Source: Polynucleobacter sp. MG-5-Ahmo-C2
GTDB taxonomy: Bacteria; Pseudomonadota; Gammaproteobacteria; Burkholderiales; Burkholderiaceae
Length of the DNA: 64,000 nt
Assembly (NCBI RefSeq): GCF_018687735.1
Contig: NZ_CP061304.1
Location: forward strand, 248,001 to 312,000
Reading direction: 5' to 3'
The notes beneath the pieces are model-generated. The model was not told where the DNA came from and did not search any database. It saw only the letters and a program-made list of their open reading frames with translations. Below, one piece after another: positions 1-64,000 of the stretch. Every line of letters begins with the position of its first letter. Positions within the stretch are counted from its first letter, which is position 1. The position numbers were made by a program, and so were the translations under genes.

Positions 1-1292
1 TGATCTACTAATGCAGCATTTTGACGAATCACAGAACTATTAAATCCGCCTGATACCAAGGGGATTGTCATCTGCAGGGCAATCGTATTGTTATAGACGT
101 TGGTATTCGATGGCGTGTAGCTATTGGGCGTCCCATTGGAAGTGTTATAGCCAGTGGTGCCTACAAAGTTCACTGAAGGATAATTTAGGGCTTGCGCAGA
201 TCGATAGGTACTTTCAGCAAGACTGACCGAGAGTTGATTCGCTAAGACATTAAAGTTTGCTGCTTCAGCTTGGTTGATCCAATCATCCATTGTTTGCCCT
301 GGCGGCAGTTGAGGATTCACTGACTCGGCAATTGGGTTACCTTTACTGTCTTTGCTCTTGGAGCGTGGGTCCTTCAAAACTCCATCTATTTTTGCCTCCT
401 TCACTAAGGGCTTAAGAGGCCCAACGGCATGCCCAACCAATTGTTCCAATACTCCACGCTTAACAATGAGATCAGCTTGTGCTGCAATTTCTTGTGAGTT
501 GGCTAAATCAAGTGCAGCTTGCGCTGTATTGACATCGACTATGGTGGCAAGACCAGCATCAAATTTAGCTTGAGCAATATCGAGTTGCTGTTTGATCAAA
601 GCTTTTTTATTGCGAAAGAGTTCAACGTTATCTTGACTGGTGAGCGCATCAAAGTAAGCCTGTGACACGCGAATAATCAGATCTTGTTGCGCCAGATAAA
701 AACGCATATCTGCAATCTTGGTATTAAGGTCACCTTGTTTGAATGCTTCTAATGCAGCAACGTTGAATACTGGTTGCGTTAAGGTAACGGTATAACTTTT
801 TTGGTCAAACACCCTTGAATTACCTGGAGCACTGGATACTACGGTGCTATTTGCTCCATGCTGGTAGTAGCGTGTGCCAGTGGGCGTTGCATTTGCCTGG
901 GGCAATAAGAGGGATAGACCTTGCCAATATAACTCTTTGCTAGCTACATAATTAAAGCGAGCTGCGTTTAATACGGGGTCACTAAAAGCGGCCTCTTGGT
1001 ATAGCTGTATCAAATCAAACAATTGACCTTGAGAATTGCCTGATTTGTTGCCTGTTACATTTGAGGGCGCCGCAGCAGAAGGGAGTGCAGCTTTTGCCGG
1101 CACCACGAACTGCGGGGGCCGCTCCAGACCTATCAGCGTCGAGGCGCTCATAGGGGTTGGTAAGGCCGGCCTCGCCGCATCATTTGGGCTTTGGGCAAAA
1201 GCATTCACTGGTAAGAAATGAAGGCCGAATGCCTGGCTCAGGATTAAACCAATAGTGCTTAACTGGGAGCGACGAAAACGGGCTTGGGTCAT
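1..1292 (-). CDS. TolC-family outer membrane efflux protein (partial)
   Basis: About 430 codons are visible; the C-terminus lies beyond the left edge. The ATG at 1292 is chosen because the ATG just upstream runs into a stop. A signal peptide is visible: arginines at residues 5, 7 and 8, a hydrophobic stretch at about 11-32, and a likely cleavage after NAFA (residue 33). The mature part has the long amphipathic alpha-helical repeats of the outer membrane efflux family (QAYFDAL, LDIAQAKFDAGLATIVDINTAQ), so it probably forms the outer membrane channel of a tripartite exporter. The low-complexity Ala/Pro/Ser stretch at about residues 34-85 is longer than usual. It is divergent from uppP across 118 bp. 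The partner pump and adaptor genes are not visible. Family assignment is firm; substrate is unknown. Confidence 0.85.
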   Translation of the reverse strand, partial: MTQARFRRSQLSTIGLILSQAFGLHFLPVNAFAQSPNDAARPALPTPMSASTLIGLERPPQFVVPAKAALPSAAAPSNVTGNKSGNSQGQLFDLIQLYQEAAFSDPVLNAARFNYVASKELYWQGLSLLLPQANATPTGTRYYQHGANSTVVSSAPGNSRVFDQKSYTVTLTQPVFNVAALEAFKQGDLNTKIADMRFYLAQQDLIIRVSQAYFDALTSQDNVELFRNKKALIKQQLDIAQAKFDAGLATIVDVNTAQAALDLANSQEIAAQADLIVKRGVLEQLVGHAVGPLKPLVKEAKIDGVLKDPRSKSKDSKGNPIAESVNPQLPPGQTMDDWINQAEAANFNVLANQLSVSLAESTYRSAQALNYPSVNFVGTTGYNTSNGTPNSYTPSNTNVYNNTIALQMTIPLVSGGFNSSVIRQNAALVD

Positions 1293-1396
1293 CTCATTCG
1301 GATACTTTTCAATGTGCCATGAAGTTTAAGGCTAATTCATTCAAAGTGCCTATTTAGCAACTATTTTGCCAAATTCTCTCTGAATTCTCGTAAGCC

Positions 1397-1402
1397 TATA
1401 AA
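1397..1402 (+). promoter_or_regulatory. Candidate -10 element (TATAAA) of uppP
   Basis: A TATAAAAT-like element begins 14 bases before the uppP ATG. Transcription would start at about 1409-1411, essentially at the start codon, and no Shine-Dalgarno sequence lies between. This suggests leaderless translation. The -35 (TTCTCT at 1374-1379, 17 bp spacing) is weak, so the call is tentative. Confidence 0.3.
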
Positions 1403-1410
1403 ATTTGCTC

Positions 1411-2256
1411 ATGGATCTAATTTTGTTACTAAAAGCAGTCATTTTGGGAGTGGTAGAGGGCTTCACGGAGTTTTTGCCGATCTCTAGTACTGGGCATCTT
1501 ATTTTGGTCGGTGATTTGCTCGATTTCAATGATGACCGTGGCAAGGCCTTTGAGGTCATTATTCAGTTCGGTGCAATTTTGGCGGTCTGCTGGGAGTTTC
1601 GTGAAAAACTTCTCAAAGTTGCACTCTCAATGACCAGTAGCGCTCACTCTCGCCGCTTTGTTCTAAATTTACTCATCGCATCCATTCCTGCCATGGGCTT
1701 GGCGTTCTTGTTTGGAAAATACATTAAAGCTATTCTCTTTGCGCCTATACCAGTAGCTAGCGCCTTCATTATTGGCGCCTTCGTTATCTTTTGGGCGGAG
1801 CGCCGTCAAGAAAAAATCACCACAGCGAAGCGTCAAATTCAATCAGTAGATGATCTGTCTCCCTTAGACGCGCTCAAGGTTGGATTGGCTCAATGTGCTG
1901 CTTTAATACCGGGGACCTCGCGTTCTGGAGCAACGATTATTGGCGGCATGTTGTTTGGTTTGCCACGTGCTGTAGCAACAGAATTTTCTTTTTTCTTGGC
2001 GATTCCAGTGATCGGTGGCGCAACCGCTTATGAATTATTAAAGCTTTGGAAGTCTCCAGTTGCATTTTCTGGAGAATTTGCACTCGCAACAGTCATCGGT
2101 TTTATTGCCGCTTTTATTTCTGCATTTATTTGTGTGCGCTGGTTAATTCATTATGTGGCACACCATAATTTCATCCCATTCGCTTGGTACCGCATTGCTT
2201 TCGGGCTTGTGGTATTCATTACCGCTTACAGCGGTTTGATTGCTTGGTCTCACTAA
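1411..2256 (+). CDS. uppP: Undecaprenyl-diphosphatase UppP/BacA
   Basis: An integral membrane enzyme that dephosphorylates undecaprenyl diphosphate to recycle the lipid carrier used for peptidoglycan and surface glycans. At 281 aa it has normal family length. The two signature regions are present: E16GFTE20FLPISSTGH29 (the (E/Q)xxxE motif and following SSTGH) and P167GTSRSGAT with the conserved Ser/Arg. Several hydrophobic helices span the protein. An in-frame TTG two codons earlier is possible, but the ATG at 1411 fits the family N-terminus. It confers bacitracin tolerance in other bacteria. It is the first of a short rightward run of genes; carrier recycling fits the large glycan locus further right. 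Confidence 0.95.
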
Positions 2257-2290
2257 CAATATTCATAATTAAAAGAATACGGAACTGAAG

Positions 2291-2746
2291 ATGGATGCAT
2301 CAATAGACGCGATCACGAATAATATTCAATTGGCACTGGCACCGGTTTTCTTATTGACTGCAGTAGCTACTCTGATCAACGCTATTTCTGCACGTCTCGC
2401 TAGAACGGTTGATCGTATGCGAGCGATTCAGCAAAAAATTCAGGATGGCTTGGTAACTGATGAGAACATGCTCAGTCATATGCGAATTGAAGCGAATGAA
2501 GCTAAGGTTCGAGGGCGCTTGTGCACGTTGGCAATCTTTTTTGTTGTCTTAAGCGGAGTATTTATTTCTCTCACCGTCCTTGAGCTTTTCTTTTTTCAGG
2601 CAGGCGCGGCACGTTCTTTTAAAACAGATTATGTTATCTGGACTTTTGTACTCGGCCTAATGTCATTTATGACCTCCTTATCGATTGTTCTGGGGGAGGT
2701 TATCTATGCCTACTGGTCTGCTGGCTGGCATCTATACCGCCGTTAA
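2291..2746 (+). CDS. DUF2721 family membrane protein
   Basis: A 151-aa protein with the DUF2721 signature in its N-terminal half (NNIQLALAPVFLLTAVATLINAIS, then LARTVDRMRAI). About three hydrophobic segments are visible, at residues ~12-35, ~75-100 and ~113-135, separated by a charged cytoplasmic stretch (~38-72). Function of the family is not known. It follows uppP by 34 bp on the same strand and precedes a UDP-glucuronate decarboxylase by 32 bp, so the three may be cotranscribed. Family assignment rests on recognisable conserved text, not on a search. Confidence 0.8.
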   Translation: MDASIDAITNNIQLALAPVFLLTAVATLINAISARLARTVDRMRAIQQKIQDGLVTDENMLSHMRIEANEAKVRGRLCTLAIFFVVLSGVFISLTVLELFFFQAGAARSFKTDYVIWTFVLGLMSFMTSLSIVLGEVIYAYWSAGWHLYRR

Positions 2747-2778
2747 ATTAGAATATTCTTTTAAAGATAAAAAAAGTT

Positions 2779-3714
2779 ATGAACAAAATCCTCATTACCG
2801 GTGGCGCAGGCTTTTTGGGTTCACACCTGACCGAGAAACTTCTTAAAGAGGGCAACGATGTTCTGGTAGTAGATAACTACTTTACGGGTACCAAAGAAAA
2901 CTTAGCTCACTTGTTGCCTAATTCAAAATTAGAGCTGATGCGTCATGATGTGACCTTTCCACTATATGTAGAAACGGACCAGATTTATAACTTGGCTTGC
3001 CCAGCTTCACCAGTCCACTATCAATACGATCCCGTGCAGACCACTAAAACAAGTGTGCATGGTGCCATCAATATGCTTGGCCTTGCTAAAAGAACGAGAG
3101 CTCGTATTTTGCAGGCTTCTACTAGCGAGGTCTATGGAGACCCAGAGGTGCACCCTCAGCCGGAGGAGTATTGGGGCAAGGTCAATCCCATCGGTATTCG
3201 TTCTTGTTATGACGAAGGCAAGCGCTGCGCTGAAACCCTCTTTTTCGATTACAACCGTCAGCATGGCTTAGATATTAAAGTAGTGCGTATCTTTAATACC
3301 TATGGCCCGCGTATGCACCCCAATGATGGCCGTGTAGTGAGTAACTTCATTGTCCAGGCATTACAAGGTAAAGACATTACCATTTATGGTGATGGCCAGC
3401 AAACCAGAAGCTTTTGCTATGTGGATGATTTGATCGATGCCATGGTCAAAATGATGAACTCCGAAGAGGGTTTTACTGGACCAGTCAATATTGGTAATCC
3501 TGGTGAGTTCACCATGTTGCAATTGGCTGAGACAGTGCTTAAGCTCTCCGGCAGCAAATCCAAGATCATTCATCAAGCCTTACCATCAGATGATCCTAAG
3601 CAGCGCCAACCGAATATCGACCTAGCGAAAGCGAAGCTTGGCTGGCAGCCAAAAGTGAATTTAGAAGACGGGCTAAAAGAGACGATTGCTTACTTTAGGA
3701 AAGTTGTAGCGTAA
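2779..3714 (+). CDS. uxs: UDP-glucuronate decarboxylase (UDP-xylose synthase), copy 1
   Basis: An extended short-chain dehydrogenase that converts UDP-glucuronate to UDP-xylose using bound NAD, in the cytoplasm. The 311-aa sequence has the Rossmann motif G8GAGFLG14, the active-site stretch [14 protein letters not shown] (T115, E117) and the Y144-x3-K148 pair (SCYDEGKRC), plus NTYGPRM. These are characteristic of the UXS family rather than of epimerases. A near-identical second copy lies at 48642-49580 inside the polysaccharide locus. No Shine-Dalgarno is obvious. The stop is one base from the TTG start of trmB, so the two are probably translationally coupled. Confidence 0.92.
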
Positions 3715-3715
3715 G

Positions 3716-4522
3716 TTGACGCAGCAAGACTCACAATCATCAAAAAAGCACTTTGAGCGTATTCGCTCTTTTGTATTGAGGGCCGGTAGAACTACCGCTG
3801 GCCAGCAGCGAGCCATAGATGAGTTGGGCCCCAAGTATCTATTGCCCTTTCAAGACAAGCTGCTTGATCTCAATACTACCTTTGTAGGCTCAACTAAGCC
3901 CAAGATTTTAGAAATTGGCTTTGGCATGGGTGAGACCACTGCCAAGATTGCCGCCACTCGAAATCAAGATGATTTTTTGGCGATTGAAGTTCATACGCCT
4001 GGAGTCGGGGCTCTGCTGAAGCTAATTGGCGAAAATAATCTCACTAATTTACGGATCATTCGCCATGATGCTGTTGAGGTACTTGAGCAAATGATTGCCC
4101 CTCATTCTTTGGATGGCATCCACATTTATTTTGCCGACCCTTGGCACAAGAAACGTCATCACAAACGTCGCCTCATTCAAGCTGAGTTTGTGCGTTTATT
4201 AGTCTCTAAACTCAAATCACGCGCTTATCTTCACCTGGCAACGGATTGGTATAACTATGCTGAGCAAATGCTCTTGGTCTTGAACGCTGAACCTGATTTG
4301 CAAAATACCTCGACCGATTTGGTGAAAGTAGAAACATTTACCAACCAAGATGCTGCTAAGTCGGATGAAATCTCTAATGAATTTCAACCTACCTTAGAGC
4401 AACTTAATTCTGAGCATCTGGGCTACGTTGAAAGACCATCTTATCGACCGATCACGAAGTTCGAAACCCGTGGCATCAAACTAGGTCATGGCGTTTGGGA
4501 TTTGGTTTACAAGAAAAAGTAA
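3716..4522 (+). CDS. trmB: tRNA (guanine-N7-)-methyltransferase TrmB
   Basis: Makes m7G46 in the variable loop of tRNAs with SAM as donor. The 268-aa protein has the family N-terminus ([17 protein letters not shown]), the SAM-binding motif EIGFGMGE, and the signature [15 protein letters not shown] near residue 140. The C-terminal TKFETRG/GHGVWDL stretch is also typical. The start is TTG at 3716: an in-frame TAG lies just upstream, no ATG occurs before the conserved N-terminal motif, and an AGGA Shine-Dalgarno sits about 12-15 bases upstream inside the uxs 3' end. The acidic Asn/Asp-rich insertion around residues 190-225 is longer than in short homologues. It converges with nusB. Confidence 0.93.
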
Positions 4523-4551
4523 TGCGCTGGGAGTAAATTGCGCAGCGAGGG

Positions 4552-5064
4552 TTAACCTGCTTGCGTCTCAGCGCTACGTAATGTTTGAGCCAGCAAGTCC
4601 AGAACGCCATTCACATATTTATGGCCGTCAGTTCCACCAAAAGTCTTAGCAAGCTCAACTGCTTCATTGATGGCTACTTTGTACGGCACAGAAAGATCTG
4701 CTGCTAACTCGTAGGTACCGATTAATAGCGCAGCGTGTTCAACGGGAGAAAGTTCATTAATCGGACGATCCAATGCCGGAGTGATGAGAGCCTCTAATTC
4801 ATCTGCCCGATCTAGGACGCCTTCAAAGATACCCTGAAATAGCTCTAATTGACAGCGGCGAAATGCTGGATCTTCGGCCAGTTGTTTTGCGATGGCTCCG
4901 CTATTTGGTAGGCTGCCTGCACGGCGCACTACCAGGCTTTGATATACACCCTGAAGAGCGTATTCGCGGGCACGTCGACGTGGAGTCAGGGAGCGCTTGG
5001 GGGCGGCTGACTTTACGTCTTTTGTTGTTGCAGGGGCGGAAGAGTTAAGGCTAGATTTAGGCAT
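4552..5064 (-). CDS. nusB: Transcription antitermination factor NusB
   Basis: RNA-binding all-helical protein that with NusE (S10) binds boxA in rRNA leader transcripts and prevents premature termination. The 170-aa sequence has the N-terminal SRRARE-like motif ([14 protein letters not shown], residues ~29-42) and the C-terminal [34 protein letters not shown] block that defines the family. A basic, disordered extension of about 27 residues precedes the domain. It is the last gene of the minus-strand set ribBX-ribH-nusB, 8 bp after ribH; ribH-nusB adjacency is widespread in proteobacteria. Confidence 0.95.
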
Positions 5065-5072
5065 GAGAATAA

Positions 5073-5585
5073 TTATTCTTCGCTTGAGTTGATTTCGATA
5101 TCAATATCGGGAGTGAGTGCCAGCGCAAGATTGGCCATTTCTACTGCGGCTCTGGCACAATCTGCGCCTTTGACCTCTACCCGTACTTGCGCTTGCTCAT
5201 CAGTATCGCAAGTCAATACACCATTTGCGATTGGCAGTCCTGATTCGATCGAGATGCGAGTAATGCCAGCGGCTGATTCATTTGAGACAAGTTCAAAGTG
5301 GTAGGTTTCACCACGGATCACGGCGCCTAATGCTACTAAACCATCGAACTCACCGGTCTCAGCGAGCTTTTGTAGAGCAAACGGAATTTCAAGGGCGCCA
5401 GGAACGGTAACGAGTTTGATATCAGATTGTGCAACACCTAAAGAAATTAATTCTTTAATGCAGGCATTCGTGAGCGCAAGGCAATGTTCTTCATTGAAGC
5501 GGGCTTGCACAATGCCAATGCGAAGATCTTGACCATTCAGGTCTGCTTCTAGTACGCCTACAAAGTCATTGTTGGAGCTAGTCAT
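5073..5585 (-). CDS. ribH: 6,7-dimethyl-8-ribityllumazine synthase RibH
   Basis: Condenses 3,4-dihydroxy-2-butanone 4-phosphate with the ribityl-aminouracil to give the direct precursor of riboflavin. The protein of 170 aa shows the family motifs: RFNEEHC near residue 29, the [12 protein letters not shown] block and [12 protein letters not shown] with the catalytic histidine. It lies 32 bp downstream of ribBX and 8 bp upstream of nusB on the same strand. The second half of the pathway (ribD, ribE) lies 3 kb to the right on the other strand. Confidence 0.96.
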
Positions 5586-5617
5586 GATTAAAATTTTCTA
5601 GATGAGTTCAGAAGAGC

Positions 5618-6757
5618 TTACGGTGTAGCGGGTTTGTAAGGTTGGTAAGCTGTCACTTCAAGCTTATAACCAGATAGGCTTGGTACCGGGCTTGGGTTCG
5701 CAAGCAAGCGCATTTTGCCAACACCAATGTCTTTTAAGATCTGGGCGCCAATACCATAGCTTCTGAAATTCGTTTTGCGTGCTAATGGCTTTTTGACCTC
5801 ATCTTTTGATTGGTTAAGCTTCTGAAATTCCGCTAACCAATCTTGATCATTTGGTGCTGCAATGCCTGAAGCATTCAAAAGTACTGCAACGCCTGCTGGG
5901 GCAGTAGCAATCTGCTGTAAAGCTTGTGCGAGTGGCCAGGAGTGATTACTGACCTGTGAGTCTAGAAAATCCAATACGGTTACCGGTTCGTGTACACGCA
6001 CTAATGTTTCTTGGGTCTCAGCAGGTTTACCATGCACTAAGGCAATGTGTATGCATGAGCTTGGAGTATCGCGATAAATGATGCCTTTGAACTTCCCCCA
6101 AGGGGTAATAAATTCACGCTCACCTTCGCGGACCACGATGCTTTCGTGTTGGCTACGATATTTAATCAAATCAGCAATGCTGCCAATCTTCAATTGATGC
6201 TCTTTAGCAAACTCCAGGAGATCTGGCAGACGTGCCATGCTGCCATCATCTTTCATAATTTCACAGATGACTGACGTCGGTGAGCAGCCCGCCATTGCAG
6301 CAAGGTCGCAACCTGCTTCAGTGTGGCCTGAGCGAATGAGCACGCCACCTGGCTGAGCCATGAGCGGGAAGATGTGACCTGGTTGGACTAAGTCGCTTGG
6401 TTTGGCATTAAGGGCGACAGCAGTTTTAATCGTTAAGGCGCGGTCTGCAGCGGAGATGCCAGTAGTCACTCCAGTGGCAGCTTCAATCGAGACTGTGAAA
6501 TTCGTTCCCATTGAGGTGCCGTTATCACGGACCATCAAAGGAAGGTTTAATTGCTGACAGCGCTCGCGGGTCAGGGTGAGGCAGATAAGGCCGCGACCAT
6601 GCTTTGCCATGAAGTTCACCGCTTCAGCAGTGACGTGATCAGCCGCCAGAACAAGATCTCCCTCGTTTTCACGATCTTCTTCGTCAACGAGCACGACCAT
6701 CTTGCCGGCGCGTAGGTCTGCAATGATTTCTTCTGTGGATGCAAGCATATTTGGCAT
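5618..6757 (-). CDS. ribB: DHBP synthase with degenerate GTP cyclohydrolase II-like domain (RibBX type)
   Basis: The N-terminal half (about residues 1-205) is a complete 3,4-dihydroxy-2-butanone-4-phosphate synthase: the acidic metal/substrate loop [11 protein letters not shown], the [12 protein letters not shown] block and [22 protein letters not shown]. The C-terminal half (~206-379) aligns in layout with GTP cyclohydrolase II. It lacks the zinc-binding cysteines and the GDxxxSxRCxCG signature; [20 protein letters not shown] stands in their place. The protein should therefore make DHBP but not open GTP. Such hybrids are known in proteobacteria as RibBX, where a separate ribA supplies the cyclohydrolase. 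No ribA lies in this window. No FMN riboswitch is visible upstream. Confidence 0.9.
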
Positions 6758-6880
6758 AGCCCTCTATTTTAAGCTGAGGAGGCAATTACCGTGAGGTCTT
6801 ACTGGAATATGCTGACTTTCTGACAGCAAGAGCATCAGTGAGATCTTTTAAGGGCTTATAGACCCCCTGAAAATGCTTCT

Positions 6881-7222
6881 ATGTACCAGTCCTGCCAAGT
6901 TGCCCAAAAAGATCCAAAGGATCCTCGAATTGACTCATTTAAAGGCTTTGTCTTATTGGAGGTATTGCTAGCGATGAGTCTTATTTTGGGTGTTTGGATG
7001 GCTCTCGTCGGAACTTATCAAAACTTAGCCTTACGAACCACCCAAACCGAAAGTAAAAGAGCTCAGCTTAGAGTGGAGTTCGATAAGGTTGAGACAAGTG
7101 AGCGGGCTAGGGCAAATGCCAAAGCAAATAGTAAAGGCCTAATTCATGAATCTTCTCGAGTGTCTAGTCGCAATCGCACTAAGCATGCTACTTCTCAATC
7201 CACTGTTAAAAACAAGCGCTGA
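6881..7222 (+). CDS. PilV-like type IV minor pilin / pseudopilin
   Basis: A 113-aa protein with a clear class III (prepilin) leader: residues 1-22 end in ...DSFKG, cleavage would fall between G22 and F23, and the mature protein begins FVLLE with glutamate at +5 and a hydrophobic helix to about residue 48. The rest is short, charged and low in hydrophobicity, so the C-terminal domain expected of PilV is largely missing. Its 3' end overlaps the next gene by 77 bp, which is unusual. It starts a four-gene pseudopilin run that ends in ribD. It is probably a minor pilin priming type IV pilus assembly. The ATG at 6881 has no strong Shine-Dalgarno. Confidence 0.7.
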   Translation: MYQSCQVAQKDPKDPRIDSFKGFVLLEVLLAMSLILGVWMALVGTYQNLALRTTQTESKRAQLRVEFDKVETSERARANAKANSKGLIHESSRVSSRNRTKHATSQSTVKNKR

Positions 7223-7772
7223 TTTAGTGGCTAAGCAAATCGAGCATGAAAAAAGACAAGCGCTGACTTCTGAAGCAGAACGTGCCTTCGAGCTCATTGG
7301 CCGCGCGATTCGAGCGGCGGGCTATCGCAATATCAATACAACTCAAAATTACAAACAAGTAGATCAATTCATTCAAGTCCACAAAAGCTCAGGTTATCAA
7401 GGGTCTGACTCTTTAATGGTGCAACATGAGTTATCTACTGGGATCGACTTTGATTGCATTGGTAATGTACTAAATAAAGAGCGGACTAAGAATGGGTTTG
7501 CTCGCCAAGGATTTTTAGTAGATAGGCAGGCTGGGATTGCTAAAGGCATCAAGGTAAATGGCGGATCCTTGATTTGTCAATCGCTCGATCGCCAGGGCCG
7601 TTTGCAAAATACGACATTGATGAATAGTGTGAACCACTTATGGATTGAAGAGCTTGCCGCTTCAGAAAAAGCACAAGCACAAAAACTATTTAAAGTAAGT
7701 CTGCAGATGACCGACGGAGCTCTATTAAATATAGACTTGGAACGTACCTTTAGCACAAGAAATCTACCATGA
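7146..7772 (+). CDS. PilW-like minor pilin without leader peptide
   Basis: A 208-aa protein whose N-terminus reads MNLLECLVAIALSMLLL. This is the mature-pilin start (glutamate at +5 followed by a hydrophobic helix) but lacks a prepilin leader. An in-frame TAA at 7140-7142 blocks any upstream extension, so the leader is truly absent in this frame. The body has the PilW-like pattern RAIRAAGYRN and a Cys pair (DFDCIGN ... GSLICQS) spaced as in PilW disulfides. It overlaps the preceding gene by 77 bp and the next by 4 bp (ATGA). It could be a functional protein with an unconventional N-terminus, or a gene damaged at its 5' end. Confidence 0.65.
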   Translation: MNLLECLVAIALSMLLLNPLLKTSADLVAKQIEHEKRQALTSEAERAFELIGRAIRAAGYRNINTTQNYKQVDQFIQVHKSSGYQGSDSLMVQHELSTGIDFDCIGNVLNKERTKNGFARQGFLVDRQAGIAKGIKVNGGSLICQSLDRQGRLQNTTLMNSVNHLWIEELAASEKAQAQKLFKVSLQMTDGALLNIDLERTFSTRNLP

Positions 7773-8098
7773 TTCTTGCTTGGGTGATTTCATTATTGTT
7801 GCTCTGTGCCTCTTTAGTCGTGCATCTCGAGCGCTTGACTGCACTAAGAATAGTTGAGTTCAAAACACTTGAAATAGCGCAACAAAACTTTATTGCAGCA
7901 GAAAAAGCAGTATCAGATTGTGAGAATCATTTCACTACACTTTCTTTATTAAGTGATAACCCCTGTTTTATTCAGCCAATTTCGAAAACTATCTGGTTAA
8001 TCACTAGTAAACAAAAACCAGCGATTCAGGTTCACATTGCCTTCGATGAAAAGTCTGGTACAGCTACACGCATCAATTGGCGACAAGTATTTGAATAA
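7769..8098 (+). CDS. Small PilX/GspK-like membrane-anchored pseudopilin-cluster protein
   Basis: A 109-aa protein with a single N-terminal hydrophobic segment (residues ~2-19) and then a helix-rich region (LERLTALRIVEFKTLEIAQQNFIAAEKAVSDCE) like the N-terminal helix of PilX. Two cysteines follow (C51 region and C66 region). There is no canonical prepilin leader. It starts in an ATGA overlap with the PilW-like gene and sits between that and the FimT-like gene, the position held by pilX in related clusters. Identity is inferred mostly from context; sequence support alone is weak. Confidence 0.5.
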   Translation: MILAWVISLLLLCASLVVHLERLTALRIVEFKTLEIAQQNFIAAEKAVSDCENHFTTLSLLSDNPCFIQPISKTIWLITSKQKPAIQVHIAFDEKSGTATRINWRQVFE

Positions 8099-8645
8099 AT
8101 ATCACCCCTCTCAAGGTGGTAGCTTGCTCGAGTTAATGGTGGTGATGTTGATCGTTGCGATCATGGCGATGATCACCATGCCGCTTTTACAAAACCAAAT
8201 CGCTGCTCGAGAAATAGATTCCGTTGCAAGGCGATTTATTACGCATGCTCTTTTTACTCGGCAGCAAGCATTACATTTAGGTGAGCAGGTATTACTGAAG
8301 CCCATTACTGAGATTGGCTGGGATGATGGCTGGGTGGTTCAGAGCGGTTGCCTTGTTAAAGCGACTCAATCGAATTGCGTACCAAAGTATTGGTTTTCTC
8401 AGGGAGCTATAGATCCCATTTATTTTAAGGGGGGTGGCAAGCAATTTGTAGACCCCCATTCGGGCAAAAGAGGCATTTTGTTCAATGCGGCTGGGGCTGC
8501 TAGGACCGGACAAGGAGGTTTTGTGGCTAATCGACTGATCTTGGGTCATGATAGAGCCCCAGGTCTTGAACGGCAGCTTATTTTGGGTAGTGGAGGTCGC
8601 TGGAGAATCTGTGACCCAACTAGGGATGCCAAGCGCTGTCATTGA
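8046..8645 (+). CDS. GspH/FimT-family pseudopilin
   Basis: The protein has a prepilin leader ending ...HPSQG|GSLLELMVVMLIVAIMAMITMPLL, with glutamate at +5 after cleavage and the hydrophobic N-terminal helix of the GspH/FimT family. The C-terminal part has several cysteines and ends in a Gly-rich GSGGRWRICD stretch like the last strand of FimT. The start is uncertain: ATG at 8046 overlaps the previous gene by 53 bp, whereas TTG at 8091 overlaps it by only 8 bp and would give a compact leader MNKYHPSQG of normal length. Neither has a good Shine-Dalgarno. It is the last pseudopilin; ribD follows after 16 bp. Confidence 0.75.
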   Translation: MKSLVQLHASIGDKYLNKYHPSQGGSLLELMVVMLIVAIMAMITMPLLQNQIAAREIDSVARRFITHALFTRQQALHLGEQVLLKPITEIGWDDGWVVQSGCLVKATQSNCVPKYWFSQGAIDPIYFKGGGKQFVDPHSGKRGILFNAAGAARTGQGGFVANRLILGHDRAPGLERQLILGSGGRWRICDPTRDAKRCH

Positions 8646-8661
8646 ATGGTTTAATAGATGT

Positions 8662-9777
8662 ATGTATAGCGCAGTTGACCACCAGTTTATGAGCGAAGCT
8701 TTGGCCGAGGCTCAAAAAGCAATCTATTTGTCGAACCCAAACCCGCGGGTAGGCTGTGTCATCGTAAAGGATGGGGAAGTCATTGGGCGTGGCTTTACTC
8801 AAAGGGTAGGTGAAGCCCATGCGGAAGTACAAGCATTGGCCGACGCTCAATTGAAGGGCAAGGATCCAATAGGCTCCACTGTCTACGTCACACTAGAGCC
8901 TTGCAATCACACCGGTAAAACACCTCCGTGCGTTGATGCTTTGATTGCTGCAAAGCCAGCCAAAGTCATTGTTGCTATGAGTGACCCCAACCCATTGGTT
9001 GGCGGTAAGGGTTTAGAAAGAATAAAAGTAGCAGGTATTGATGTGCAGTGTGGTTTGTTGGAGGCAGAAGCCCAAGCGCTGAATCGCGGATTCATTTCGA
9101 GAATGACAAAAGGTCTTCCTTGGGTGCGGATGAAAATCGCTGCCAGCTTAGATGGAAAAACTGCACTGCCAGATGGCAAGAGTCAGTGGATTACTGGCCC
9201 TCTTGCCAGGGCAGACGGCCACCACTGGCGTGCACAAGCTTGCGCAATCGTGACAGGTGTTGGTACTGTTAAAGAAGATGACCCCTCTCTCAATGTAAGA
9301 GATGTCGTAACGCAACGCCAACCTTGCAGAATCATTATTGACTCCAGGCTGGAGACGCCATCAAGCGCTAAAATACTCAATCATCTTGATCAGTCACCAG
9401 TACTGATTGTCTGTGCTGACCTCGACTCTCCAGAAAGACGTGAGAAAGCAAGGACTTTTACAGAGCGTGGCATTGAGGTAGTTGTTATGGCTAACGCCTC
9501 TGGTAAGGTGGATCTACCGAAACTCTTTTCTTATCTAGCCAAAGAGCGTGAGATGAATGAGATTCATGTTGAGGCCGGTTTTAAGCTCAATGGATCAATG
9601 CTCCGAGAAAACTGCGTAGATGAGTTGTTGCTCTATTACGCACCATTTTTCATGGGCGAAGGAATTGGCATGGCAAATATACCGGGTTTAGCCACATTAG
9701 ATGCGCCAAAGAGATGGAAGGTAATTGATCAAAGTCTCTTTGAATCTGATTTAAGGCTCAGGTTAATTAAGCACTAA
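8662..9777 (+). CDS. ribD: Bifunctional riboflavin deaminase/reductase RibD
   Basis: Catalyses the second and third steps of riboflavin synthesis: deamination of the pyrimidinone and NADPH-dependent reduction of the ribosyl chain. The N-terminal cytidine-deaminase-like domain (~1-145) carries the zinc motif HAEVQAL ... EPCNHTGKTPPC. The C-terminal reductase domain (~150-371) carries KIAASLDGKTALPDGKSQWITG and a final VDELLLYYAP block. ATG at 8662 is chosen because it sits where the family starts and falls after the pseudopilin stop; an earlier in-frame ATG would overlap that gene by 98 bp. It is followed by ribE after 9 bp. Confidence 0.95.
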   Translation: MYSAVDHQFMSEALAEAQKAIYLSNPNPRVGCVIVKDGEVIGRGFTQRVGEAHAEVQALADAQLKGKDPIGSTVYVTLEPCNHTGKTPPCVDALIAAKPAKVIVAMSDPNPLVGGKGLERIKVAGIDVQCGLLEAEAQALNRGFISRMTKGLPWVRMKIAASLDGKTALPDGKSQWITGPLARADGHHWRAQACAIVTGVGTVKEDDPSLNVRDVVTQRQPCRIIIDSRLETPSSAKILNHLDQSPVLIVCADLDSPERREKARTFTERGIEVVVMANASGKVDLPKLFSYLAKEREMNEIHVEAGFKLNGSMLRENCVDELLLYYAPFFMGEGIGMANIPGLATLDAPKRWKVIDQSLFESDLRLRLIKH

Positions 9778-9786
9778 AATCTCACC

Positions 9787-10404
9787 ATGTTTACTGGAAT
9801 CATTACTGCTGTTGGTCAAATTACAAGCGCTCAAGTTAAAGGCGATGGCTTGCATTTGCTAGTTGAGGTGCCGGCTGGCTACTTGGACGATGTTGCCTTA
9901 GGTGACAGTATTGCGATTCAGGGGGCTTGCATGACTGCAACGCAACTTCAGGGTAATGCATTCTCTCTGGATATTTCTCGTGAGTCACTGAATAAAACAG
10001 TTGGCCTTGATAAGGTCGGTCCTGTGAATCTTGAGAAGGCAATGCGCCTCAATGATCGTTTGGGTGGCCACTTGGTCAGTGGGCACGTAGATGGTGCTGG
10101 TAAGGTAGCGCACTTCTCGCAAGTGGCAAACGATGCCTATGGTTCTTGGCTGTTACGCATTGAGGCTCCCAAAGACTTAGCTCCATACTTGGCTTATAAG
10201 GGGTCGATTGTGGTGAACGGCGTTTCGCTCACAGTCAATAAAACAGAAGATAGTTCAAATGCTTGTGTAGTTGACATTAATCTGATTCCGCATACTCTGC
10301 AAAGTACTACCCTAGGCAATTTGCAACAGGGCGATGCTGTTAATCTTGAAGTGGATTTGATTGCGCGTTATGTGGCGCGTATGCTTGAAACTCAAGCAAA
10401 ATAA
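9787..10404 (+). CDS. ribE: Riboflavin synthase alpha subunit
   Basis: Dismutates two molecules of 6,7-dimethyl-8-ribityllumazine to riboflavin. The 205-aa sequence starts with the invariant MFTGI and shows the internal repeat of two beta-barrel domains: GDSIAIQGACMTATQ in the first, KGSIVVNGVSLTVNK in the second, and the lumazine-binding GGHLVSGHVDGAG between. It is 9 bp after ribD and is the last gene of that transcript; it converges with queC across 22 bp. Confidence 0.96.
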   Translation: MFTGIITAVGQITSAQVKGDGLHLLVEVPAGYLDDVALGDSIAIQGACMTATQLQGNAFSLDISRESLNKTVGLDKVGPVNLEKAMRLNDRLGGHLVSGHVDGAGKVAHFSQVANDAYGSWLLRIEAPKDLAPYLAYKGSIVVNGVSLTVNKTEDSSNACVVDINLIPHTLQSTTLGNLQQGDAVNLEVDLIARYVARMLETQAK

Positions 10405-10426
10405 TTTTCAAATCTCAATAAATCAA

Positions 10427-11170
10427 TTATATATTTTTGCGGTAGCGAGTTGGATCGCTCACATTAGCTTGCTTAAAGCCCGCTTGACGCAAGCGGCAAG
10501 ATTCACATTCTCCACAGGCTTCACCTAAATCATTGGCTTGGTAGCAAGATACGGTTTGTGAGTAATCTACGCCCATTGTGCTGCCAAGCTGAATGATTTC
10601 TGCCTTCGTTAAATTGATAATTGGTGCATGAACTCGAAAGCGATTCTCATCATTGATTGCCTCTACACCTGCTTTAGTAGCCAAATTAGCCATATGTTCA
10701 AAAGAGGCAACATATTCAGGCCGGCAATCAGGGTAGCCAGAATAATCGACCGCATTAGCGCCATAGAAAACATCTAAGCCACCCAATGATTCGGCCCAAC
10801 CCAAGGCAAGGGATAGCAAAATTGTGTTGCGTGCCGGTACATAAGTAACCGGAATTTCTTGATCTTTACCGGGGGTGGTTGGGACTGCAATGGAAGAGTC
10901 TGTTAAAGCTGAACCACCAAAACGAGTAAGGTCTAAATTGACCACCTCATGACGAATGATGCCAACTTGCTTGGCAATATGTTTGGCTGCAGCTAGTTCA
11001 GAGGAGTGACGTTGTCCATAGCCTACTGAGAGTGCATAGGGTGAATAGCCTAAGTCTTTGGCTAAAGCGAGAACTGTTGTTGAGTCTAGACCACCAGAAA
11101 ATAAAATGACCGCAGGAGCACCAGGCTTGCGTGGTGCCAGATTCTGAAACGCGGCAGACAATTTGGACAT
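10427..11170 (-). CDS. queC: 7-cyano-7-deazaguanine synthase QueC
   Basis: ATP-dependent ligase that turns 7-carboxy-7-deazaguanine into preQ0 for queuosine in tRNA. The 247-aa sequence carries the pyrophosphatase-type SGGLDSTT motif near residue 25 and the C-terminal zinc site C-x8-C-x2-C-x2-C ([17 protein letters not shown]). It lies 3 bp downstream of cpoB, at the end of the tol-pal-cpoB set; this neighbourhood is conserved in many proteobacteria. No preQ1 riboswitch is seen, but the gene is in mid-operon so none would be expected. Confidence 0.95.
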
Positions 11171-11173
11171 GAA

Positions 11174-11905
11174 TTACTTGGTGGCGGCCAGAAGCTGCTG
11201 CGCATCTTTAGCTGCCTCAGTATCGGGATACTTAGCAACGATCTCGCTAAAAGTCTTTTTAGCAGCCACCTTATTGCCGCTCTCTAACTGTGAGTTCCCT
11301 AGGGTGACCATTGCAGCTGGGACGCGTGGGTGAGCTGGATAATTTTTAATGAGGCTTTGCAGTTGACTTATTGCGCCAGCATAAGCCTTGTTGGCGTATT
11401 TACTGTTGCCACCCCAGTACAGTGCGAGAGGCAAGTAAGGGCTTTTTGGGTATTTGGCTGCGAATGCAGAAAATCCTTCGTCTGCCTTCTTAAGACTGCC
11501 TGTCTGGAAGGCTTTTAGTGCATCGTCATAAGCCTTTTTTTCGCCAGGCTGCACCGTTCCGCTAACGCCCTCGATCGTCACACTACGCGGCTCAAAATTA
11601 CCTAAGCGAGTATCTAGATCTTGGTAATACGTCTTTTGACTAAATGAAATATCTTCGCCTTGTTTTTCTAGATTTTCAATCTTGCCGCGCAACTCAGCAT
11701 TATCTGCTTTGAGTTTTTCAATCTCACCCTGTAATTCAAGCTGGGTAGTTGCTAGAGTTTTGCGTAAGTCAAGAATCGCTTTGCGCGCTTCATCATCTGA
11801 GAAGAGGGCCCAGGCACTGTTAGGGGTACCCAAGCAAATCAAGGTGGCACCTAAACAAAACGCTCGTGAGAGCGTTTGTTTTGCAGAAGTTAACAGCATC
11901 TTCAC
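11174..11905 (-). CDS. cpoB: Cell division coordinator CpoB (YbgF)
   Basis: Periplasmic partner of TolA that couples peptidoglycan synthesis to outer membrane constriction. The 243-aa protein has a signal peptide (hydrophobic to about residue 32, PNSAWA), a coiled-coil region (~40-100, LRKTLATTQLELQGEIEKLKADNAELRGKIENLEKQ) that trimerises in homologues, and C-terminal TPR repeats (~125-243) with LYWGGNSKYANKAY and GNSQLESGNK. It starts immediately after pal (no gap) and is followed by queC after 3 bp. Confidence 0.93.
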   Translation of the reverse strand: MKMLLTSAKQTLSRAFCLGATLICLGTPNSAWALFSDDEARKAILDLRKTLATTQLELQGEIEKLKADNAELRGKIENLEKQGEDISFSQKTYYQDLDTRLGNFEPRSVTIEGVSGTVQPGEKKAYDDALKAFQTGSLKKADEGFSAFAAKYPKSPYLPLALYWGGNSKYANKAYAGAISQLQSLIKNYPAHPRVPAAMVTLGNSQLESGNKVAAKKTFSEIVAKYPDTEAAKDAQQLLAATK

Positions 11906-12412
11906 TTAGTTTGTGATGTAAACAATGTCAGCACGGCGGTTCTCAGCCCAAGCTGCTTCAGTATCACCCTCTGCTTTGGGTTTTTCTTTACCAAAGCTGA
12001 CGGCTTCCATCTGATCATCGGATACGCCCATCAAGCTCAATGATTTGCGAACTGCGTCCGAACGACGTTGACCAAGTGCCAAGTTGTATTCAGCAGTGCC
12101 GCGCTCATCGGTATTGCCTTGAATGATGATCTTCTGTTTTGGATTGGCTTTTAAATAACTTGCGTGAGCAGATAGCATTTTTTGGTATTTAGTCTGCACA
12201 GTGTATTCGTCAAAACCAAAATAAACACTCTTCTCAAACAATGGGCTACTAGGGTCATTCCATGGCTGTGAGCCAAATTTGCCACTACCGCTTCCGCTAC
12301 CATTCGTACCGTCAACATCGTCTAATTTCACGCTCGAACAGGCGGCTAGCAAAAATGCAGTTGCTCCGATCAGGGTAAATGTGGTGGCACGGCGTGCGAG
12401 AGAAATCTTCAT
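11906..12412 (-). CDS. pal: Peptidoglycan-associated lipoprotein Pal
   Basis: Outer membrane lipoprotein that binds diaminopimelate in peptidoglycan and TolB. The 168-aa precursor has a type II signal peptide with lipobox LLAAC (acylated C25), a short Gly/Ser linker, then an OmpA-like domain (~60-168) with the signature NTDERGTAEYNLALGQRRSDAV and NRRADIVY. A good Shine-Dalgarno (AAGGAAAG) lies upstream. It is separated from tolB by 143 bp, the only sizeable gap in the tol-pal set, so a second promoter for pal-cpoB-queC is plausible there. Confidence 0.96.
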   Translation of the reverse strand: MKISLARRATTFTLIGATAFLLAACSSVKLDDVDGTNGSGSGSGKFGSQPWNDPSSPLFEKSVYFGFDEYTVQTKYQKMLSAHASYLKANPKQKIIIQGNTDERGTAEYNLALGQRRSDAVRKSLSLMGVSDDQMEAVSFGKEKPKAEGDTEAAWAENRRADIVYITN

Positions 12413-12555
12413 GGTCTTTCCTTTTTCTTACAAACTAACTCAGTAAATATCTGAGCTTATAGCCAATATTATGCCTCTAAGACTATAAAAAGAAGCGATT
12501 TCGCCTTAAAAGAGGGTGTGGCGGAAAGGGTTTATGGATGAAGACTTAGTCAGCC

Positions 12556-13866
12556 TTAATCCATAAATGGGCCCCAGGATGGCTGACGCACGTCAGAGCC
12601 TGGAATGCTCAAAATCTGTTTTGAGTTGCCATCTACAGAAACGGCGGCCAATACCCGCTTACCATTGACTTTGGTGGAGTAGAGCACATAGCGGCCATTA
12701 GCAGCAAAAGAAGGCGACTCATCGCTAGTGCCATCCGTTAAAGCTTGTGCATCGCCAGTTGCCAAATTCAGAATATAGAGTCGATAAGCCCCGCCAACAT
12801 TGGCAATGTATGCCAAATATTTTCCATCCGGAGAAATTCGGGGTGAAGTGACGAAGCCTTGTTTGTAGCTTACCCTTTTTACGCCCTCAGCTTGCTCGCC
12901 TTCGGCACTCATGCGATAGATTTGTGGGTTGCCACCACGATCGCTCGTGAAATAAATATAACGACCATCAGCGGAGTATTGGGGCTCAGTATCAATGGTG
13001 TAGCCGCGAGTTAAGCGATGCAAACCTGTGCCATCAGCATTAATGCCATAGATCTGAGTGTTGCCATCTTTAGAAAGAGAGATTGCTAATCTTTTGCCAT
13101 CAGGTGACCATGCCGGTGCACTGTTGTTTCCCTTTTGATTAGAAAGAGAAATGCGACGACCAGTTGCTAGCTCATGAACATAAATCACGGGTTTACGATC
13201 TTCGAATGAAACGTAGGCCACTTTCTTGCCATCGGGCGACCATGATGGAGAAATAATGGGCTCGCCACTATTCATGGCATTACGAATATTCTGACCATCC
13301 GCATCCGAAATCACCAGACGATAGCGCTTGCCATCCTTGATGACATAGGACAGACGGGTCGAGAACACGCCACGCTCACCCAGTAATTTGAAGATGATGT
13401 CATCAGCAATTTTATGGGCTGCTGCGCGGAGATTATCCGCACTAGAGTCAAGCTTTAGGCCGCCTAGGCTTTGGGATTTTCGAACATCAAAGAGCTTGTA
13501 ATGAATCTCAAACTGAGCATTGCCTGTTTGAATGACGGAGCCGACCACTAAAGCATCGGCGCCACGTGCAGACCACGATTTGTAGTTTGGTGTGCCCTCA
13601 TCGCTTTCAGCGGCATTGCCATTCTCAGTATTTTTAAAGTAACCGCTACGCGCTAAGTCCTGACGAATGATTTCAGTAACGCTAGTCGGCAATTTATTTT
13701 CATCTTTAAAGCGCATCACGGCAATCGGGTAGAGCGATTGACCAACGCCTGTGATTTCGATATTCATTTGAGCGAATGCGGGGGTTGTTGTGCCAATGAA
13801 TAGCGCAATAAATACTGTGCTGAGTAACTGCAATTTCAAAACGATTCTTTTCATCAACTGCAACAT
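12556..13866 (-). CDS. tolB: Tol-Pal system periplasmic beta-propeller TolB
   Basis: Periplasmic protein that shuttles between TolA and Pal. The 436-aa precursor has a cleavable signal peptide (to about AFA near residue 32), an N-terminal alpha/beta domain (~35-165), and a six-bladed beta-propeller (~170-430) with repeated WSPDGKKVAYVS/WSPDGKRLAISL/YSADGRYIYFTSDRGG blades. The start at 13866 is preferred over an internal ATG four codons later because AAGGA lies 7 bases upstream of it. It is 3 bp downstream of tolA. Confidence 0.95.
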   Translation of the reverse strand: MLQLMKRIVLKLQLLSTVFIALFIGTTTPAFAQMNIEITGVGQSLYPIAVMRFKDENKLPTSVTEIIRQDLARSGYFKNTENGNAAESDEGTPNYKSWSARGADALVVGSVIQTGNAQFEIHYKLFDVRKSQSLGGLKLDSSADNLRAAAHKIADDIIFKLLGERGVFSTRLSYVIKDGKRYRLVISDADGQNIRNAMNSGEPIISPSWSPDGKKVAYVSFEDRKPVIYVHELATGRRISLSNQKGNNSAPAWSPDGKRLAISLSKDGNTQIYGINADGTGLHRLTRGYTIDTEPQYSADGRYIYFTSDRGGNPQIYRMSAEGEQAEGVKRVSYKQGFVTSPRISPDGKYLAYIANVGGAYRLYILNLATGDAQALTDGTSDESPSFAANGRYVLYSTKVNGKRVLAAVSVDGNSKQILSIPGSDVRQPSWGPFMD

Positions 13867-13869
13867 GCA

Positions 13870-14679
13870 TTAGTCCTTAGGTTTAAAGGTCAGCTTTACT
13901 TCACGTTGTGGAATTTTGCCATTGTCATCTTTTGGCAAACTTTCTGCACGAGAGAGTGCTAGTAATACCGCACGATCCCAGCTTGAGTTGCCGCTTGAGC
14001 TTAAAATGCTTGTGCTCAATATAGCGCCGTCTGGTGCCAAGCTCACCTGTATGACTGCTGCAGGATTACCACTGACAGATTCGGGATTAAAGACAATGAG
14101 TGGCTTCACCTTTTTGATGACTTTGTCAGTCCAGCCTGGGGGCGCACTGCCGCCGCCCCCAACTCCGCTTCCAACCGTGCCGCCACTGCCGCCCTCAGCC
14201 CCTGCGGCTGCACGAAGGCGAGCCAATTGATCGGCGCGTACCTTTTCAGCTGCTGCATTGGCTTTTGTTTCAGCAGGAGATAGTGCTTTCGGAGCCTCCA
14301 CTTTTTTTGGCGGCCCCTTTTCTTTCTCCTTTGCTGGAGGCGGTTTGACTGTCTTCGGACTCTCCTTCACCACTTCTTTCTTAGGGGGCTCTTTTTCAAC
14401 TTGCTTTTTCTGAACTGCAATCTCAGCAGCCTCTTCTTTAACCACGGTTTTCATTTCTGGTTCTGGCGAGGTTTGTACTTGTGGCACTGAATCCCACAAC
14501 TCTACCTCGACCCCAGAAGGAGTACTGTTATTCCAGCTAATGCCAATCATTAAAAAAGCCAGTAGACCTAAGTGCGCAATTAAAGAAAAACCAAAAGCGC
14601 GTTTAGTACTCTCTTTTTTTGTGGGACGTGCCCGCTTAAATGGCGCGTGATTGAATTGAAAGGTTTGTGAGCCGTTCAT
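13870..14679 (-). CDS. tolA: Cell envelope protein TolA
   Basis: Bridges the TolQR motor to Pal/TolB in the outer membrane. The 269-aa protein has an N-terminal transmembrane helix (~28-47), a long Lys/Pro/Glu/Ala-rich spanning region (~70-170) and a TonB/TolA C-terminal domain (~180-269; VIQVSLAPDGAILSTSILSSSG, REVKLTFKP). It is shorter than enteric TolA (about 420 aa) because the helical spacer is reduced and Pro-Lys-rich, giving it a TonB-like look. Position between tolR and tolB settles the name. Confidence 0.92.
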   Translation of the reverse strand: MNGSQTFQFNHAPFKRARPTKKESTKRAFGFSLIAHLGLLAFLMIGISWNNSTPSGVEVELWDSVPQVQTSPEPEMKTVVKEEAAEIAVQKKQVEKEPPKKEVVKESPKTVKPPPAKEKEKGPPKKVEAPKALSPAETKANAAAEKVRADQLARLRAAAGAEGGSGGTVGSGVGGGGSAPPGWTDKVIKKVKPLIVFNPESVSGNPAAVIQVSLAPDGAILSTSILSSSGNSSWDRAVLLALSRAESLPKDDNGKIPQREVKLTFKPKD

Positions 14680-14702
14680 GGATAAAGTCGCCTGAGCTAG
14701 AC

Positions 14703-15125
14703 TTATTGACTCTTGACTGCTAAGCCAACGCGTTTGACGCCATTCTCTTTGAGTTTAGACATGACGTTCATGACAGTTTCATATTTGATGGACTTATCCG
14801 CGGCTAGCACAATAGGTTGATCAGCAGATTTTTCTGCCTGGGATCTGGCAAATGCACCTAACTCGAATTGATTGAGAGTTTGAACTGGTTCACCATTTTT
14901 TCGGACAATGACATTCTCATTAGCATCAATGGTCAGAAAGACTGGTGGCAGGGCTTGTACCTTAGCGCCACCAACAGTTGGTAAGTTCACAACCCCTGGA
15001 TTCACCATGGGTGCCGTGACCATAAAAATCACGAGCAATACCAACATCACATCGATATACGGAACGACGTTAATGTCGGACATGGCCCGACGTTTTGATT
15101 TACGCAAAGAGGATCCAGCCATCAC
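14703..15125 (-). CDS. tolR: Tol-Pal system proton-channel subunit TolR
   Basis: Inner membrane protein of the ExbD/TolR family, 140 aa. One N-terminal transmembrane helix contains the essential aspartate (DINVVPYIDVMLVLLVIFMVTAP, residues ~17-39), and a periplasmic domain follows. With TolQ it converts proton flux into force on TolA. It starts 8 bp after tolQ and precedes tolA by 23 bp. A second ExbD-type paralogue lies at 20533-21003. Confidence 0.95.
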   Translation of the reverse strand: MMAGSSLRKSKRRAMSDINVVPYIDVMLVLLVIFMVTAPMVNPGVVNLPTVGGAKVQALPPVFLTIDANENVIVRKNGEPVQTLNQFELGAFARSQAEKSADQPIVLAADKSIKYETVMNVMSKLKENGVKRVGLAVKSQ

Positions 15126-15133
15126 TTTTTCGC

Positions 15134-15790
15134 TTAACGTCCCGCAGTTTGACGCTGCAAAATGTTGGTGAACTCTTCAATGAATGTTTCAAAGCGAATT
15201 GCTAGGCGATCGACATCGGTAGCGGCGCGGTTATAAGCAACCACTGCAGGGATGGCTGCGAACAAGCCAATTGCCGTTGCGACCAGAGCCTCTGCAATCC
15301 CGGGAGCTACAGCAGAAAGTGTTGCATTTTGCACGTTGGCTAAGCCGCGGAAGGCGTGCATGATTCCCCATACCGTGCCAAAGAGACCGATGTAAGGTGA
15401 TACTGAGCCCACAGAAGCCAAGAAGGGTAAGTTAGCTTCCAGAATATCCATTTCGCGCTGATAAGTTGCCTTCATGGCGCGGCGAGCAGCGTCGATTTCA
15501 CGAACCTTCTTGAACTCTTGCATGCCAGCTTCAAAGATGTGCTCCAAGACAGCATCACTGCGGGTGTTGCGTTGAGCGGACGCTAAAAGGGTAGCCAAGT
15601 CTCCGCCAGACCAAAAATCACGCTCAAACCGCTCGGTGTCACGTCTAACCCCTCGTAAAACAGCCGTTTTCTTGAAAATAATGGTCCAAGAAGCAATAGA
15701 CATCCCTAGTAATAACAACATTACCAACTGGACTAATAGGCTGGCATTGAGGACTAGAGAGAGAAAGGAGAGGTCTTGTGTAGTGGTCAT
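15134..15790 (-). CDS. tolQ: Tol-Pal system proton-channel subunit TolQ
   Basis: MotA/TolQ/ExbB-family membrane protein, 218 aa, with three transmembrane helices (~13-35, ~130-155, ~165-190). The conserved blocks are NLPFLASVGSVSPYIGLFGTVWGIMHAF and ALVATAIGLFAAIPAVVAYN. It forms the proton channel with TolR. First gene of the tolQRAB-pal-cpoB-queC set; transcription must begin in the 76-bp divergent gap shared with glyA. Confidence 0.95.
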   Translation of the reverse strand: MTTTQDLSFLSLVLNASLLVQLVMLLLLGMSIASWTIIFKKTAVLRGVRRDTERFERDFWSGGDLATLLASAQRNTRSDAVLEHIFEAGMQEFKKVREIDAARRAMKATYQREMDILEANLPFLASVGSVSPYIGLFGTVWGIMHAFRGLANVQNATLSAVAPGIAEALVATAIGLFAAIPAVVAYNRAATDVDRLAIRFETFIEEFTNILQRQTAGR

Positions 15791-15866
15791 GGTGGATTTT
15801 GTATGATGTAGGTTGATTTTACTAAGTTAATTCACTTAGTAATCCAACTTCTTCAGGATTATTACC

Positions 15867-17111
15867 ATGTTTGACCGTCAGAACACCCTTGCAAAAGTTG
15901 ACCCAGAGTTATGGGCAGCCATTCAGAACGAAAATAAGCGTCAAGAAGACCATATTGAGCTCATTGCCTCTGAGAACTACACCTCACCAGCAGTGATGGC
16001 AGCCCAAGGCTCTCAGTTAACTAATAAGTACGCTGAAGGCTATCCGGGTAAAAGGTATTACGGCGGCTGTGAATTTGTGGACGTTGCTGAGCAATTGGCG
16101 ATTGATCGCGTCAAAACTTTGTTTGGGTCTGAAGCAGCAAATGTGCAGCCACATTGCGGCGCTTCTGCAAACCAAGCGGTGTTCTTGGCTTTCTTAAAAC
16201 CAGGTGACACATTCATGGGTATGAGTCTGGCTGAAGGTGGCCACTTGACTCACGGCATGGCACTCAACATGAGTGGTAAGTGGTTCAACCCAATCGCTTA
16301 TGGTCTCGATAAAAATGAAGAAATCGATTACGAGCAAATGGAGCATTTAGCTCGTGAGCACAAACCAAAATTGATTATTGCTGGCGCATCCGCTTACTCT
16401 AGGAAAATTGATTTTGAGCGCATTGGTAAATTAGCCAAAGAAGTGGGCGCGATTTTTATGGTTGATATGGCGCACTATGCAGGCTTAGTTGCTGCTGGTG
16501 TTTATCCAAATCCAGTACCGCATGCGGACATCGTCACATCTACTACCCATAAGAGCTTGCGTGGCCCACGTGGCGGCATCATCTTGATGAAGGCTGAGCA
16601 TGAGAAGGCGATTAACTCTGCAGTATTTCCGGGCCTGCAGGGCGGCCCTTTGATGCATGTGATCGCTGCAAAAGCAGTGGCCTTCAAAGAAGCGCAGGAA
16701 CCTGGTTTTAAAGATTACCAAAAGCAGGTGATTGCTAATGCCAAAGCATTAGCAGAGACATTAATCTCTCGAGGCCTACGCATTGTTTCTGGTGGTACAG
16801 ATTCACATGTGATGTTGGTGGATTTGCGTGCCAAAAAAATGACTGGTAAAGAAGCTGAGCGCGTATTAGGCGAAGCGCATATTACTTGCAATAAGAACGG
16901 CATCCCGAATGATCCAGAAAAACCAATGGTCACCAGCGGTATTCGTTTGGGTTCGCCTGCTATGACAACCCGTGGTTTTAAAGAAGCAGAAGCAAGGCAA
17001 GTGGGTAATTTTATTGCGGATGTATTGGACAACCCCAATGATGAACAAAATATTGCTAAAGTGCGCGCGCAAGTAGCTGAGCTCACCAAACGTTTCCCGG
17101 TTTACGGTTAA
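15867..17111 (+). CDS. glyA: Serine hydroxymethyltransferase GlyA
   Basis: PLP enzyme that interconverts serine and glycine while charging tetrahydrofolate with a one-carbon unit. The 414-aa protein has normal length, with the N-terminal [16 protein letters not shown] block and the PLP lysine in [15 protein letters not shown] (around residue 229). AGGA lies about 10 bases before the ATG. nrdR follows after 29 bp on the same strand, a common pairing in proteobacteria. Confidence 0.97.
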
Positions 17112-17140
17112 ACCTAAAACACTTAAGAAAAGAGCCCACA

Positions 17141-17587
17141 TTGCGCTGCCCTTTTTGCCATAACGACGATACCCAGGTTCTAGATACCCGGGTATCGGAT
17201 GAAGGCGATACCATTCGGCGGCGGCGGCGTTGTGCTAAATGCGACAAGCGCTTTACGACTTATGAGCGGGTGGAGCTGGCCTTACCGGCAATCGTCAAGA
17301 AGAATGGCAGCCGGGTAGAGTACAGCCATGACAAGCTTGTAAGTTCAATTAAGCTAGCCCTCAGGAAGCGTCCGGTATCTTCAGATTCTGTAGACGAATC
17401 GATTGCACGTATTGAGGAGAAGCTTCTGAGCCTAGGTGAAAAAGAAATCCCTAGCGAACGCGTTGGCGAATTGGTGATGCGTGAACTGAAACGCTTAGAT
17501 AAAGTAGCCTACATCCGCTTTGCCTCTGTCTACAGAAGCTTTGCCGATATTGAGTCTTTTGAGAGTGCATTAAAGGAACTCAAGTAA
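17141..17587 (+). CDS. nrdR: Transcriptional repressor NrdR
   Basis: ATP/dATP-sensing repressor of ribonucleotide reductase genes. The 148-aa sequence has the zinc ribbon (C3-x2-C6 ... CAKC) at residues 1-40 followed by an ATP-cone (~46-136; [23 protein letters not shown]). The start is TTG at 17141: the protein family invariably begins MRCPFC, and the TTG codon sits exactly there with a purine-rich AAGAAAAGAG stretch upstream. It ends before a strong bidirectional terminator. Confidence 0.95.
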
Positions 17588-17606
17588 AGCTCACAAATCT
17601 ATAAAT

Positions 17607-17635
17607 AAAAAAGGACTGCAATTGCAGTCCTTTTT
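17607..17635. terminator. Bidirectional Rho-independent terminator between nrdR and adk
   Basis: A perfect 7-bp stem GGACTGC/GCAGTCC with an AATT loop (17613-17630), flanked by an A-tract on the left and a T-tract on the right. It can terminate both nrdR (plus) and adk (minus), which converge here. Confidence 0.9.
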
Positions 17636-17650
17636 GATATGTTGAATGGC

Positions 17651-18337
<687 letters not shown>

Positions 18338-18432
18338 TTAATTGTCCCGTATTTTTTCGGGATCCTTTGTATCTAATGACTAGGATTATCCCCGAGAAAC
18401 CCTAGGAGGCTAGCAATTGAGCCTTAGTTGCC

Positions 18433-19194
18433 TTACTTGACTTCAAGTAGGCGTCTGACCCGTTCCAGGTCTTCAGGGGTATCGATACCTGCCGGCGGTG
18501 TTTCTGACGCAATGTGAACGGCAATTCGGTAGCCATTCCACAGGGCGCGCAGTTGCTCTAGTGCCTCTGCCTGCTCTGGCGGTGCAGGCTCTAGCCTGCT
18601 GTAGGCCTGTAAAAAGTCTGCTCTGTATGCATATATGCCTAAATGGCGCAGATGTTCTGTTTTATGGACGCTCTGGGTATCGCGCACAAATGGAATCGGC
18701 GCTCTTGAAAAATACAGAGCTTCACCGGCACGATTAAGTACTACTTTGACAACATTGGGGTTATCAATTTCCGCATGATCGGCGATGGGCACTGCAACGG
18801 TCGAGATCGCGCATTGCGTATTTTCTGCCAAAGTTTGCGCCACTTGATTAATGAGTCCTGGCGGAATGAGTGGCTCATCACCTTGAACATTGACGACTAA
18901 AGCATCGGCTGGCAGCTTTAGCAATTGTGCAACTTCAGCTAAGCGATCAGTACCAGTTGGGTGATCGGGACTGGTTAATAAACATTCAATGCGGTACTCA
19001 TTGCAGGCTGCCTCGATTTCTGGAGAGTCTGTTGCAACAACAACGCTGTGCGCAAGTGATTGCTTGGCGCGTTCAGCCACTCGAATCACCATCGGCTTGC
19101 CGGCAATATCCGCGAGCGGTTTGCGTGGTAAGCGGGTTGAACCCAGTCTTGCTGGTATTACCACGAAGAAATCCGGGGTTATTCTCTCACTCAT
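18433..19194 (-). CDS. kdsB: CMP-KDO synthetase KdsB
   Basis: Activates 3-deoxy-D-manno-octulosonate with CTP for the inner core of lipopolysaccharide. The 253-aa protein has the N-terminal nucleotide-binding IPARLGSTRLPRKPLADIAGKPM and the VVNVQGDEPLIPP metal/CTP site near residue 100. It is part of the co-directional set exbB-exbD-lpxK-trm112-kdsB, 20 bp after the Trm112-like gene. This gene order is typical of Burkholderiales and links lipid A and core assembly. Confidence 0.96.
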   Translation of the reverse strand: MSERITPDFFVVIPARLGSTRLPRKPLADIAGKPMVIRVAERAKQSLAHSVVVATDSPEIEAACNEYRIECLLTSPDHPTGTDRLAEVAQLLKLPADALVVNVQGDEPLIPPGLINQVAQTLAENTQCAISTVAVPIADHAEIDNPNVVKVVLNRAGEALYFSRAPIPFVRDTQSVHKTEHLRHLGIYAYRADFLQAYSRLEPAPPEQAEALEQLRALWNGYRIAVHIASETPPAGIDTPEDLERVRRLLEVK

Positions 19195-19214
19195 ACAAGA
19201 AGAGGTTAGATAGC

Positions 19215-19394
19215 TTAGAGAATTTCATCGGCACTTAAATTGCGCGCTTCATCTACCAGCATCACTGGTACGTCATCGCGAATGGGGTATGCCAGACGAT
19301 CGGCTTTACAAATAAGCTCATCTTTGGCAGCATCTAAATGCAAAGCGCTTTTGCATAAGGGGCAAACTAAAATTTCTAGCAAACGTTTATCCAT
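19215..19394 (-). CDS. Trm112-family small zinc-ribbon protein (YcaR-like)
   Basis: A 59-aa protein found by reading the gap between kdsB and lpxK: it begins [20 protein letters not shown] and contains the later conserved stretch [13 protein letters not shown], the hallmark of the Trm112/UPF0434 family. Only two N-terminal cysteines (CPLC) plus one further cysteine (LICKADRL) are present. The exact role of bacterial members is unclear; the eukaryotic relative is a methyltransferase activator. Its place between lpxK and kdsB is conserved in many proteobacteria, which supports it being real. Confidence 0.9.
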
Positions 19395-19426
19395 GATGAG
19401 TTAAGTTTAGCGCCTTAAGAGTAGAT

Positions 19427-20509
19427 TTATAAGTTATAACAATAGGGATCTGGTCTTTGCAAAATCGATTGCATCCAGTCTACCAAGTTATCAGGCAGAT
19501 TTAGGTTCAATGGCACCACCCAGATTCGCTCATCTGTAATCGCAGCGCATTTAACTGCATCTTTTTCAGTAATGAGAATGCAATCAGCCTGAATTGCACT
19601 AAAAAACTCTGGGGTGTAGGTAGCATGATCTGGCATTGCGATGCAATTGCCGGCGATACCCTGTTTTCGAAGGGCGTAAAAAAAACGCTGTGGGTTGCCA
19701 AGCGCGGCAACGGCAGTAATTTTGCTTGGTAGTAGTTGCTCAGCAATCTGAGCTAGCGTTTTGGTGTTGCTGTGATTGAAGAGTTGGTATGGGCAGCCCA
19801 TAGTTCCCAACAAAGTAAATGCGCGGCGACCTTCAAAGTACTCTTCGGGCGAGCCGCTTTTATTGCCGCCAGTAGACTCTGTTAGTAAAGTGGCATCTCG
19901 TCCGCGACTTGCTGGCTCACGAAGTGGCCCAGCGGGTAACAAAAAGCGATTGCCCTCACCCCGGCCATCGCGCACTACAAACTCAATATCGCGGCCACCT
20001 TCACGTGCAGGCCAACGTGCTAGGCCGCTATGTTGTAAACCATCATCACTAATGATGACATTCACTTCGGGGGAGTTCTTTAAAAGTGCTTTGATACTTT
20101 TCTGTCGCTTTGGAAAAACCCAAATCGGAAATTGATCATGCGTACGCTGGGCAATCAAGACTGGTTCATCTCCTACTTGCATTGGATCAGAGTTGCCGTG
20201 CACTTGAATGGGTGAGATGGGCGTAGATCCGTACCCTCTACTGATGATGCCCGGCTTCCATCCTAGTTGGGATAGGCGTTGCGCTAACGCAATCACAATC
20301 GGAGTTTTGCCCGTCCCACCCACCCGAATATTACCTACGATGATCGTCGGAATCGGTGAGGCTTGGCGGTTGATCAGGCCTAAATCCTGCATAAATTTGC
20401 GGGCACGCAGAACTAAGCCATATAGCCAAGATAGAGGCCATAGCAAGAGAGCAGTAGGCCCGCGCCTTTCCCAAAACTGAGGTGCTTTACGGAACAAAGA
20501 GATCGCCAT
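19427..20509 (-). CDS. lpxK: Tetraacyldisaccharide 4'-kinase LpxK
   Basis: Phosphorylates the lipid A disaccharide at the 4' position on the inner membrane. The protein of 360 aa has an N-terminal amphipathic/hydrophobic segment (~16-35, LLWPLSWLYGLVLRARK), then the P-loop GNIRVGGTGKTP (~59-70) and the IISDDGLQH signature near residue 155 with the catalytic Asp. It follows the ExbD gene by 23 bp. Confidence 0.96.
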   Translation of the reverse strand: MAISLFRKAPQFWERRGPTALLLWPLSWLYGLVLRARKFMQDLGLINRQASPIPTIIVGNIRVGGTGKTPIVIALAQRLSQLGWKPGIISRGYGSTPISPIQVHGNSDPMQVGDEPVLIAQRTHDQFPIWVFPKRQKSIKALLKNSPEVNVIISDDGLQHSGLARWPAREGGRDIEFVVRDGRGEGNRFLLPAGPLREPASRGRDATLLTESTGGNKSGSPEEYFEGRRAFTLLGTMGCPYQLFNHSNTKTLAQIAEQLLPSKITAVAALGNPQRFFYALRKQGIAGNCIAMPDHATYTPEFFSAIQADCILITEKDAVKCAAITDERIWVVPLNLNLPDNLVDWMQSILQRPDPYCYNL

Positions 20510-20532
20510 GATGAAAGTGTTGTTCTCTAAGC

Positions 20533-21003
20533 TTACTTTTTGGTTTGGCTACTAAATACAATATTGGAAAGATTCGCATCCCGTGCGGCTTCTAGAGCGC
20601 TCATGACCGCCTGATGCGGCGCTTTCGCGTCGGCATCAATATTTACTTGTAAATTGCTCACACCCTCTTTTGTGCTGCTACCTTGATTGCTAAGCTGAAT
20701 GAGTGCACTACTCAGCTGGGTCCGATCCGTTACCTTACCGTTGATTGCAAAGCGTCCATCACGACTCACAGCAATGTGTACTTGTTTATTGTCCGCCTGA
20801 CTCTCGCTGCCGTTAGCGGTTGGCAGCGTGATGGCTAATTCTTGATAACGAGTAAAGGTGGTGGAGATCATTAAAAAAATCAACACAACCAACAAGACAT
20901 CAATAAAGGGAATGAGATTAATTTCTGGTTCAACAGAAACGGGAGCGGTCCCAAGAGAAAAGCCTCTCTTAGAGGGTGAGTGCAGACTGAGCCAGCTCAT
21001 CAA
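20533..21003 (-). CDS. exbD: ExbD/TolR-family biopolymer transport protein
   Basis: A 156-aa protein with one transmembrane helix carrying the conserved aspartate (INLIPFIDVLLVVLIFLMISTTF, residues ~29-51) and a periplasmic domain. It overlaps the ExbB gene by 4 bp. In this Burkholderiales neighbourhood the pair precedes lpxK and is annotated as a TonB-linked energising motor, but the real partner is uncertain; no tonB is in the window. Distinct from tolR at 14703-15125. Confidence 0.9.
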   Translation of the reverse strand: MMSWLSLHSPSKRGFSLGTAPVSVEPEINLIPFIDVLLVVLIFLMISTTFTRYQELAITLPTANGSESQADNKQVHIAVSRDGRFAINGKVTDRTQLSSALIQLSNQGSSTKEGVSNLQVNIDADAKAPHQAVMSALEAARDANLSNIVFSSQTKK

Positions 21004-21629
21004 AAATTAGTGGGGTACAGTTTTTTGAATAACTGGCGTGTGAATTCTTCGCACTCACGCTGACGTTGGGTGGCAATCGCTTTTAGTCCTCGCCATGCTC
21101 CGAGCGCTGGAATAGCGATCATCAAGCCGAAAGCCGTGTTGTAAAGCGCAACCGAAATTCCATGGGCCAATTGTTGTGGACTACCAGCACCATTAATGGC
21201 GCCTTGGCTACCAAAAATTTCAATCATCCCCACCACAGTGCCAAATAAACCTAACAAGGGGGCAATGGTGGCGATTGTTGCCAAAACGCCAAGGTAGCGA
21301 TCCAATTTGATCCAAGTCGTTTGTGCTGCCGCTTGGAGCTCTTCTAGTGCCGCTTCAGAACTGCTGCCATTAAGCTTTTCTTTTAAAACGCAAGCGAGCA
21401 GGGGGCAGGCTGGAGAGATCTGCGCTAAGGCGCTAATTTGCGCATCTGCAGGCTGATTTTTTTTTAGTATTTGGCTACAAAGGCTAAAAGCAGTTTCTAG
21501 ACAATTTTTTGGAAAGATGTGGGTTTGGCGTAAATACCAGCTACGCTCCAGGACAATAGCCAAGCCAATGACGGAAATGATCAATAAAGGCCAAATCGGC
21601 CAGCCAGCGGATAGTAAGATTGAGTACAT
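21000..21629 (-). CDS. exbB: ExbB/TolQ/MotA-family proton channel protein
   Basis: A 209-aa membrane protein with three transmembrane helices (~10-28, ~115-140, ~155-178) and the family blocks LGVLATIATIAPLLGLFGTVVGMIEIFG and ALYNTAFGLMIAIPALGAWRG. First gene of the exbB-exbD-lpxK-trm112-kdsB set. Its promoter should lie in the 313-bp divergent region shared with xseA, which also holds clustered DnaA-box-like sequences. Confidence 0.9.
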   Translation of the reverse strand: MYSILLSAGWPIWPLLIISVIGLAIVLERSWYLRQTHIFPKNCLETAFSLCSQILKKNQPADAQISALAQISPACPLLACVLKEKLNGSSSEAALEELQAAAQTTWIKLDRYLGVLATIATIAPLLGLFGTVVGMIEIFGSQGAINGAGSPQQLAHGISVALYNTAFGLMIAIPALGAWRGLKAIATQRQRECEEFTRQLFKKLYPTNF

Positions 21630-21678
21630 AAGCTCAGTACTTTAGCTGAATTAAGAAACCTGTTTTGAAAAGCTAGCC

Positions 21679-21933
21679 TGTGGATAACTCTGTGCAAAAC
21701 TTTTTCGGGATTGTGCGCTAAGTCCTTGATTGGTGGTAAAGCCGGTAGGAATTGACCTAAATGTTCTATGATTAAATTGAAAAATTAACTATATAAATCA
21801 ATGACTTAATATTTATCTGTTGGATTTATGTGACGTTTTGGGTCAGTAATTACTTACTTTTGCCCGTAGGCCAAGGGTGAATGAGCTTCTGTGGATATTT
21901 ATTGCCGTCTAAGTCAGATGGCCTTGTGGATAA
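21679..21933. promoter_or_regulatory. Divergent intergenic region with clustered DnaA-box-like sites
   Basis: The 313-bp gap 21630-21942 has no gene. It contains TGTGGATAA at 21679-21687 and again at 21925-21933, each a perfect match to the DnaA box read on the minus strand (TTATCCACA). TGTGGATAT occurs at 21890-21898, and a one-mismatch TGTGCAAAA directly follows the first. The middle (about 21765-21830) is AT-rich. The region must also hold the promoters of exbB (leftward) and xseA (rightward); the last box lies 10 bases before the xseA ATG. DnaA binding is inferred from motif only. Confidence 0.5.
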
Positions 21934-21942
21934 AGAGAAAAA

Positions 21943-23151
21943 ATGTCGGAAATATCAAGGGAAATTCTGAGTGTTGGCGATCTAAACCGCGCCATTGCAG
22001 CCTCTTTAGAGGATCGTTTCGATACCGTTTGGGTTTGCGGGGAGATTTCCAACTTTAAGGCTTATGACAGCGGACATTGGTACTTCTCATTAAAGGACGA
22101 GGAAGGTCAGATTCGCTGTGTGATGTTTCGGGGTCGTAATGGCCAAGTTGGGTTTATGCCCCAGTCAGGTGACTTGGTAGAGGTGAGTGCCAGCTTGGGG
22201 ATGTATGTTCCTAGGGGCGACATCCAGCTGACCATTCAAACTTTACGCCGGGCAGGCATGGGTGGTTTATACGAGGCCTTTTTAAAGCTCAAAGCTAAAT
22301 TGGCTAAAGAAGGTTTGTTTGATGAAGAACGCAAACGAGAAATACCGACGCACCCTAGATCGATTGGCATTATCACTTCGCCTCAAGCAGCCGCTCTAAA
22401 AGATGTTCTTTCTACTTTAGCAAGACGAGCGCCTCATATTCCGATTGTGATTTATCCAAGCCTAGTGCAAGGGCCTGATGCTCCTGCCGGAATTATTGCA
22501 GCGCTCAAAGCTGCTGAAAAAGAAAATACAGTCGACATCATTTTGTTAGTACGCGGTGGTGGCAGTATTGAAGATTTATGGGCATTTAATGACGAGCAAC
22601 TTGCTTATGCGATTGCCAGTTCAAATATTCCGGTGGTGAGTGGCGTAGGACATGAGACCGATTTCACGATCGCTGATTTTGTAGCGGATCTGAGAGCACC
22701 AACTCCAACGGGCGCAGCCGAATTAGCAGCCCCGCGCAAAGATCAGCTCCTGCAAGAGTTAGATACCATGAAGCAAGCATTATTGCAGCGAGTGAATCAG
22801 CGTATAGAACGTGAAGCGCAAACCCTGGATCAATTGGCTTTGCGATTAAGTCATGCATTGCCAAACCCAGATCGGATGCGCGAGCAAATCATGAGTTGGC
22901 AGCTACGCTTAAATCAAGCCTGGTCAGTGCGCATAGAAAACATGAAGCGTAACCAATCACATTACCAATCCCAGCTAGAGATACTTAATCCCCAAAGAAC
23001 ACTTGAGCGGGGTTATGCAGTTATCTTAAGTAAAAATAAAGATCAATTGCATGCGGTGCGCAATCCTAGAGAGCTCAATACAGAGCAAGGTTTTCAGGTA
23101 AGGCTTGCTGAGGGCAAAGCAGAAGTACAGTTCTCGCAAGTAAAGCAATGA
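21943..23151 (+). CDS. xseA: Exodeoxyribonuclease VII large subunit
   Basis: Catalytic subunit of the single-strand-specific exonuclease VII. The 402-aa protein has the N-terminal OB-fold (~20-105; WVCGEISNFKAYDSGHWYFSLKDEEGQIRCVMF), the central catalytic region with GIITSPQAAALKDVLSTL and RGGGSIEDLWAFNDE ... SGVGHETDFTIADFVADLRAPTP, and a C-terminal coiled coil (~265-345). The small subunit xseB is not in the window. The 5' leader carries DnaA-box-like motifs. Confidence 0.95.
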   Translation: MSEISREILSVGDLNRAIAASLEDRFDTVWVCGEISNFKAYDSGHWYFSLKDEEGQIRCVMFRGRNGQVGFMPQSGDLVEVSASLGMYVPRGDIQLTIQTLRRAGMGGLYEAFLKLKAKLAKEGLFDEERKREIPTHPRSIGIITSPQAAALKDVLSTLARRAPHIPIVIYPSLVQGPDAPAGIIAALKAAEKENTVDIILLVRGGGSIEDLWAFNDEQLAYAIASSNIPVVSGVGHETDFTIADFVADLRAPTPTGAAELAAPRKDQLLQELDTMKQALLQRVNQRIEREAQTLDQLALRLSHALPNPDRMREQIMSWQLRLNQAWSVRIENMKRNQSHYQSQLEILNPQRTLERGYAVILSKNKDQLHAVRNPRELNTEQGFQVRLAEGKAEVQFSQVKQ

Positions 23152-23166
23152 AGCGAGCGCTACAAG

Positions 23167-24204
23167 CTAGAGAATATTAGGTTCAATCTCTAAGCTCACA
23201 CCAAACTCATTGCGCACTTTGTCTTGAATGCATTTAGCAAGGCCCAGAATATCTTGCGCAGTACCATTGCCATAATTCACTAGAACTAGGGCTTGGTTTT
23301 CATAAACACCTACTTCACCCATCCGCTGACCTTTAAAGCCGCATTGGTCAATCAGCCAGCCTGCAGCCAGTTTTCGTTTTCCAGGAGCATCTGGATAAGA
23401 CGCCAAGTCGACATATTTTTTGAGCAGTGTTTCGTATTGTTCATTCGGAATGACTGGGTTATGGAAAAAGCTACCCGCATTACCAATTACTTTAGGGTCG
23501 GGTAATTTATGAGTCCGAATTTTACACACCGCTAAAAAGATTTCTTCTGCAGTTGGATTGGGATTTTCCTCAAACTGTTTTGCTAGATCGGCGTAATGAA
23601 TCTTGGCCTGCCAAACTTTGGGTATTTTAAAGACGACCTTTGCCACGATAAAGCGCTGGGGATGTTGTTTAAAGTAGCTATTACGATAAGCAAACTGACA
23701 ATCATCTTTACTCAGAGTGACAAAGGCGTGGATCTTGACATCAAACGCTTCGATGCTATCAATGTAATCGGCGATCTCAATGCCATAAGCGCCAATGTTC
23801 TGGATGGGCGCAGCGCCAACGGTGCCAGGAATGAGCGCCAAATTTTCTAAGCCAGGTAAATTATTTTCTAGGGTCCAGGCAACAAACTCATGCCAGTTGA
23901 CCCCGCCCCCAACCGCAATCAAAGTCGCATTTTGGTCAGAAGGAAGAATTTCTTGGCCAGTGATATTCATAAGCAAGGTAGCACCTGGCAAAACCTTGGG
24001 CAAAATCACATTACTGCCACCGCCCAATACTCGCCATGGCAAATTCTGCGTATTAACCTCTCTCATGACTCCCGCAATTTCCCCCGGGGCAGTAATTTCA
24101 TAAGCAATATCGGCCGTAGCATCCAGGCCAAAGGTATTTCGGTCTTTTAAGCCCAAATGGGGCATCGATTTGATTGGTCCAGGCGCATATGGGGTGGAGT
24201 TCAT
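23167..24204 (-). CDS. murB: UDP-N-acetylenolpyruvoylglucosamine reductase MurB
   Basis: FAD enzyme reducing the enolpyruvyl group to give UDP-MurNAc for peptidoglycan. The 345-aa type I enzyme has LGGGSNVILP (FAD binding, ~60-69), PGTVGAAPIQNIGAYG (~126-141), FAYRNSYFK, the catalytic-serine motif NAGSFFHNP and the terminal EIEPNI with the conserved glutamate. It converges with xseA and is divergent from the YajQ gene. Confidence 0.96.
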   Translation of the reverse strand: MNSTPYAPGPIKSMPHLGLKDRNTFGLDATADIAYEITAPGEIAGVMREVNTQNLPWRVLGGGSNVILPKVLPGATLLMNITGQEILPSDQNATLIAVGGGVNWHEFVAWTLENNLPGLENLALIPGTVGAAPIQNIGAYGIEIADYIDSIEAFDVKIHAFVTLSKDDCQFAYRNSYFKQHPQRFIVAKVVFKIPKVWQAKIHYADLAKQFEENPNPTAEEIFLAVCKIRTHKLPDPKVIGNAGSFFHNPVIPNEQYETLLKKYVDLASYPDAPGKRKLAAGWLIDQCGFKGQRMGEVGVYENQALVLVNYGNGTAQDILGLAKCIQDKVRNEFGVSLEIEPNIL

Positions 24205-24294
24205 GCCACAATCTTATTCGAATGTCTGCCAAATCCGCAGATAATTGGCGTGATACTAATGAGATCACTCAAAGAAATAGAGAAGGAGTAAGAA

Positions 24295-24780
24295 ATGCCC
24301 TCATTTGACGTAGTTTGCGAACCCGATATGGTTGAGCTCAAAAATGCAATTGAGCAGTCCAATAAAGAAATCAGTAATCGTTTTGACTTTAAGGGCTCTG
24401 ATAGCCGTGTAGAGCAAAAAGATGAAGCACTCATTTTGTACGGTGACGATGACTTTAAATTGGGTCAAGTGCGCGATGTACTTTTTGGCAAGATGGCTAA
24501 GCGTAACGTGGACGTGCGTTACCTCAAAGACGATAAAAAAGAGACTATCGGTAGTGATAAGCGTAAGCAAACCATGAAGATACAAAAAGGTATTACTTCA
24601 GAGCTCTCTAAAAAAGTCGTACGCATTATAAAAGACAGCAAGATCAAAGTGCAGGCGAGTATTCAGGGTGATGCCGTGCGTGTGACTGGTGGCAAGCGCG
24701 ATGATTTACAAGAAACCATGGCCCTGTTGAAAAAAGAAGTCACTGAAGCGCCATTGGGCTTTAACAACTTCCGTGACTAA
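24295..24780 (+). CDS. YajQ-family nucleotide-binding protein
   Basis: A 161-aa two-domain ferredoxin-like protein ([37 protein letters not shown] at the start; [18 protein letters not shown] near the end). Family members bind nucleotides and, in some bacteria, cyclic di-GMP; the role here is not known. AGAAGGAGTAAGAA just upstream provides a strong Shine-Dalgarno. It stands alone between murB and the BrnTA pair. Confidence 0.92.
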
Positions 24781-24807
24781 TGTTCTAGCGAGGGTTGCAA
24801 TAACCAC

Positions 24808-24836
24808 TTGCGCCCTAGGTTAATGTATATTATGAT
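24808..24836 (+). promoter_or_regulatory. Candidate sigma-70 promoter of brnTA
   Basis: TTGCGC at 24808-24813 and TATGAT at 24831-24836 are separated by 17 bp. Transcription would start near 24843, about five bases before the brnT ATG. The -10 lies inside the palindrome at 24824-24844, as expected for an autorepressed toxin-antitoxin promoter. Confidence 0.55.
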
Positions 24837-24844
24837 AATATACA
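24824..24844. promoter_or_regulatory. Perfect palindrome, candidate BrnA operator
   Basis: A perfect 21-bp inverted repeat: arm TGTATATTAT, a single central G, and arm ATAATATACA. It overlaps the -10 of the brnTA promoter and ends four bases before brnT. CopG-type antitoxins such as BrnA repress their own operon by binding such sites. Binding here is inferred. Confidence 0.7.
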
Positions 24845-24847
24845 TGA

Positions 24848-25150
24848 ATGATAGACTTTGATTGTATTGTTGGATTTCAGTGGGACACAGGCAATGCTTA
24901 TAAAAGTAATGAAAAGCATGCCGTATCTCAAGGGGAGGCTGAAGAGATTTTTTTTAATCAACCTTTATTAATTGCTGGGGATGAAAAGCATAGCCTGGAA
25001 GAGAGGCGTTACCTCGCGCTAGGTATTACATCGCTTGGCAGACTCTTGTCTGTGGTGTTTACTTTGCGCAAGCAAGCGACTCTTATTCGAGTGGTTTCTG
25101 CAAGACCAATGAGTAGAAAAGAAAGGGCATTTTATGAAAAAGCCTACTAA
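24848..25150 (+). CDS. brnT: BrnT-family ribonuclease toxin
   Basis: Toxin of a type II toxin-antitoxin pair, a RelE-like ribonuclease fold. The 100-aa protein shows the family layout: FQWDTGNAYKSNEKHAVS near the N-terminus, the RRYLALGITSLGRLLSVVFTLR middle and the C-terminal IRVVSARPMSRKERAFYEKAY with the conserved Arg and Glu residues. The ATG is only about five bases from the predicted transcription start, so translation may be nearly leaderless. It overlaps brnA by 17 bp; the toxin-first order is normal for BrnTA. Confidence 0.9.
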   Translation: MIDFDCIVGFQWDTGNAYKSNEKHAVSQGEAEEIFFNQPLLIAGDEKHSLEERRYLALGITSLGRLLSVVFTLRKQATLIRVVSARPMSRKERAFYEKAY

Positions 25151-25406
25151 AGTGATTCCAAAGTTTAAGGATGAAAAGGAAGAGCGTTCCTTTTGGGAGA
25201 AGAATGATGCTGCCGATTACTTTGACCTATCAAAGGCGGTACGCGTCACAATGCCAAATCTTAAGCCGACAACTGCCTCTATTTCCCTGCGTCTCTCACA
25301 GAGTTTCTTGGAAAATATTAAGTTGCAGGCTAATAAGTTAGATGTCCCTTATCAATCATTGATGAAAATTTGGCTGGCCGAAAAGTTAGAAGAGGTTACC
25401 AAGTAA
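25134..25406 (+). CDS. brnA: BrnA-family CopG-like antitoxin
   Basis: A 90-aa antitoxin. The N-terminal half (FWEKNDAADYFDLSKAVRVTMPNLKP) matches the toxin-binding region seen in the BrnA/CopG-antitoxin family. The C-terminal half (ISLRLSQSFLENIKLQANKLDVPYQSLMKIWLAEKL) is a ribbon-helix-helix DNA-binding domain. It overlaps the toxin gene by 17 bp. It is expected to neutralise BrnT and, as a dimer, repress the promoter upstream through the palindrome. Confidence 0.88.
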   Translation: MKKPTKVIPKFKDEKEERSFWEKNDAADYFDLSKAVRVTMPNLKPTTASISLRLSQSFLENIKLQANKLDVPYQSLMKIWLAEKLEEVTK

Positions 25407-25436
25407 GTTAGAGAATACCTAGGCCTCTAGCTCACT

Positions 25437-26369
25437 ATGTCTGCTTTTAAAGGCGCCGAATTTCCAATAGCTCCAGTAAGCCAGGAGGCTATTGAACGTT
25501 TTTGTGATGCTTGCTGGTTGGAGGATGGCCTGGCGCAAAATAGCCTGGCCGCATACCGTAGGGACTTATTGCTGCTAGCGCAGTGGCTCTTCAAAAATCA
25601 CCAATCTGATTTATATGCTGTGACAGAAAAAGATCTCACAGCTTACATTGCTCATCGAAGGTCTGATAAAGCCACTACTGCTAATCGACGCTTAACAGTC
25701 TTCAAGCGTTTTTATCGGCATGCTCTCCGAATCAATTTAGTCAAAAATGATCCGTGTATTGGCTTGCGTGCTGCTAAGCAAGCACTGCGCTTTCCAAAAA
25801 CTTTAAGTGAAGATCAAGTCAACGCACTTCTAAATGCCCCTGATATTGAGACGCCGCTGGGACTGCGTGATCGCACCATGTTGGAGTTGATGTATGCCAG
25901 TGGACTACGCGTTTCAGAAATAGTTTCCCTTAAAACCGTAGCATTAGGATTAAATGAGGGTGTAGTACGTGTAGTGAACGGCAAAGGCGGCAAGGAGCGT
26001 CTTGTACCCTTTGGTGGTGAGGCAGGGCAGTGGTTACGTAGATATCTCGCGGATGCAAGAACGCCCTTGCTTGAAGGAAAAACGACAGATGCGGTATTTG
26101 TAGGGCGTCATACTGGCACGGGCTTAACGAGACAAGCTTTTTGGGCCTTGATCAAGCGTTACGCTACGCTGGCCAATATCCCGGTCGCTTTATCACCCCA
26201 CACTTTGCGCCATGCTTTTGCGACCCATTTACTCAATCATGGGGCAGATTTGCGGGTAGTACAGCTGCTTTTGGGGCATGCCGATATCTCCACTACCCAG
26301 ATCTATACCCACGTCGCTAGAGAGCGCCTTAAATCAATCCATCAGCAGCATCATCCGCGTGGCAGTTAA
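25437..26369 (+). CDS. xerD: Tyrosine recombinase XerD
   Basis: Site-specific recombinase that with XerC resolves chromosome dimers at dif. The 310-aa protein has an N-terminal SAM-like core-binding domain (~15-100) and a catalytic domain with the R (ASGLRVSE), K (NGKGGKERLVP), H-x-x-R (LSPHTLRHAFATHLL), H (LLGHADIS) and nucleophilic Y in TTQIYTHV near residue 289. Length and motif order are those of XerD rather than a mobile-element integrase; no attachment sites or cargo are seen around it. Confidence 0.92.
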   Translation: MSAFKGAEFPIAPVSQEAIERFCDACWLEDGLAQNSLAAYRRDLLLLAQWLFKNHQSDLYAVTEKDLTAYIAHRRSDKATTANRRLTVFKRFYRHALRINLVKNDPCIGLRAAKQALRFPKTLSEDQVNALLNAPDIETPLGLRDRTMLELMYASGLRVSEIVSLKTVALGLNEGVVRVVNGKGGKERLVPFGGEAGQWLRRYLADARTPLLEGKTTDAVFVGRHTGTGLTRQAFWALIKRYATLANIPVALSPHTLRHAFATHLLNHGADLRVVQLLLGHADISTTQIYTHVARERLKSIHQQHHPRGS

Positions 26370-26433
26370 AGTACGCATCAAGCGCAAATTAGAAACACAA
26401 ATCAGTAACTCAATAAATGATTAAGATAGCGAT

Positions 26434-27075
26434 ATGACTTTTGATTCAGATATCTTGCTGATCCCCATTGCTTATTTGATCGGCTCAATCTCGTTTGCAG
26501 TGGTGGTGAGTAAATGTATGCAACTACCAGATCCCCATACTTATGGATCTGGTAATCCTGGCGCAACCAATGTCTTGCGTACTGGCAATAAATTAGCTGC
26601 AGCACTTACCTTCATTGGTGATGCGCTTAAGGGTTACCTGGCTGTGATGCTGGCGAGAGTGCTTCTTGGGGAGCAATCCTTAACTTCCACTTTGAGCTCT
26701 TGGGTTCTATGTGGCGTTGTGCTCGCGGTATTTTTAGGGCACCTCTTTCCGATTTTTCATGGTTTTAAAGGTGGCAAGGGTGTGGCAACAGCCTGCGGAA
26801 TTTTATTTGGCGTTAATGCTATTTTAGGAGTCGCAACACTGAGCACTTGGATCATTGTTGCTGTGTTTTTGCGTTACTCCTCTTTGGCGGCTTTAGCCGC
26901 AGCCATCTTCGGCCCCATTTATTTTGTTTTTTTGTTTGGTTTTCAGCCGATGGGTATTGCGCTCACACTGGTGTGCCTTTTACTCATTTGGCGCCACCGC
27001 AGCAATATTCGTAATTTAATGAATGGTACCGAGAGTCGTATTGGCTCTAAAAAAGACTTACAGAAAGCGCAGTAA
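26434..27075 (+). CDS. plsY: Acyl-phosphate:glycerol-3-phosphate acyltransferase PlsY
   Basis: Inner membrane enzyme of phospholipid synthesis that moves an acyl group from acyl phosphate to glycerol-3-phosphate. The 213-aa protein has about five hydrophobic helices and the motifs [16 protein letters not shown] (~37-52), [18 protein letters not shown] (~107-124) and a third loop near [12 protein letters not shown]. It precedes the MAPEG gene by four bases. Confidence 0.95.
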
Positions 27076-27079
27076 AAAT

Positions 27080-27451
27080 ATGACTATTGCTTATGCCTGT
27101 GTACTCTTTATGGGATTATTTCCGTACGTTGCTGCGGGCATTGCAAAAAAAGGTTTTGACCATTACGACAACAGCATGCCGAGGCAGTGGCTTGCCAAGC
27201 AAACGGGATTTAGAGCCAGAGCTAATGCAGCGCAAGCCAACCTTTTTGAATCACTACCACTCTTTTTTGCTGCAGTAATTATTGCCAGCATGAACGATGC
27301 ACCTCAAGCCAGAATTGATCTTTTGGCGATAGGTTTTGTAATAGCTCGCATTGTCTATCTGGTTTGCTACATTGCCAATTGGCCAACGACCCGATCGATT
27401 GTTTGGTTGGCTGGGTTGGCTTGTGTAGTAACCATTTTCTTCCAGATTTGA
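27080..27451 (+). CDS. MAPEG-family membrane protein
   Basis: A 123-aa protein with four hydrophobic helices and the MAPEG pattern (FRARANAAQANLFESLPLFFAAVIIA in the second/third helix region; RIVYLVCYIANWPTTRSIVWLAG). The family includes membrane glutathione S-transferases and eicosanoid enzymes; bacterial members are mostly uncharacterised. ATG at 27080 is used because an upstream in-frame start would overlap plsY by 53 bp and add a basic, non-family leader. Confidence 0.88.
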   Translation: MTIAYACVLFMGLFPYVAAGIAKKGFDHYDNSMPRQWLAKQTGFRARANAAQANLFESLPLFFAAVIIASMNDAPQARIDLLAIGFVIARIVYLVCYIANWPTTRSIVWLAGLACVVTIFFQI

Positions 27452-27484
27452 ATTTAAAAATAACCGATAAAACACCGAGACAAG

Positions 27485-28267
27485 ATGCCATCCACACCAG
27501 CAAAAAAAGTACCTGCCAAGAAAGTAGCCCTGAAGAGCGCGACTAGAAAGAAGCCGCCGACTAAAAAAATTGCAGTAAAGAGAGAGAGTGCTGGCCTACC
27601 TTTATCAGTAGTTATACGTCGTCGCATCGAAGCGCAAAAAGCGCGCTTTCATGCGAACGATAATATTGCTGCATTCATTCGACCTGGCGATCTTGAGGGT
27701 TTGGTTGATGAGGTCGCAGAGAAGATGCAGGCTGTGCTTGAGAGTTTGGTGATTGACACGCAAAGTGACCACAACACCAAAAATACTAGCCGGCGTGTTG
27801 CCAAGATGTTTGTTCAAGAAGTCTTTAATGGCCGCTATGTAGAACAACCGACCTTAACCAAGTTTCCCAATGTAAGTCGTTTAAATGAGCTCATGATCAT
27901 TGGGCCTATCACTGTACGCAGTGCTTGCTCTCATCACCTTTGCCCCATCATGGGCCGTATTTGGATTGGTGTTCTACCGAGCAAAGAATCCGCTTTAATT
28001 GGATTATCTAAATATTCCAGGCTTACCGAGTGGGTGATGTGTAGACCACAGATTCAGGAAGAGGCAGTGGTGGAGTTGGCAGATATGCTGGAGAGAAAAA
28101 TTAAGCCTGTAGGAGTGGCTATTGTGATGGATGCCGATCATTTTTGTATGCAGTGGCGGGGCGTAAAAGATCGTGACTCAAAAATGGTAAATAGTGTGAT
28201 GCGCGGCGCATTCTTAAAAGACCCCAATTTGCGTCGCGAATTTTTATCATTGCTAGAAAAGCGCTAG
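27485..28267 (+). CDS. folE: GTP cyclohydrolase I FolE with basic N-terminal tail
   Basis: First enzyme of tetrahydrofolate synthesis; converts GTP to dihydroneopterin triphosphate. The catalytic domain (~75-260) carries zinc ligands in RSACSHHLCPIMG and the later cysteine in DADHFCMQWRG, plus GLSKYSRL. Residues 1-~38 form an extra tail of Lys, Ala, Pro and Thr (MPSTPAKKVPAKKVALKSAT) that resembles histone H1-like tails and makes the protein about 40 aa longer than E. coli FolE. The tail is unlikely to be catalytic. Confidence 0.93.
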   Translation: MPSTPAKKVPAKKVALKSATRKKPPTKKIAVKRESAGLPLSVVIRRRIEAQKARFHANDNIAAFIRPGDLEGLVDEVAEKMQAVLESLVIDTQSDHNTKNTSRRVAKMFVQEVFNGRYVEQPTLTKFPNVSRLNELMIIGPITVRSACSHHLCPIMGRIWIGVLPSKESALIGLSKYSRLTEWVMCRPQIQEEAVVELADMLERKIKPVGVAIVMDADHFCMQWRGVKDRDSKMVNSVMRGAFLKDPNLRREFLSLLEKR

Positions 28268-28271
28268 TCTA

Positions 28272-28487
28272 ATGCTGGCATCTCCTGGAAAATATCTTTT
28301 AGCAGTGCTCACTTTTGGCCTTGTCGCTTGTGGTGGGTTTCCATCGACTCATCCCAATGCTGCTAAAAATAATGCAGCTACTTATAAGGTGGATCTACAG
28401 GATTGCAAGCTGGCATATCCTGAAACGCCTGATGGGGTTTATCTCAAGCAGCGGATTGCCTGTCTGAAACTCAAGGGTTGGGAGTAA
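28272..28487 (+). CDS. Small putative lipoprotein
   Basis: A 71-aa protein with a short hydrophobic leader and lipobox GLVAC (acylated Cys at about residue 20), followed by CGGFPSTHPNAAKNNAATYKVDLQDCKLAYPETPDGVYLKQRIACLKLKGWE. Two further cysteines could form a disulfide. Function unknown; proteins of this sort (small betaproteobacterial lipoproteins ending in a CMxxKGW-like motif) are common. It starts 4 bp after folE. Confidence 0.75.
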   Translation: MLASPGKYLLAVLTFGLVACGGFPSTHPNAAKNNAATYKVDLQDCKLAYPETPDGVYLKQRIACLKLKGWE

Positions 28488-28520
28488 GTCTTTTTGTCCA
28501 CCAAGATTCAGAATATTTTC

Positions 28521-28537
28521 TTGAGAATTGTTCTCAA
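28521..28537. promoter_or_regulatory. Candidate Fur-type box upstream of the HiPIP gene
   Basis: A perfect inverted repeat TTGAGAA-TTG-TTCTCAA resembles the GAGAAT-N-ATTCTC half-site arrangement of Fur boxes. It overlaps a candidate -35 (TTGTTC at 28528-28533), with a TATAAA -10 at 28549-28554. The next gene downstream encodes an iron-sulfur protein. Regulator identity is inferred. Confidence 0.45.
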
Positions 28538-28668
28538 CAAATAAGCTATATAAATCATGGGCTTGCAATGCGAGTGGCAGCTATAAATCTTCTCCACTAT
28601 GATCACCCCTAGAGTTAGAAGTGCATATCCATTGCACGCCTTTTACAGTTTTATTTTTTGGAGAATCC

Positions 28669-28977
28669 ATGAAAAATAGTCGTCGCCAATTTATGATTTT
28701 GTCCGCTGCTGGTGCTTGCACCTTGGCATTGAACGGTAAAGTTCAAGCCCAAGCAATGGTTGCTGAAACAGACCCACAGGCTTCGGCATTGGGTTACAAA
28801 GCCGACGCTTCCAAGGTAGATAAAGCAAAGTACCCTAAATACGCGGCTGGTCAAGAATGCGATAACTGTGCTTTATACCAAGGCAAGGCAGGCTCTGCTG
28901 CTGGTGGATGCGCTTTGTTTGCTGGCAAGCAAGTGGCTGCTAAAGGCTGGTGTTCTGCTTACGCTAAGAAGGCGTAA
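28669..28977 (+). CDS. High-potential iron-sulfur protein (HiPIP), Tat-exported
   Basis: A periplasmic electron carrier with one [4Fe-4S] cluster. The 102-aa precursor has a twin-arginine signal (SRRQFMILSAAGACTLAL, cleavage near VQAQA at about residue 27) and four cluster cysteines in the C-terminal half: C-x2-C in ECDNCALY, one in GGCALF and one in GWCSAY. ATG at 28669 is preceded by a strong GGAG Shine-Dalgarno, so the longer upstream reading is rejected. A strong terminator follows at 29002-29028. Confidence 0.93.
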   Translation: MKNSRRQFMILSAAGACTLALNGKVQAQAMVAETDPQASALGYKADASKVDKAKYPKYAAGQECDNCALYQGKAGSAAGGCALFAGKQVAAKGWCSAYAKKA

Positions 28978-29001
28978 TGAAGTAACTGATCTGAAATCAA
29001 T

Positions 29002-29028
29002 AAAAAGCCACCTCAGGGTGGCTTTTTA
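29002..29028 (+). terminator. Rho-independent terminator after the HiPIP gene
   Basis: Arms AAAAAGCCACC and GGTGGCTTTTT pair perfectly around a TCAG loop, with A- and T-tracts on both sides. It ends HiPIP transcription and would also work for the small minus-strand gene that ends at 29061. Confidence 0.9.
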
Positions 29029-29060
29029 TTTGCCCTGCCATTTTGCTTATCAATCTAGGC

Positions 29061-29201
29061 TTATTTGATCTTGCTCGCTGCAATAGAGGCAATGCAGTCC
29101 TTAATGGTGTAGTTTTGGTATTTACCAGTATTTTCTTTGCGAATGGATTGACCGCATTCGGTTAATGAGTTGCGTAGCTTGATTAGGGGAATATTGCTCA
29201 T
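29061..29201 (-). CDS. Small hypothetical protein (46 aa)
   Basis: The reading frame starts ATG at 29201 with an excellent Shine-Dalgarno (AAGGAG, seven bases upstream on the minus strand). It encodes a 46-aa basic protein beginning MSNIPLIKLRNSLTECGQSI and ending DCIASIAASKIK. It has two cysteines (residues ~16 and ~36) and no transmembrane segment. It ends next to the shared bidirectional terminator, consistent with a monocistronic gene. I do not recognise the family. Confidence 0.6.
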   Translation of the reverse strand: MSNIPLIKLRNSLTECGQSIRKENTGKYQNYTIKDCIASIAASKIK

Positions 29202-29316
29202 TTAGAAGCTCCTTGAAAATCGTTTTAGTTTTTCGGTTTTAACCTAGCGCTATTGTGCGCTCTTAGTGCATCTGAGAGGATCTTAATAAATTCTGCAAGT
29301 TTTTTAAAGAGTGGTT

Positions 29317-29342
29317 AGAAAACCTATAAAATCAGGTTTTCT
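29317..29342. promoter_or_regulatory. Inverted repeat over a -10 element upstream of manC
   Basis: Perfect 9-bp arms AGAAAACCT and AGGTTTTCT separated by 8 bases; the spacer region contains the -10-like TATAAAAT (29325-29332). It lies 34 bases before the manC ATG and would be well placed as an operator for the polysaccharide operon. A hairpin in the 5' leader is the alternative. No clear -35 is seen. Confidence 0.5.
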
Positions 29343-29376
29343 TACTAAAAAGCAGATTAATTGCTTTAAATCCTTT

Positions 29377-30855
29377 ATGGCTTTAGTAATTCCAGTTATT
29401 CTCTGCGGCGGCTCGGGTACCAGGCTTTGGCCTTTGTCTCGTTCGGGCTTTCCAAAGCAATTTTTGGTGCTCTCTGGCGATGGTTCATCGCAAAGTCTTT
29501 TTCAGCAAGCAGTTACTAGAATTAATTCAGTAGCAAATTCTACAATTACCTTAGGTAATACCTTAGTTGTCACCAATGAAGACCATCGCTTTTTAGTTCT
29601 AGATCAATTGCGTGAAATCAAATCGGTTCATGCCACTTTATTGCTGGAGCCTGCAGGTCGCAATACTGCCCCTGCGTTGAGTATGGCGGCATTTTGCGCA
29701 CAGCAGTTGTCTGGCGATGACCAAGATCCAATCCTAGTGATTACTCCAGCAGATCAAACGATTCAAAATCAAGCAGCCTTTACCAAAGCATTGCAAGACT
29801 GTATTGCAACAGTTGAAGCGAGTGATCAAGCTATTTGTATTTTGGGGATCACGCCTAGAGCCCCAGAAACAGGCTACGGCTATATTGCGCGCTCGGGTAG
29901 GCAAGATCAAAACAATGCTTATATCGTCGATCGCTTTGTTGAAAAACCAGATATTAAAAAAGCCCAAGAGTATTTAACAAACGGAGGCTATCTCTGGAAT
30001 AGCGGGATGTTTGTTTTAAGGGCAAGCACTTGGCTGAGTGCCCTAAAAGAATTTAGGGCTGATATTTTTGAGGCTTCTCAAAAAGCGTGGCTGAGTAAAT
30101 CCGAAGATAGTGCTGATGGCGTCGGTTTTGTACGTCCTGGCAAAGAAGAATTTAAATCTATTCCTAGCGAGTCGATTGACTATGCGGTGATTGAGAAGTG
30201 CCCTGGCTCTAAATTCCCCATCAAAATGGTGGAACTAGATGCCGGTTGGAATGACTTAGGTGCTTGGGATGCAGTATGGCAAGTTGGTAGACAGGATCAA
30301 GATGGTAACGTCATTAGTGGCGATGCGCTGCTCACCAATTCCAAGAATTCCTTGGTTCATGCAAGCAGTCGCTTAGTCAGCGCAGTTGGCGTTGAGAACT
30401 TGGTCATCATAGAAACCGCTGATGCAGTCCTTGTAGCAGATCGCTCCAATAGCCAAGATGTTAAGAATATTGTCACGCAGTTAGAAGCACAAGGGCGTGA
30501 AGAAAAGAATTTGCATCGCAAAGTTGCAAGGCCATGGGGCTGGTATGACAGCGTGGATGAAGGCGAGCGCTTTAAAGTGAAGCGCATTCAAGTGAAGCCT
30601 GGCGCAAGCCTGTCATTGCAAATGCATCATCATCGTGCAGAGCATTGGATTGTGGTCAAAGGCGTTGCAGAAATTACCAATGGCGATGAAGTGATCACCC
30701 TGAAAGAAAATCAAAGTACTTATATTCCCCAGGGGCAAACCCATCGCTTGGCCAATCGTGGCACCGAACCTTTGGAGATTATTGAGGTACAGTCGGGCAG
30801 TTATTTAGGCGAAGATGATATCGTCCGCTTTGAAGATACCTACGGTCGCCAATAG
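29377..30855 (+). CDS. manC: Mannose-1-phosphate guanylyltransferase / mannose-6-phosphate isomerase
   Basis: Makes GDP-mannose; the bifunctional type II form also isomerises fructose-6-P to mannose-6-P. The 492-aa protein has the nucleotidyltransferase motif LCGGSGTRLWPLSRSGFPKQF (residues ~9-29), the FVEKP motif near residue 190 and a C-terminal cupin domain (~370-492; RPWGWYDSVDEGERFKVKRIQVKPG, QMHHHRAEHWIVVKG). ATG at 29377 is the family start; the GTG further upstream adds a basic leader inside the promoter repeat. First gene of the GDP-sugar set manC-gmd-like-gmd-fcl. Confidence 0.94.
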   Translation: MALVIPVILCGGSGTRLWPLSRSGFPKQFLVLSGDGSSQSLFQQAVTRINSVANSTITLGNTLVVTNEDHRFLVLDQLREIKSVHATLLLEPAGRNTAPALSMAAFCAQQLSGDDQDPILVITPADQTIQNQAAFTKALQDCIATVEASDQAICILGITPRAPETGYGYIARSGRQDQNNAYIVDRFVEKPDIKKAQEYLTNGGYLWNSGMFVLRASTWLSALKEFRADIFEASQKAWLSKSEDSADGVGFVRPGKEEFKSIPSESIDYAVIEKCPGSKFPIKMVELDAGWNDLGAWDAVWQVGRQDQDGNVISGDALLTNSKNSLVHASSRLVSAVGVENLVIIETADAVLVADRSNSQDVKNIVTQLEAQGREEKNLHRKVARPWGWYDSVDEGERFKVKRIQVKPGASLSLQMHHHRAEHWIVVKGVAEITNGDEVITLKENQSTYIPQGQTHRLANRGTEPLEIIEVQSGSYLGEDDIVRFEDTYGRQ

Positions 30856-30857
30856 CC

Positions 30858-31820
30858 ATGAGTACAAAACAAGCTACCGCCTTAATTTGTGGTGTAAGCG
30901 GCCAAGATGGTGCTTACTTAGCTAAATTATTGCTTGAAAAAGGTTATGAAGTTTTTGGAACATCTCGAGATGTTCAGGGTGCATCATTTAAAAATTTGGC
31001 TACTTTAGGCATCAAAGATCAAGTCCAATTATTGTCGATGGTGCCAGAAGATTTTCGGAGTGTTTTAGTGGCGCTGCGAAAAAGTAACCCAGATGAAATT
31101 TATTATTTAGCAGGCCAGTCTTCGGTGGGCCTGTCTTTCGATCAACCAGCAGAAACTCTCCAAAGCATCACACTTGGAGCGCTGAACGTTTTAGAGGCCT
31201 GTCGCATGATGGATAAGCCAATGCGTTTGTATCATGCTGGTTCGAGCGAGTGCTTTGGAGATACTTATGGTGAGCCTGCAAATGAGATCACCCCTTTTTC
31301 TCCTCAAAGCCCATATGCTGTTGCAAAGTCCTCTGCCCATTGGCTGGTAAATAATTATCGACAAGCTTATGGCCTTTTTGTTTGTACTGGTATTTTGTTC
31401 AACCATGAGTCCCCTTTGCGACCCGAGCGTTTTGTGACTCAAAAAATTATTCAAGCAGTTAAAAATATCGCCAAGGGCAGCACAGAGAAGTTGCGTTTAG
31501 GAAGATTAGATATTTCGCGTGATTGGGGTTGGGCCCCTGAGTATGTAGAAGCGATGTGGTTAATGCTTCAACAAGACGCCCCTAGGGATTATGTGATCGC
31601 CACTGGGAATACGATCTCTCTGGAGGAGTTTGTTGCCACAGCCTTTGCGCAAGAAAATTTAGACTGGAAGCCTTATGTCATTCAGGATCCTGCATTATTT
31701 CGCCCAACGGATTTGTTAGTGGGCCGTGCAGACCCCTCCGGATCCCTTAGGGACTTGGGCTGGAAAGCTCAAACCTCTGGTGTAGATGTAGTCAAAAAGA
31801 TGTACCACTCAATTTATTAA
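30858..31820 (+). CDS. GDP-mannose 4,6-dehydratase-like SDR (short form)
   Basis: A 320-aa extended short-chain dehydrogenase with the N-terminal GVSGQDGAYLAKLLLEKGY, the SSECFG active-site segment, YAVAK (Tyr/Lys pair) and [20 protein letters not shown]. These features are those of GDP-mannose 4,6-dehydratases. It lacks the internal extension present in the neighbouring gmd and is clearly divergent from it. It could be a second dehydratase, or the reductase that turns GDP-4-keto-6-deoxymannose into GDP-rhamnose; motifs favour the dehydratase family. It sits 2 bp after manC and 15 bp before gmd. Confidence 0.8.
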   Translation: MSTKQATALICGVSGQDGAYLAKLLLEKGYEVFGTSRDVQGASFKNLATLGIKDQVQLLSMVPEDFRSVLVALRKSNPDEIYYLAGQSSVGLSFDQPAETLQSITLGALNVLEACRMMDKPMRLYHAGSSECFGDTYGEPANEITPFSPQSPYAVAKSSAHWLVNNYRQAYGLFVCTGILFNHESPLRPERFVTQKIIQAVKNIAKGSTEKLRLGRLDISRDWGWAPEYVEAMWLMLQQDAPRDYVIATGNTISLEEFVATAFAQENLDWKPYVIQDPALFRPTDLLVGRADPSGSLRDLGWKAQTSGVDVVKKMYHSIY

Positions 31821-31835
31821 ATACCGATATTACAT

Positions 31836-32966
31836 ATGACTAATAAACAAAAAGTAGCCCTTATTACAGGCATCACCGGTCAAGATGGCTCCTATCTTGC
31901 AGAGTTCTTACTGGGGAAGGGTTATATTGTTCACGGCATTAAGCGCCGCGCTTCTTCTTTTAACACCGAGCGCATCGATCATATTTATCAAGACCCCCAT
32001 ATCAATCACCCGGATTTAATTTTGCATTATGGTGATTTAACAGATACTAGTAATTTAGTGCGTATTATTCAGCAAACTCAGCCAGACGAGATATACAACC
32101 TTGGCGCACAGTCACATGTAGCTGTTTCATTTGAGTCTCCTGAATACACTGCTGATGTGGATGCAATGGGCCCCTTGCGCATGTTGGAAGCCATTCGCAT
32201 CCTGGGCCTTGAAAAGAAATCCCGTTTCTACCAAGCGTCGACTTCTGAGCTCTACGGCTTGGTACAAGAGATTCCGCAAAAAGAGACTACACCATTCTAT
32301 CCACGTAGTCCTTATGCGGTAGCCAAGATGTACGCCTATTGGATTACGGTGAACTACCGTGAAGCTTATGGTATTTATGCTTGTAACGGCATTCTCTTTA
32401 ATCATGAATCTAAACGTCGTGGCGAAACCTTTGTTACTCGTAAAGTGACGCGCGGCTTAGCGAATATTGCCCAAGGTCTTGAGAAGTGTTTATTTATGGG
32501 AAATATTGATGCGCTGCGTGATTGGGGTCATGCCAAAGACTATGTGCGTATGCAATGGTTGATGCTCCAACAAGATCAGCCCGAAGACTTTGTGATTGCC
32601 ACGGGTGTGCAGTTCACCGTGCGTGAATTTATTACTCGTAGTGCCAAGCAATTGGGCATCACCTTGAAGTTTGAGGGCAGCGCTGAGAATGAGAAAGCTA
32701 TCGTTGCTAGTATTGAGGGTGATAAAGCCCCCGCCTTAAAAGTGGGAGACGTTATTGTGCAAATTGACCCGCGTTACTATCGTCCCACCGAAGTAGAAAC
32801 ACTCTTGGGTGATCCAACTAAAGCAAAAACAAAGCTAGGCTGGGTTCCTGAAATTACTCTAGATCAGATGATTGTCGAGATGGTTGCCAATGATTTAGAT
32901 AAAGCCAAGCAACATGCTTTATTGCTCAAGCATGGTCATAGCGTTGCTGTAGGCAAGGAAAATTAA
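31836..32966 (+). CDS. gmd: GDP-mannose 4,6-dehydratase
   Basis: Converts GDP-D-mannose to GDP-4-keto-6-deoxy-D-mannose with bound NADP. The 376-aa protein has [40 protein letters not shown] at the N-terminus, STSELYG (catalytic Thr/Glu), [20 protein letters not shown] (Tyr/Lys) and [18 protein letters not shown]. Normal length including the C-terminal extension. It is followed by fcl after 32 bp, the usual pair for GDP-fucose. Confidence 0.95.
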
Positions 32967-32998
32967 ATGCACAAAATCAATGCTGGAGCGTTGAAATA

Positions 32999-33979
32999 AT
33001 GCCTGTGGATTTAAAGCAAAAAATTTATGTCGCTGGCCATAGGGGTATGGTTGGGTCCGCTATCATTCGGACCCTAAAAGAGAAGGGTTATCAGAGTATA
33101 GTGACCCGAACTCACACAGAGCTTGACTTAACCAATCAAGCGGCAGTTCAATCTTTTTTTGAACAAGAAAAACCAGATCAAGTGTATTTGGCTGCAGCAA
33201 AGGTGGGTGGTATTTACGCTAACAATACTTTTCCGGCTGAGTTCATCTACCAAAATCTCATGATGGAATCTAATGTGATTCATCAGGCTTTTGTTGCTGG
33301 CGTTAAAAAACTTCTCTTTTTGGGATCAAGTTGTATTTATCCTAAATTAGCACCTCAGCCTATGGCAGAGAATGCATTGTTAACGGGCCAACTAGAGTCA
33401 ACAAATGAGCCTTACGCGATTGCCAAAATTGCGGGTATCAAGTTATGCGAAAGCTACAATCGACAGTATGGCCAAAGCCATGGTATTGATTACCGCTCTG
33501 TGATGCCTACGAATTTATATGGTCCTGGCGATAACTACCATCCAGAAAATAGTCATGTGATTCCGGCGCTGATTCGGCGCTTTCATGAGGCAAAAGAAAG
33601 CAATTCCCCGCAAGTCATGATTTGGGGTACAGGGACGCCAAGACGTGAATTTCTATATGTAGATGACATGGCAACGGCTTCTATTTTTACGATGGAGTTG
33701 GATAAGTCGATTTACGATGCACAAACTGAGCCGATGTGCAGTCATATCAATGTTGGATTCGGCTCTGATGTAACAATTGCTGAACTAGCAAAGGCGGTGA
33801 GCGCAGCAGTCGGATATCAAGGGGCTATTGGCTTTGATCCTAGTAAGCCCGATGGGACTCCACGCAAATGGATGGACTCCACTAGACTAAATCGCTTGGG
33901 CTGGAATCCAAGAGTCCATTTGAATGATGGTTTACAGCTTGCGTATCACGAGTTTCTCCAGCGCTTGGCCTCTGAGTGA
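32999..33979 (+). CDS. fcl: GDP-L-fucose synthase
   Basis: Epimerises and reduces GDP-4-keto-6-deoxymannose to GDP-L-fucose. The 326-aa protein has the Rossmann motif GHRGMVGSA (~13-21), the [15 protein letters not shown] block, YAIAKIAG (Tyr/Lys pair) and [31 protein letters not shown]. With gmd it indicates that L-fucose is a component of the polymer. It precedes a poorly characterised gene by 10 bp. Confidence 0.95.
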
Positions 33980-33989
33980 TAGGGAATTC

Positions 33990-34736
33990 ATGAGCTTTAA
34001 AGATAGCAACCTCAAAAGGGCCTTGAAGAATCTCTATCTTCCCGCTAGAGAGGACATCATCGTTTTAGAGCCCCATTTTGGTCTTGGGGATAATTTAGTT
34101 TGCCTAGGCTTAATGCGCGCTCTTTCTCGGCGCAATCCTCAAATTCGCTATTACTATGCTTGCTTGCCACGTTGTTACCACTCTTTGGCGTGGATGTTTC
34201 AGAATTTAGATAACGTATTTCTCTTTCCGATTGATGGGGGCCGAGAAGTGCGCCAATTTACTTGCTTCTTGAGAGCTCGTTATGCTCCCATCGGAATTGA
34301 TGGAGTAGATATCAAGCGATTTGATGAATCGTTTTACGAGCAGCATAAAGTTCCTTTTGAGGCTCGCTGGAGTGATTGCGATGTTCCTCCGGGGCCTAAG
34401 TCAGATTGGCTGTACGAAAAGTTGAATCCTCATCATGAGCCCTATATTTTGGTTTGCAATGATGAGTCGGGCTTAGTGAGTTATGACCTAAAGATTGCTA
34501 ATCTAGAGGGCAAGAAGGTTATTACCGTTGCACCAGAAACCAATAATATTTTTGATTGGACTAAGCTTGTTTTAATGGCTGATGAAATTCACACGATTGA
34601 TACTTCATTTGTGCATTTTGTTGAGAGTCTTTTGCACAATAGGACTCGCCAGCCTTTGTTTTATCACTTGGCTAGAAATAGCCCAACTGAATTTACCCGC
34701 CGCCTTCCCTGGCAAGTCATACGATACCGAGACTAA
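33990..34736 (+). CDS. Putative glycosyltransferase-like protein of unknown specificity
   Basis: A 248-aa protein. ATG at 33990 is chosen because AGGGAATTC lies just upstream; an earlier start would overlap fcl. The N-terminal stretch EPHFGLGDNLVCLGLMRALSRRNPQIRYYYACLP resembles the beginning of GT9 (heptosyltransferase-like) GT-B folds, and the C-terminal VLMADEIHTIDTSFVHFVESLL resembles the GT9 acceptor/donor motif with D-T-S. The usual length (about 340 aa) is not reached. Its position between fcl and a polymerase-like gene supports a role in glycan assembly. Assignment is tentative. Confidence 0.5.
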   Translation: MSFKDSNLKRALKNLYLPAREDIIVLEPHFGLGDNLVCLGLMRALSRRNPQIRYYYACLPRCYHSLAWMFQNLDNVFLFPIDGGREVRQFTCFLRARYAPIGIDGVDIKRFDESFYEQHKVPFEARWSDCDVPPGPKSDWLYEKLNPHHEPYILVCNDESGLVSYDLKIANLEGKKVITVAPETNNIFDWTKLVLMADEIHTIDTSFVHFVESLLHNRTRQPLFYHLARNSPTEFTRRLPWQVIRYRD

Positions 34737-34742
34737 TGCGTA

Positions 34743-36128
34743 ATGAATAGTGCAAAGTTGTTAGATCAGCCAATCTATTCACCCCCTTCGCCCCTCATTT
34801 TTCTGCAGTGTAGCCTTTTTGCTATTTTGTTTGGAATTTGGGTTCTTCCAGAAACTATCTTAGTGCGCCACTTATGCCTATTCATCGGTGGATTGATTAG
34901 TCTTCATACCATTTTTCGCAATTGGCCCTTCTTTGCTGTCAAGCGCGCTTTACCCATTTGGGGAATCATTGCCTTAATGATATGGGTCAGTTTCCACCTA
35001 GTGTTTCTGAGTAATGATGTGGATGCGCAGTGGTTGGAGTATGGGACGATCTGGAAACGTTCTGCTATTGGCTTTATCTTTGCTTCTGGCTTAGGTTTGG
35101 CTCTGAGTGGCCAAACTCAGTCAGAGCCCCAAAAGGCAAGAATTTCTGTGCGAATTTTGTTTGCAGGCTTTGCGCTGCCCACCTTGATTTTTTGGCTGAA
35201 AATTTGTGTTGGCTTCATGGCACAGAGATACGGTTTGGAAGCGCCCGCTTTTTTGATGCTCCAGGTAGAGTCGACTAAATTTTTTGTTCACAAATCAGCG
35301 TATGTGTTTTTCTGTTTGCCTTTATATGCCATATCTCTAGGCTGTCTGTATCAGCTGTATTTGCAATCTAAGCTAATGAGCTATCAATCGCTCATTTATA
35401 TAGCTTGTATCTTCGCCGTTCTGTTGAATTTTATTGTTGAAAAAGATCGCAATGGTGAAATCTATGCATTTTTTCTGACACTGTGTTTTTGTGCACTTCT
35501 CTTAAAAGATCAAATTAAAACGCTTTCATATCAAAAGATCTTATTGGGATGCCTGATTACCGCAGTACCAGTAATTGGCGCTTTGTATCAGTTTCGCAAT
35601 AATCCTCAGTGGAATTCGATAATTTCTGATGCCAAAATCGCAGTGCAAATCGATCAATATAATAATTGGCAAGATCAAGCCACCTTAAAGCCTCCTAAGG
35701 ATGCGCAGGGTAGACAAATTTCTGGAACTAACTATGAGCGTATTGCCTGGGGCACAGCAGCGCTCAGGTTGATCTCTCAAAATTCATTAGGCTTTGGTTT
35801 AGTGGAAAGGTCTTTTGGAAGGTTGGGCGCAAAAGTCTGGCCAGAAGCAAAGCTACATCAAAGCCATAGTGGTTGGTTAGACTTCACCTTAGGTTTAGGC
35901 TTGCCAGGCCTATTCTTATTATTGGGTGCTGGGGTGCTAGCTTGGCATCAAGCTTTGTCTAGCTCTGGCTGGGCAAAAATCATTGGGGGATGGGGCTTGG
36001 CAAGCATTCTACTGATGATGTTTACGACTGAGCTCTCACAAAAAGTCTATATTGATGCCATGATTTTTATGATTGGATTGGTTGGTTCGCTTAATCTCAA
36101 GGAGCGCGGTGACTCATTCAACCACTGA
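34743..36128 (+). CDS. O-antigen ligase/polymerase-like membrane protein, module A
   Basis: A 461-aa polytopic protein with about ten to twelve hydrophobic segments and one larger soluble loop (~300-370) holding the Wzy_C/WaaL-type region TNYERIAWGTAALRLI ... GLVERSFG ... LHQSHSGWLDFTLGLGLPG. The histidine in HSGW is the residue typical of the ligase/polymerase superfamily. It likely polymerises repeat units or ligates glycan to lipid. It is a clear paralogue of the gene at 43730-45229, sharing the TNYER, ERSFG and LHQSHSGW motifs. Its end overlaps the flippase by 20 bp. Confidence 0.8.
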   Translation: MNSAKLLDQPIYSPPSPLIFLQCSLFAILFGIWVLPETILVRHLCLFIGGLISLHTIFRNWPFFAVKRALPIWGIIALMIWVSFHLVFLSNDVDAQWLEYGTIWKRSAIGFIFASGLGLALSGQTQSEPQKARISVRILFAGFALPTLIFWLKICVGFMAQRYGLEAPAFLMLQVESTKFFVHKSAYVFFCLPLYAISLGCLYQLYLQSKLMSYQSLIYIACIFAVLLNFIVEKDRNGEIYAFFLTLCFCALLLKDQIKTLSYQKILLGCLITAVPVIGALYQFRNNPQWNSIISDAKIAVQIDQYNNWQDQATLKPPKDAQGRQISGTNYERIAWGTAALRLISQNSLGFGLVERSFGRLGAKVWPEAKLHQSHSGWLDFTLGLGLPGLFLLLGAGVLAWHQALSSSGWAKIIGGWGLASILLMMFTTELSQKVYIDAMIFMIGLVGSLNLKERGDSFNH

Positions 36129-37458
36129 CCCGATTTGGCTTCGTCTCTTGCCATCGTTTATTCGAAATAAACTTTCTGGCCGAGATCATTTACATGCAGC
36201 TATTCACAATAGTGGCTGGATATTTTTTGACAAAATATTGCGGGCTGTAATTGGGCTCGTAGTTGGTGCTTGGGTTGCACGTTATTTGGGTCCAGAGCAA
36301 TTTGGTGAACTGGCCTATTGCATTGCATTTATTGCTATTTTTCAATCCATTACCAACCTTGGATTAGATGGCATTGTAGTCAGGGAGATCGCGAATCAAC
36401 GTCATCGCGTCAATGATATTTTGGGCACGGTCTTTCAGCTGCGGTTATTACTGGGTATTACATGTTGGATGCTTGCGCTGGTACTTTATGGAATTGGCAA
36501 TGGATTTTCTGGTCAAGGGATCTGGATTATTGGTTTTATTGGAGCCGGAATGATTTTTCAGGTAGCCGATACCGTTGATCTCTGGTTTCAGGGCAATAGC
36601 CAGAGTAAGAGAACAGTATTGGCAAAAGCCTCGGCTTATTTGATATCGAATGGCATCAGGGTGGCGCTGATTTTGTTATCAGCACCTTTGATTGCTTTTG
36701 CAGTGGTGGTTATGCTTGAGGGAGCGCTCACAGCGCTTGCGCTAAGCATTTCATATAAAAGATATCCTAGCGATGGTATTTGGAAAAGCAATCTTCAGGA
36801 TGCCAAAAAATTATTGGGTGAGTCCTGGCCATACATGCTCTCTGGTTTTTCTATCATAATTTATATGCGTATTGATCAATTAATGATCAAAAGTATGTTG
36901 GGTGATTTTGAGTTGGGCATTTATTCGGCAGTAGTGCCGATTTCTAATCTTTGGAATATGATTCCGGTCACTATCTGCGCCAGCATTGCCCCATACATGG
37001 CCAAAAAGAAAATGGAGGGCCAGGCCATTTTTGATAGCGCATTACTTAAAGTATTTCGGCTCTTTTGGCTACTATCTCTAGCAGTTATTGCCTTAACAGT
37101 TGTGCTTTCTAGTTTTCTTATTGATCTAATGTATGGGGATGCCTATCAAGAGGCTACATCCGTTTTAAATATTTACGTCTTGACTAGTATTCCGGTATTT
37201 ATGGGGGTGGGGCAAGGTCTATGGATGCTCAATTACCAAAAATCCTACCTATCTGTAATACAAACTATTTCTGGCGCGGTAGTTGCCTTAGTGGCAAACT
37301 TTGTATTGCTTCCTATTTGGGGTGTACAAGGTGCGGCAGTGGCCGCAATACTCTCACAAGCAATATCAGCTATGTGCATCAATGCTATTTTTGCTAGAGA
37401 ACTATTTTTAATGCAGATGGGAATTCGTTTGAAAAAGGTTACTGATCTTAATGTCTAG
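36109..37458 (+). CDS. Wzx-type polysaccharide flippase, module A
   Basis: A 449-aa MATE/PST-superfamily transporter (about twelve helices) expected to flip undecaprenyl-linked repeat units across the inner membrane. The start is GTG at 36109 with AAGGAG just upstream; a TTG at 36073 would overlap the previous gene further. Typical features are the N-terminal [23 protein letters not shown] and the repeated conserved Arg/Asp motifs (YMRIDQLMIKSMLG). It is strongly similar to the flippase at 47302-48645; the stretch [22 protein letters not shown] is shared almost word for word. It overlaps the next gene by 8 bp. Confidence 0.88.
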   Translation: MTHSTTDPIWLRLLPSFIRNKLSGRDHLHAAIHNSGWIFFDKILRAVIGLVVGAWVARYLGPEQFGELAYCIAFIAIFQSITNLGLDGIVVREIANQRHRVNDILGTVFQLRLLLGITCWMLALVLYGIGNGFSGQGIWIIGFIGAGMIFQVADTVDLWFQGNSQSKRTVLAKASAYLISNGIRVALILLSAPLIAFAVVVMLEGALTALALSISYKRYPSDGIWKSNLQDAKKLLGESWPYMLSGFSIIIYMRIDQLMIKSMLGDFELGIYSAVVPISNLWNMIPVTICASIAPYMAKKKMEGQAIFDSALLKVFRLFWLLSLAVIALTVVLSSFLIDLMYGDAYQEATSVLNIYVLTSIPVFMGVGQGLWMLNYQKSYLSVIQTISGAVVALVANFVLLPIWGVQGAAVAAILSQAISAMCINAIFARELFLMQMGIRLKKVTDLNV

Positions 37459-38368
37459 CCCGGTTTTATTTATGGTGTTTAATCGCCCAGATGTGACTGA
37501 GGTGGTGTTTTCTGCCATTCGCGCGGCCAGGCCATCAAAGCTTTATTTAGCTGCTGATGGGCCACGTAGGTCAAAGCAAGGCGAAATTGATCAATGCAAG
37601 GCTGTTTTGCGCATCATCTCAAGTGTGGATTGGCCTTGCGAGGTCCATACCCTGTTCCGAGAAGAAAATCTGGGATGTAAGGTAGCGGTTTCCAGTGCGA
37701 TTGACTGGTTCTTTTCGATGGAACCTGAGGGCATCATTCTTGAGGATGATTGCCTGCCGCATCCGGATTTTTTTAAGTATTGTGATGAATTGCTTGAGAA
37801 GTATCGTCACGATGATCGCATTGGGCTAATCTCAGGAACCTCATTTGGGGACTTGAGGGCTGAAGGTTTAATTTCTGGTCCAGAGGATTTTATTTTTAAT
37901 CGCTACCCTTCTATTTGGGGGTGGGCATCTTGGCGGCGCGTATGGAGTCAATACGATGTCGATATTCAGGATTGGAAAGAATATCGTCAAGATATTTCTG
38001 AGATGACTCCGTGTGTAGAGCTGAGAAAAAGAAATGATCGACTGTTTGATCAGGTTTATGCGCACAAGATTGATACCTGGGATTATCAAGTGAGCTTCTT
38101 ACTTTGGACAACTGCTAGGTTTGCTATTGCTCCACGCATGAATCTCATTGAGAATATTGGGTTTGGTCCAGATGCTACGCATACTAAGAACGCAAGTCAA
38201 ATAGATTCTGGGCGCATTCAAATGTCTCAAGGGCGTCTTCAGTTTCCTCTTATTGCCCCTAAGATCATGGTGCCTAATTCGAACTATCAGCACTGGCTAG
38301 AAAAGCATTCAAGCCGCTCTAGCTTTGTAAAAATAATCAATAGATTAAAAAATTATGTCAGTCGCTAA
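37451..38368 (+). CDS. Glycosyltransferase (GT-A, GT2-like), module A
   Basis: A 305-aa soluble protein with an N-terminal LFMVFNRPDVTEVVF, LYLAADGPR and the metal/nucleotide motif [14 protein letters not shown] (EDD), followed by YPSIWGWASWRRVW. These features are shared with a family of GT-A glycosyltransferases found in capsule loci. Donor and acceptor are unknown. It is a paralogue of the gene at 49573-50496, which has the same [11 protein letters not shown] and GWATWR blocks. It overlaps the next gene by 14 bp. Confidence 0.78.
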   Translation: MSSPVLFMVFNRPDVTEVVFSAIRAARPSKLYLAADGPRRSKQGEIDQCKAVLRIISSVDWPCEVHTLFREENLGCKVAVSSAIDWFFSMEPEGIILEDDCLPHPDFFKYCDELLEKYRHDDRIGLISGTSFGDLRAEGLISGPEDFIFNRYPSIWGWASWRRVWSQYDVDIQDWKEYRQDISEMTPCVELRKRNDRLFDQVYAHKIDTWDYQVSFLLWTTARFAIAPRMNLIENIGFGPDATHTKNASQIDSGRIQMSQGRLQFPLIAPKIMVPNSNYQHWLEKHSSRSSFVKIINRLKNYVSR

Positions 38369-39188
38369 TCAATGTATTGGATGTGGCAGTCAGTCTTTAG
38401 CTCTGGTCCAGGGCAGAACAGTTTGTCAAGACTGCAGTCTTGAATTTGATATTCATGAGCAGGGCTTAAATTACGCGTCAGCCTACTCCGATGATGAATC
38501 CTTATATGCCCAGCACTTTCAAAGTTTAGACCGATTTCAGGCTGAGTCATTGGACAAACTACACTCATCCTTACTGCCTTTTGAGGCCTCTGTTTGTGAT
38601 CTGATGGGGGCAAATGAATATAAAAGTATTGTTGACTTAGGGTGTGGTACAGGTCGGTTTTTGCGTGCAGTTGGAGCTGTTATTCCAAGCGCCAAGGGGT
38701 ATGAGCTTGCTAACACTTTAGTGGATAGATTGAAATGGCATGGTCGTAATGTAACTAAAGGCGGTATCGATGAATTTTTAGCGGCGCCAGAAACCCCTGA
38801 TGCCATTACTTTGTTTGAAGTAGTTGAGCATTTGCAGTCTCCAGGGTATTTCATGAGGCAGATTCTCGAAATCAAATCTCCTAAGATGCTTGCTATTGTT
38901 GTGCCAGAATGGGCAACTCGAAGGACATTTGATCTTCAGTTCGCCAGTCATGATGTGCCACCAAACCATCTGAGCTGGTGGAGTCCTCAAGCCCTCAAAT
39001 CAATGCTGCAATGCCCTGGATACACAATTCGTGTACAGGTTATTCCAGAAAAGAGAATGAGTATGCTTAAACATTTTGTACGAAATTTGCGATGGGGTTC
39101 AAACTCAGCATCCTGGTTACAGTGGTTTAAGGCAATTCTGAATCCACCTGTATTTTGGTTGCTCGCTATTGCTGAGAAAAATACATGA
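38355..39188 (+). CDS. SAM-dependent methyltransferase with N-terminal zinc ribbon, module A
   Basis: A 277-aa protein. The first ~35 residues hold a zinc-ribbon-like CIGCG ... CQDC. The middle is a class I methyltransferase fold with VDLGCGTGRFLRAVGA (~97-111) and FEVVEHLQSPGYFM (motif IV/post-I). The C-terminus has a PPNHLSWWSPQALKSML segment typical of sugar methyltransferases (Methyltransf_23-like). It probably methylates a nucleotide sugar or glycan residue. ATGA overlap with the next gene. Confidence 0.78.
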   Translation: MSVANQCIGCGSQSLALVQGRTVCQDCSLEFDIHEQGLNYASAYSDDESLYAQHFQSLDRFQAESLDKLHSSLLPFEASVCDLMGANEYKSIVDLGCGTGRFLRAVGAVIPSAKGYELANTLVDRLKWHGRNVTKGGIDEFLAAPETPDAITLFEVVEHLQSPGYFMRQILEIKSPKMLAIVVPEWATRRTFDLQFASHDVPPNHLSWWSPQALKSMLQCPGYTIRVQVIPEKRMSMLKHFVRNLRWGSNSASWLQWFKAILNPPVFWLLAIAEKNT

Positions 39189-40351
39189 GAAGCAAAATTG
39201 CTTTTGATGTGACTGGTTTGGCATGGAAATACCGTACAGGCGTTCAAAATCTCTACTGGGCCTATATTGATGCATTTTCTAAGTCACCCAAGTACCTTGA
39301 TGAATGCGAAGTGACTTTTTATGATCGCTCAGGTATTTTTAATCAGCAGATAGACCGGGTCATCAGTTCAAGTTACCAATCTTGCGCCCCAAGATGGTGG
39401 CCCCATCACATGCGCAGACCACTGCAGGTTTTGATCAAATCAGGATTTGGGCTTAATCCAGCGCTGGGTAATGGAGTAAACCAGGTGTGGAATTGGGATA
39501 TTTATCATCCCAAAGTGGCCAGGGGTTCAATTACCATCCCAGACATTTTGCCGCTGGAATATCCGCAATGGTTTAGCGCTCGCTTTCGACGTCAAACGGA
39601 GCGGGCGATCTCTTTTGCTGCTGACAGGGCAGAATTCGTAAACTGTATTTCTCATGATGTCAAAGATAGATTGCTTAAGTTCACAGGTATGAACCCCAAA
39701 AAGGTTCAAGTGATTTATCCCGGGATTCATGAATCTTATTTTCAGCTCGTTACACCCAATCGCCAAGAAGCAACACTCTCTAAATTTGGCTTGACTAAAG
39801 ATGCATATGTTATTTCCTCGGGATTTTTGGATCCAAGAAAAAACTTAAAAAGACAGATTGAGGCGTTCGCACTATTTACTAAAAAACATCAAACGCCCTT
39901 AAAGTATGTATTGACTGGTTTAGAGACAAACTTATCCCAGGATATTTTGGAGTTGATTCGAAGTCCTGGGTTACGCGACCGAATCATTTTTTTGGGCTAT
40001 GTATCTGCTGATGAACTTTTAGTTCTTAGTAGTGCATCAGCTTGCGTAATGTATTGCAGTATTGCAGAAGGATTTGGATTGCCGATTATTGAGGCAATGG
40101 CTTTAGGCGTTCCGATAATCACTTCTGCAACTAGCGCTATGCAAGAACTTGCAAAGCATAGAGCGATGTTGGCCAATCCCGAAGATCCTGAGTCAATAGC
40201 GGCAGCTCTAGAAGAAACCTTGCAGCTATCTTTGGCAGAGCAACGGCAAAGAAGCGTATCCAATCGAGAGTTTGCCTCGCAATTTACGATTGATCGCTGG
40301 TTTAAGGGGCATATTGATCATATGCTGCATAAGTCTGAGATACAAATCTAA
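39185..40351 (+). CDS. GT4-family glycosyltransferase, module A
   Basis: A GT-B retaining glycosyltransferase of 388 aa. The C-terminal donor domain has the signature EGFGLPIIEAMALGVPIITSATSAMQEL (EX7E) preceded by ISSGFLDPRKNLKRQIEAFALF and IFLGYVSADEL. It is expected to add one sugar (often mannose, fucose or rhamnose) to the lipid-linked repeat. It starts in an ATGA overlap with the methyltransferase and ends facing the minus-strand WecG-like gene. Confidence 0.88.
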   Translation: MRSKIAFDVTGLAWKYRTGVQNLYWAYIDAFSKSPKYLDECEVTFYDRSGIFNQQIDRVISSSYQSCAPRWWPHHMRRPLQVLIKSGFGLNPALGNGVNQVWNWDIYHPKVARGSITIPDILPLEYPQWFSARFRRQTERAISFAADRAEFVNCISHDVKDRLLKFTGMNPKKVQVIYPGIHESYFQLVTPNRQEATLSKFGLTKDAYVISSGFLDPRKNLKRQIEAFALFTKKHQTPLKYVLTGLETNLSQDILELIRSPGLRDRIIFLGYVSADELLVLSSASACVMYCSIAEGFGLPIIEAMALGVPIITSATSAMQELAKHRAMLANPEDPESIAAALEETLQLSLAEQRQRSVSNREFASQFTIDRWFKGHIDHMLHKSEIQI

Positions 40352-40382
40352 ACTGACATACTTAGACTTGTTCGAAAGATTT

Positions 40383-41174
40383 TTAATTGTGCTGCTTAAA
40401 GCCTAAAAAATCTTTGAGGGAAAGATAGACAAATTCACTGTTACTCACTAAGTATCTTCTCCATAGTCTCCCTGGCTCTGAAAGGAGTCTATATAACCAC
40501 TCCAAACCCCACTGCTGAATTAGCTTAGGAGGTCTTTTTTTGGTCCCGGCATGGAAATCAAAAGCGGCTCCGACACCGAGCGCAATTGCTTTTAGATGGG
40601 GTGCATGGGTTGCGCACCAATATTCTTGCTTTGGGCAGCCCAAACCAACAAATAAGAAGCTGGCTCCAGAAGAATTAATTTTATCTACCAAGCTCTGATC
40701 AAGCAAAGCTTGCTCAGGAAGTTTTTCAGGGGCATAGATGCCTGCAATTTGCAGATTTGGAAATTGTCCCAAAAGCTTTTGCGATAAGAGACTCAAGGTC
40801 TGGGCATTGCTCCCAAGCAAGTAAATGGATTTGCCCTCAAGCGAAGCCAATTTACATAACTCCAGCATTAAATCAGGGCCTGATACCCGCTCTGCTTGTT
40901 TAAAACCCTTCAGCTTTTGTGTCCATACCAAGGGCATTCCATCAGGAACAACTAACTTAGCATTTTGAAGAGCGGATTTGAATACTGCGCTCTCATGTGC
41001 AATGGTGAGCATGTGGACATTTGCTACGCAAATATATCCCCCGGCATTATTTTTCTGACCTGCCAGTAGCATGAGTTTTTTTGAGATGCCTTTTATGTTG
41101 CCAATATCTACTGGAATCCCAATTACTTCAGCCTGGACTCTGTGCGAACTATTGAATAAGGTTTTGGTGGTCAT
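40383..41174 (-). CDS. WecG/TagA/CpsF-family glycosyltransferase
   Basis: A 263-aa enzyme of the family that transfers N-acetylmannosamine(uronate) or related sugars to a lipid-linked GlcNAc. Motifs: NVHMLTIAHES, the catalytic-Asp segment VVPDGMPLVW, FVGLGCPKQEYW and the C-terminal GVGAAFDFHAGTKKRPPKLIQQWGLEWLYRLLSEPGRLWRRY. Specificity cannot be called from sequence. Last gene of a minus-strand trio behind the initiating sugar transferase and a GT9, 11 bp apart. Confidence 0.9.
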   Translation of the reverse strand: MTTKTLFNSSHRVQAEVIGIPVDIGNIKGISKKLMLLAGQKNNAGGYICVANVHMLTIAHESAVFKSALQNAKLVVPDGMPLVWTQKLKGFKQAERVSGPDLMLELCKLASLEGKSIYLLGSNAQTLSLLSQKLLGQFPNLQIAGIYAPEKLPEQALLDQSLVDKINSSGASFLFVGLGCPKQEYWCATHAPHLKAIALGVGAAFDFHAGTKKRPPKLIQQWGLEWLYRLLSEPGRLWRRYLVSNSEFVYLSLKDFLGFKQHN

Positions 41175-41185
41175 AACTTATAACT

Positions 41186-42241
41186 TTATGGTGTACTAGA
41201 GTGGGTTACTAAATCTAGAGAAATGGCATTTAAGACTTGCTCAGGAGAAATTGACCGAATGCAGATAGCTTCATGAGTTTGACCCAGACAGGTTGGCTCA
41301 TTAGAGCAGGGGTAATGAGGGCACCCGCCACTTTGGCCAATCGCTATTGAGTTTGGAGGCGCCCACCATTGCGGAAGATTGCCAGCATTAATCACAATCG
41401 TTCTTTTACCAAGCGCAGAAGCCAAATGAACTAAAAAGCTATCTACCCCAATTAATAAATCTATTTTATTTACTTCTGAAGCTAGCTTTTCAATAGACTC
41501 GTTAGAGAAAATCGGGATAGAGTATGCTGCATGGCCAAACTGCGTATTGGCAAGAGCTAGCTCTGCTGGAGAGCAAAGAATACTAGTCTGAACTCCTTTG
41601 TCAGCAAGGATCTTTGCAAGCATTAGCCAATTTTCAGTAGGCCATTGTTTGAAAGCTTGGCTAGAGTATGGGTGAAATGCAATCCTGAGAGGAGAGCTCA
41701 AGGGTAATGAACTCCCTTTTGCTTCAATGTTGCAGCCCAGCACGTTTGAAATGAGTAATGTTACAAACTGGTACGCCCAGCCATTATCAGAAGCTACTGG
41801 GATATATTTAACCCAGGGTAGTGAGTAATTCCAAATTAAACGTTTCATCCAATGAGGGGGTGCTTGCCCTTCCCACCTTGGGGAATGATGGCGCCTGCCA
41901 CTAATAAGCATTCCTAAAAAGGATTCACGAGCATCGCCAATAAAATCGATGCTCGCATCTACTTGAAGCTTGTGGAGTTGGGTGATCGACTTCAATAAAG
42001 ACAGCCAGCCACCTTGAAGTACTCTAGGAACGCCGCCAGCAATCGGAAACTGGGCTGTGATGATGCGATGAAAGCCCATCAGCCTAAAGAGTGGGGCAAA
42101 CTCTGGTTTAGTCCAGATGATCCATTCAATGTCAGGGCGAACTTGTGCCGCCTCTTTTAGGGCAACTGCATTCATAATCGCATCGCCATAGCGACGTGCA
42201 CTCATGACGCAAACACGGGCATTTTTGGGAAGCGGGGTCAC
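41186..42241 (-). CDS. GT9-family (heptosyltransferase-like) glycosyltransferase
   Basis: A GT-B enzyme with ARVCVMSARRYGDAIMNAVALKEA at the N-terminus, ADIEWIIWTKPEF-like Rossmann text, PHPYSSQAFKQWP-like donor-site text and the GT9 motif LLIGVDSFLVHLASALGKRTIVI near the C-terminus, followed by a Cys-rich PHYPCSNEPTCLGQ. The start is uncertain. GTG at 42241 gives 351 aa, the usual family length. A TTG at 42337 would add a hydrophobic leader and overlap the upstream gene by 46 bp. It lies between the initiating transferase and the WecG-like gene. Confidence 0.78.
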   Translation of the reverse strand: MTPLPKNARVCVMSARRYGDAIMNAVALKEAAQVRPDIEWIIWTKPEFAPLFRLMGFHRIITAQFPIAGGVPRVLQGGWLSLLKSITQLHKLQVDASIDFIGDARESFLGMLISGRRHHSPRWEGQAPPHWMKRLIWNYSLPWVKYIPVASDNGWAYQFVTLLISNVLGCNIEAKGSSLPLSSPLRIAFHPYSSQAFKQWPTENWLMLAKILADKGVQTSILCSPAELALANTQFGHAAYSIPIFSNESIEKLASEVNKIDLLIGVDSFLVHLASALGKRTIVINAGNLPQWWAPPNSIAIGQSGGCPHYPCSNEPTCLGQTHEAICIRSISPEQVLNAISLDLVTHSSTP

Positions 42242-42291
42242 AAATAAATGATGTTCAAGATTAAATGCACAATGTAAGATACCGAATATAG

Positions 42292-43656
42292 TTAGTAGGC
42301 TGATTTGCCAGTAAATCCATGAATGATGGTGAGGCAAATAATTTTCAGATCAAGCCAAATAGACCAGTGGTTAATGTAGTAGAGGTCATAGTCAACCCGC
42401 GCCTTCATCTTATCCAAAGTTTCTGTTTCTCCCCGCAGACCATTAACTTGAGCCCATCCGGTAATGCCAGGCTTCACCTTGTGGCGCAGCATGTAACCAT
42501 TAATCAGTTTTCGGTAATGCTCATTATGAGAAACGGCATGTGGGCGGGGACCCACGATAGACATGCTGCCTTGAAGAACATTTAAAAATTGCGGCAACTC
42601 ATCTAAAGAGGTCTTACGCAAGAATTTTCCTAAAGTGGTTACACGCTGATCATCTTTCTTGGCCTGCACAACGACTTCGCCATCATCTTGCGTGCGCATC
42701 GTTCTAAACTTAAGAACCTGAATGGTTTCCCCGTTTAGACCATAGCGGCGTTGCTTAAATAGGATTGGTCCTGGTGAACTCAGCTTGACACCAACAGCAA
42801 TCAGAGTCATCAAGGGCAGTGTGATTAAGAAAAATAATAGGCCCAGAACACTATCTTCCACTTTCTTTAAAAACCACTGTGTCCCATAAAACGGATGATC
42901 ATTAATGGTAATCATCGGCATATTGCCCAGGGTGATCCATTGAGATCCCAGTAAGTCTGAGAGAAAGACATTAGGCGCTAAATAGACTGAGGCCGTGGAG
43001 TCTGCGAGCCCATTGATTGCCTCAATGATTTCTTCTTGCTGGTTACCTGAGTAAGTTAAGAAGACGTAATCAATATTTTTTTCCTGAACATCTTTTAATA
43101 AAAGATTAAGGTCTTGATAAGTACTATGGAGAGACAAGCCAGTCCAAGGCAGAGAAGCAATCTTTGACTGAAGTTGCTCTGATGAAAGTCTATCTCCCAG
43201 AATTGCGTAAGTCCGAGTATTACTGCCAGTGCTGCGCAGGCGGCGCAATATGAGATAAATAAAGAGACGCTCTAATCCCAAGAATGCAGGGGTAGAAATG
43301 AGCCAAAAGCCAATTGTGAGACGTGAGAAATCTGCCGAAGACTTGGTGGCAAACGCGAGCAGAATCAAAATGAGCCCAACTGTCGCCCAAGTAGTAATAA
43401 TTGTGAAGGCGATATCACTGTAGGACTGAAGGCGTGAAGAGCGATAGAGTGACCGCAGCTCGGCGATGAAGAAATATAGAATAATCGCCAGCAAAACAGC
43501 ATATTGGTAGATAGAAAGATTCTCTATCTTGAAAACGAGGCACCAAAGACTCAGTCCGCCCCCGATCAAGAGGGCATCCAAAAGGCGGTTCAGGGTGGCA
43601 AATTCGGCGCTAAATGGGCGCAAAAGACCTGAATTTTGGGGATTACGAATAGTCAT
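42292..43656 (-). CDS. Undecaprenyl-phosphate sugar-1-phosphate transferase (polyisoprenyl glycosylphosphotransferase)
   Basis: The initiating enzyme: puts the first sugar-1-phosphate on undecaprenyl phosphate. The 454-aa protein has four to five N-terminal helices (~20-150), a central Rossmann-like domain (~150-270) and a C-terminal catalytic domain with a hydrophobic helix (~280-305), KQRRYGLNGE, FRTMR, KTSLDELPQFLNVLQGSMSIVGPRPH and KPGITGWAQVNGLRGET. The layout is that of WcaJ/WbaP, so glucose-1-P or galactose-1-P is the likely substrate. It is divergent from the ligase-like gene at 43730 across 73 bp. Confidence 0.92.
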   Translation of the reverse strand: MTIRNPQNSGLLRPFSAEFATLNRLLDALLIGGGLSLWCLVFKIENLSIYQYAVLLAIILYFFIAELRSLYRSSRLQSYSDIAFTIITTWATVGLILILLAFATKSSADFSRLTIGFWLISTPAFLGLERLFIYLILRRLRSTGSNTRTYAILGDRLSSEQLQSKIASLPWTGLSLHSTYQDLNLLLKDVQEKNIDYVFLTYSGNQQEEIIEAINGLADSTASVYLAPNVFLSDLLGSQWITLGNMPMITINDHPFYGTQWFLKKVEDSVLGLLFFLITLPLMTLIAVGVKLSSPGPILFKQRRYGLNGETIQVLKFRTMRTQDDGEVVVQAKKDDQRVTTLGKFLRKTSLDELPQFLNVLQGSMSIVGPRPHAVSHNEHYRKLINGYMLRHKVKPGITGWAQVNGLRGETETLDKMKARVDYDLYYINHWSIWLDLKIICLTIIHGFTGKSAY

Positions 43657-43729
43657 TAGTGGGTGATGTGCATCAGTAAGAATTGGGGTCTAATTAAAAT
43701 GCTTTTATCATAGGACTTCTAAATGACTC

Positions 43730-45229
43730 ATGATAATGCGACTAGTTAGACGAAGTCGTTTTATCCCATTCTGGAAGCTTGATTTGCTAAGAATTGCACA
43801 AAGTGGTCAAAAAGGGCTTGGCGCCGACATAGTGCCCGCCAGTTCCTTTGCTTATTTAATACTGTTTTTGCAGGTCTTTTCCTTTGCTATCTTGAATGCG
43901 ATCTGGGTTCTTCCGGGAACAATCGGACTTCGCTATGCCTGCCTTATCCTCGGCGCATGCCTAAGTTTTTATCCCATTTATCAGGCGCGCAAACTCTTAT
44001 TGCAAAAAAGAGCATTACCTATTTGGCTTCTAGTTGCCCTCTTTGGCTGGGCTACATTCCACCTTTTCTTTCTGAGTCAAAACAAAGTGTTGCAACTCGA
44101 AGAGCTCTCGAGCATTTGGAAGCGCGCTGCTATCGGACTTTGGTTTGCTTTTGGAATGGGCTTATCTATTTTCAGATTGGATCAACAAACAAATCGCAGT
44201 AAGTGGTGGCAATTATGCTATTGGATTATTTTTTATTGCGGCCTGCTAGCCCCAACGCTGATTTATCTGATTAAAGTATTGCTCGCTATGTATGGCCAAC
44301 AGTGGGGCATCCAAATACCGCAGTCTATTCAGATGTATGTTGGGGCCCATTCAGTGTATATGGCAAAAACAGCCTATGTTGCTTTTTGCTTGCCAGCCCT
44401 AGCCGTCGCGCTTGGGATGTTGTTGCAGAACATTCAAAACCACCGCTGGCTCTCACTCGGAAACATTTTCTATATCCTCACGATCCCAGCTGTTTTTATC
44501 GTCTTCTATCTTGAGAATATTAAAAATGGAGTGGCTTACGGCACCTTGCTAATAGCTATATTTCTATTTTGTTTATTAGCTACCCTATTTAAAGGGCATT
44601 GGTTTCTAAAAATAATTCTAGGGGCTTGCTTGGTTACAGCAAGCATATTTTTTATCTCCAAACATCTAGAGCAAAATACATCCTGGAGAACATTTGCAGC
44701 TGATACTAAGATTGCTTTAGATATCAATCAATATCAGCAGTGGAAATACAGCGGGGCAAGAGGCTATCCCAATAATGCATTGGGAGTACCGGTCTCAGTG
44801 ACGAATTACGAACGCGTATCATGGGCCAAAGTAGGAATTAAGTTGATTGAGCAAAACCCCTTGGGTTATGGCTTGATTGAGCGCTCGTTTGGCAGACAGG
44901 CAAAAGTCTCCTGGCCTGATTCCTTGCTGCACCAGTCTCATAGTGGTTGGATTGATTTAACTCTGGGGATTGGCATTCCTGGAGCCATCTTGCTTTTGGG
45001 CGCACTTTGGATGTTGCTTTGGCAACTCTGCGCAGAGGAGCTTCAAGAGCAGGGTTTGCGCTCCAATTCTTGGAAAAGGGCCTCCAGATGGGCCATCGGG
45101 GGACTATTTTTAATGTGGTGCACCACCGAAATCAGTCAAAAAGTCTATTTTGAGGCGCTTATTTTTTGGCTTGCTTTGGGGGCTGGCGTTAGCTTATATC
45201 CCGTAAAAAACAAGACTACCAGACCTTAA
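43730..45229 (+). CDS. O-antigen ligase/polymerase-like membrane protein, module B
   Basis: A 499-aa polytopic protein with about ten to twelve hydrophobic segments and the soluble loop TNYERVSWAKVGIKLIEQN ... GLIERSFG ... LLHQSHSGWIDLTLGIGIPG. It is the paralogue of 34743-36128 and shares its order of motifs. Its extra N-terminal 30 residues are basic. Whether one copy polymerises and the other ligates cannot be told. First gene of the second module. Confidence 0.8.
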   Translation: MIMRLVRRSRFIPFWKLDLLRIAQSGQKGLGADIVPASSFAYLILFLQVFSFAILNAIWVLPGTIGLRYACLILGACLSFYPIYQARKLLLQKRALPIWLLVALFGWATFHLFFLSQNKVLQLEELSSIWKRAAIGLWFAFGMGLSIFRLDQQTNRSKWWQLCYWIIFYCGLLAPTLIYLIKVLLAMYGQQWGIQIPQSIQMYVGAHSVYMAKTAYVAFCLPALAVALGMLLQNIQNHRWLSLGNIFYILTIPAVFIVFYLENIKNGVAYGTLLIAIFLFCLLATLFKGHWFLKIILGACLVTASIFFISKHLEQNTSWRTFAADTKIALDINQYQQWKYSGARGYPNNALGVPVSVTNYERVSWAKVGIKLIEQNPLGYGLIERSFGRQAKVSWPDSLLHQSHSGWIDLTLGIGIPGAILLLGALWMLLWQLCAEELQEQGLRSNSWKRASRWAIGGLFLMWCTTEISQKVYFEALIFWLALGAGVSLYPVKNKTTRP

Positions 45230-45296
45230 ATGATCTCCGGGGAAGGTTGATGTGACCGATTGAGTCGCTGGGACTATTGTGATGCAGGCAAGAATT

Positions 45297-45358
45297 TTGA
45301 CTGTCAAATAGTTGTAACTTTTGTAATGAGATAAAATTAGGTTTCCTGTATTACCTAA
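45297..45358 (+). promoter_or_regulatory. Candidate promoter/operator region of the Wzz-like gene
   Basis: The 155-bp gap before 45385 has TTGACT at 45297-45302 (inside the small palindrome TTGACTGTCAA) and a TGTAAT at 45322-45327, 19 bp apart. An inverted repeat TTAGGT-N10-ACCTAA at 45337-45358 follows. The repeat lies where an operator or leader hairpin would be expected. Evidence is motif only. Confidence 0.35.
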
Positions 45359-45384
45359 TAAAGAACCTGGTTGATCCCTTATCT

Positions 45385-46599
45385 ATGACCCAAGAAAACA
45401 ACTCCTTGCCACAATCAGCTAATTTGAATGGTAACGCTTCAGGTGAGGCGGAAATCTCCCTTCTAGACATCGTCAATTTCCTGCAAGCATCTTGGAAAAA
45501 ACTTGCCGCGGCAAGCATCGTGGGCGCTATTCTAGGATTTGCGAATTGGAACTTCTTGGCTAGCTATCAAGCAGAGTATGTTTTACTTAATAATAATAAT
45601 AATAATAATAATAGTTATGCCCTTGACCTCGTTTCCTGGAAAACCATTCAAAAGAGCCTACCCAATTTAGCAGCGCAAATCGAAGATGAGGGCAAATCCC
45701 CCGAGAATCATGCGCAGCTTTACAGGGCTATGGCGAGCGAGCAGTGGTGGCAAAAAAATGTTATTCCGAGCTATGCCATATCCAAAGCCGATACCAAAGA
45801 TCTGGCTGCCATTAGTAAAGACTTAGATGCTGCTTCCACTACTATTTTAAGTCTTACGGTAACGGCATCAGGTGGCACCAAAGAAAAGTCCATCGAGAAC
45901 GTGCGCGCGGCAGCTAATTTTTTGCGTACTGGTAGCGCCTACTTGCAGCTGCGCAGTATTCTCAATAGCTACGAGACCGAGACCATATCGACTGTAGCTG
46001 ATTTGCAAAAGCGCATTACCACTACCGAGATTGAGATGGGTTACCAAGTACAGCGCGCTAAAGCATTAGAAGATTTACATAAACGCTTTCCGGGGGGTAA
46101 TAACGCCAGCAATCAGGTGGTTGATCCCAAGGACTCTGGCGCTAAGTATTTGCCATTAGCCACCCAAATCATCGCAGTTAATAACGATATTAATTTATCG
46201 AAAGAAGCCTTGCAGCGCTATAAGGATCGTTTAGCCCAAATCGCGCTCATCAAAATCTTTTTAGAAGAAGCAAATCCTCTCGCTGCAAACACATTTGATG
46301 GTATTGTTTTAGATGATGGCCTCTTGGCAATTGAGGCAAAGTTGCGCGCCAAATTGGCTAAAGAGGACATCAAACAACAAGAAGTCTTTGATCAGTTGCG
46401 CACCCAATTACTCTCTGTAAAAAGTCGCTTTACCAAGAGCCTAGATGCCAATACTGCGCCTACAAGCATCAAAAAAGGCATGATCAAAACAACTGCAGGC
46501 GGTCTAGCCGGTGCATTTTTCTTGATGCTGTTGGTACTTTTAGGTCAAAGAGTGTGGGCAAGTATTAAAGGTGGCGCAAAAAGCGGCGGTATCCAATGA
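45385..46599 (+). CDS. Wzz-like chain-length determinant protein
   Basis: A 404-aa inner membrane protein with the polysaccharide co-polymerase plan: a transmembrane helix near the N-terminus (~39-57), a long periplasmic coiled-coil region (~60-365) and a second helix near the C-terminus (~373-394, TTAGGLAGAFFLMLLVLLGQRVW). It is expected to control glycan chain length with the Wzy partner. A run of eight Asn encoded by (AAT)8 sits just after the first helix (residues ~69-76). No tyrosine kinase domain is attached. The pathway partner gene 43730 is directly upstream. Confidence 0.82.
   Translation: MTQENNSLPQSANLNGNASGEAEISLLDIVNFLQASWKKLAAASIVGAILGFANWNFLASYQAEYVLLNNNNNNNNSYALDLVSWKTIQKSLPNLAAQIEDEGKSPENHAQLYRAMASEQWWQKNVIPSYAISKADTKDLAAISKDLDAASTTILSLTVTASGGTKEKSIENVRAAANFLRTGSAYLQLRSILNSYETETISTVADLQKRITTTEIEMGYQVQRAKALEDLHKRFPGGNNASNQVVDPKDSGAKYLPLATQIIAVNNDINLSKEALQRYKDRLAQIALIKIFLEEANPLAANTFDGIVLDDGLLAIEAKLRAKLAKEDIKQQEVFDQLRTQLLSVKSRFTKSLDANTAPTSIKKGMIKTTAGGLAGAFFLMLLVLLGQRVWASIKGGAKSGGIQ
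45589..45612 (+). repeat. (AAT)8 trinucleotide microsatellite inside the Wzz-like gene
   Basis: Eight perfect in-frame AAT codons give eight asparagines at the start of the periplasmic domain. Unit number can change by slippage without breaking the frame. Confidence 0.95.
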
Positions 46600-46692
46600 T
46601 CGGTAGAGCGCAGGCAAGAGCTCGGTATCGGGCATTAGCAGGCTTGTCTATTAAAAAGTAATCCATTCCTTTGGTATTTATAAACTCCCTTC

Positions 46693-47232
46693 ATGACATT
46701 TACCTTCTCCTCCAATCTGCAAGAGCACCAATTACTTTTCCAGAATTTGGGCGCTTTAGAGTCTGTTGTTAATGAAGCTAGTGAGTTGATTGCTAAAGCT
46801 TTTATAAGTAGTAATAAATTGATGATTTGTGGGAATGGCGGGTCTGCTGCCGATAGTCAGCATATTGCTGCCGAGATGACAGGGCACTTTATTAAAGATC
46901 GCAAACCTTTACCGGCCATTGCATTAACTACCGATACTTCTGCTTTAACGTGTATTGCAAACGATTATTCCTTTGAAGATGTGTTTGCAAGGCAAGTCGG
47001 TGCGTTGGGTCGAGGGGGGTGATGTATTAATTGCTATTTCTACTTCAGGTAATTCGGGTAATGTTATTAAAGCGATGCATGTTGCGAAAGAGCTTGGGAT
47101 CAAGGTTATCGCATTGGGGGGCAGATGAAATCCCTTACTGATCTTTCAATTATCGTTCCAAGTCAGACAACTGCACGGATTCAAGAAGCTCATATATTTA
47201 TTGGACACATGATTTGTGGATTGGTTGGCTGA
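46693..47232 (+). pseudogene. gmhA: Frameshifted gmhA-like phosphoheptose isomerase
   Basis: The 5' part (46693-47022) encodes a SIS-domain isomerase start with NKLMICGNGGSAADSQHIAAEMTGHF and [37 protein letters not shown], then stops. The sequence continues in another frame as [36 protein letters not shown] second shift then leads to [34 protein letters not shown] and a stop at 47230. Both shifts fall at runs of six G (47014-47019 and near 47116-47121). An intact gene would isomerise sedoheptulose-7-P to D-glycero-D-manno-heptose-7-P. No other heptose pathway gene is seen nearby. Sequencing error at homopolymers is possible. Confidence 0.85.
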
Positions 47233-47301
47233 AGGTTGCCCACTATTTCACTTACTAATCCAATAGAAGCTGAAGCTATTACTGTGATTTTCATTTAGCG
47301 A

Positions 47302-48645
47302 ATGAAAAATAATTCTCCTCAATGGTTACTTTATTTGCCGAACTTCTTGAGGGATCGGTTATTGGGTCGCGATAATTTTTTATCTATTATTCACAATAGT
47401 GGCTGGCTTTTACTAGATAAGATTATGCGGGCAATATTTGGTCTGCTTGTCGGGGCGTGGGTTGCTAGATATCTTGGGCCATCCCAGTTTGGCGAACTGG
47501 CGTATTGCATTGCGTTCGTAGCAATTTTCCAATCAATTTCTTTATTGGGGCTTGATGGTATAGCCGTAAGGGAGATTGTTAGTGATGAAAGGCATTCTGG
47601 GGTCGTTTTAGGCACCATCTTTAGGATGCGTTTTGCAGCAGGTTTAATTTGCTGGCTGACTGTAACCATACTTTATGGTTTTTCTAATAATTACCAATCA
47701 GAAAGTTTTTTATTGGCCGCTCTTGTTGCTGGCGGTTTAATTTTTCAGTCAGCAGATAGCATTGATTTATGGTTTCAGAGTCAGTTGCAGAGCAGGAGAA
47801 CAGTCCTGGCTAAGCTATTTGCCTATTTATTATCAAATGGTGTAAAGGTGGCTCTAATCTTATTAGAGGCACCATTATTAGCTTTTGCTGGAGTTATTAT
47901 GTTCGAGGCAATGCTAAATTCATTAGTGCTATATGTTTCATATCGTCGATTTCCTGCGCCCAATACGTGGGCATATAATCTATTAGTCTCTAGAAATTTG
48001 TTATCTGAATCTTGGCCATATATTCTCAGCACTGTTTCAATTGTAATTTATATGCGCATAGATCAAATTATGATTAAAAGTCTATTGGATGAAAAGTCTT
48101 TAGGCATATATGCTGCCATGATTCCAATATCGAGCCTATGGAATATAGTGCCCATGGTTATTTGTATGAGTGTTGCACCTTATATTGCAAAAATTAAAAA
48201 TTCGGACAATATCAAATTTGAAATGATTATGTTGAAAATATTTCGCATCGCATTGATCTTAAGTGTGATGGCAATTTTCGTTACGTGGATTTTATCTGGA
48301 CCAGTTGTATCATTGATGTATGGATCGGCATACCATGGGGCTGCAGATATTTTAAATATATATGTACTTACAAATATCCCAATTTTTTTAGGGGTGGTGC
48401 AAGGGCTATGGTTTGTTAATAATAAAAAACCTCATTTAGCTTTACTGCAAACAATATCCGGAGCTTTATTTTCTATATTTGGAAATCTACTTTTGATACC
48501 TGTATTTGGTCTGAAGGGTGCCGCGCTGACAGCTGTTATTGCGCAATTAATTTCGGCAGTTTTAATAAATTTTATTTTTTCGCGGAAATTATTTTATATG
48601 CAAATTGGTTATGGTTTTAGATCTAGAGGATTAGACGACTTATGA
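47302..48645 (+). CDS. Wzx-type polysaccharide flippase, module B
   Basis: A 447-aa membrane transporter with about twelve helices of the PST/MATE superfamily. It parallels 36109-37458 from end to end: [51 protein letters not shown], then [14 protein letters not shown] and [13 protein letters not shown] is lower than in module A. It is expected to flip a lipid-linked repeat. ATGA overlap with the following uxs copy couples their translation. Confidence 0.88.
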
Positions 48646-49580
48646 ACAAAATCCTCATCACTGGCGGCGCTGGTTTTCTGGGCTCGCACCTCACCGAGAA
48701 ACTCCTTAAAGAAGGTAATGAGGTTTTGGTAGTAGATAATTTCTTTACGGGTACTAAACAAAACATTACACACTTAATAGACAATCCCAATTTAGAGGTG
48801 ATGCGCCATGATCTGACCTTCCCGCTCTATGTAGAAACTAATCAGATCTACAACTTAGCTTGCCCAGCTTCACCAGTCCACTATCAGTACGATCCCGTGC
48901 AAACGACGAAGACCAGCGTGCATGGCGCAATCAATATGCTGGGATTGGCTAAGCGCACCCGCGCCAGAATCTTGCAAGCATCTACTAGTGAAGTCTATGG
49001 CGACCCTGAAGTGCACCCTCAGCCAGAAGAGTATTGGGGAAGAGTCAATCCTATTGGGATACGTTCTTGTTATGACGAAGGCAAGCGCTGCGCTGAAACC
49101 TTATTCTTTGACTATTACCGTCAGCATCAGCTCGATATCAAAGTAGTACGTATCTTTAATACCTATGGGCCGCGCATGCATCCCAATGATGGACGCGTTG
49201 TTAGTAACTTCATTGTGCAGGCTCTCAAAGGCCAAGATATTACTATTTATGGTGATGGCCAACAAACCCGTAGCTTTTGCTATGTAGATGATTTAATCGA
49301 TGCCATGGTGTCAATGATGAACTCAGAAGAGGGCTTTACTGGGCCAGTCAATATTGGCAATCCAGGTGAGTTCACGATGCTGCAATTAGCAGAAACTGTT
49401 CTCAAGCTCTCAGGTAGTAAATCAAAAATTATTCATCAGCCATTACCATCCGATGACCCTAAGCAACGCCAACCAAACATTGAATTGGCTAAAGCCAAGC
49501 TCGGTTGGGAGCCCAAGGTCAACTTAGAGGATGGTCTTAAAGAGACGATTGCTTACTTTAAGGCGGTATTAAGTGTCTAA
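48642..49580 (+). CDS. uxs: UDP-glucuronate decarboxylase (UDP-xylose synthase), copy 2
   Basis: The 312-aa enzyme carries the same Rossmann motif (G8GAGFLG14), STSEVYG and Y-x3-K pair as the copy at 2779-3714 and should make UDP-xylose. By eye the two differ at about two dozen residues, with the changes concentrated at residues 27-67; the rest is nearly identical. Many synonymous DNA differences show that the duplication is not recent. It sits between the module B flippase (4-bp overlap) and a glycosyltransferase (8-bp overlap), so xylose is likely in that glycan. Confidence 0.92.
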
Positions 49581-50496
49581 TTTTTTATTGAATACCCCAG
49601 TTGCTTTTATCATTTTTAATCGTCCCGATGAAACGGAGCGTGTATTTTTAGAAATTGCAAAAGCTAAGCCAAAAAAATTATTAGTTATAGGAGATGGGCC
49701 TCGTTCGAATCATATTGGGGAGGCAGACAAGGTTTCAAAAGCCAGAGATATAATAAAAAAGGTTGACTGGCCTTGCGAAGTTTTAGTTAATTACTCCGAT
49801 GTAAATCTGGGATGTAAGGCTCGCGTATCTAGTGGTATTGATTGGGTTTTTGAGTGCGTCAATGAGGCGATTATTTTGGAAGATGATTGTCTACCTCACC
49901 CCTCTTTTTTCAGGTTTTGTGAGGAAATGCTAGTCAGGTATAGGAGTGACGAGCGGATTGGAATGATTACTGGAGATAATTTTCACTTTGGTCAATTTAA
50001 AGGGGATAAAAGCTATTACTTTTCAGGCTTCAATAATATCTGGGGTTGGGCAACATGGCGGAATCGCTGGCAGCATGATTATGATGTGGATTTAAAAAAT
50101 TGGCCAAATGTATTGAAAAGTGGCGAAATTGAAAACTGGTTTGGTTTTAAAGATGCAGAAAGATATTACGTCAATATTTTTGAACGCGTATACGGCAATA
50201 AGATCGATACTTGGGATTATCAATGGCTTTTTGGCAGCAGATTAAATGTAAGGGTTTCAATTGTTCCTAGAGTTAATCTAGTTTCAAATATTGGATTTGG
50301 ATTGAGCGCGACACATACAGTTGGAGAAAGCGTCCTTGCTAATATGGCTACTGAGGAAATTCTATTTCCGTTAAAACATCCTGACCAAATTTTCAAAAAT
50401 GTAAAATTAGACGAAATTTTTTTTAAAAAATATGTAGATGACTCACTATTTAGAAGAATTCAAAGGCGCATTCATTCCATCATATATAGGGTTTAA
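49573..50496 (+). CDS. Glycosyltransferase (GT-A, GT2-like), module B
   Basis: A 307-aa GT-A fold protein with [47 protein letters not shown] and [13 protein letters not shown]. It is the paralogue of 37451-38368. Start is GTG at 49573, which overlaps the uxs stop by 8 bp. It probably adds one sugar to the lipid-linked repeat; donor is unknown. Confidence 0.78.
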
Positions 50497-50504
50497 TTTA
50501 TACA

Positions 50505-51296
50505 ATGACAGTAACGTGCGTTAATTTAAGTTGTCGATGTTGTGCGGAAGAGAGCAATAAGTTATTTACTGCCAGCCTTCTTAATAGATATCAGGTCGAC
50601 TATTTTGAGTGCCCAACATGTGGGTATGTCCAGACAGAGGATCCATACTGGCTAGATGACGCTTATGCCGATGCAATTAATGATAGCGATACCGGAATAC
50701 TTGCAAGAAATCAAATTAACGCTAGAGTTGTTTTGGGCGTTATGGCTTTGTTAGGTAATGTAAACGGAACAGTTGTAGATTGCGCCGGGGGGTACGGAAT
50801 TTTAGTTCGACTCTTACGAGACTATGGCATAAATGCCTTCTGGTCAGATCAATTTTGTCAAAATTTACTAGCCAAGGGGTTTGAGTTTTCCGGCGGAAGT
50901 GCTAATTTAGTGACTGTTTTTGAGGCATTTGAGCATTTTGTGGACCCAGATATTGAATTAGATAGATTTTTAGATATTGCTCCAAACGTTCTATTTTCAA
51001 CTGAAATAATAGCTACCCCTACGCCAGATCAACATGAGTGGTGGTACTACGGCGTGGAGCATGGTCAGCATATTGGTTTTTTTAGAACAAAAACATTAGA
51101 GAGGCTTGCAAGAGTGCGCGGAAAAAGATTGATAACTAATGGTAAAAATTATCATTTAATTACCGACCAGCCAGTAAATCAAACCCTATGGTATTTGCTT
51201 GTAAAGCTTAACTTTCTCATACCATTTTTTCTCAAGAAAAAACTGAAAAGCAAAGTATGGTCGGATCATTTTCTAATGTTAAAACCAAGAAAATAA
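50505..51296 (+). CDS. SAM-dependent methyltransferase with N-terminal zinc ribbon, module B
   Basis: A 263-aa protein with an N-terminal Cys cluster (CRCC ... CPTCGY, residues ~10-41) and a class I methyltransferase domain: VVDCAGGYGILVRLLRDYG (motif I, with C-A-G-G in place of the usual D-x-G-x-G) and LVTVFEAFEHFVDPD. Same architecture as 38355-39188 but low identity. Probably modifies a sugar. It overlaps the next ATG by one base (TAATG). Confidence 0.72.
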   Translation: MTVTCVNLSCRCCAEESNKLFTASLLNRYQVDYFECPTCGYVQTEDPYWLDDAYADAINDSDTGILARNQINARVVLGVMALLGNVNGTVVDCAGGYGILVRLLRDYGINAFWSDQFCQNLLAKGFEFSGGSANLVTVFEAFEHFVDPDIELDRFLDIAPNVLFSTEIIATPTPDQHEWWYYGVEHGQHIGFFRTKTLERLARVRGKRLITNGKNYHLITDQPVNQTLWYLLVKLNFLIPFFLKKKLKSKVWSDHFLMLKPRK

Positions 51297-52399
51297 TGAG
51301 GATAGCTTTTGATTATCAGGCTTTTTGTATGCAGTCTTATGGCGGTATTTCACGCTATTTCACGCGTCTCGCACAGGAATTACAATCCCTAAGACAAGAA
51401 GTTCAGGTCTTTGCACCTCTTCATCGCAATGCTTATCTGGCATTGACTCAAGAAAATATGGTATATGGTCGCTACATTCAAAGATACCTCCCAAAAGCCA
51501 CTAAATTTTATTTGGCATATAACTTTTTAAAGTCTAGTAATCAAATTGAAAAATGGTTGCCAGATATAGTGCATCAAACCTATTATTCTAATCAAGTATT
51601 AAGATCTAAAAATTTTAAAACAGTAATTTCAGTTTATGATATGATTCATGAGCTTTATCCAAATCAATTTTCCGTCTGGGATAGTACATTAAGGGTTAAA
51701 GAAAAGGCTATCAAGCGAGCGGATCATGTGATTTGCATTTCCGAAAATACGAAGCATGATCTTATGCATTTTTATTCTGTTCCTGAGCAAAAAATTTCAG
51801 TAGTACACCTTGGGTTTGATCATGTAAATCCAGAAATTATAGGAAAAGTAGCCTCAATACATATTAGACAGCCATTTTTATTGTATGTAGGGCATCGCGG
51901 GGGCTATAAAAACTTTTCAGGTTTACTTAGGGCGGTAGCGTCATCTCCAAGGCTCATGAAGGATTTTAGTATTTTAGCTTTTGGTGGGAATCCATTTTCC
52001 AGCGATGAGCGAGCATTAATTTCTGCGCTTGGCTTCAATGACCAACAAGTATTCCAATATAGTGGGAGCGACTCCAATTTACAGCGCTGTTATCAAACAG
52101 CAACCGCGTTCGTTTATCCATCCATGTATGAGGGGTTTGGAATACCACCCCTAGAGTCTATGGCACAAGGGTGTCCTGTGATAAGTAGTAATACTAGCTC
52201 TATGCCGGAAGTGATAGGTAATGCTGCCCAGTTTTTTAATCCTAACAGCATCGAAGAAATGAAAGATGCTATAGAGAGGGTTGTCTATTCGGGGGAGGTG
52301 ACTGAAGCACTGAAAATAGCTGGCAGGAATCGTTTGTCATGTTTTTCATGGGAGAAGTGCGCAAAAGATACCTTAAGGATATATTACGAGTTAATGTGA
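51296..52399 (+). CDS. GT4-family glycosyltransferase, module B
   Basis: A 367-aa GT-B retaining glycosyltransferase, starting MRIAFDYQAFCMQSYGGISRYFTRLAQEL and carrying the donor-site signature EGFGIPPLESMAQGCPVISSNTSSMPEVIG (EX7E) plus LLYVGHRGGYKNFSGLLRA. ATG at 51296 overlaps the stop of the previous gene by one base; an upstream in-frame ATG is inside that gene and would add a non-family leader. Likely adds a sugar to the module B repeat. Confidence 0.88.
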   Translation: MRIAFDYQAFCMQSYGGISRYFTRLAQELQSLRQEVQVFAPLHRNAYLALTQENMVYGRYIQRYLPKATKFYLAYNFLKSSNQIEKWLPDIVHQTYYSNQVLRSKNFKTVISVYDMIHELYPNQFSVWDSTLRVKEKAIKRADHVICISENTKHDLMHFYSVPEQKISVVHLGFDHVNPEIIGKVASIHIRQPFLLYVGHRGGYKNFSGLLRAVASSPRLMKDFSILAFGGNPFSSDERALISALGFNDQQVFQYSGSDSNLQRCYQTATAFVYPSMYEGFGIPPLESMAQGCPVISSNTSSMPEVIGNAAQFFNPNSIEEMKDAIERVVYSGEVTEALKIAGRNRLSCFSWEKCAKDTLRIYYELM

Positions 52400-52485
52400 G
52401 CGGTAAATTAAAGATCCTTGTCGTTATATGGCGGCTCTATCGCTCAATGGCAGCCATTGTAGATAAAAACTTACTATTTAATTCT

Positions 52486-53388
52486 TTAAAGATAAGGATT
52501 TTGGGGAAGCTCTTGAATAGTCCAGCCATGATTTGACATTGAATTAATTAGGTCTTGAGTGGGCCTCTGCTTAAACAAGGCAACAGTCAATAAATTCGTT
52601 TTCATAAAACCTAAAAAACATAACAAATCACGAATTTTTATACAAACTACTGTTTTTAGTTTAATGAATTTATGCTTAAAGTTTTTAGGGTCAATGTCTA
52701 TAAACTCAACCCCTGGGATGTAGTGATCGTTGACCCCAGTAAAGGCTATGCAGTTGTAATGCATTCCAAGTAAAAATTTACTAAGCTCCCTTTCTGAAAT
52801 GGTGTAGACATAATTTCCTACGGTTTCGAATGAATGAGCACCAGTGTTGTTTTTAGTTAGTTTTTTTAGAAGCCTAAAAAGGGGGAGCAAGGGAGCCTTA
52901 TCGATTAATTGATCTCTTGGCTCGGTAAGGATTACAGCAGTTTTACACACTCTTAACATTTCATATAAGGCCATATAAGGGCGTGGAAAATGGTGTAGGG
53001 CTTCTTTGCAGTAAATAAAATCAAACGAATTGTCATCGAACTTCAGAGATTCTGCATTTTGGGCTGAGTATTCACTAATAAAACCTTTTTCATGGGCTAT
53101 AGTTAAGAGCGTATCTGAATAGTCAGAGCAATGAACTTTTTGTATGCCTGAGGATAGAAGGAAATGTGCATCAGTACCATACCTTCCATCGCCAACAGTA
53201 AGCCATTTGAAAGACTTGTCGTAGGATATTATTGGATTAATTAGGAAATGCATTCTCCTGTGACGCCATGCATCAAGAGTGTTATGTTTGAACCAGGTGG
53301 CGCCAATTTGCTGCTTTAAGGGGTTGGTCAGAATCTCATCCCATTCTTCCTCATGACGGTCATATTTAATATAAGATTCATTGTTCAT
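52486..53388 (-). CDS. SAM-dependent methyltransferase
   Basis: A class I methyltransferase of 300 aa, the only minus-strand gene in this stretch of the locus. The SAM site is KWLTVGDGRYGTDAHFLL (~62-79) followed by SDYSDTLLTIAHEKG, and FDFIYCKEALHHFPRPYMALYEMLRVCK is the Methyltransf_11-like middle. The C-terminal ~100 residues are not recognised. It converges with the GT4 gene and is divergent from the AT-rich pair. Substrate is unknown, perhaps a sugar. Confidence 0.75.
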   Translation of the reverse strand: MNNESYIKYDRHEEEWDEILTNPLKQQIGATWFKHNTLDAWRHRRMHFLINPIISYDKSFKWLTVGDGRYGTDAHFLLSSGIQKVHCSDYSDTLLTIAHEKGFISEYSAQNAESLKFDDNSFDFIYCKEALHHFPRPYMALYEMLRVCKTAVILTEPRDQLIDKAPLLPLFRLLKKLTKNNTGAHSFETVGNYVYTISERELSKFLLGMHYNCIAFTGVNDHYIPGVEFIDIDPKNFKHKFIKLKTVVCIKIRDLLCFLGFMKTNLLTVALFKQRPTQDLINSMSNHGWTIQELPQNPYL

Positions 53389-53506
53389 AAAAAACTCTTT
53401 TTATCGAAAATACTTGCATTGGCTGTCTTATAGCGAGATAGTAACGTTTAGGAAAATAACTAAAACAAACCACAGTAGTTAAAATTTTTATTACATAAGG
53501 AATAGT

Positions 53507-54625
53507 TTGAGTAACAGATTAAAGGGATTTATAGCCATATGGTGGAGTTTTTGGATTGCTGCGGCATATTTAAATACAAGTTTAAGTATATCGAACCTTG
53601 CTACAGCTTTGGTAACATTCTCAATGGTTTTATTTCTAGTTGGGTGGTCATTATCAGAAAATTTAAAATTTAAGAAGTTACCAAAAGAAAAATACTTTTA
53701 TTTAAATGTGGAAATAATATTGCTTTATATTATTTTAATACAGATAGTAATGTCAATTTTTTCATTAACATATTCTTTAAATAATCCAGGAGCCTTGCGT
53801 GATATTGCTTACAGCAACCCGGTAGAAATATATAAAAATCAATACATATTGCAAATATATACCCTCTTAGTTTATCCAATTGGACTGTATGGTATCGCGT
53901 CAATTAATTTCTTTAGCTCAACAACATATAAAAATGGTTTAATTTTATTATTCTTTATTTTTGATACTTTAATTACATTAGGTAGATTATCAATTTATAT
54001 TTTTTTTATTTATATTTTAATAAACGCAATTATTATAAACAAAAAACTTATTTATAAAAAAATAGCATTTTTATTTATTATAGCAAATATTATAATGTAT
54101 ATTCTATTTAATTATAGATATACTAATGAGCTGAATATATCCCTAGAAAATTATATTGAATACTTAGAAACGTCAGTTTTTAACTATCATATAATTGGAT
54201 TTAAAATTTTTGATGAATTTATTAATGGTAATTTAATCTTCAACAGTGAATCTCTTCTTACATTTGGTTTTTATGAGTATATAGTCAGTAAATTTTATTC
54301 AATTTTTATACCAACGGTAAGTAATTGGGCAAAATTTGGCGAGGTGCTACAGGGATTTGTTATACAAATTGAGGGCGGAACTTATAATGCTCTCTCAACA
54401 ATTTTTTTACCTTACTATATTGATTTTGGAATAATTGGACCACCTGCTTTCTTATTTATTTTTGGATCCATCATAGGTTTTGGTATTAATCGAACTGGCA
54501 ATGTAACCCCATTAGGTATTTTAATATTAATTTTGGTCATCACTGGAATGTTGCAGTCTACAACAATTGGACAATTGTTGTATATACCATTGATATTAAT
54601 TTTATTTGGAATTAGATTAAGATGA
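53507..54625 (+). CDS. Putative oligosaccharide repeat-unit polymerase (Wzy-like)
   Basis: A 372-aa integral membrane protein, with about ten hydrophobic segments and an Ile/Leu/Asn/Tyr-rich composition. The late segment LQGFVIQIEGGTYNALSTIFLPYYIDFGIIGPPAFLFIFGSIIGFGINR looks like the C-terminal region of Wzy-type O-antigen polymerases (extracytoplasmic loop, then FG-x-x-G helices). The start is TTG at 53507 with AAGGA five bases upstream, so the start is well supported. Wzy proteins diverge so much that the call rests on topology. Overlaps the next gene by 4 bp. Confidence 0.6.
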   Translation: MSNRLKGFIAIWWSFWIAAAYLNTSLSISNLATALVTFSMVLFLVGWSLSENLKFKKLPKEKYFYLNVEIILLYIILIQIVMSIFSLTYSLNNPGALRDIAYSNPVEIYKNQYILQIYTLLVYPIGLYGIASINFFSSTTYKNGLILLFFIFDTLITLGRLSIYIFFIYILINAIIINKKLIYKKIAFLFIIANIIMYILFNYRYTNELNISLENYIEYLETSVFNYHIIGFKIFDEFINGNLIFNSESLLTFGFYEYIVSKFYSIFIPTVSNWAKFGEVLQGFVIQIEGGTYNALSTIFLPYYIDFGIIGPPAFLFIFGSIIGFGINRTGNVTPLGILILILVITGMLQSTTIGQLLYIPLILILFGIRLR

Positions 54626-56211
54626 CCAACTCAAATAAAATGTTAGATTTTTTAATTTTAATAATAATTTTAAACATATTATTATTATCAATATTTTCAA
54701 ACCATTGGGGTTATGATGAATTTGCGGCGGTTTCCAGCCATCTTGAACTTTCAAATTATATTTATATAGATGAGTATAAAAAATATTTAACAAATATAGG
54801 TATTAGTAATGAATATATTGTTGAAATAATTATTAATTACTTACTTCCAATCATTATAGTACCATTGAGATGGACTTATGCAATCGGAATTAGTCCTTGG
54901 CTGAGTATATCAAATTATATAGGTATAGATTGGCCGTATTTAAGGCCAATTTTAATGCTTCCATATGTATTTTTAATTTACTTAGGTTTAATTTTAATTA
55001 AAAAAACATTAGTTGATATTGTTAATTCAATTGCAATTGCAATTTTCTTTATACTGATTTTTTGTTCGGGTCCGTTTCTATATTGGACAAATACTTTAAC
55101 ATCCTATTCTCATCACATTTTTGTCTTTGGAATTATCTTATATAGCGTTCTTAAGTGCGATTTTAATGGCCATATATTTAATAAAAAGAGTATTTTACTT
55201 GCAATAGTCCCTTTATTCAATTATCAATATATTTTTATCATATGTGCATTAGGTTTATATGATTGGCTAAAGGATATTAAATCCAAAAAATTCTTATTTA
55301 TAGTCAAAAGTTGGGTTTTGTCAATAATTACATGTTTTTCATCAGTTATATTTCTTGTATTTCGTTCAATAATTTCCGGCAAACACCAAGATCCTGCATT
55401 TGCATCTTTAAATGAATTTGAACTCAGCATATATTCTATTCCTTCAAATTTTAAATTTTCAATTGATTTTTTTGATTACGTGATTTCAATATATATTAAT
55501 ATATTATTTTCATTTTACAAAAATAATATTTATAATTTTACAAATTATGGAATAGTTTTTAGTACTTTATTTTTTATATTAATGGTTTCTATTGCCTATA
55601 TTAATTGGAATATTAGTAAAAAACTTACAAGTATTCTACTTTTAATAATTGGTACAACTTTATTGCTACAATTTTTAGGTCTACTGCATGTTGCGCCCAA
55701 GAGGCATCAATTAGTTTTATTTTTACCTGTAGCTCTTTTATTTTCGATATATTTTTCAAAATTTTTCATTAAATATTTGGCTTATAATCAAATATATTAT
55801 ATAATATTTATTGTACTAACATTATCTATGGTATTTAAAATAAATACATTTTCATTTGCAGAAAATAGTTTTCCTAAAGATTACATAAAACCTTATTTAG
55901 ATAAGGAGGGTGTTGAGCGTTTGGTATTGAATAAATGTGACTATGAACCTATTTTATATAAAGATCTTAGAGTTGCCTATAAACCAATTTATAGGTGTGG
56001 ACCCAGGGTGGTTGAAAAGTTGCCTCCTAATGTCAACACAATAGCGGTTTGGTCATCGTTTCCTATAAATGCAAATAGCGCATTAGACATCATTGGTGAC
56101 TATTCAGGCTCAAAATGGAGTCTAATCTCCCCTCTGCAGCTTGATCTTAATCGGGACTGCAGCTCTTGTAGTAGATTGTGGATCGCAAAATTAATACTTG
56201 AAAATAAATAA
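54622..56211 (+). CDS. Polytopic membrane protein, possible GT-C glycosyltransferase
   Basis: A 529-aa AT-rich gene. The protein has ten or more hydrophobic helices up to about residue 415 and a soluble C-terminal domain (~420-529) with five cysteines (CDYEP, RCGPR, RDCSSCSRLW). An acidic motif (NHWGYDEFAAV, residues ~27-37) follows the first helix, where GT-C enzymes such as the GT39 and ArnT families have their catalytic Asp/Glu. I do not recognise the family with certainty. It starts in an ATGA overlap with the Wzy-like gene. Confidence 0.5.
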   Translation: MTNSNKMLDFLILIIILNILLLSIFSNHWGYDEFAAVSSHLELSNYIYIDEYKKYLTNIGISNEYIVEIIINYLLPIIIVPLRWTYAIGISPWLSISNYIGIDWPYLRPILMLPYVFLIYLGLILIKKTLVDIVNSIAIAIFFILIFCSGPFLYWTNTLTSYSHHIFVFGIILYSVLKCDFNGHIFNKKSILLAIVPLFNYQYIFIICALGLYDWLKDIKSKKFLFIVKSWVLSIITCFSSVIFLVFRSIISGKHQDPAFASLNEFELSIYSIPSNFKFSIDFFDYVISIYINILFSFYKNNIYNFTNYGIVFSTLFFILMVSIAYINWNISKKLTSILLLIIGTTLLLQFLGLLHVAPKRHQLVLFLPVALLFSIYFSKFFIKYLAYNQIYYIIFIVLTLSMVFKINTFSFAENSFPKDYIKPYLDKEGVERLVLNKCDYEPILYKDLRVAYKPIYRCGPRVVEKLPPNVNTIAVWSSFPINANSALDIIGDYSGSKWSLISPLQLDLNRDCSSCSRLWIAKLILENK

Positions 56212-56216
56212 TATAT

Positions 56217-57956
56217 ATGCAGATCGTTATTCCAATGTCTGGCTTTGGTGAGCGCTTTCGACGCGCTGGTTATGTTATTCCTAAGCCCCTAATTGAGGTT
56301 GATGGTAAGCCCATTATCGGTCATGTGATTGATCTATTTCCAGGCGAGACCGATTTCACATTTATTTGCAATGAAGATCACTTAGCGAATACCGACTACC
56401 GCATCGAGCAAATTCTGAAGAATTTGTGCCCTACTGGTCGTATTGTTAGCATTCCGGCACATAAGCTTGGCCCTATCTATGCTGTGCGCCAAATAGAACA
56501 TCTATTAGACCCAACTCGCCCTGTATTAGTTAATTACTGCGATTTCACCTGCTATTGGGATTGGGATCACTTCAAAGTGTTTGTCGCTCAAACACAATGT
56601 GCTGGCGCCATTCCTGCATATAAAGGCTTTCATCCCCATACTCTTGGCACCACCAACTATGCCTATATGAAAGAGGTGTCCAGCACCATTCCCGGCAAAG
56701 AAAGTGGCTGGTTATTGGATATTCAAGAAAAGCAGCCCTTTACTGACAATCGCATGGAAGAATACGCCTCTAGCGGAACGTATTACTTTGCTAGTGCCAA
56801 GATCATGAGTGATGCGTTTGAGCAAACCATGGATCAGAATCTCAATATTGGCGGGGAGTTCTATGTCAGCTTAGCTTATAAACCCATGCTGGCCCAAGGT
56901 AAAAAAATTGCTGTGTATCCGCTACAGCACTTTATGCAATGGGGAACACCAGATGACTTGGAGGAATACAACGCTTGGTCAAATACTTTTAAGAGATTAT
57001 TACATTCTGAGCAAGTAAGTAAGCCTGCTGGTTCACTGATTATTCCAATGGCGGGTATGGGAAAGCGCTTTGTAGAAGAAGGTTACACCCTCGCTAAACC
57101 GCTCATCCCAGTCTTTGGTAAAGCAATGGTGATTCAGGCCATTGATGATTTACCCAAAGCACAATACAAGTCAGTCATTTTGCGAGCTGATATGCCAGGC
57201 TTGGCTGATATCGAAACGTCGATCAAACAGCAATTTCCCAATTCGATTCTGACGCGCGTTCCTGGCGTGACCGAAGGGCAAGCTTGTACTGCGCTCATTG
57301 GTCTAGATGCGCTAGAAAGCCATATGTCTAAAGCCGATACCCAATTAGCTAACGGCGCTCTTGAGCCCATTACACCTATAAATCCAATCACCTTTGGGGC
57401 CTGTGATAACGGCGCACTCTTTGATCAGAGTGCCTATGAAGCACTGTTAGGCAATCCCGAAGTAGATGTCATCGTCTGGGGTGTGCGTGGTCATATCAAT
57501 GCGGTGCGTAAGCCGCAGATGTTTGGTTGGATTGATGCAGATGCTCATGGCTTGATTGCGAACATCTCTGTCAAAACCCCTTTAGCCTTACCAGCAACAG
57601 ACCCGATCGTGATTGGCACTTTTACCTTTAAAAACGCTGGTGATGCACGGCGGGCAATCGATACGCTGATTGCGCGTAATGGGCGGATTAATGGCGAGTT
57701 CTACTTAGACTCATGTATTAATGATGCGATTGCCTTGGGTCTGCGTTGTTATCTACTGGAAGTCGATAGCTTTATATCTTGGGGCACCCCAAACGATCTC
57801 AAGACCTTTGAGTACTGGCAGTCTTGCTTTCATAAATGGCCTCATCACCCCTATCGACTTGAAAATGATCTTCGAGTTAATGTGAATGCTTTAGAACTTC
57901 TGAATCAAAGGTATTCTCCAAGAATTCCACGGATGCCGATTATGCAAGCGGAATGA
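56217..57956 (+). CDS. Tandem two-domain sugar nucleotidyltransferase-like protein
   Basis: A 579-aa protein with two nucleotidyltransferase domains head to tail. Domain 1 starts MQIVIPMSGFGERFRRAGYVIPKPLIEVDGKPI (residues 1-33, K23), with a NYCDF metal site near residue 103 and FMQWGTPDDLEEY near 240. Domain 2 starts near residue 273 (SLIIPMAGMGKRFVEEGYTLAKPLIPVFGKAM) and ends with SFISWGTPNDLKTF near 520-533. Each repeat ends in the same W/SWGTPxDL element, so this is an internal duplication. The second domain has LAKPL where PKPL is normal and GACDNGALF in place of the metal site. It probably makes one nucleotide-activated building block for the operon; substrate unknown. GC is normal, unlike the preceding island. 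Confidence 0.75.
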   Translation: MQIVIPMSGFGERFRRAGYVIPKPLIEVDGKPIIGHVIDLFPGETDFTFICNEDHLANTDYRIEQILKNLCPTGRIVSIPAHKLGPIYAVRQIEHLLDPTRPVLVNYCDFTCYWDWDHFKVFVAQTQCAGAIPAYKGFHPHTLGTTNYAYMKEVSSTIPGKESGWLLDIQEKQPFTDNRMEEYASSGTYYFASAKIMSDAFEQTMDQNLNIGGEFYVSLAYKPMLAQGKKIAVYPLQHFMQWGTPDDLEEYNAWSNTFKRLLHSEQVSKPAGSLIIPMAGMGKRFVEEGYTLAKPLIPVFGKAMVIQAIDDLPKAQYKSVILRADMPGLADIETSIKQQFPNSILTRVPGVTEGQACTALIGLDALESHMSKADTQLANGALEPITPINPITFGACDNGALFDQSAYEALLGNPEVDVIVWGVRGHINAVRKPQMFGWIDADAHGLIANISVKTPLALPATDPIVIGTFTFKNAGDARRAIDTLIARNGRINGEFYLDSCINDAIALGLRCYLLEVDSFISWGTPNDLKTFEYWQSCFHKWPHHPYRLENDLRVNVNALELLNQRYSPRIPRMPIMQAE

Positions 57957-57957
57957 A

Positions 57958-58344
57958 ATGGCAAAGGGATTGGGGAGATATTTATTTATAGGGGCTGGAT
58001 CGAATATATTAAATTTTGCTTTTTATTTCATTTTCTTTTCAGTTGGCATGTCCCTGTTTTTAGCTTCAACAATAGGCTATTTAATCGGCCTATTTTTTTC
58101 TTATCATTTTGGGCGAACTTGGGTTTTTGATGAACGGTTTGATATTAGAATGAAAAATGTAATTAGTTTTGCTTTGGTGTATGCAATTGGCGGGGTGGGT
58201 ATGAGTCTAATAATTGAGGTTATGAATAAAAAAGTAGGTTTAGACTTTCAGATAAGTTGGATCTTTGGTGCAGTCTTTGCTGTAGTAAATAATTTCCTCG
58301 GATTAAAATTTTTTGTATTCAATGGGATAAAAAATGGCAAGTAA
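57958..58344 (+). CDS. GtrA-like small membrane protein
   Basis: A 128-aa protein with four transmembrane helices and the GtrA pattern: FLFIGAGSNILNFAFYFIFF, SYHFGRTWVF (positively charged turn) and the final FAVVNNFLGLKFFVF. GtrA proteins are thought to flip polyprenyl-phosphate-linked sugars across the inner membrane in Gtr glucosylation clusters. It begins one base after the tandem nucleotidyltransferase and overlaps the next gene by 11 bp. Confidence 0.85.
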   Translation: MAKGLGRYLFIGAGSNILNFAFYFIFFSVGMSLFLASTIGYLIGLFFSYHFGRTWVFDERFDIRMKNVISFALVYAIGGVGMSLIIEVMNKKVGLDFQISWIFGAVFAVVNNFLGLKFFVFNGIKNGK

Positions 58345-59047
58345 ATTTGGATTTATTTCAAAACTAGAATTCCTTCAGGATTGGGCCTCAGCAATTATTG
58401 CCGGCTTAAATCCTGCAATTGTTCATAATTTAGAAAAGTATCATGTGTTGAAAAAAGTGCACTACCTTTCTGCGATTGAAAATATTGAGGGTGATTATCT
58501 TGAATTCGGGGTTTTTACTGGAAGCTCCTTTTGTCACTCGATCCGTTGTTGTAAAAAATTGGCAAAGATAAACCCAAATACACTTAAAACAAAATTTTTT
58601 GGTTTTGACTCATTTTCAGGATTTGGAGACTTAAATGAGGATGACGAGCACCCCTTCTATACCGATGAAAATTTTTCTACCAGCCTCTCGGCTGTTAATA
58701 ATCGCGTGCAGCGTATAGCGCAAGGTATTGAATTTAAATTGATTCCTGGCTTTTTTAGTGATTCTTTAAAAGTCGGATCCCATCGGATGGGAATAGATAA
58801 ATCACGTATCATTTTTATTGATAGTGATACTTACTCAAGCGCTAATGAGGCGCTTGCATTTTGCATTCCAACCTTGCAAGAGGGCACCTTTATTGTACTC
58901 GATGATTATTATTCTTATCGAGGAAGTGAAGCTCGAGGTGTGGCGCGAGCATTCAATGAGTTTGTTTCTCAAGGAGGAATAAATGTCAGACATGTGTTTA
59001 ATTACGGAATGGGTGGTGTGGTCTATGTTGTTTCAAAGAAAATATAA
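58334..59047 (+). CDS. TylF/macrocin-O-methyltransferase-family protein
   Basis: A 237-aa class I methyltransferase with LEFGVFTGSSFCHSIRCC (SAM site, ~57-74), FFGFDSFSGFGDLN, IIFIDSDTYSSANEALAF (metal-binding Asp) and TFIVLDDYYSYRGSEARGVARAFNEF. TylF-type enzymes are Mg-dependent sugar O-methyltransferases, so a methylated sugar is likely. The ATG at 58334 overlaps the GtrA-like stop by 11 bp; its last base is the first of the next ATG (59047). Confidence 0.82.
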   Translation: MASKFGFISKLEFLQDWASAIIAGLNPAIVHNLEKYHVLKKVHYLSAIENIEGDYLEFGVFTGSSFCHSIRCCKKLAKINPNTLKTKFFGFDSFSGFGDLNEDDEHPFYTDENFSTSLSAVNNRVQRIAQGIEFKLIPGFFSDSLKVGSHRMGIDKSRIIFIDSDTYSSANEALAFCIPTLQEGTFIVLDDYYSYRGSEARGVARAFNEFVSQGGINVRHVFNYGMGGVVYVVSKKI

Positions 59048-59745
59048 TGAAACTTTCATTGGTTATTCCTTGCTATAACGAAGAAGCCAATTTGCCATTG
59101 CTATTGGAGGCTTGTCAACCACTTCGATTGAATGGCGATATAGAAGTTATTATTGTAGACAATGGTTCGACAGATGGCACATCTGAGGTGCTTAAAAGAT
59201 TGCTTCCAAGTTATCCACACTGTCGTACTGTACGCGTGTCAGTTAATCAGGGTTATGGATTTGGTATTTTGTATGGATTAATGGCGGCTCAGGGGAACAT
59301 TCTTGCCTGGACGCATGCAGACCTGCAGACTGATCCCAAAGATGTCCTTAGATGTTTAGAGCTTTTTAATCGCTATGGAGAAACCATTTTTGTGAAAGGT
59401 AGGCGAATTAAGCGCCCGTTAACAGATGTTGCATTTACCGTGGGAATGAGCATCTTTGAAACTCTTTTGCTGCGCACCCGTTTATGGGACATCAACGCTC
59501 AACCCAATATATTCTCCAGGTCATTCTTTGAGAGTTGGGTAAATCCCCCGCATGATTTTTCCCTAGATTTGTATGTGTATTTCACAGCGCGCCATAAAGG
59601 CTTGCCGGTTTACCGCTTTCCCGTAGAATTTGGAGAGAGGGCCCATGGGGTCTCTCATTGGAATGTCAATTGGGCAGGAAAATGGAAATTTATCCGCAGA
59701 ACCATCGACTTTAGCTTTGAACTGAAAAAAAGGCTGTCTCAATGA
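59047..59745 (+). CDS. GT2-family glycosyltransferase (DPM1/GtrB-like)
   Basis: A 232-aa soluble GT-A enzyme beginning MKLSLVIPCYNEEANLPLLLEA, with VDNGSTDGT and the metal motif WTHADLQTDPKD. It lacks the C-terminal helices of larger GtrB proteins. The architecture fits a polyprenyl-phosphate sugar synthase that would load a sugar on the carrier for GtrA to flip. ATGA overlap with the next gene. Confidence 0.85.
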   Translation: MKLSLVIPCYNEEANLPLLLEACQPLRLNGDIEVIIVDNGSTDGTSEVLKRLLPSYPHCRTVRVSVNQGYGFGILYGLMAAQGNILAWTHADLQTDPKDVLRCLELFNRYGETIFVKGRRIKRPLTDVAFTVGMSIFETLLLRTRLWDINAQPNIFSRSFFESWVNPPHDFSLDLYVYFTARHKGLPVYRFPVEFGERAHGVSHWNVNWAGKWKFIRRTIDFSFELKKRLSQ

Positions 59746-60350
59746 AGTTCATTGCTCATCGGCGCAACACAATCGAAGAATTAAAGGCGACCCCAAGGGA
59801 TTTCGGTGTCGAGGTCGACGTTCGCTCTAATGATGGGAAGCTGATCATTCACCATGACCCCTTTGCTTCTGGGGAAGACTTTGAGGCATGGCTCAAGCAC
59901 TACCACCATGGCACCCTGATTCTCAATGTCAAAGAAGAAGGTCTAGAGGCCTGTTTAATTGAACTGATGCAGCAACACCACATCACAGATTATTTTTTCC
60001 TAGATCAATCCTTCCCGTTTCTGATTAAGTGGTCCAAGTTGGGTGAGCGCAACTGTGCTGTGCGCGTCTCCGAATTTGAGTCCATCGAAACTGCACTTAC
60101 CCTCGCCGGAAAAATTGACTGGGTCTGGGTTGACTGCTTTACCCACTTCCCGCTCACGGGTAACGATGCCAAGCGCTTGCTCGAGGCTGGCTTTAAGTTG
60201 TGCCTGGTTTCTCCAGAACTGCAGGGTCGCCCTGCTGAGGTGGAAATTCCCCTACTTGCCAATTTACTGCGTGAGTGCTCGATTAAGCCCGAAGCTATTT
60301 GCACAAAGCAACCTGAGCTCTGGAAAGAGCGCCTACAGAACGCCGTCTAA
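59742..60350 (+). CDS. GDPD/PI-PLC-like phosphodiesterase
   Basis: A 202-aa protein with FIAHRRNTIEELKATP, VEVDVRSNDGKLIIHHDPF and TLILNVKEEGLE. These match the HR, E-x-D and HHD metal/catalytic residues of glycerophosphodiester phosphodiesterases (TIM-barrel), in a version shorter than the usual 240-300 aa. No signal peptide, so it is probably cytoplasmic. It overlaps the GT2 gene by 4 bp and precedes the kinase fusion by 7 bp. The substrate in this cluster is unknown. Confidence 0.78.
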   Translation: MKFIAHRRNTIEELKATPRDFGVEVDVRSNDGKLIIHHDPFASGEDFEAWLKHYHHGTLILNVKEEGLEACLIELMQQHHITDYFFLDQSFPFLIKWSKLGERNCAVRVSEFESIETALTLAGKIDWVWVDCFTHFPLTGNDAKRLLEAGFKLCLVSPELQGRPAEVEIPLLANLLRECSIKPEAICTKQPELWKERLQNAV

Positions 60351-60357
60351 GTTACTG

Positions 60358-62436
60358 ATGAAAAAATTACTTGCCTACTGCCAAAGCCCCCTCTTTTTAA
60401 TAGGGCTTCTCCTGCGTTTAGCATTATTAGTGCTGGTGTTGCCCACACCCGTTGGTCAATGGTTTGTCCCGTTTCTGAGTAATAGCATCAGTACTTTTAG
60501 CTTAGATCCTTGGCAAGCATGGTTGAGTCAAGGAGGTGCCGCAGCCGCTTTTCCTTATGGCTATGCCATGTGGCTTTTTCTCTTGCCCTTTAGCTTGGTT
60601 TGTAAGTTACTTTCCATTCCCCTGGCCTATGGTTATGGCGCGAGTTTGATTGCCGCTGATTTTGGTTTGCTTTTAATCCTCCGTAAGTTACTCAATCCCA
60701 AAGACTGGGTCTTACTCGCAATCTACTGGCTCTCTCCGATTAGTCTCATTGCTAGCTACTGGCTGGGCTATAACGACATCATTCCGGTGTTTTTATTGAT
60801 GAGTGCGATTTACCTTCTCAGGGGTCAACGCTTGTTGTTCTCGGGCGTGGTGTTAGTAGCCGCTATCTCAGCAAAGCTCAGTATGATTTTGAGCTTGCCT
60901 TTCTTTCTGATTTATCTGTTTCATAATCGCAATCTTCGCCAAATTTTCAGTCAATATCTGGCTGGTCTCGCGCTTGGATTAGCAATTTTCTTCTTACCCT
61001 TTCTGTTCTCTCAAGCTGGTCTGAGCATGCTGGCGAATAACCCCGAAGTAGAAAAGATTTACCAGCTCTCGATTAGTCTAGTACGCAATACCTCAGTGTA
61101 TTTAGTGCCGCTGGCCTACTTGCTGATGCTCTATGCCGCTTGGAGAGTCAAGCGCATGAACTTTGAGCTCTTTAATGCCATCTTGGGCACGGCCTTTTTA
61201 TTGGTGGTGTTATTAACACCGGCTTCACCGGGTTGGTTTATCTGGATCTTGCCTTTACTCGTCTCTTATCAAGTATCCGGCGATCGGGCAGCCTTCTATA
61301 TCACCTCGATTTTTTCTGCGCTTTATGTCTTCAGCGCGCTGTTATTTGTGGGTAGCCAACAGATCGATTTAGTGATGCAGGCGTTAGGACTTCACGCTAA
61401 TGCAGGCCAACAGATCATTAATGCCGAGTGGATTAATTCTCGCCTAGCCTCACTCACCCATACAGCCTTAGTAGCCACAGGAATTGTTTTAGCCATTCGG
61501 ATTTGGCGCGAGACCGTGATTCGCAATGATTTCTTTCGCCTGAGTCGCAAGCCTTTTGTGATTGGTATTGCTGGCGACTCGGGCGCCGGCAAAGATACTT
61601 TTGCTAATGCTATTAGCGGCCTCTTTGGCTCCCACTCGGTGGCAGCTATTTCTGGGGATGACTATCACCTCTGGGATCGCCATCAACCAATGTGGCAAGT
61701 GATGACGCACATCAATCCAGCCGCAAATGATTTAGAGAGTTTTGCTAAAAATTTAGTTTCTCTTACAGATGGCAGATCAGTACAAGCCAGTCACTATGAC
61801 CACGATACCGGCAAGATGGGCAGGCCATTTACTATCCAAAGCAATGACATCATTATTGCTAGTGGACTGCATGCTCTCTATCTTCCTATCTTGCGCGAGT
61901 GTTATGACCTGAGCATTTACCTGGATATCGATGAAGGCTTACGTACCTACTTCAAGGTCCAAAGGGATGTAAATACACGCGGTTATACCATTGAGCGGGT
62001 GCTAAATGCCTTGGCAAAGCGCAAGCCTGATTCTGAGAAATTCATCAGACCTCAAGTCGCTTTTGCGGACTTGATTTTTAGTCTTCGCCCAATTAACCCA
62101 AGTGCTCTGAATAATGCCAATGAATCTAACCCACCACGTTTAAAACTGGTTGTCAAATCCCGTCATGGATTTAATGAGATTTCACTTAAAAGGGTGCTGA
62201 TAGGCGTCTGTGGCCTGCATGTGGATATGAACACTAATGCCGATGTCTCTGAAGTGGAACTCAGTATTGAGGGCGAAACCTCTGCTCAGGACATTCAAAT
62301 GGCTGCAAGGTTGATTTGCCCTCAAATCTTCGAGTTCTTGGATCTCCAGCCTCAATGGCAAAATGGGGTATTAGGTCTGATGCAGCTCATTACCATATCT
62401 CATATCAACCAAGCGCTGACTAGAAGATTTATATGA
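60358..62436 (+). CDS. GT-C-like membrane protein fused to a P-loop (uridine kinase/PRK-like) kinase
   Basis: A 692-aa fusion. Residues 1-~395 form about ten helices of a GT-C-like membrane enzyme (LALLVLVLPTPVGQWF, YWLSPISLIASYWLGYNDIIP, PGWFIWILPLLV); the GYND and NP-like patterns recall GT87-type polyprenol-dependent mannosyltransferases. Residues ~400-692 are a soluble kinase of the uridine kinase/phosphoribulokinase type: P-loop G406DSGAGKDT414 (Asp at the usual Ser/Thr position), ISGDDYHLWDRHQP, HYDHDTGKMG and ASGLHALY. ATG at 60358 follows the GDPD stop by 7 bp; upstream in-frame ATGs lie inside that gene. The fusion implies that glycan transfer and phosphorylation are linked. Overlaps the next gene by 4 bp. 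Confidence 0.78.
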   Translation: MKKLLAYCQSPLFLIGLLLRLALLVLVLPTPVGQWFVPFLSNSISTFSLDPWQAWLSQGGAAAAFPYGYAMWLFLLPFSLVCKLLSIPLAYGYGASLIAADFGLLLILRKLLNPKDWVLLAIYWLSPISLIASYWLGYNDIIPVFLLMSAIYLLRGQRLLFSGVVLVAAISAKLSMILSLPFFLIYLFHNRNLRQIFSQYLAGLALGLAIFFLPFLFSQAGLSMLANNPEVEKIYQLSISLVRNTSVYLVPLAYLLMLYAAWRVKRMNFELFNAILGTAFLLVVLLTPASPGWFIWILPLLVSYQVSGDRAAFYITSIFSALYVFSALLFVGSQQIDLVMQALGLHANAGQQIINAEWINSRLASLTHTALVATGIVLAIRIWRETVIRNDFFRLSRKPFVIGIAGDSGAGKDTFANAISGLFGSHSVAAISGDDYHLWDRHQPMWQVMTHINPAANDLESFAKNLVSLTDGRSVQASHYDHDTGKMGRPFTIQSNDIIIASGLHALYLPILRECYDLSIYLDIDEGLRTYFKVQRDVNTRGYTIERVLNALAKRKPDSEKFIRPQVAFADLIFSLRPINPSALNNANESNPPRLKLVVKSRHGFNEISLKRVLIGVCGLHVDMNTNADVSEVELSIEGETSAQDIQMAARLICPQIFEFLDLQPQWQNGVLGLMQLITISHINQALTRRFI

Positions 62437-63200
62437 TCCAAATTACCGACCAAAGTCGCTTTACGCGCTTACCTGATGCGGTGCTCTTTGATACCGATAA
62501 CACCCTTTACCCCTATGATCCAGCACATGCTGCCGCTCAGCAGGCGGTTAAAGAAAAAGTGATGAGTACCTTCTCGATTAGCGCAAAGGATTTTGATGTC
62601 GCCTTTAAAGAAGGGCGAAAACAAATTAAAACTCGCTTAGGTCATACCGCCTCATCGCATAGTCGTCTACTCTACTTACAGCGCATGTTAGAGATCATGG
62701 GGCTGGGATCCCAAGTGCTGCTGGCCTTGGATTTTGAGCAAACCTACTGGCGCACCTTCTTGGCTAATGCCATCCTCTTTGATGATGTAAAGGAGGTGCT
62801 AGACGACTTACGCCTACTTGGCATACCGACAGCAATCGTAACTGATCTGACAGCACAGATTCAGTTTCGTAAGGTGGTGTACTTTGGTCTAGATCATTAT
62901 TTCAATTTCATTGTAACCAGTGAGGAGGCGGGCTTTGATAAGCCCCATGAGGCCCCCTTTCAAATCGCTTTAGAGAAAATGCAACCTAAGGGCGACTGTA
63001 TTTGGATGGTTGGTGATAATCCCATTAACGATATTCGGGGGGGCAAAGAAAAGATCAATGCCGTCACACTACAAAAGGTACATGAAGGGGTAGAAATAGG
63101 GGAAGGACCTAATACTCCTGATGCGAATTTTAAGGAATTTAAAGAATTGCGACAACTGCTTGCAAAGCTCGCTAGTAATAAATTAGCCTCATATGGATAA
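62433..63200 (+). CDS. HAD-superfamily hydrolase
   Basis: A HAD-IA phosphatase-like protein of 255 aa, with motif I VLFDTDNTLYPYDP (D19, D21), motif II AIVTDLT, motif III Lys near FDKPHEAPF and motif IV WMVGDNPINDIRGG. The fold resembles pyrimidine 5'-nucleotidase or phosphoglycolate phosphatase relatives. It could remove a phosphate from a sugar or polyol phosphate made by the operon. Overlaps its neighbours by 4 and 8 bp, so it is tightly coupled. Confidence 0.85.
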   Translation: MIQITDQSRFTRLPDAVLFDTDNTLYPYDPAHAAAQQAVKEKVMSTFSISAKDFDVAFKEGRKQIKTRLGHTASSHSRLLYLQRMLEIMGLGSQVLLALDFEQTYWRTFLANAILFDDVKEVLDDLRLLGIPTAIVTDLTAQIQFRKVVYFGLDHYFNFIVTSEEAGFDKPHEAPFQIALEKMQPKGDCIWMVGDNPINDIRGGKEKINAVTLQKVHEGVEIGEGPNTPDANFKEFKELRQLLAKLASNKLASYG

Positions 63201-64000
63201 TAACCACAAAGCTATTAGTCAGTTTTGTGCCGATCTAGGTAAAGATCAATTACTAGTGCAAGGCGCCGGTGGAAATGTCTCCTGGAAAGAAAATGGAGTT
63301 CTTTGGGTAAAGGGGTCGGGCACATGGCTAGCTAATGCAGACAAGGAGAATATCTTTGTGCCGGTTGATTTATACCATCTGCAAAATGCCCTGTCTCAAG
63401 AAAACTTTGAAATTAAACCCCAAATATTAGGCGATCAGGAAAGGCAAAAACTCAGCCCTTCGATTGAAACTGTTTTGCATGCATTGATGCCGCAAAAAAT
63501 AGTAGTTCATCTACATGCCGTTGATGCACTCAGTTATTTAGTTGCGAAAGATTGTAAAAAATCACTGCAACAGCTCTTTATGTCCTCTGCCAATATGCAT
63601 CAAGTTATTAGCATCTTTGTTCCATATCGTAAGCCTGGCCCAGAATTAGCTCAAACTATTTATCAAACACTTCAAGCCAATACAGCTGCTAATGTTGTGC
63701 TTCTCAAAAATCATGGCATTGTGATTGGGGCAGAATCAATCGATGCAATTTATACGCTTCTTGAATCGATCAATACAATCTGTATCCCAAAACAGACACC
63801 ATCAAATACAAGTCACGCATTTCCCCACCATTTGAGCGTATCAGAGGAATATATCCCTTTTGCGGATGAGCAAGTGCAAGCACTAGCCCTTAATCCTGAT
63901 CTTTATAAGCGTTTGCACTCTGATTGGGTTTTATATCCGGACCATGCTGTATTTTTGGGTCCGAGAGCATTCACCTATGAATCTTGCCGGACTTTTGAGA
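63193..64000 (+). CDS. Class II aldolase/adducin-family protein (partial)
   Basis: The reading frame runs off the right edge with 269 codons visible. It has the class II aldolase features QGAGGNVSWK, the zinc His pair in VVHLHAVDALS and the downstream NHGIVIG; the adducin-like domain ends near residue 200 and an extra C-terminal region continues. Members cleave or form aldol bonds of phosphorylated sugars (fuculose-P, rhamnulose-P and similar). ATG at 63193 overlaps the HAD stop by 8 bp. It could supply or consume a short polyol or sugar phosphate used by the operon. Confidence 0.82.
   Translation, partial: MDNNHKAISQFCADLGKDQLLVQGAGGNVSWKENGVLWVKGSGTWLANADKENIFVPVDLYHLQNALSQENFEIKPQILGDQERQKLSPSIETVLHALMPQKIVVHLHAVDALSYLVAKDCKKSLQQLFMSSANMHQVISIFVPYRKPGPELAQTIYQTLQANTAANVVLLKNHGIVIGAESIDAIYTLLESINTICIPKQTPSNTSHAFPHHLSVSEEYIPFADEQVQALALNPDLYKRLHSDWVLYPDHAVFLGPRAFTYESCRTFE

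Follow-up and report, generated by a model that had tools for sequence, protein, structure and literature searches.

The window, the whole stretch of 64,000 nucleotides of Polynucleobacter sp. MG-5-Ahmo-C2 DNA that was analyzed, ends in a run of closely packed genes. An ORF check of the window recovered eight open reading frames, all on the + strand, at the positions listed below and in the compact arrangement of the preliminary description. The intergenic spacing, in order, was 1, -11, -1, -4, 7, -4, and -8 b, with a maximum gap of 7 b and a maximum overlap of 11 b. The locus counts in the list refer to 29 loci (28 distinct) that were fetched using the GT-C-kinase fusion, the window's own locus being kept apart. 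The eight genes and one upstream neighbor are as follows.

54622..56211, + strand: upstream membrane protein (529 aa; low G+C of 0.26; no family match)
56217..57956, + strand: NTP2, tandem nucleotidyltransferase (579 aa; GxGxR...KPL motif in each half; in 28/29 loci)
57958..58344, + strand: GtrA-family flippase candidate (128 aa; PF04138, 58 bits; profile match in 21/29 loci)
58334..59047, + strand: TylF-like O-methyltransferase (PF05711, 45 bits; optional insert; 3/29 loci)
59047..59745, + strand: GT2, candidate DPM/GtrB-like polyprenyl-phosphate glycosyltransferase (232 aa; PF00535, 90 bits)
59742..60350, + strand: candidate GDPD-like phosphodiesterase (202 aa; no Pfam match; 29/29 loci)
60358..62436, + strand: one fused protein with a GT-C membrane domain (about residues 1-390) and a phosphoribulokinase (PRK)-like domain (about residues 398-692)
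62433..63200, + strand: HAD phosphatase (Pfam HAD, 85 bits; 29/29 loci)
63193..64000, + strand: class II DHAP-type aldolase (PF00596, 72 bits; first 269 of 344 aa in the window; 29/29 loci)

The 529-aa membrane protein gene ends 5 b upstream of NTP2, and its product is possibly an acceptor-specific transferase, although this assignment is uncertain. The fusion gene probably starts at the ATG at 60358 (692 aa) rather than at an upstream GTG. The aldolase gene extends 228 b beyond the window end and is followed, after 64 b, by a gene for a 569-aa membrane protein.

Among the 29 fusion-fetched loci, the GDPD, HAD, and aldolase genes were present in 29, NTP2 and GT2 in 28, GtrA in 21, and TylF in 3, and the gene order was mostly kept. 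The conserved cassette comprises six or seven genes. TylF, which had been counted within the set, was rejected as a core member since it was present in only three of these loci; it is an optional insert, and its G+C content of 0.37 is below that of most core genes. No relatives with the transfer genes alone were found in the fetched loci. In a phylum-wide sample of 398 genomes that included the own genome, 7 had the GDPD (E<=1e-3) and 6 the tandem NTP (E<=1e-20), and each of these 6 had both; the tandem NTP match in G114 covered one half only. The co-occurrence yielded a one-sided Fisher p of 1.3e-12, or 7.5e-11 with the own genome removed, for genomes that are not phylogenetically independent. 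Moreover, divergence was correlated across 32 loci, with a rho of 0.92 for the GT-C-PRK fusion against HAD and of 0.58 for the lowest pair, and the Mantel test gave 0/999 permutations for each of the four pairs tested. At E<=0.001, the GDPD-like family contained 5,771 of 5,952 candidates, and the tandem NTP family 5,315 of the 8,000 candidates scored. The search for co-occurrence in relatives that the preliminary description had proposed was thus run, and the genes did co-occur. Its view of precursor and transfer genes as one set is supported by this co-occurrence, by the correlated divergence, and by joint carriage on phage contigs and plasmids.

The whole cassette is horizontally mobile. Two viral contigs carried a complete copy, L107 with portal, terminase, and scaffold genes next to it and L108 with repressor and spanin genes; the cassette was also located on Azospirillum and Hirschia plasmids. 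With the DNA of an Erwinia copy as the query, the cassette was found in 2 of 5,426 E. coli genomes, both times on plasmids and between IS26 copies; a serotype link in E. coli was therefore rejected. The hosts of the loci belong to five phyla, and the tree of the loci mixes these phyla, which indicates horizontal transfer. Cyanophage GDPD-like proteins were considered as forms of the cassette GDPD, but they scored only 3 and 5 bits against its profile and score support was absent.

The transfer genes support the Gtr-type logic (GtrA, GT2, and GT-C) that had been recognized at the outset. Gtr O-antigen glucosylation depends on GtrA, GtrB, and a serotype-specific GtrC and is classically phage-borne, phage carriage being common but not essential. 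The cassette resembles this system in its GtrA homologue, candidate DPM-like GT2, putative GT-C protein, single operon, and presence on phage contigs. In the GT2, the DPM-like HADLQ motif was strongly conserved. GtrB-type polyprenyl-phosphate glycosyltransferases carry C-terminal TM helices, whereas hydropathy indicated no TM helix in the cassette GT2. The cassette also departs from Gtr by joining its conserved GT-C to a kinase in one protein and by adding further proteins predicted to make the donor. The GT-C assignment rests on a sub-threshold ALG3 match, the only one given by Pfam for this half of the fusion, together with motifs. In 38 rows, the LDPW position was Asp in 32 and Asn in 5, while FPYG and the Asp of ND..P were each found in 37; in Gtr GT-C transferases, the catalytic acid lies in the first periplasmic loop. 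Hydropathy gave nine TM helices for the fusion protein, a count insufficient to place the kinase domain on either side of the membrane.

The kinase domain matched PF00485 (PRK) with 132 bits, above the cut-off of 22, and NCBIfam PRK07429 with 206 bits, below the cut-off of 236. As it scored 139 bits to a true PRK (PDB 6hzk) and 71 bits to uridine kinase, the uridine kinase label was rejected. The DDYH, WDR, YDH, K..RD, and R..D positions were each retained in at least 35 of 38 rows. The Mg/ATP residues of PRK are the Walker A GK[ST] and the Glu of EGLH; here, the Walker A Ser/Thr was replaced by Asp (GKD) in 36 rows and the Glu by Ser in 35, and thus the kinase mechanism or substrate may have shifted. 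A Calvin cycle role was rejected since no RuBisCO was found in the host genome, the control search being positive in 5/14. Compared with the Calvin-cycle phosphoribulokinase, the cassette kinase is alike in family and substrate-side motifs and different in its fusion to a membrane GT-C, its host without RuBisCO, and its Walker A and Glu substitutions.

Among the 23 NCBIfam models listed, the top match of the HAD was the haloarchaeal RuBP 5-phosphatase NF053830, with 171 bits against a cut-off of 330. The full aldolase protein scored 21 bits with the Ru1P aldolase NF053831, far below the cut-off of 300. In class II DHAP aldolases, the acid is the Glu of PSIE and the Zn ligands are HxH and the NHG His; these residues were strongly conserved in 34 rows. 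NTP2 was distantly related to cytidylyltransferase models. In the GDPD-like protein, H6, E24, D26, and H38 were invariant in 34 rows, and the canonical GDPD metal/catalytic motif is His/Glu/Asp/His; Asn62 occupied, in all rows, the place of the EIK-type Glu. According to the available excerpts of PMC9700705, the haloarchaeal non-carboxylating pentose bisphosphate pathway converts RuBP to Ru1P, the product of RuBP 5-phosphatase, which a FucA homologue cuts into DHAP and glycolaldehyde. The same excerpts describe a HAD of the RuBP phosphatase type next to a class II aldolase, as in the cassette, but there RuBP originates from ribose 1,5-bisphosphate during the use of nucleosides, whereas here a PRK-like kinase lies within a glycan cassette (PMC9700705).

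Overall, we consider it close to an even chance that the locus modifies surface glycans as a self-contained, horizontally mobile unit that follows Gtr logic and has its own donor pathway via pentulose phosphates. The low HAD and aldolase scores and the altered kinase residues weigh against this reading. We infer that the chemistry would be Ru5P to RuBP to Ru1P, feeding nucleotide activation, lipid loading, flipping, and periplasmic transfer. By family membership, the PRK-like domain would phosphorylate a ketopentose 5-phosphate, most likely the near-universal metabolite Ru5P, to the 1,5-bisphosphate, and the HAD would take off the 5-phosphate to give a ketopentose 1-phosphate able to close to a furanose. 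The aldolase may cleave, remake, or epimerize this product via DHAP and glycolaldehyde, the direction being speculative. Subsequently, NTP2 and the GDPD-like enzyme would generate the activated nucleotide donor. Because a ketose linked through its C1 phosphate cannot act as a glycosyl donor, this step requires a speculative migration, in which the GDPD would move that phosphate to the anomeric C2 by way of a 1,2-cyclic phosphate, with one nucleotidyl transfer before and one after. Judged again by family, the GT2 would load the unit onto polyprenyl phosphate, GtrA would flip the loaded lipid, and GT-C enzymes would attach the unit in the periplasm, namely, the conserved GT-C of the fusion and, in many cases, a variable neighbor that may fit the local acceptor.

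A more detailed version is doubtful as a whole: an RuBP route in RuBisCO-less organisms in which a so far undescribed activation by two nucleotidyl transfers around a 1-to-2 phosphate migration by the GDPD would yield a polyprenyl-linked ketopentofuranose and phage-spread seroconversion, with a related gene set doing the same for a hexulose. This second gene set also combines two NTP domains, a GDPD, and a HAD, often with a cupin. It had no match in E. coli to one DNA query, and equating its two single NTPs with the NTP2 halves was rejected as no clean one-to-one match was obtained.

Two variant loci add to the case for a cassette with its own donor pathway. In L098 (one genome), the GT-C motifs were lost and the DPM-like GT2 was missing, while PRK, HAD, aldolase, NTP2, and GDPD were kept. 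This one genome suggests that donor synthesis and transfer might be separate modules of the cassette, a reading weakened because L033 keeps the GT-C motifs though its fetched stretch contains neither GT2 nor NTP2, and because a GtrA candidate was undetected in 8/29 loci. In L070 (one genome), the kinase, HAD, and aldolase were replaced by unrelated enzymes, namely, a different, weakly matched P-loop kinase, an FBA-type aldolase, and a HAD-IIA, together with a ribulose-phosphate 3-epimerase. An extra multi-TM protein was observed near the cassette in 36/40 loci, a weak count because unrelated genes, such as that of the flippase-like protein of L098, were included.

It is unlikely that the cassette instead follows an ADP-heptose-like logic, whose heptose kinase, GmhB, and nucleotidyltransferase show the same order of enzyme types. 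The kinase would then take an aldopentose 5-phosphate (or hexose 6-phosphate) and phosphorylate its anomeric OH, the distal phosphate would be removed by the HAD, NTP2 would form an NDP-furanose, and the aldolase would be an AraD-like epimerase, consistent with the 4-epimerases included among class II aldolase models. The residue would be an ordinary or rare pentofuranose, and three-component pentofuranose addition is described as widespread in the excerpted text of PMC11127046. However, the kinase keeps the PRK-type substrate positions, L070 brings two ketose enzymes (ribulose-phosphate 3-epimerase and FBA-type aldolase), and the GDPD would be unexplained.

Unlikely, too, is a cleavage role for the kinase, HAD, and aldolase, in which Ru5P and ATP would give DHAP and glycolaldehyde and the C2 unit would enter the glycan or donor; that a FucA homologue cuts Ru1P, as excerpted from PMC9700705, agrees with it. 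The cassette type (Ru1P and a FucA/RhaD-like aldolase) and the L070 type would lead to one and the same overall reaction, their stereochemistry matching. In the L070 type, the 3-epimerase would produce Xu5P, followed by the FBA-type aldolase. Nevertheless, NTP2 and GDPD would be left unexplained, and we know of no cassette enzyme that uses glycolaldehyde and of no glycan with such a unit.

The preliminary description had suggested a phosphorylated or polyol-like unit. A phospho-polyol or other phosphodiester-linked group, with NTP2 making a CDP-polyol and the GDPD trimming or exchanging phosphodiesters, would suit the GDPD-like enzyme of all 29 loci and the distant cytidylyltransferase kinship of NTP2. 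It is nonetheless quite improbable: the polyol part is unsupported because the conserved set contains no reductase, the Pfam scan gave no TagF/Stealth-type phosphotransferase match, and GtrA, DPM-like GT2, and GT-C proteins move glycosyl units; the evidence points to pentulose-phosphate chemistry. Finally, central or salvage metabolism with incidental operon placement is hardly credible for the kinase, HAD, and aldolase, since the latter two resemble the haloarchaeal nucleoside-salvage pair but occur in every fusion-fetched locus, the phylum-wide sample shows NTP2 and GDPD together, and whole cassettes are carried by phage contigs and plasmids.

The favored reading, a glycan modification cassette with its own donor pathway, was compared with known glycan systems. 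In the available excerpts, the three-component pentofuranose system (Kelly et al. 2024, PMC11127046) similarly uses a polyprenyl-phosphate donor of a pentose-derived unit, a flippase, and a GT-C; it employs PRPP, a polyprenyl phosphoribose synthase, a MATE flippase, and GT136, whereas the Pfam scan of the eight cassette proteins gave no UbiA-type or MATE match. In the case of C. jejuni HS:1, one 849-aa protein (HS1.08) serves fructose activation and transfer according to the excerpts of PMC7901785 and PMC11924219; a ketofuranose side branch would be common to both, and the cassette differs as a multi-gene set. The excerpted gene list of the Y. enterocolitica O:10 locus (PMC11380512) contains no such set. 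That these ketofuranose glycans, as far as their genes could be viewed, are made in other ways counts against the favored reading. Accordingly, known xylulose/fructose loci were rejected as direct precedents on the excerpted gene lists of these two, E. coli O95, C. jejuni RM1221, and Devosia being left out of the comparison. A word search of the P. protegens O-antigen paper gave no mention of the cassette gene types, and no description of this gene combination was found in the open-access literature.

If the favored reading is right, the Gtr paradigm would be widened from borrowing a host nucleotide sugar to bringing the entire donor pathway along; this would account for the ability of one cassette to work in hosts of five phyla. 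RuBP-type chemistry would gain a role beyond carbon fixation and salvage. Moreover, the GDPD-like and tandem NTP families would be gene markers that could predict an unrecognized surface residue in uncharacterized glycans. Phages carrying the cassette may also alter the receptors available to other phages.

By ORF and domain calls, all eight genes listed in the preliminary description were found in the window as described, in a host genome consisting of a single contig of 1.82 Mb. They occupy 56217–64000 on the forward strand and encode a tandem nucleotidyltransferase (NTP2), a GtrA-like flippase, a TylF-like protein, a GT2, a GDPD-like enzyme, a GT-C membrane domain fused to a phosphoribulokinase-like kinase, a HAD phosphatase, and a class II aldolase. 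Neighbouring genes are separated by 1 or 7 b or overlap by 1–11 b. The start codon of the fusion gene is most likely ATG 60358. The aldolase gene ends 228 b beyond the window and is followed there by the gene for a 569-aa membrane protein. The cassette is real, conserved, mobile, and functionally coherent, while its residue and exact route are putative. It would work in the same manner as Gtr seroconversion, and it differs from the PRPP-based pentofuranose system (PMC11127046). No paper on this gene combination was found in the open-access literature. Upstream, two membrane genes (window 53507–56211) were probably acquired separately, since their G+C content is 26% vs 46% over the window's first 26 kb. 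Downstream of the window (L018:7884-11466), predicted heptose-type kinase, nucleotidyltransferase, isomerase, and HAD genes are followed, in the same polysaccharide locus, by a transaldolase-like gene.

To evaluate conservation, 29 loci were collected with the GT-C–kinase fusion as the sole query, and the cassette profiles were made from these same loci with score thresholds of our own choice. In the profile search, GDPD, HAD, and aldolase were present in all 29 loci, NTP2 and GT2 in 28, and GtrA in 21; neither NTP2 nor GT2 was detected within the fetched stretch of locus L033. TylF, which had been counted as a cassette member, occurred in only 3 of the 29 and was set aside as such. The usual order was NTP2-GtrA-GT2-GDPD-fusion-HAD-aldolase, with exceptions in which the aldolase preceded NTP2 (e.g., L038, L053, and L098), NTP2 lay on the opposite strand (L046), or extra genes were inserted inside the set (L028, L032, and L039). 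L028 and L049, which come from different contigs of a single Pseudomonas piscis assembly, were identical across 22,049 b, so that the second copy could be an artefact of assembly or the result of recent duplication. Hosts in the tree belonged to Pseudomonadota, Nitrospirota, Planctomycetota, Acidobacteriota, and Bdellovibrionota.

The preliminary description had also proposed checking whether the genes co-occur in other genomes, and this was borne out for GDPD and NTP2. Among 398 genomes drawn separately from the phylum, the host genome included, GDPD (E ≤ 1e-3) was found in 7; 6 of these, and no others, also had NTP2 (E ≤ 1e-20) (p = 1.3e-12, or 7.5e-11 with the host genome removed). The two genes lay on separate contigs in genome G157, and NTP2 was divergent in G114. 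Within the genus, GDPD matches occurred in 15 of 151 genomes, with identities of at least 60% in 7 (host included) and near 30% in 8. Moreover, pairwise distances of six core proteins were correlated across 32 loci (rho 0.58 to 0.92), and in each of the four pairs tested, 0 of 999 permutations gave a value as high as that observed; part of such correlation stems from shared vertical descent. L027, L036, L039, and L048 (split or partial) and L033 (incomplete) were dropped from this analysis, and the window's own locus, L049, L051, L070–L072, and L098 did not enter it.

Motifs of the fusion protein were examined in an alignment of 38 rows, among them the window's own copy, both of the identical P. 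piscis copies, and two copies from E. coli plasmids; 4 of 42 loci were dropped. The kinase domain scored 139 bits against true phosphoribulokinases vs 71 against uridine kinases, and DDYH, WDR, YDH, K..RD, and R..D, which we take to be positions with roles in phosphoribulokinase, were each retained in at least 35 of the 38 rows. This PRK-like P-loop kinase (window 60358–62436) also carries a conserved pair of changes: Walker A Ser/Thr to Asp (GK[ST] to GKD, 36/38 rows) and Glu to Ser in EGLH (SGLH, 35/38). In the case of the HAD, the top NCBIfam model was haloarchaeal ribulose 1,5-bisphosphate (RuBP) 5-phosphatase, with 171 bits (cut-off 330). According to PMC9700705, that enzyme in haloarchaea yields ribulose 1-phosphate (Ru1P), which a FucA homologue cuts to DHAP and glycolaldehyde. 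The cassette aldolase was closest to RhaD-type models (65 bits) and reached 21 bits with the Ru1P aldolase model, far under its cut-off of 300. RuBisCO was not found in the host genome.

In the proposed mechanism, the kinase would convert ribulose 5-phosphate to RuBP, the phosphatase would convert RuBP to Ru1P, and an aldolase rearrangement would follow. The product would then be activated with a nucleotide and loaded onto polyprenyl, and the linked unit would be flipped and transferred in the periplasm. The weakest link is the conversion of a ketose 1-phosphate to a glycosyl donor; speculatively, the GDPD-type enzyme could shift the phosphate to C2 via a cyclic phosphate, the two NTP halves acting on either side of this step. 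A pentulofuranose is a plausible product because D-xylulose is already known as a rare glycan residue (PMC8707391).

The strongest hint toward pentulose phosphates comes from the predicted replacement enzymes of the variant locus L070 (genome G114), because they would cover the same reaction types with unrelated enzymes plus a pentulose epimerase. L070 holds GDPD, a divergent tandem NTP, GT2, and TylF. Genome-wide, G114 gave zero matches to the cassette HAD and fusion, and its aldolase match was weak (36 bits, in a 695-aa frame away from L070). The positions of the cassette kinase, HAD, and aldolase are taken by a 1,293-aa protein (L070:5775-9656) and a HAD-IIA phosphatase. The 1,293-aa protein begins with a weakly matched P-loop kinase (about 19 bits) and further combines a class II FBA-type aldolase, at 32 bits against a cut-off of 25.5, with a ribulose-phosphate 3-epimerase, at 90 bits. 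At E ≤ 1e-30, the 1,293-aa protein was found in 1 of 299 genomes. Beside the variant, on the opposite strand (L070:12732-14516), lies a gene for a 594-aa protein with predicted choline-kinase-like and inositol-monophosphatase-like domains. In cyanophages S-SM2 and Bellamy, NTP2 (about 38%) is followed two genes further along by a class II aldolase (44 and 53 bits, respectively, with the cassette profile). A GT61 protein gene lies between the two in S-SM2, and Bellamy has a second nucleotidyltransferase fused to an RpiB/LacAB-type isomerase (L099:6776-7933; RpiB 111 bits).

In the GT-C half, the LDPW position was Asp in 32 and Asn in 5 of the 38 rows, and FPYG and the Asp of ND..P were each present in 37. 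Only L098 (genome G534) departs from this pattern: all three features are lost and the locus lacks a DPM-like GT2, the best GT2 match anywhere in G534 being 32 bits, yet the kinase motifs, NTP2, GDPD, HAD, and aldolase are retained. Thus, this single genome suggests that the cassette may be divided into one module for donor synthesis and another for transfer. GtrA was undetected in L098 by profile search, which says little because the profile also misses it in 8 of the 29 loci. L033 counts against the split, as its GT-C motifs are intact although its fetched stretch lacks GT2.

Mobility was indicated by two viral contigs with complete cassettes: L107, in which NTP2 runs off the end of the contig, and L108. 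The former cassette adjoins portal, terminase, and scaffold genes in a stretch with a 67.5% match to Burkholderia phages FLC5 and KS14; the latter lies between genes for a CI-like repressor (phrog_4) and a membrane protein of 665 aa, to one side, and genes for a tail fibre and an Rz-like spanin, to the other. Because of the repressor and P2-like genes, both phages would be temperate. The full fusion was found in 0 of 50,697 phage records. In E. coli, the cassette occurred in 2 of 5,426 genomes, in plasmid records of 33,455 and 32,571 b, and is flanked on both sides by IS26; of the four IS26 copies, one carries a frameshift according to its annotation. Of 72,556 plasmid records, 3 held at least 80% of the fusion, namely, the E. 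coli plasmid, Azospirillum brasilense, and Hirschia baltica. In the tree, made by a quick method with 8 of 29 inner branches open, the E. coli copy clusters with those from Crenobacter and Acidovorax, and the Spirobacillus copy with that from Pseudomonas piscis.

A second set of glycan-locus genes, with a distant GDPD (about 30% identity to that of the window), was found at the following positions:

L089:3181-6249, NTP, distant GDPD, beta-PGM-like HAD, NTP, small cupin
L092:8416-11443, NTP, GDPD, HAD, NTP, cupin
L093:7905-10974, NTP, GDPD, HAD, NTP, cupin
L094:5772-8822, NTP, GDPD, HAD, NTP, cupin
L110:6238-9388, NTP, GDPD, HAD, NTP, cupin

Two single NTPs are present in loci of the Polynucleobacter type and on a plasmid of P. 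aeruginosa, and one longer NTP protein, annotated there as GT2, in Azospirillum lipoferum and Rhizobium; a cupin is often included. Relatives occur on Pseudomonas, Azospirillum, and Rhizobium plasmids, whose NTP genes carry a GT2 annotation. The combination of GDPD, HAD, and two NTPs fits the idea of GDPD-mediated phosphate migration but does not prove it. In Rhizobium sp. L51/94 (L112:633-7642), the second set comes after genes resembling an erythritol catabolic operon.
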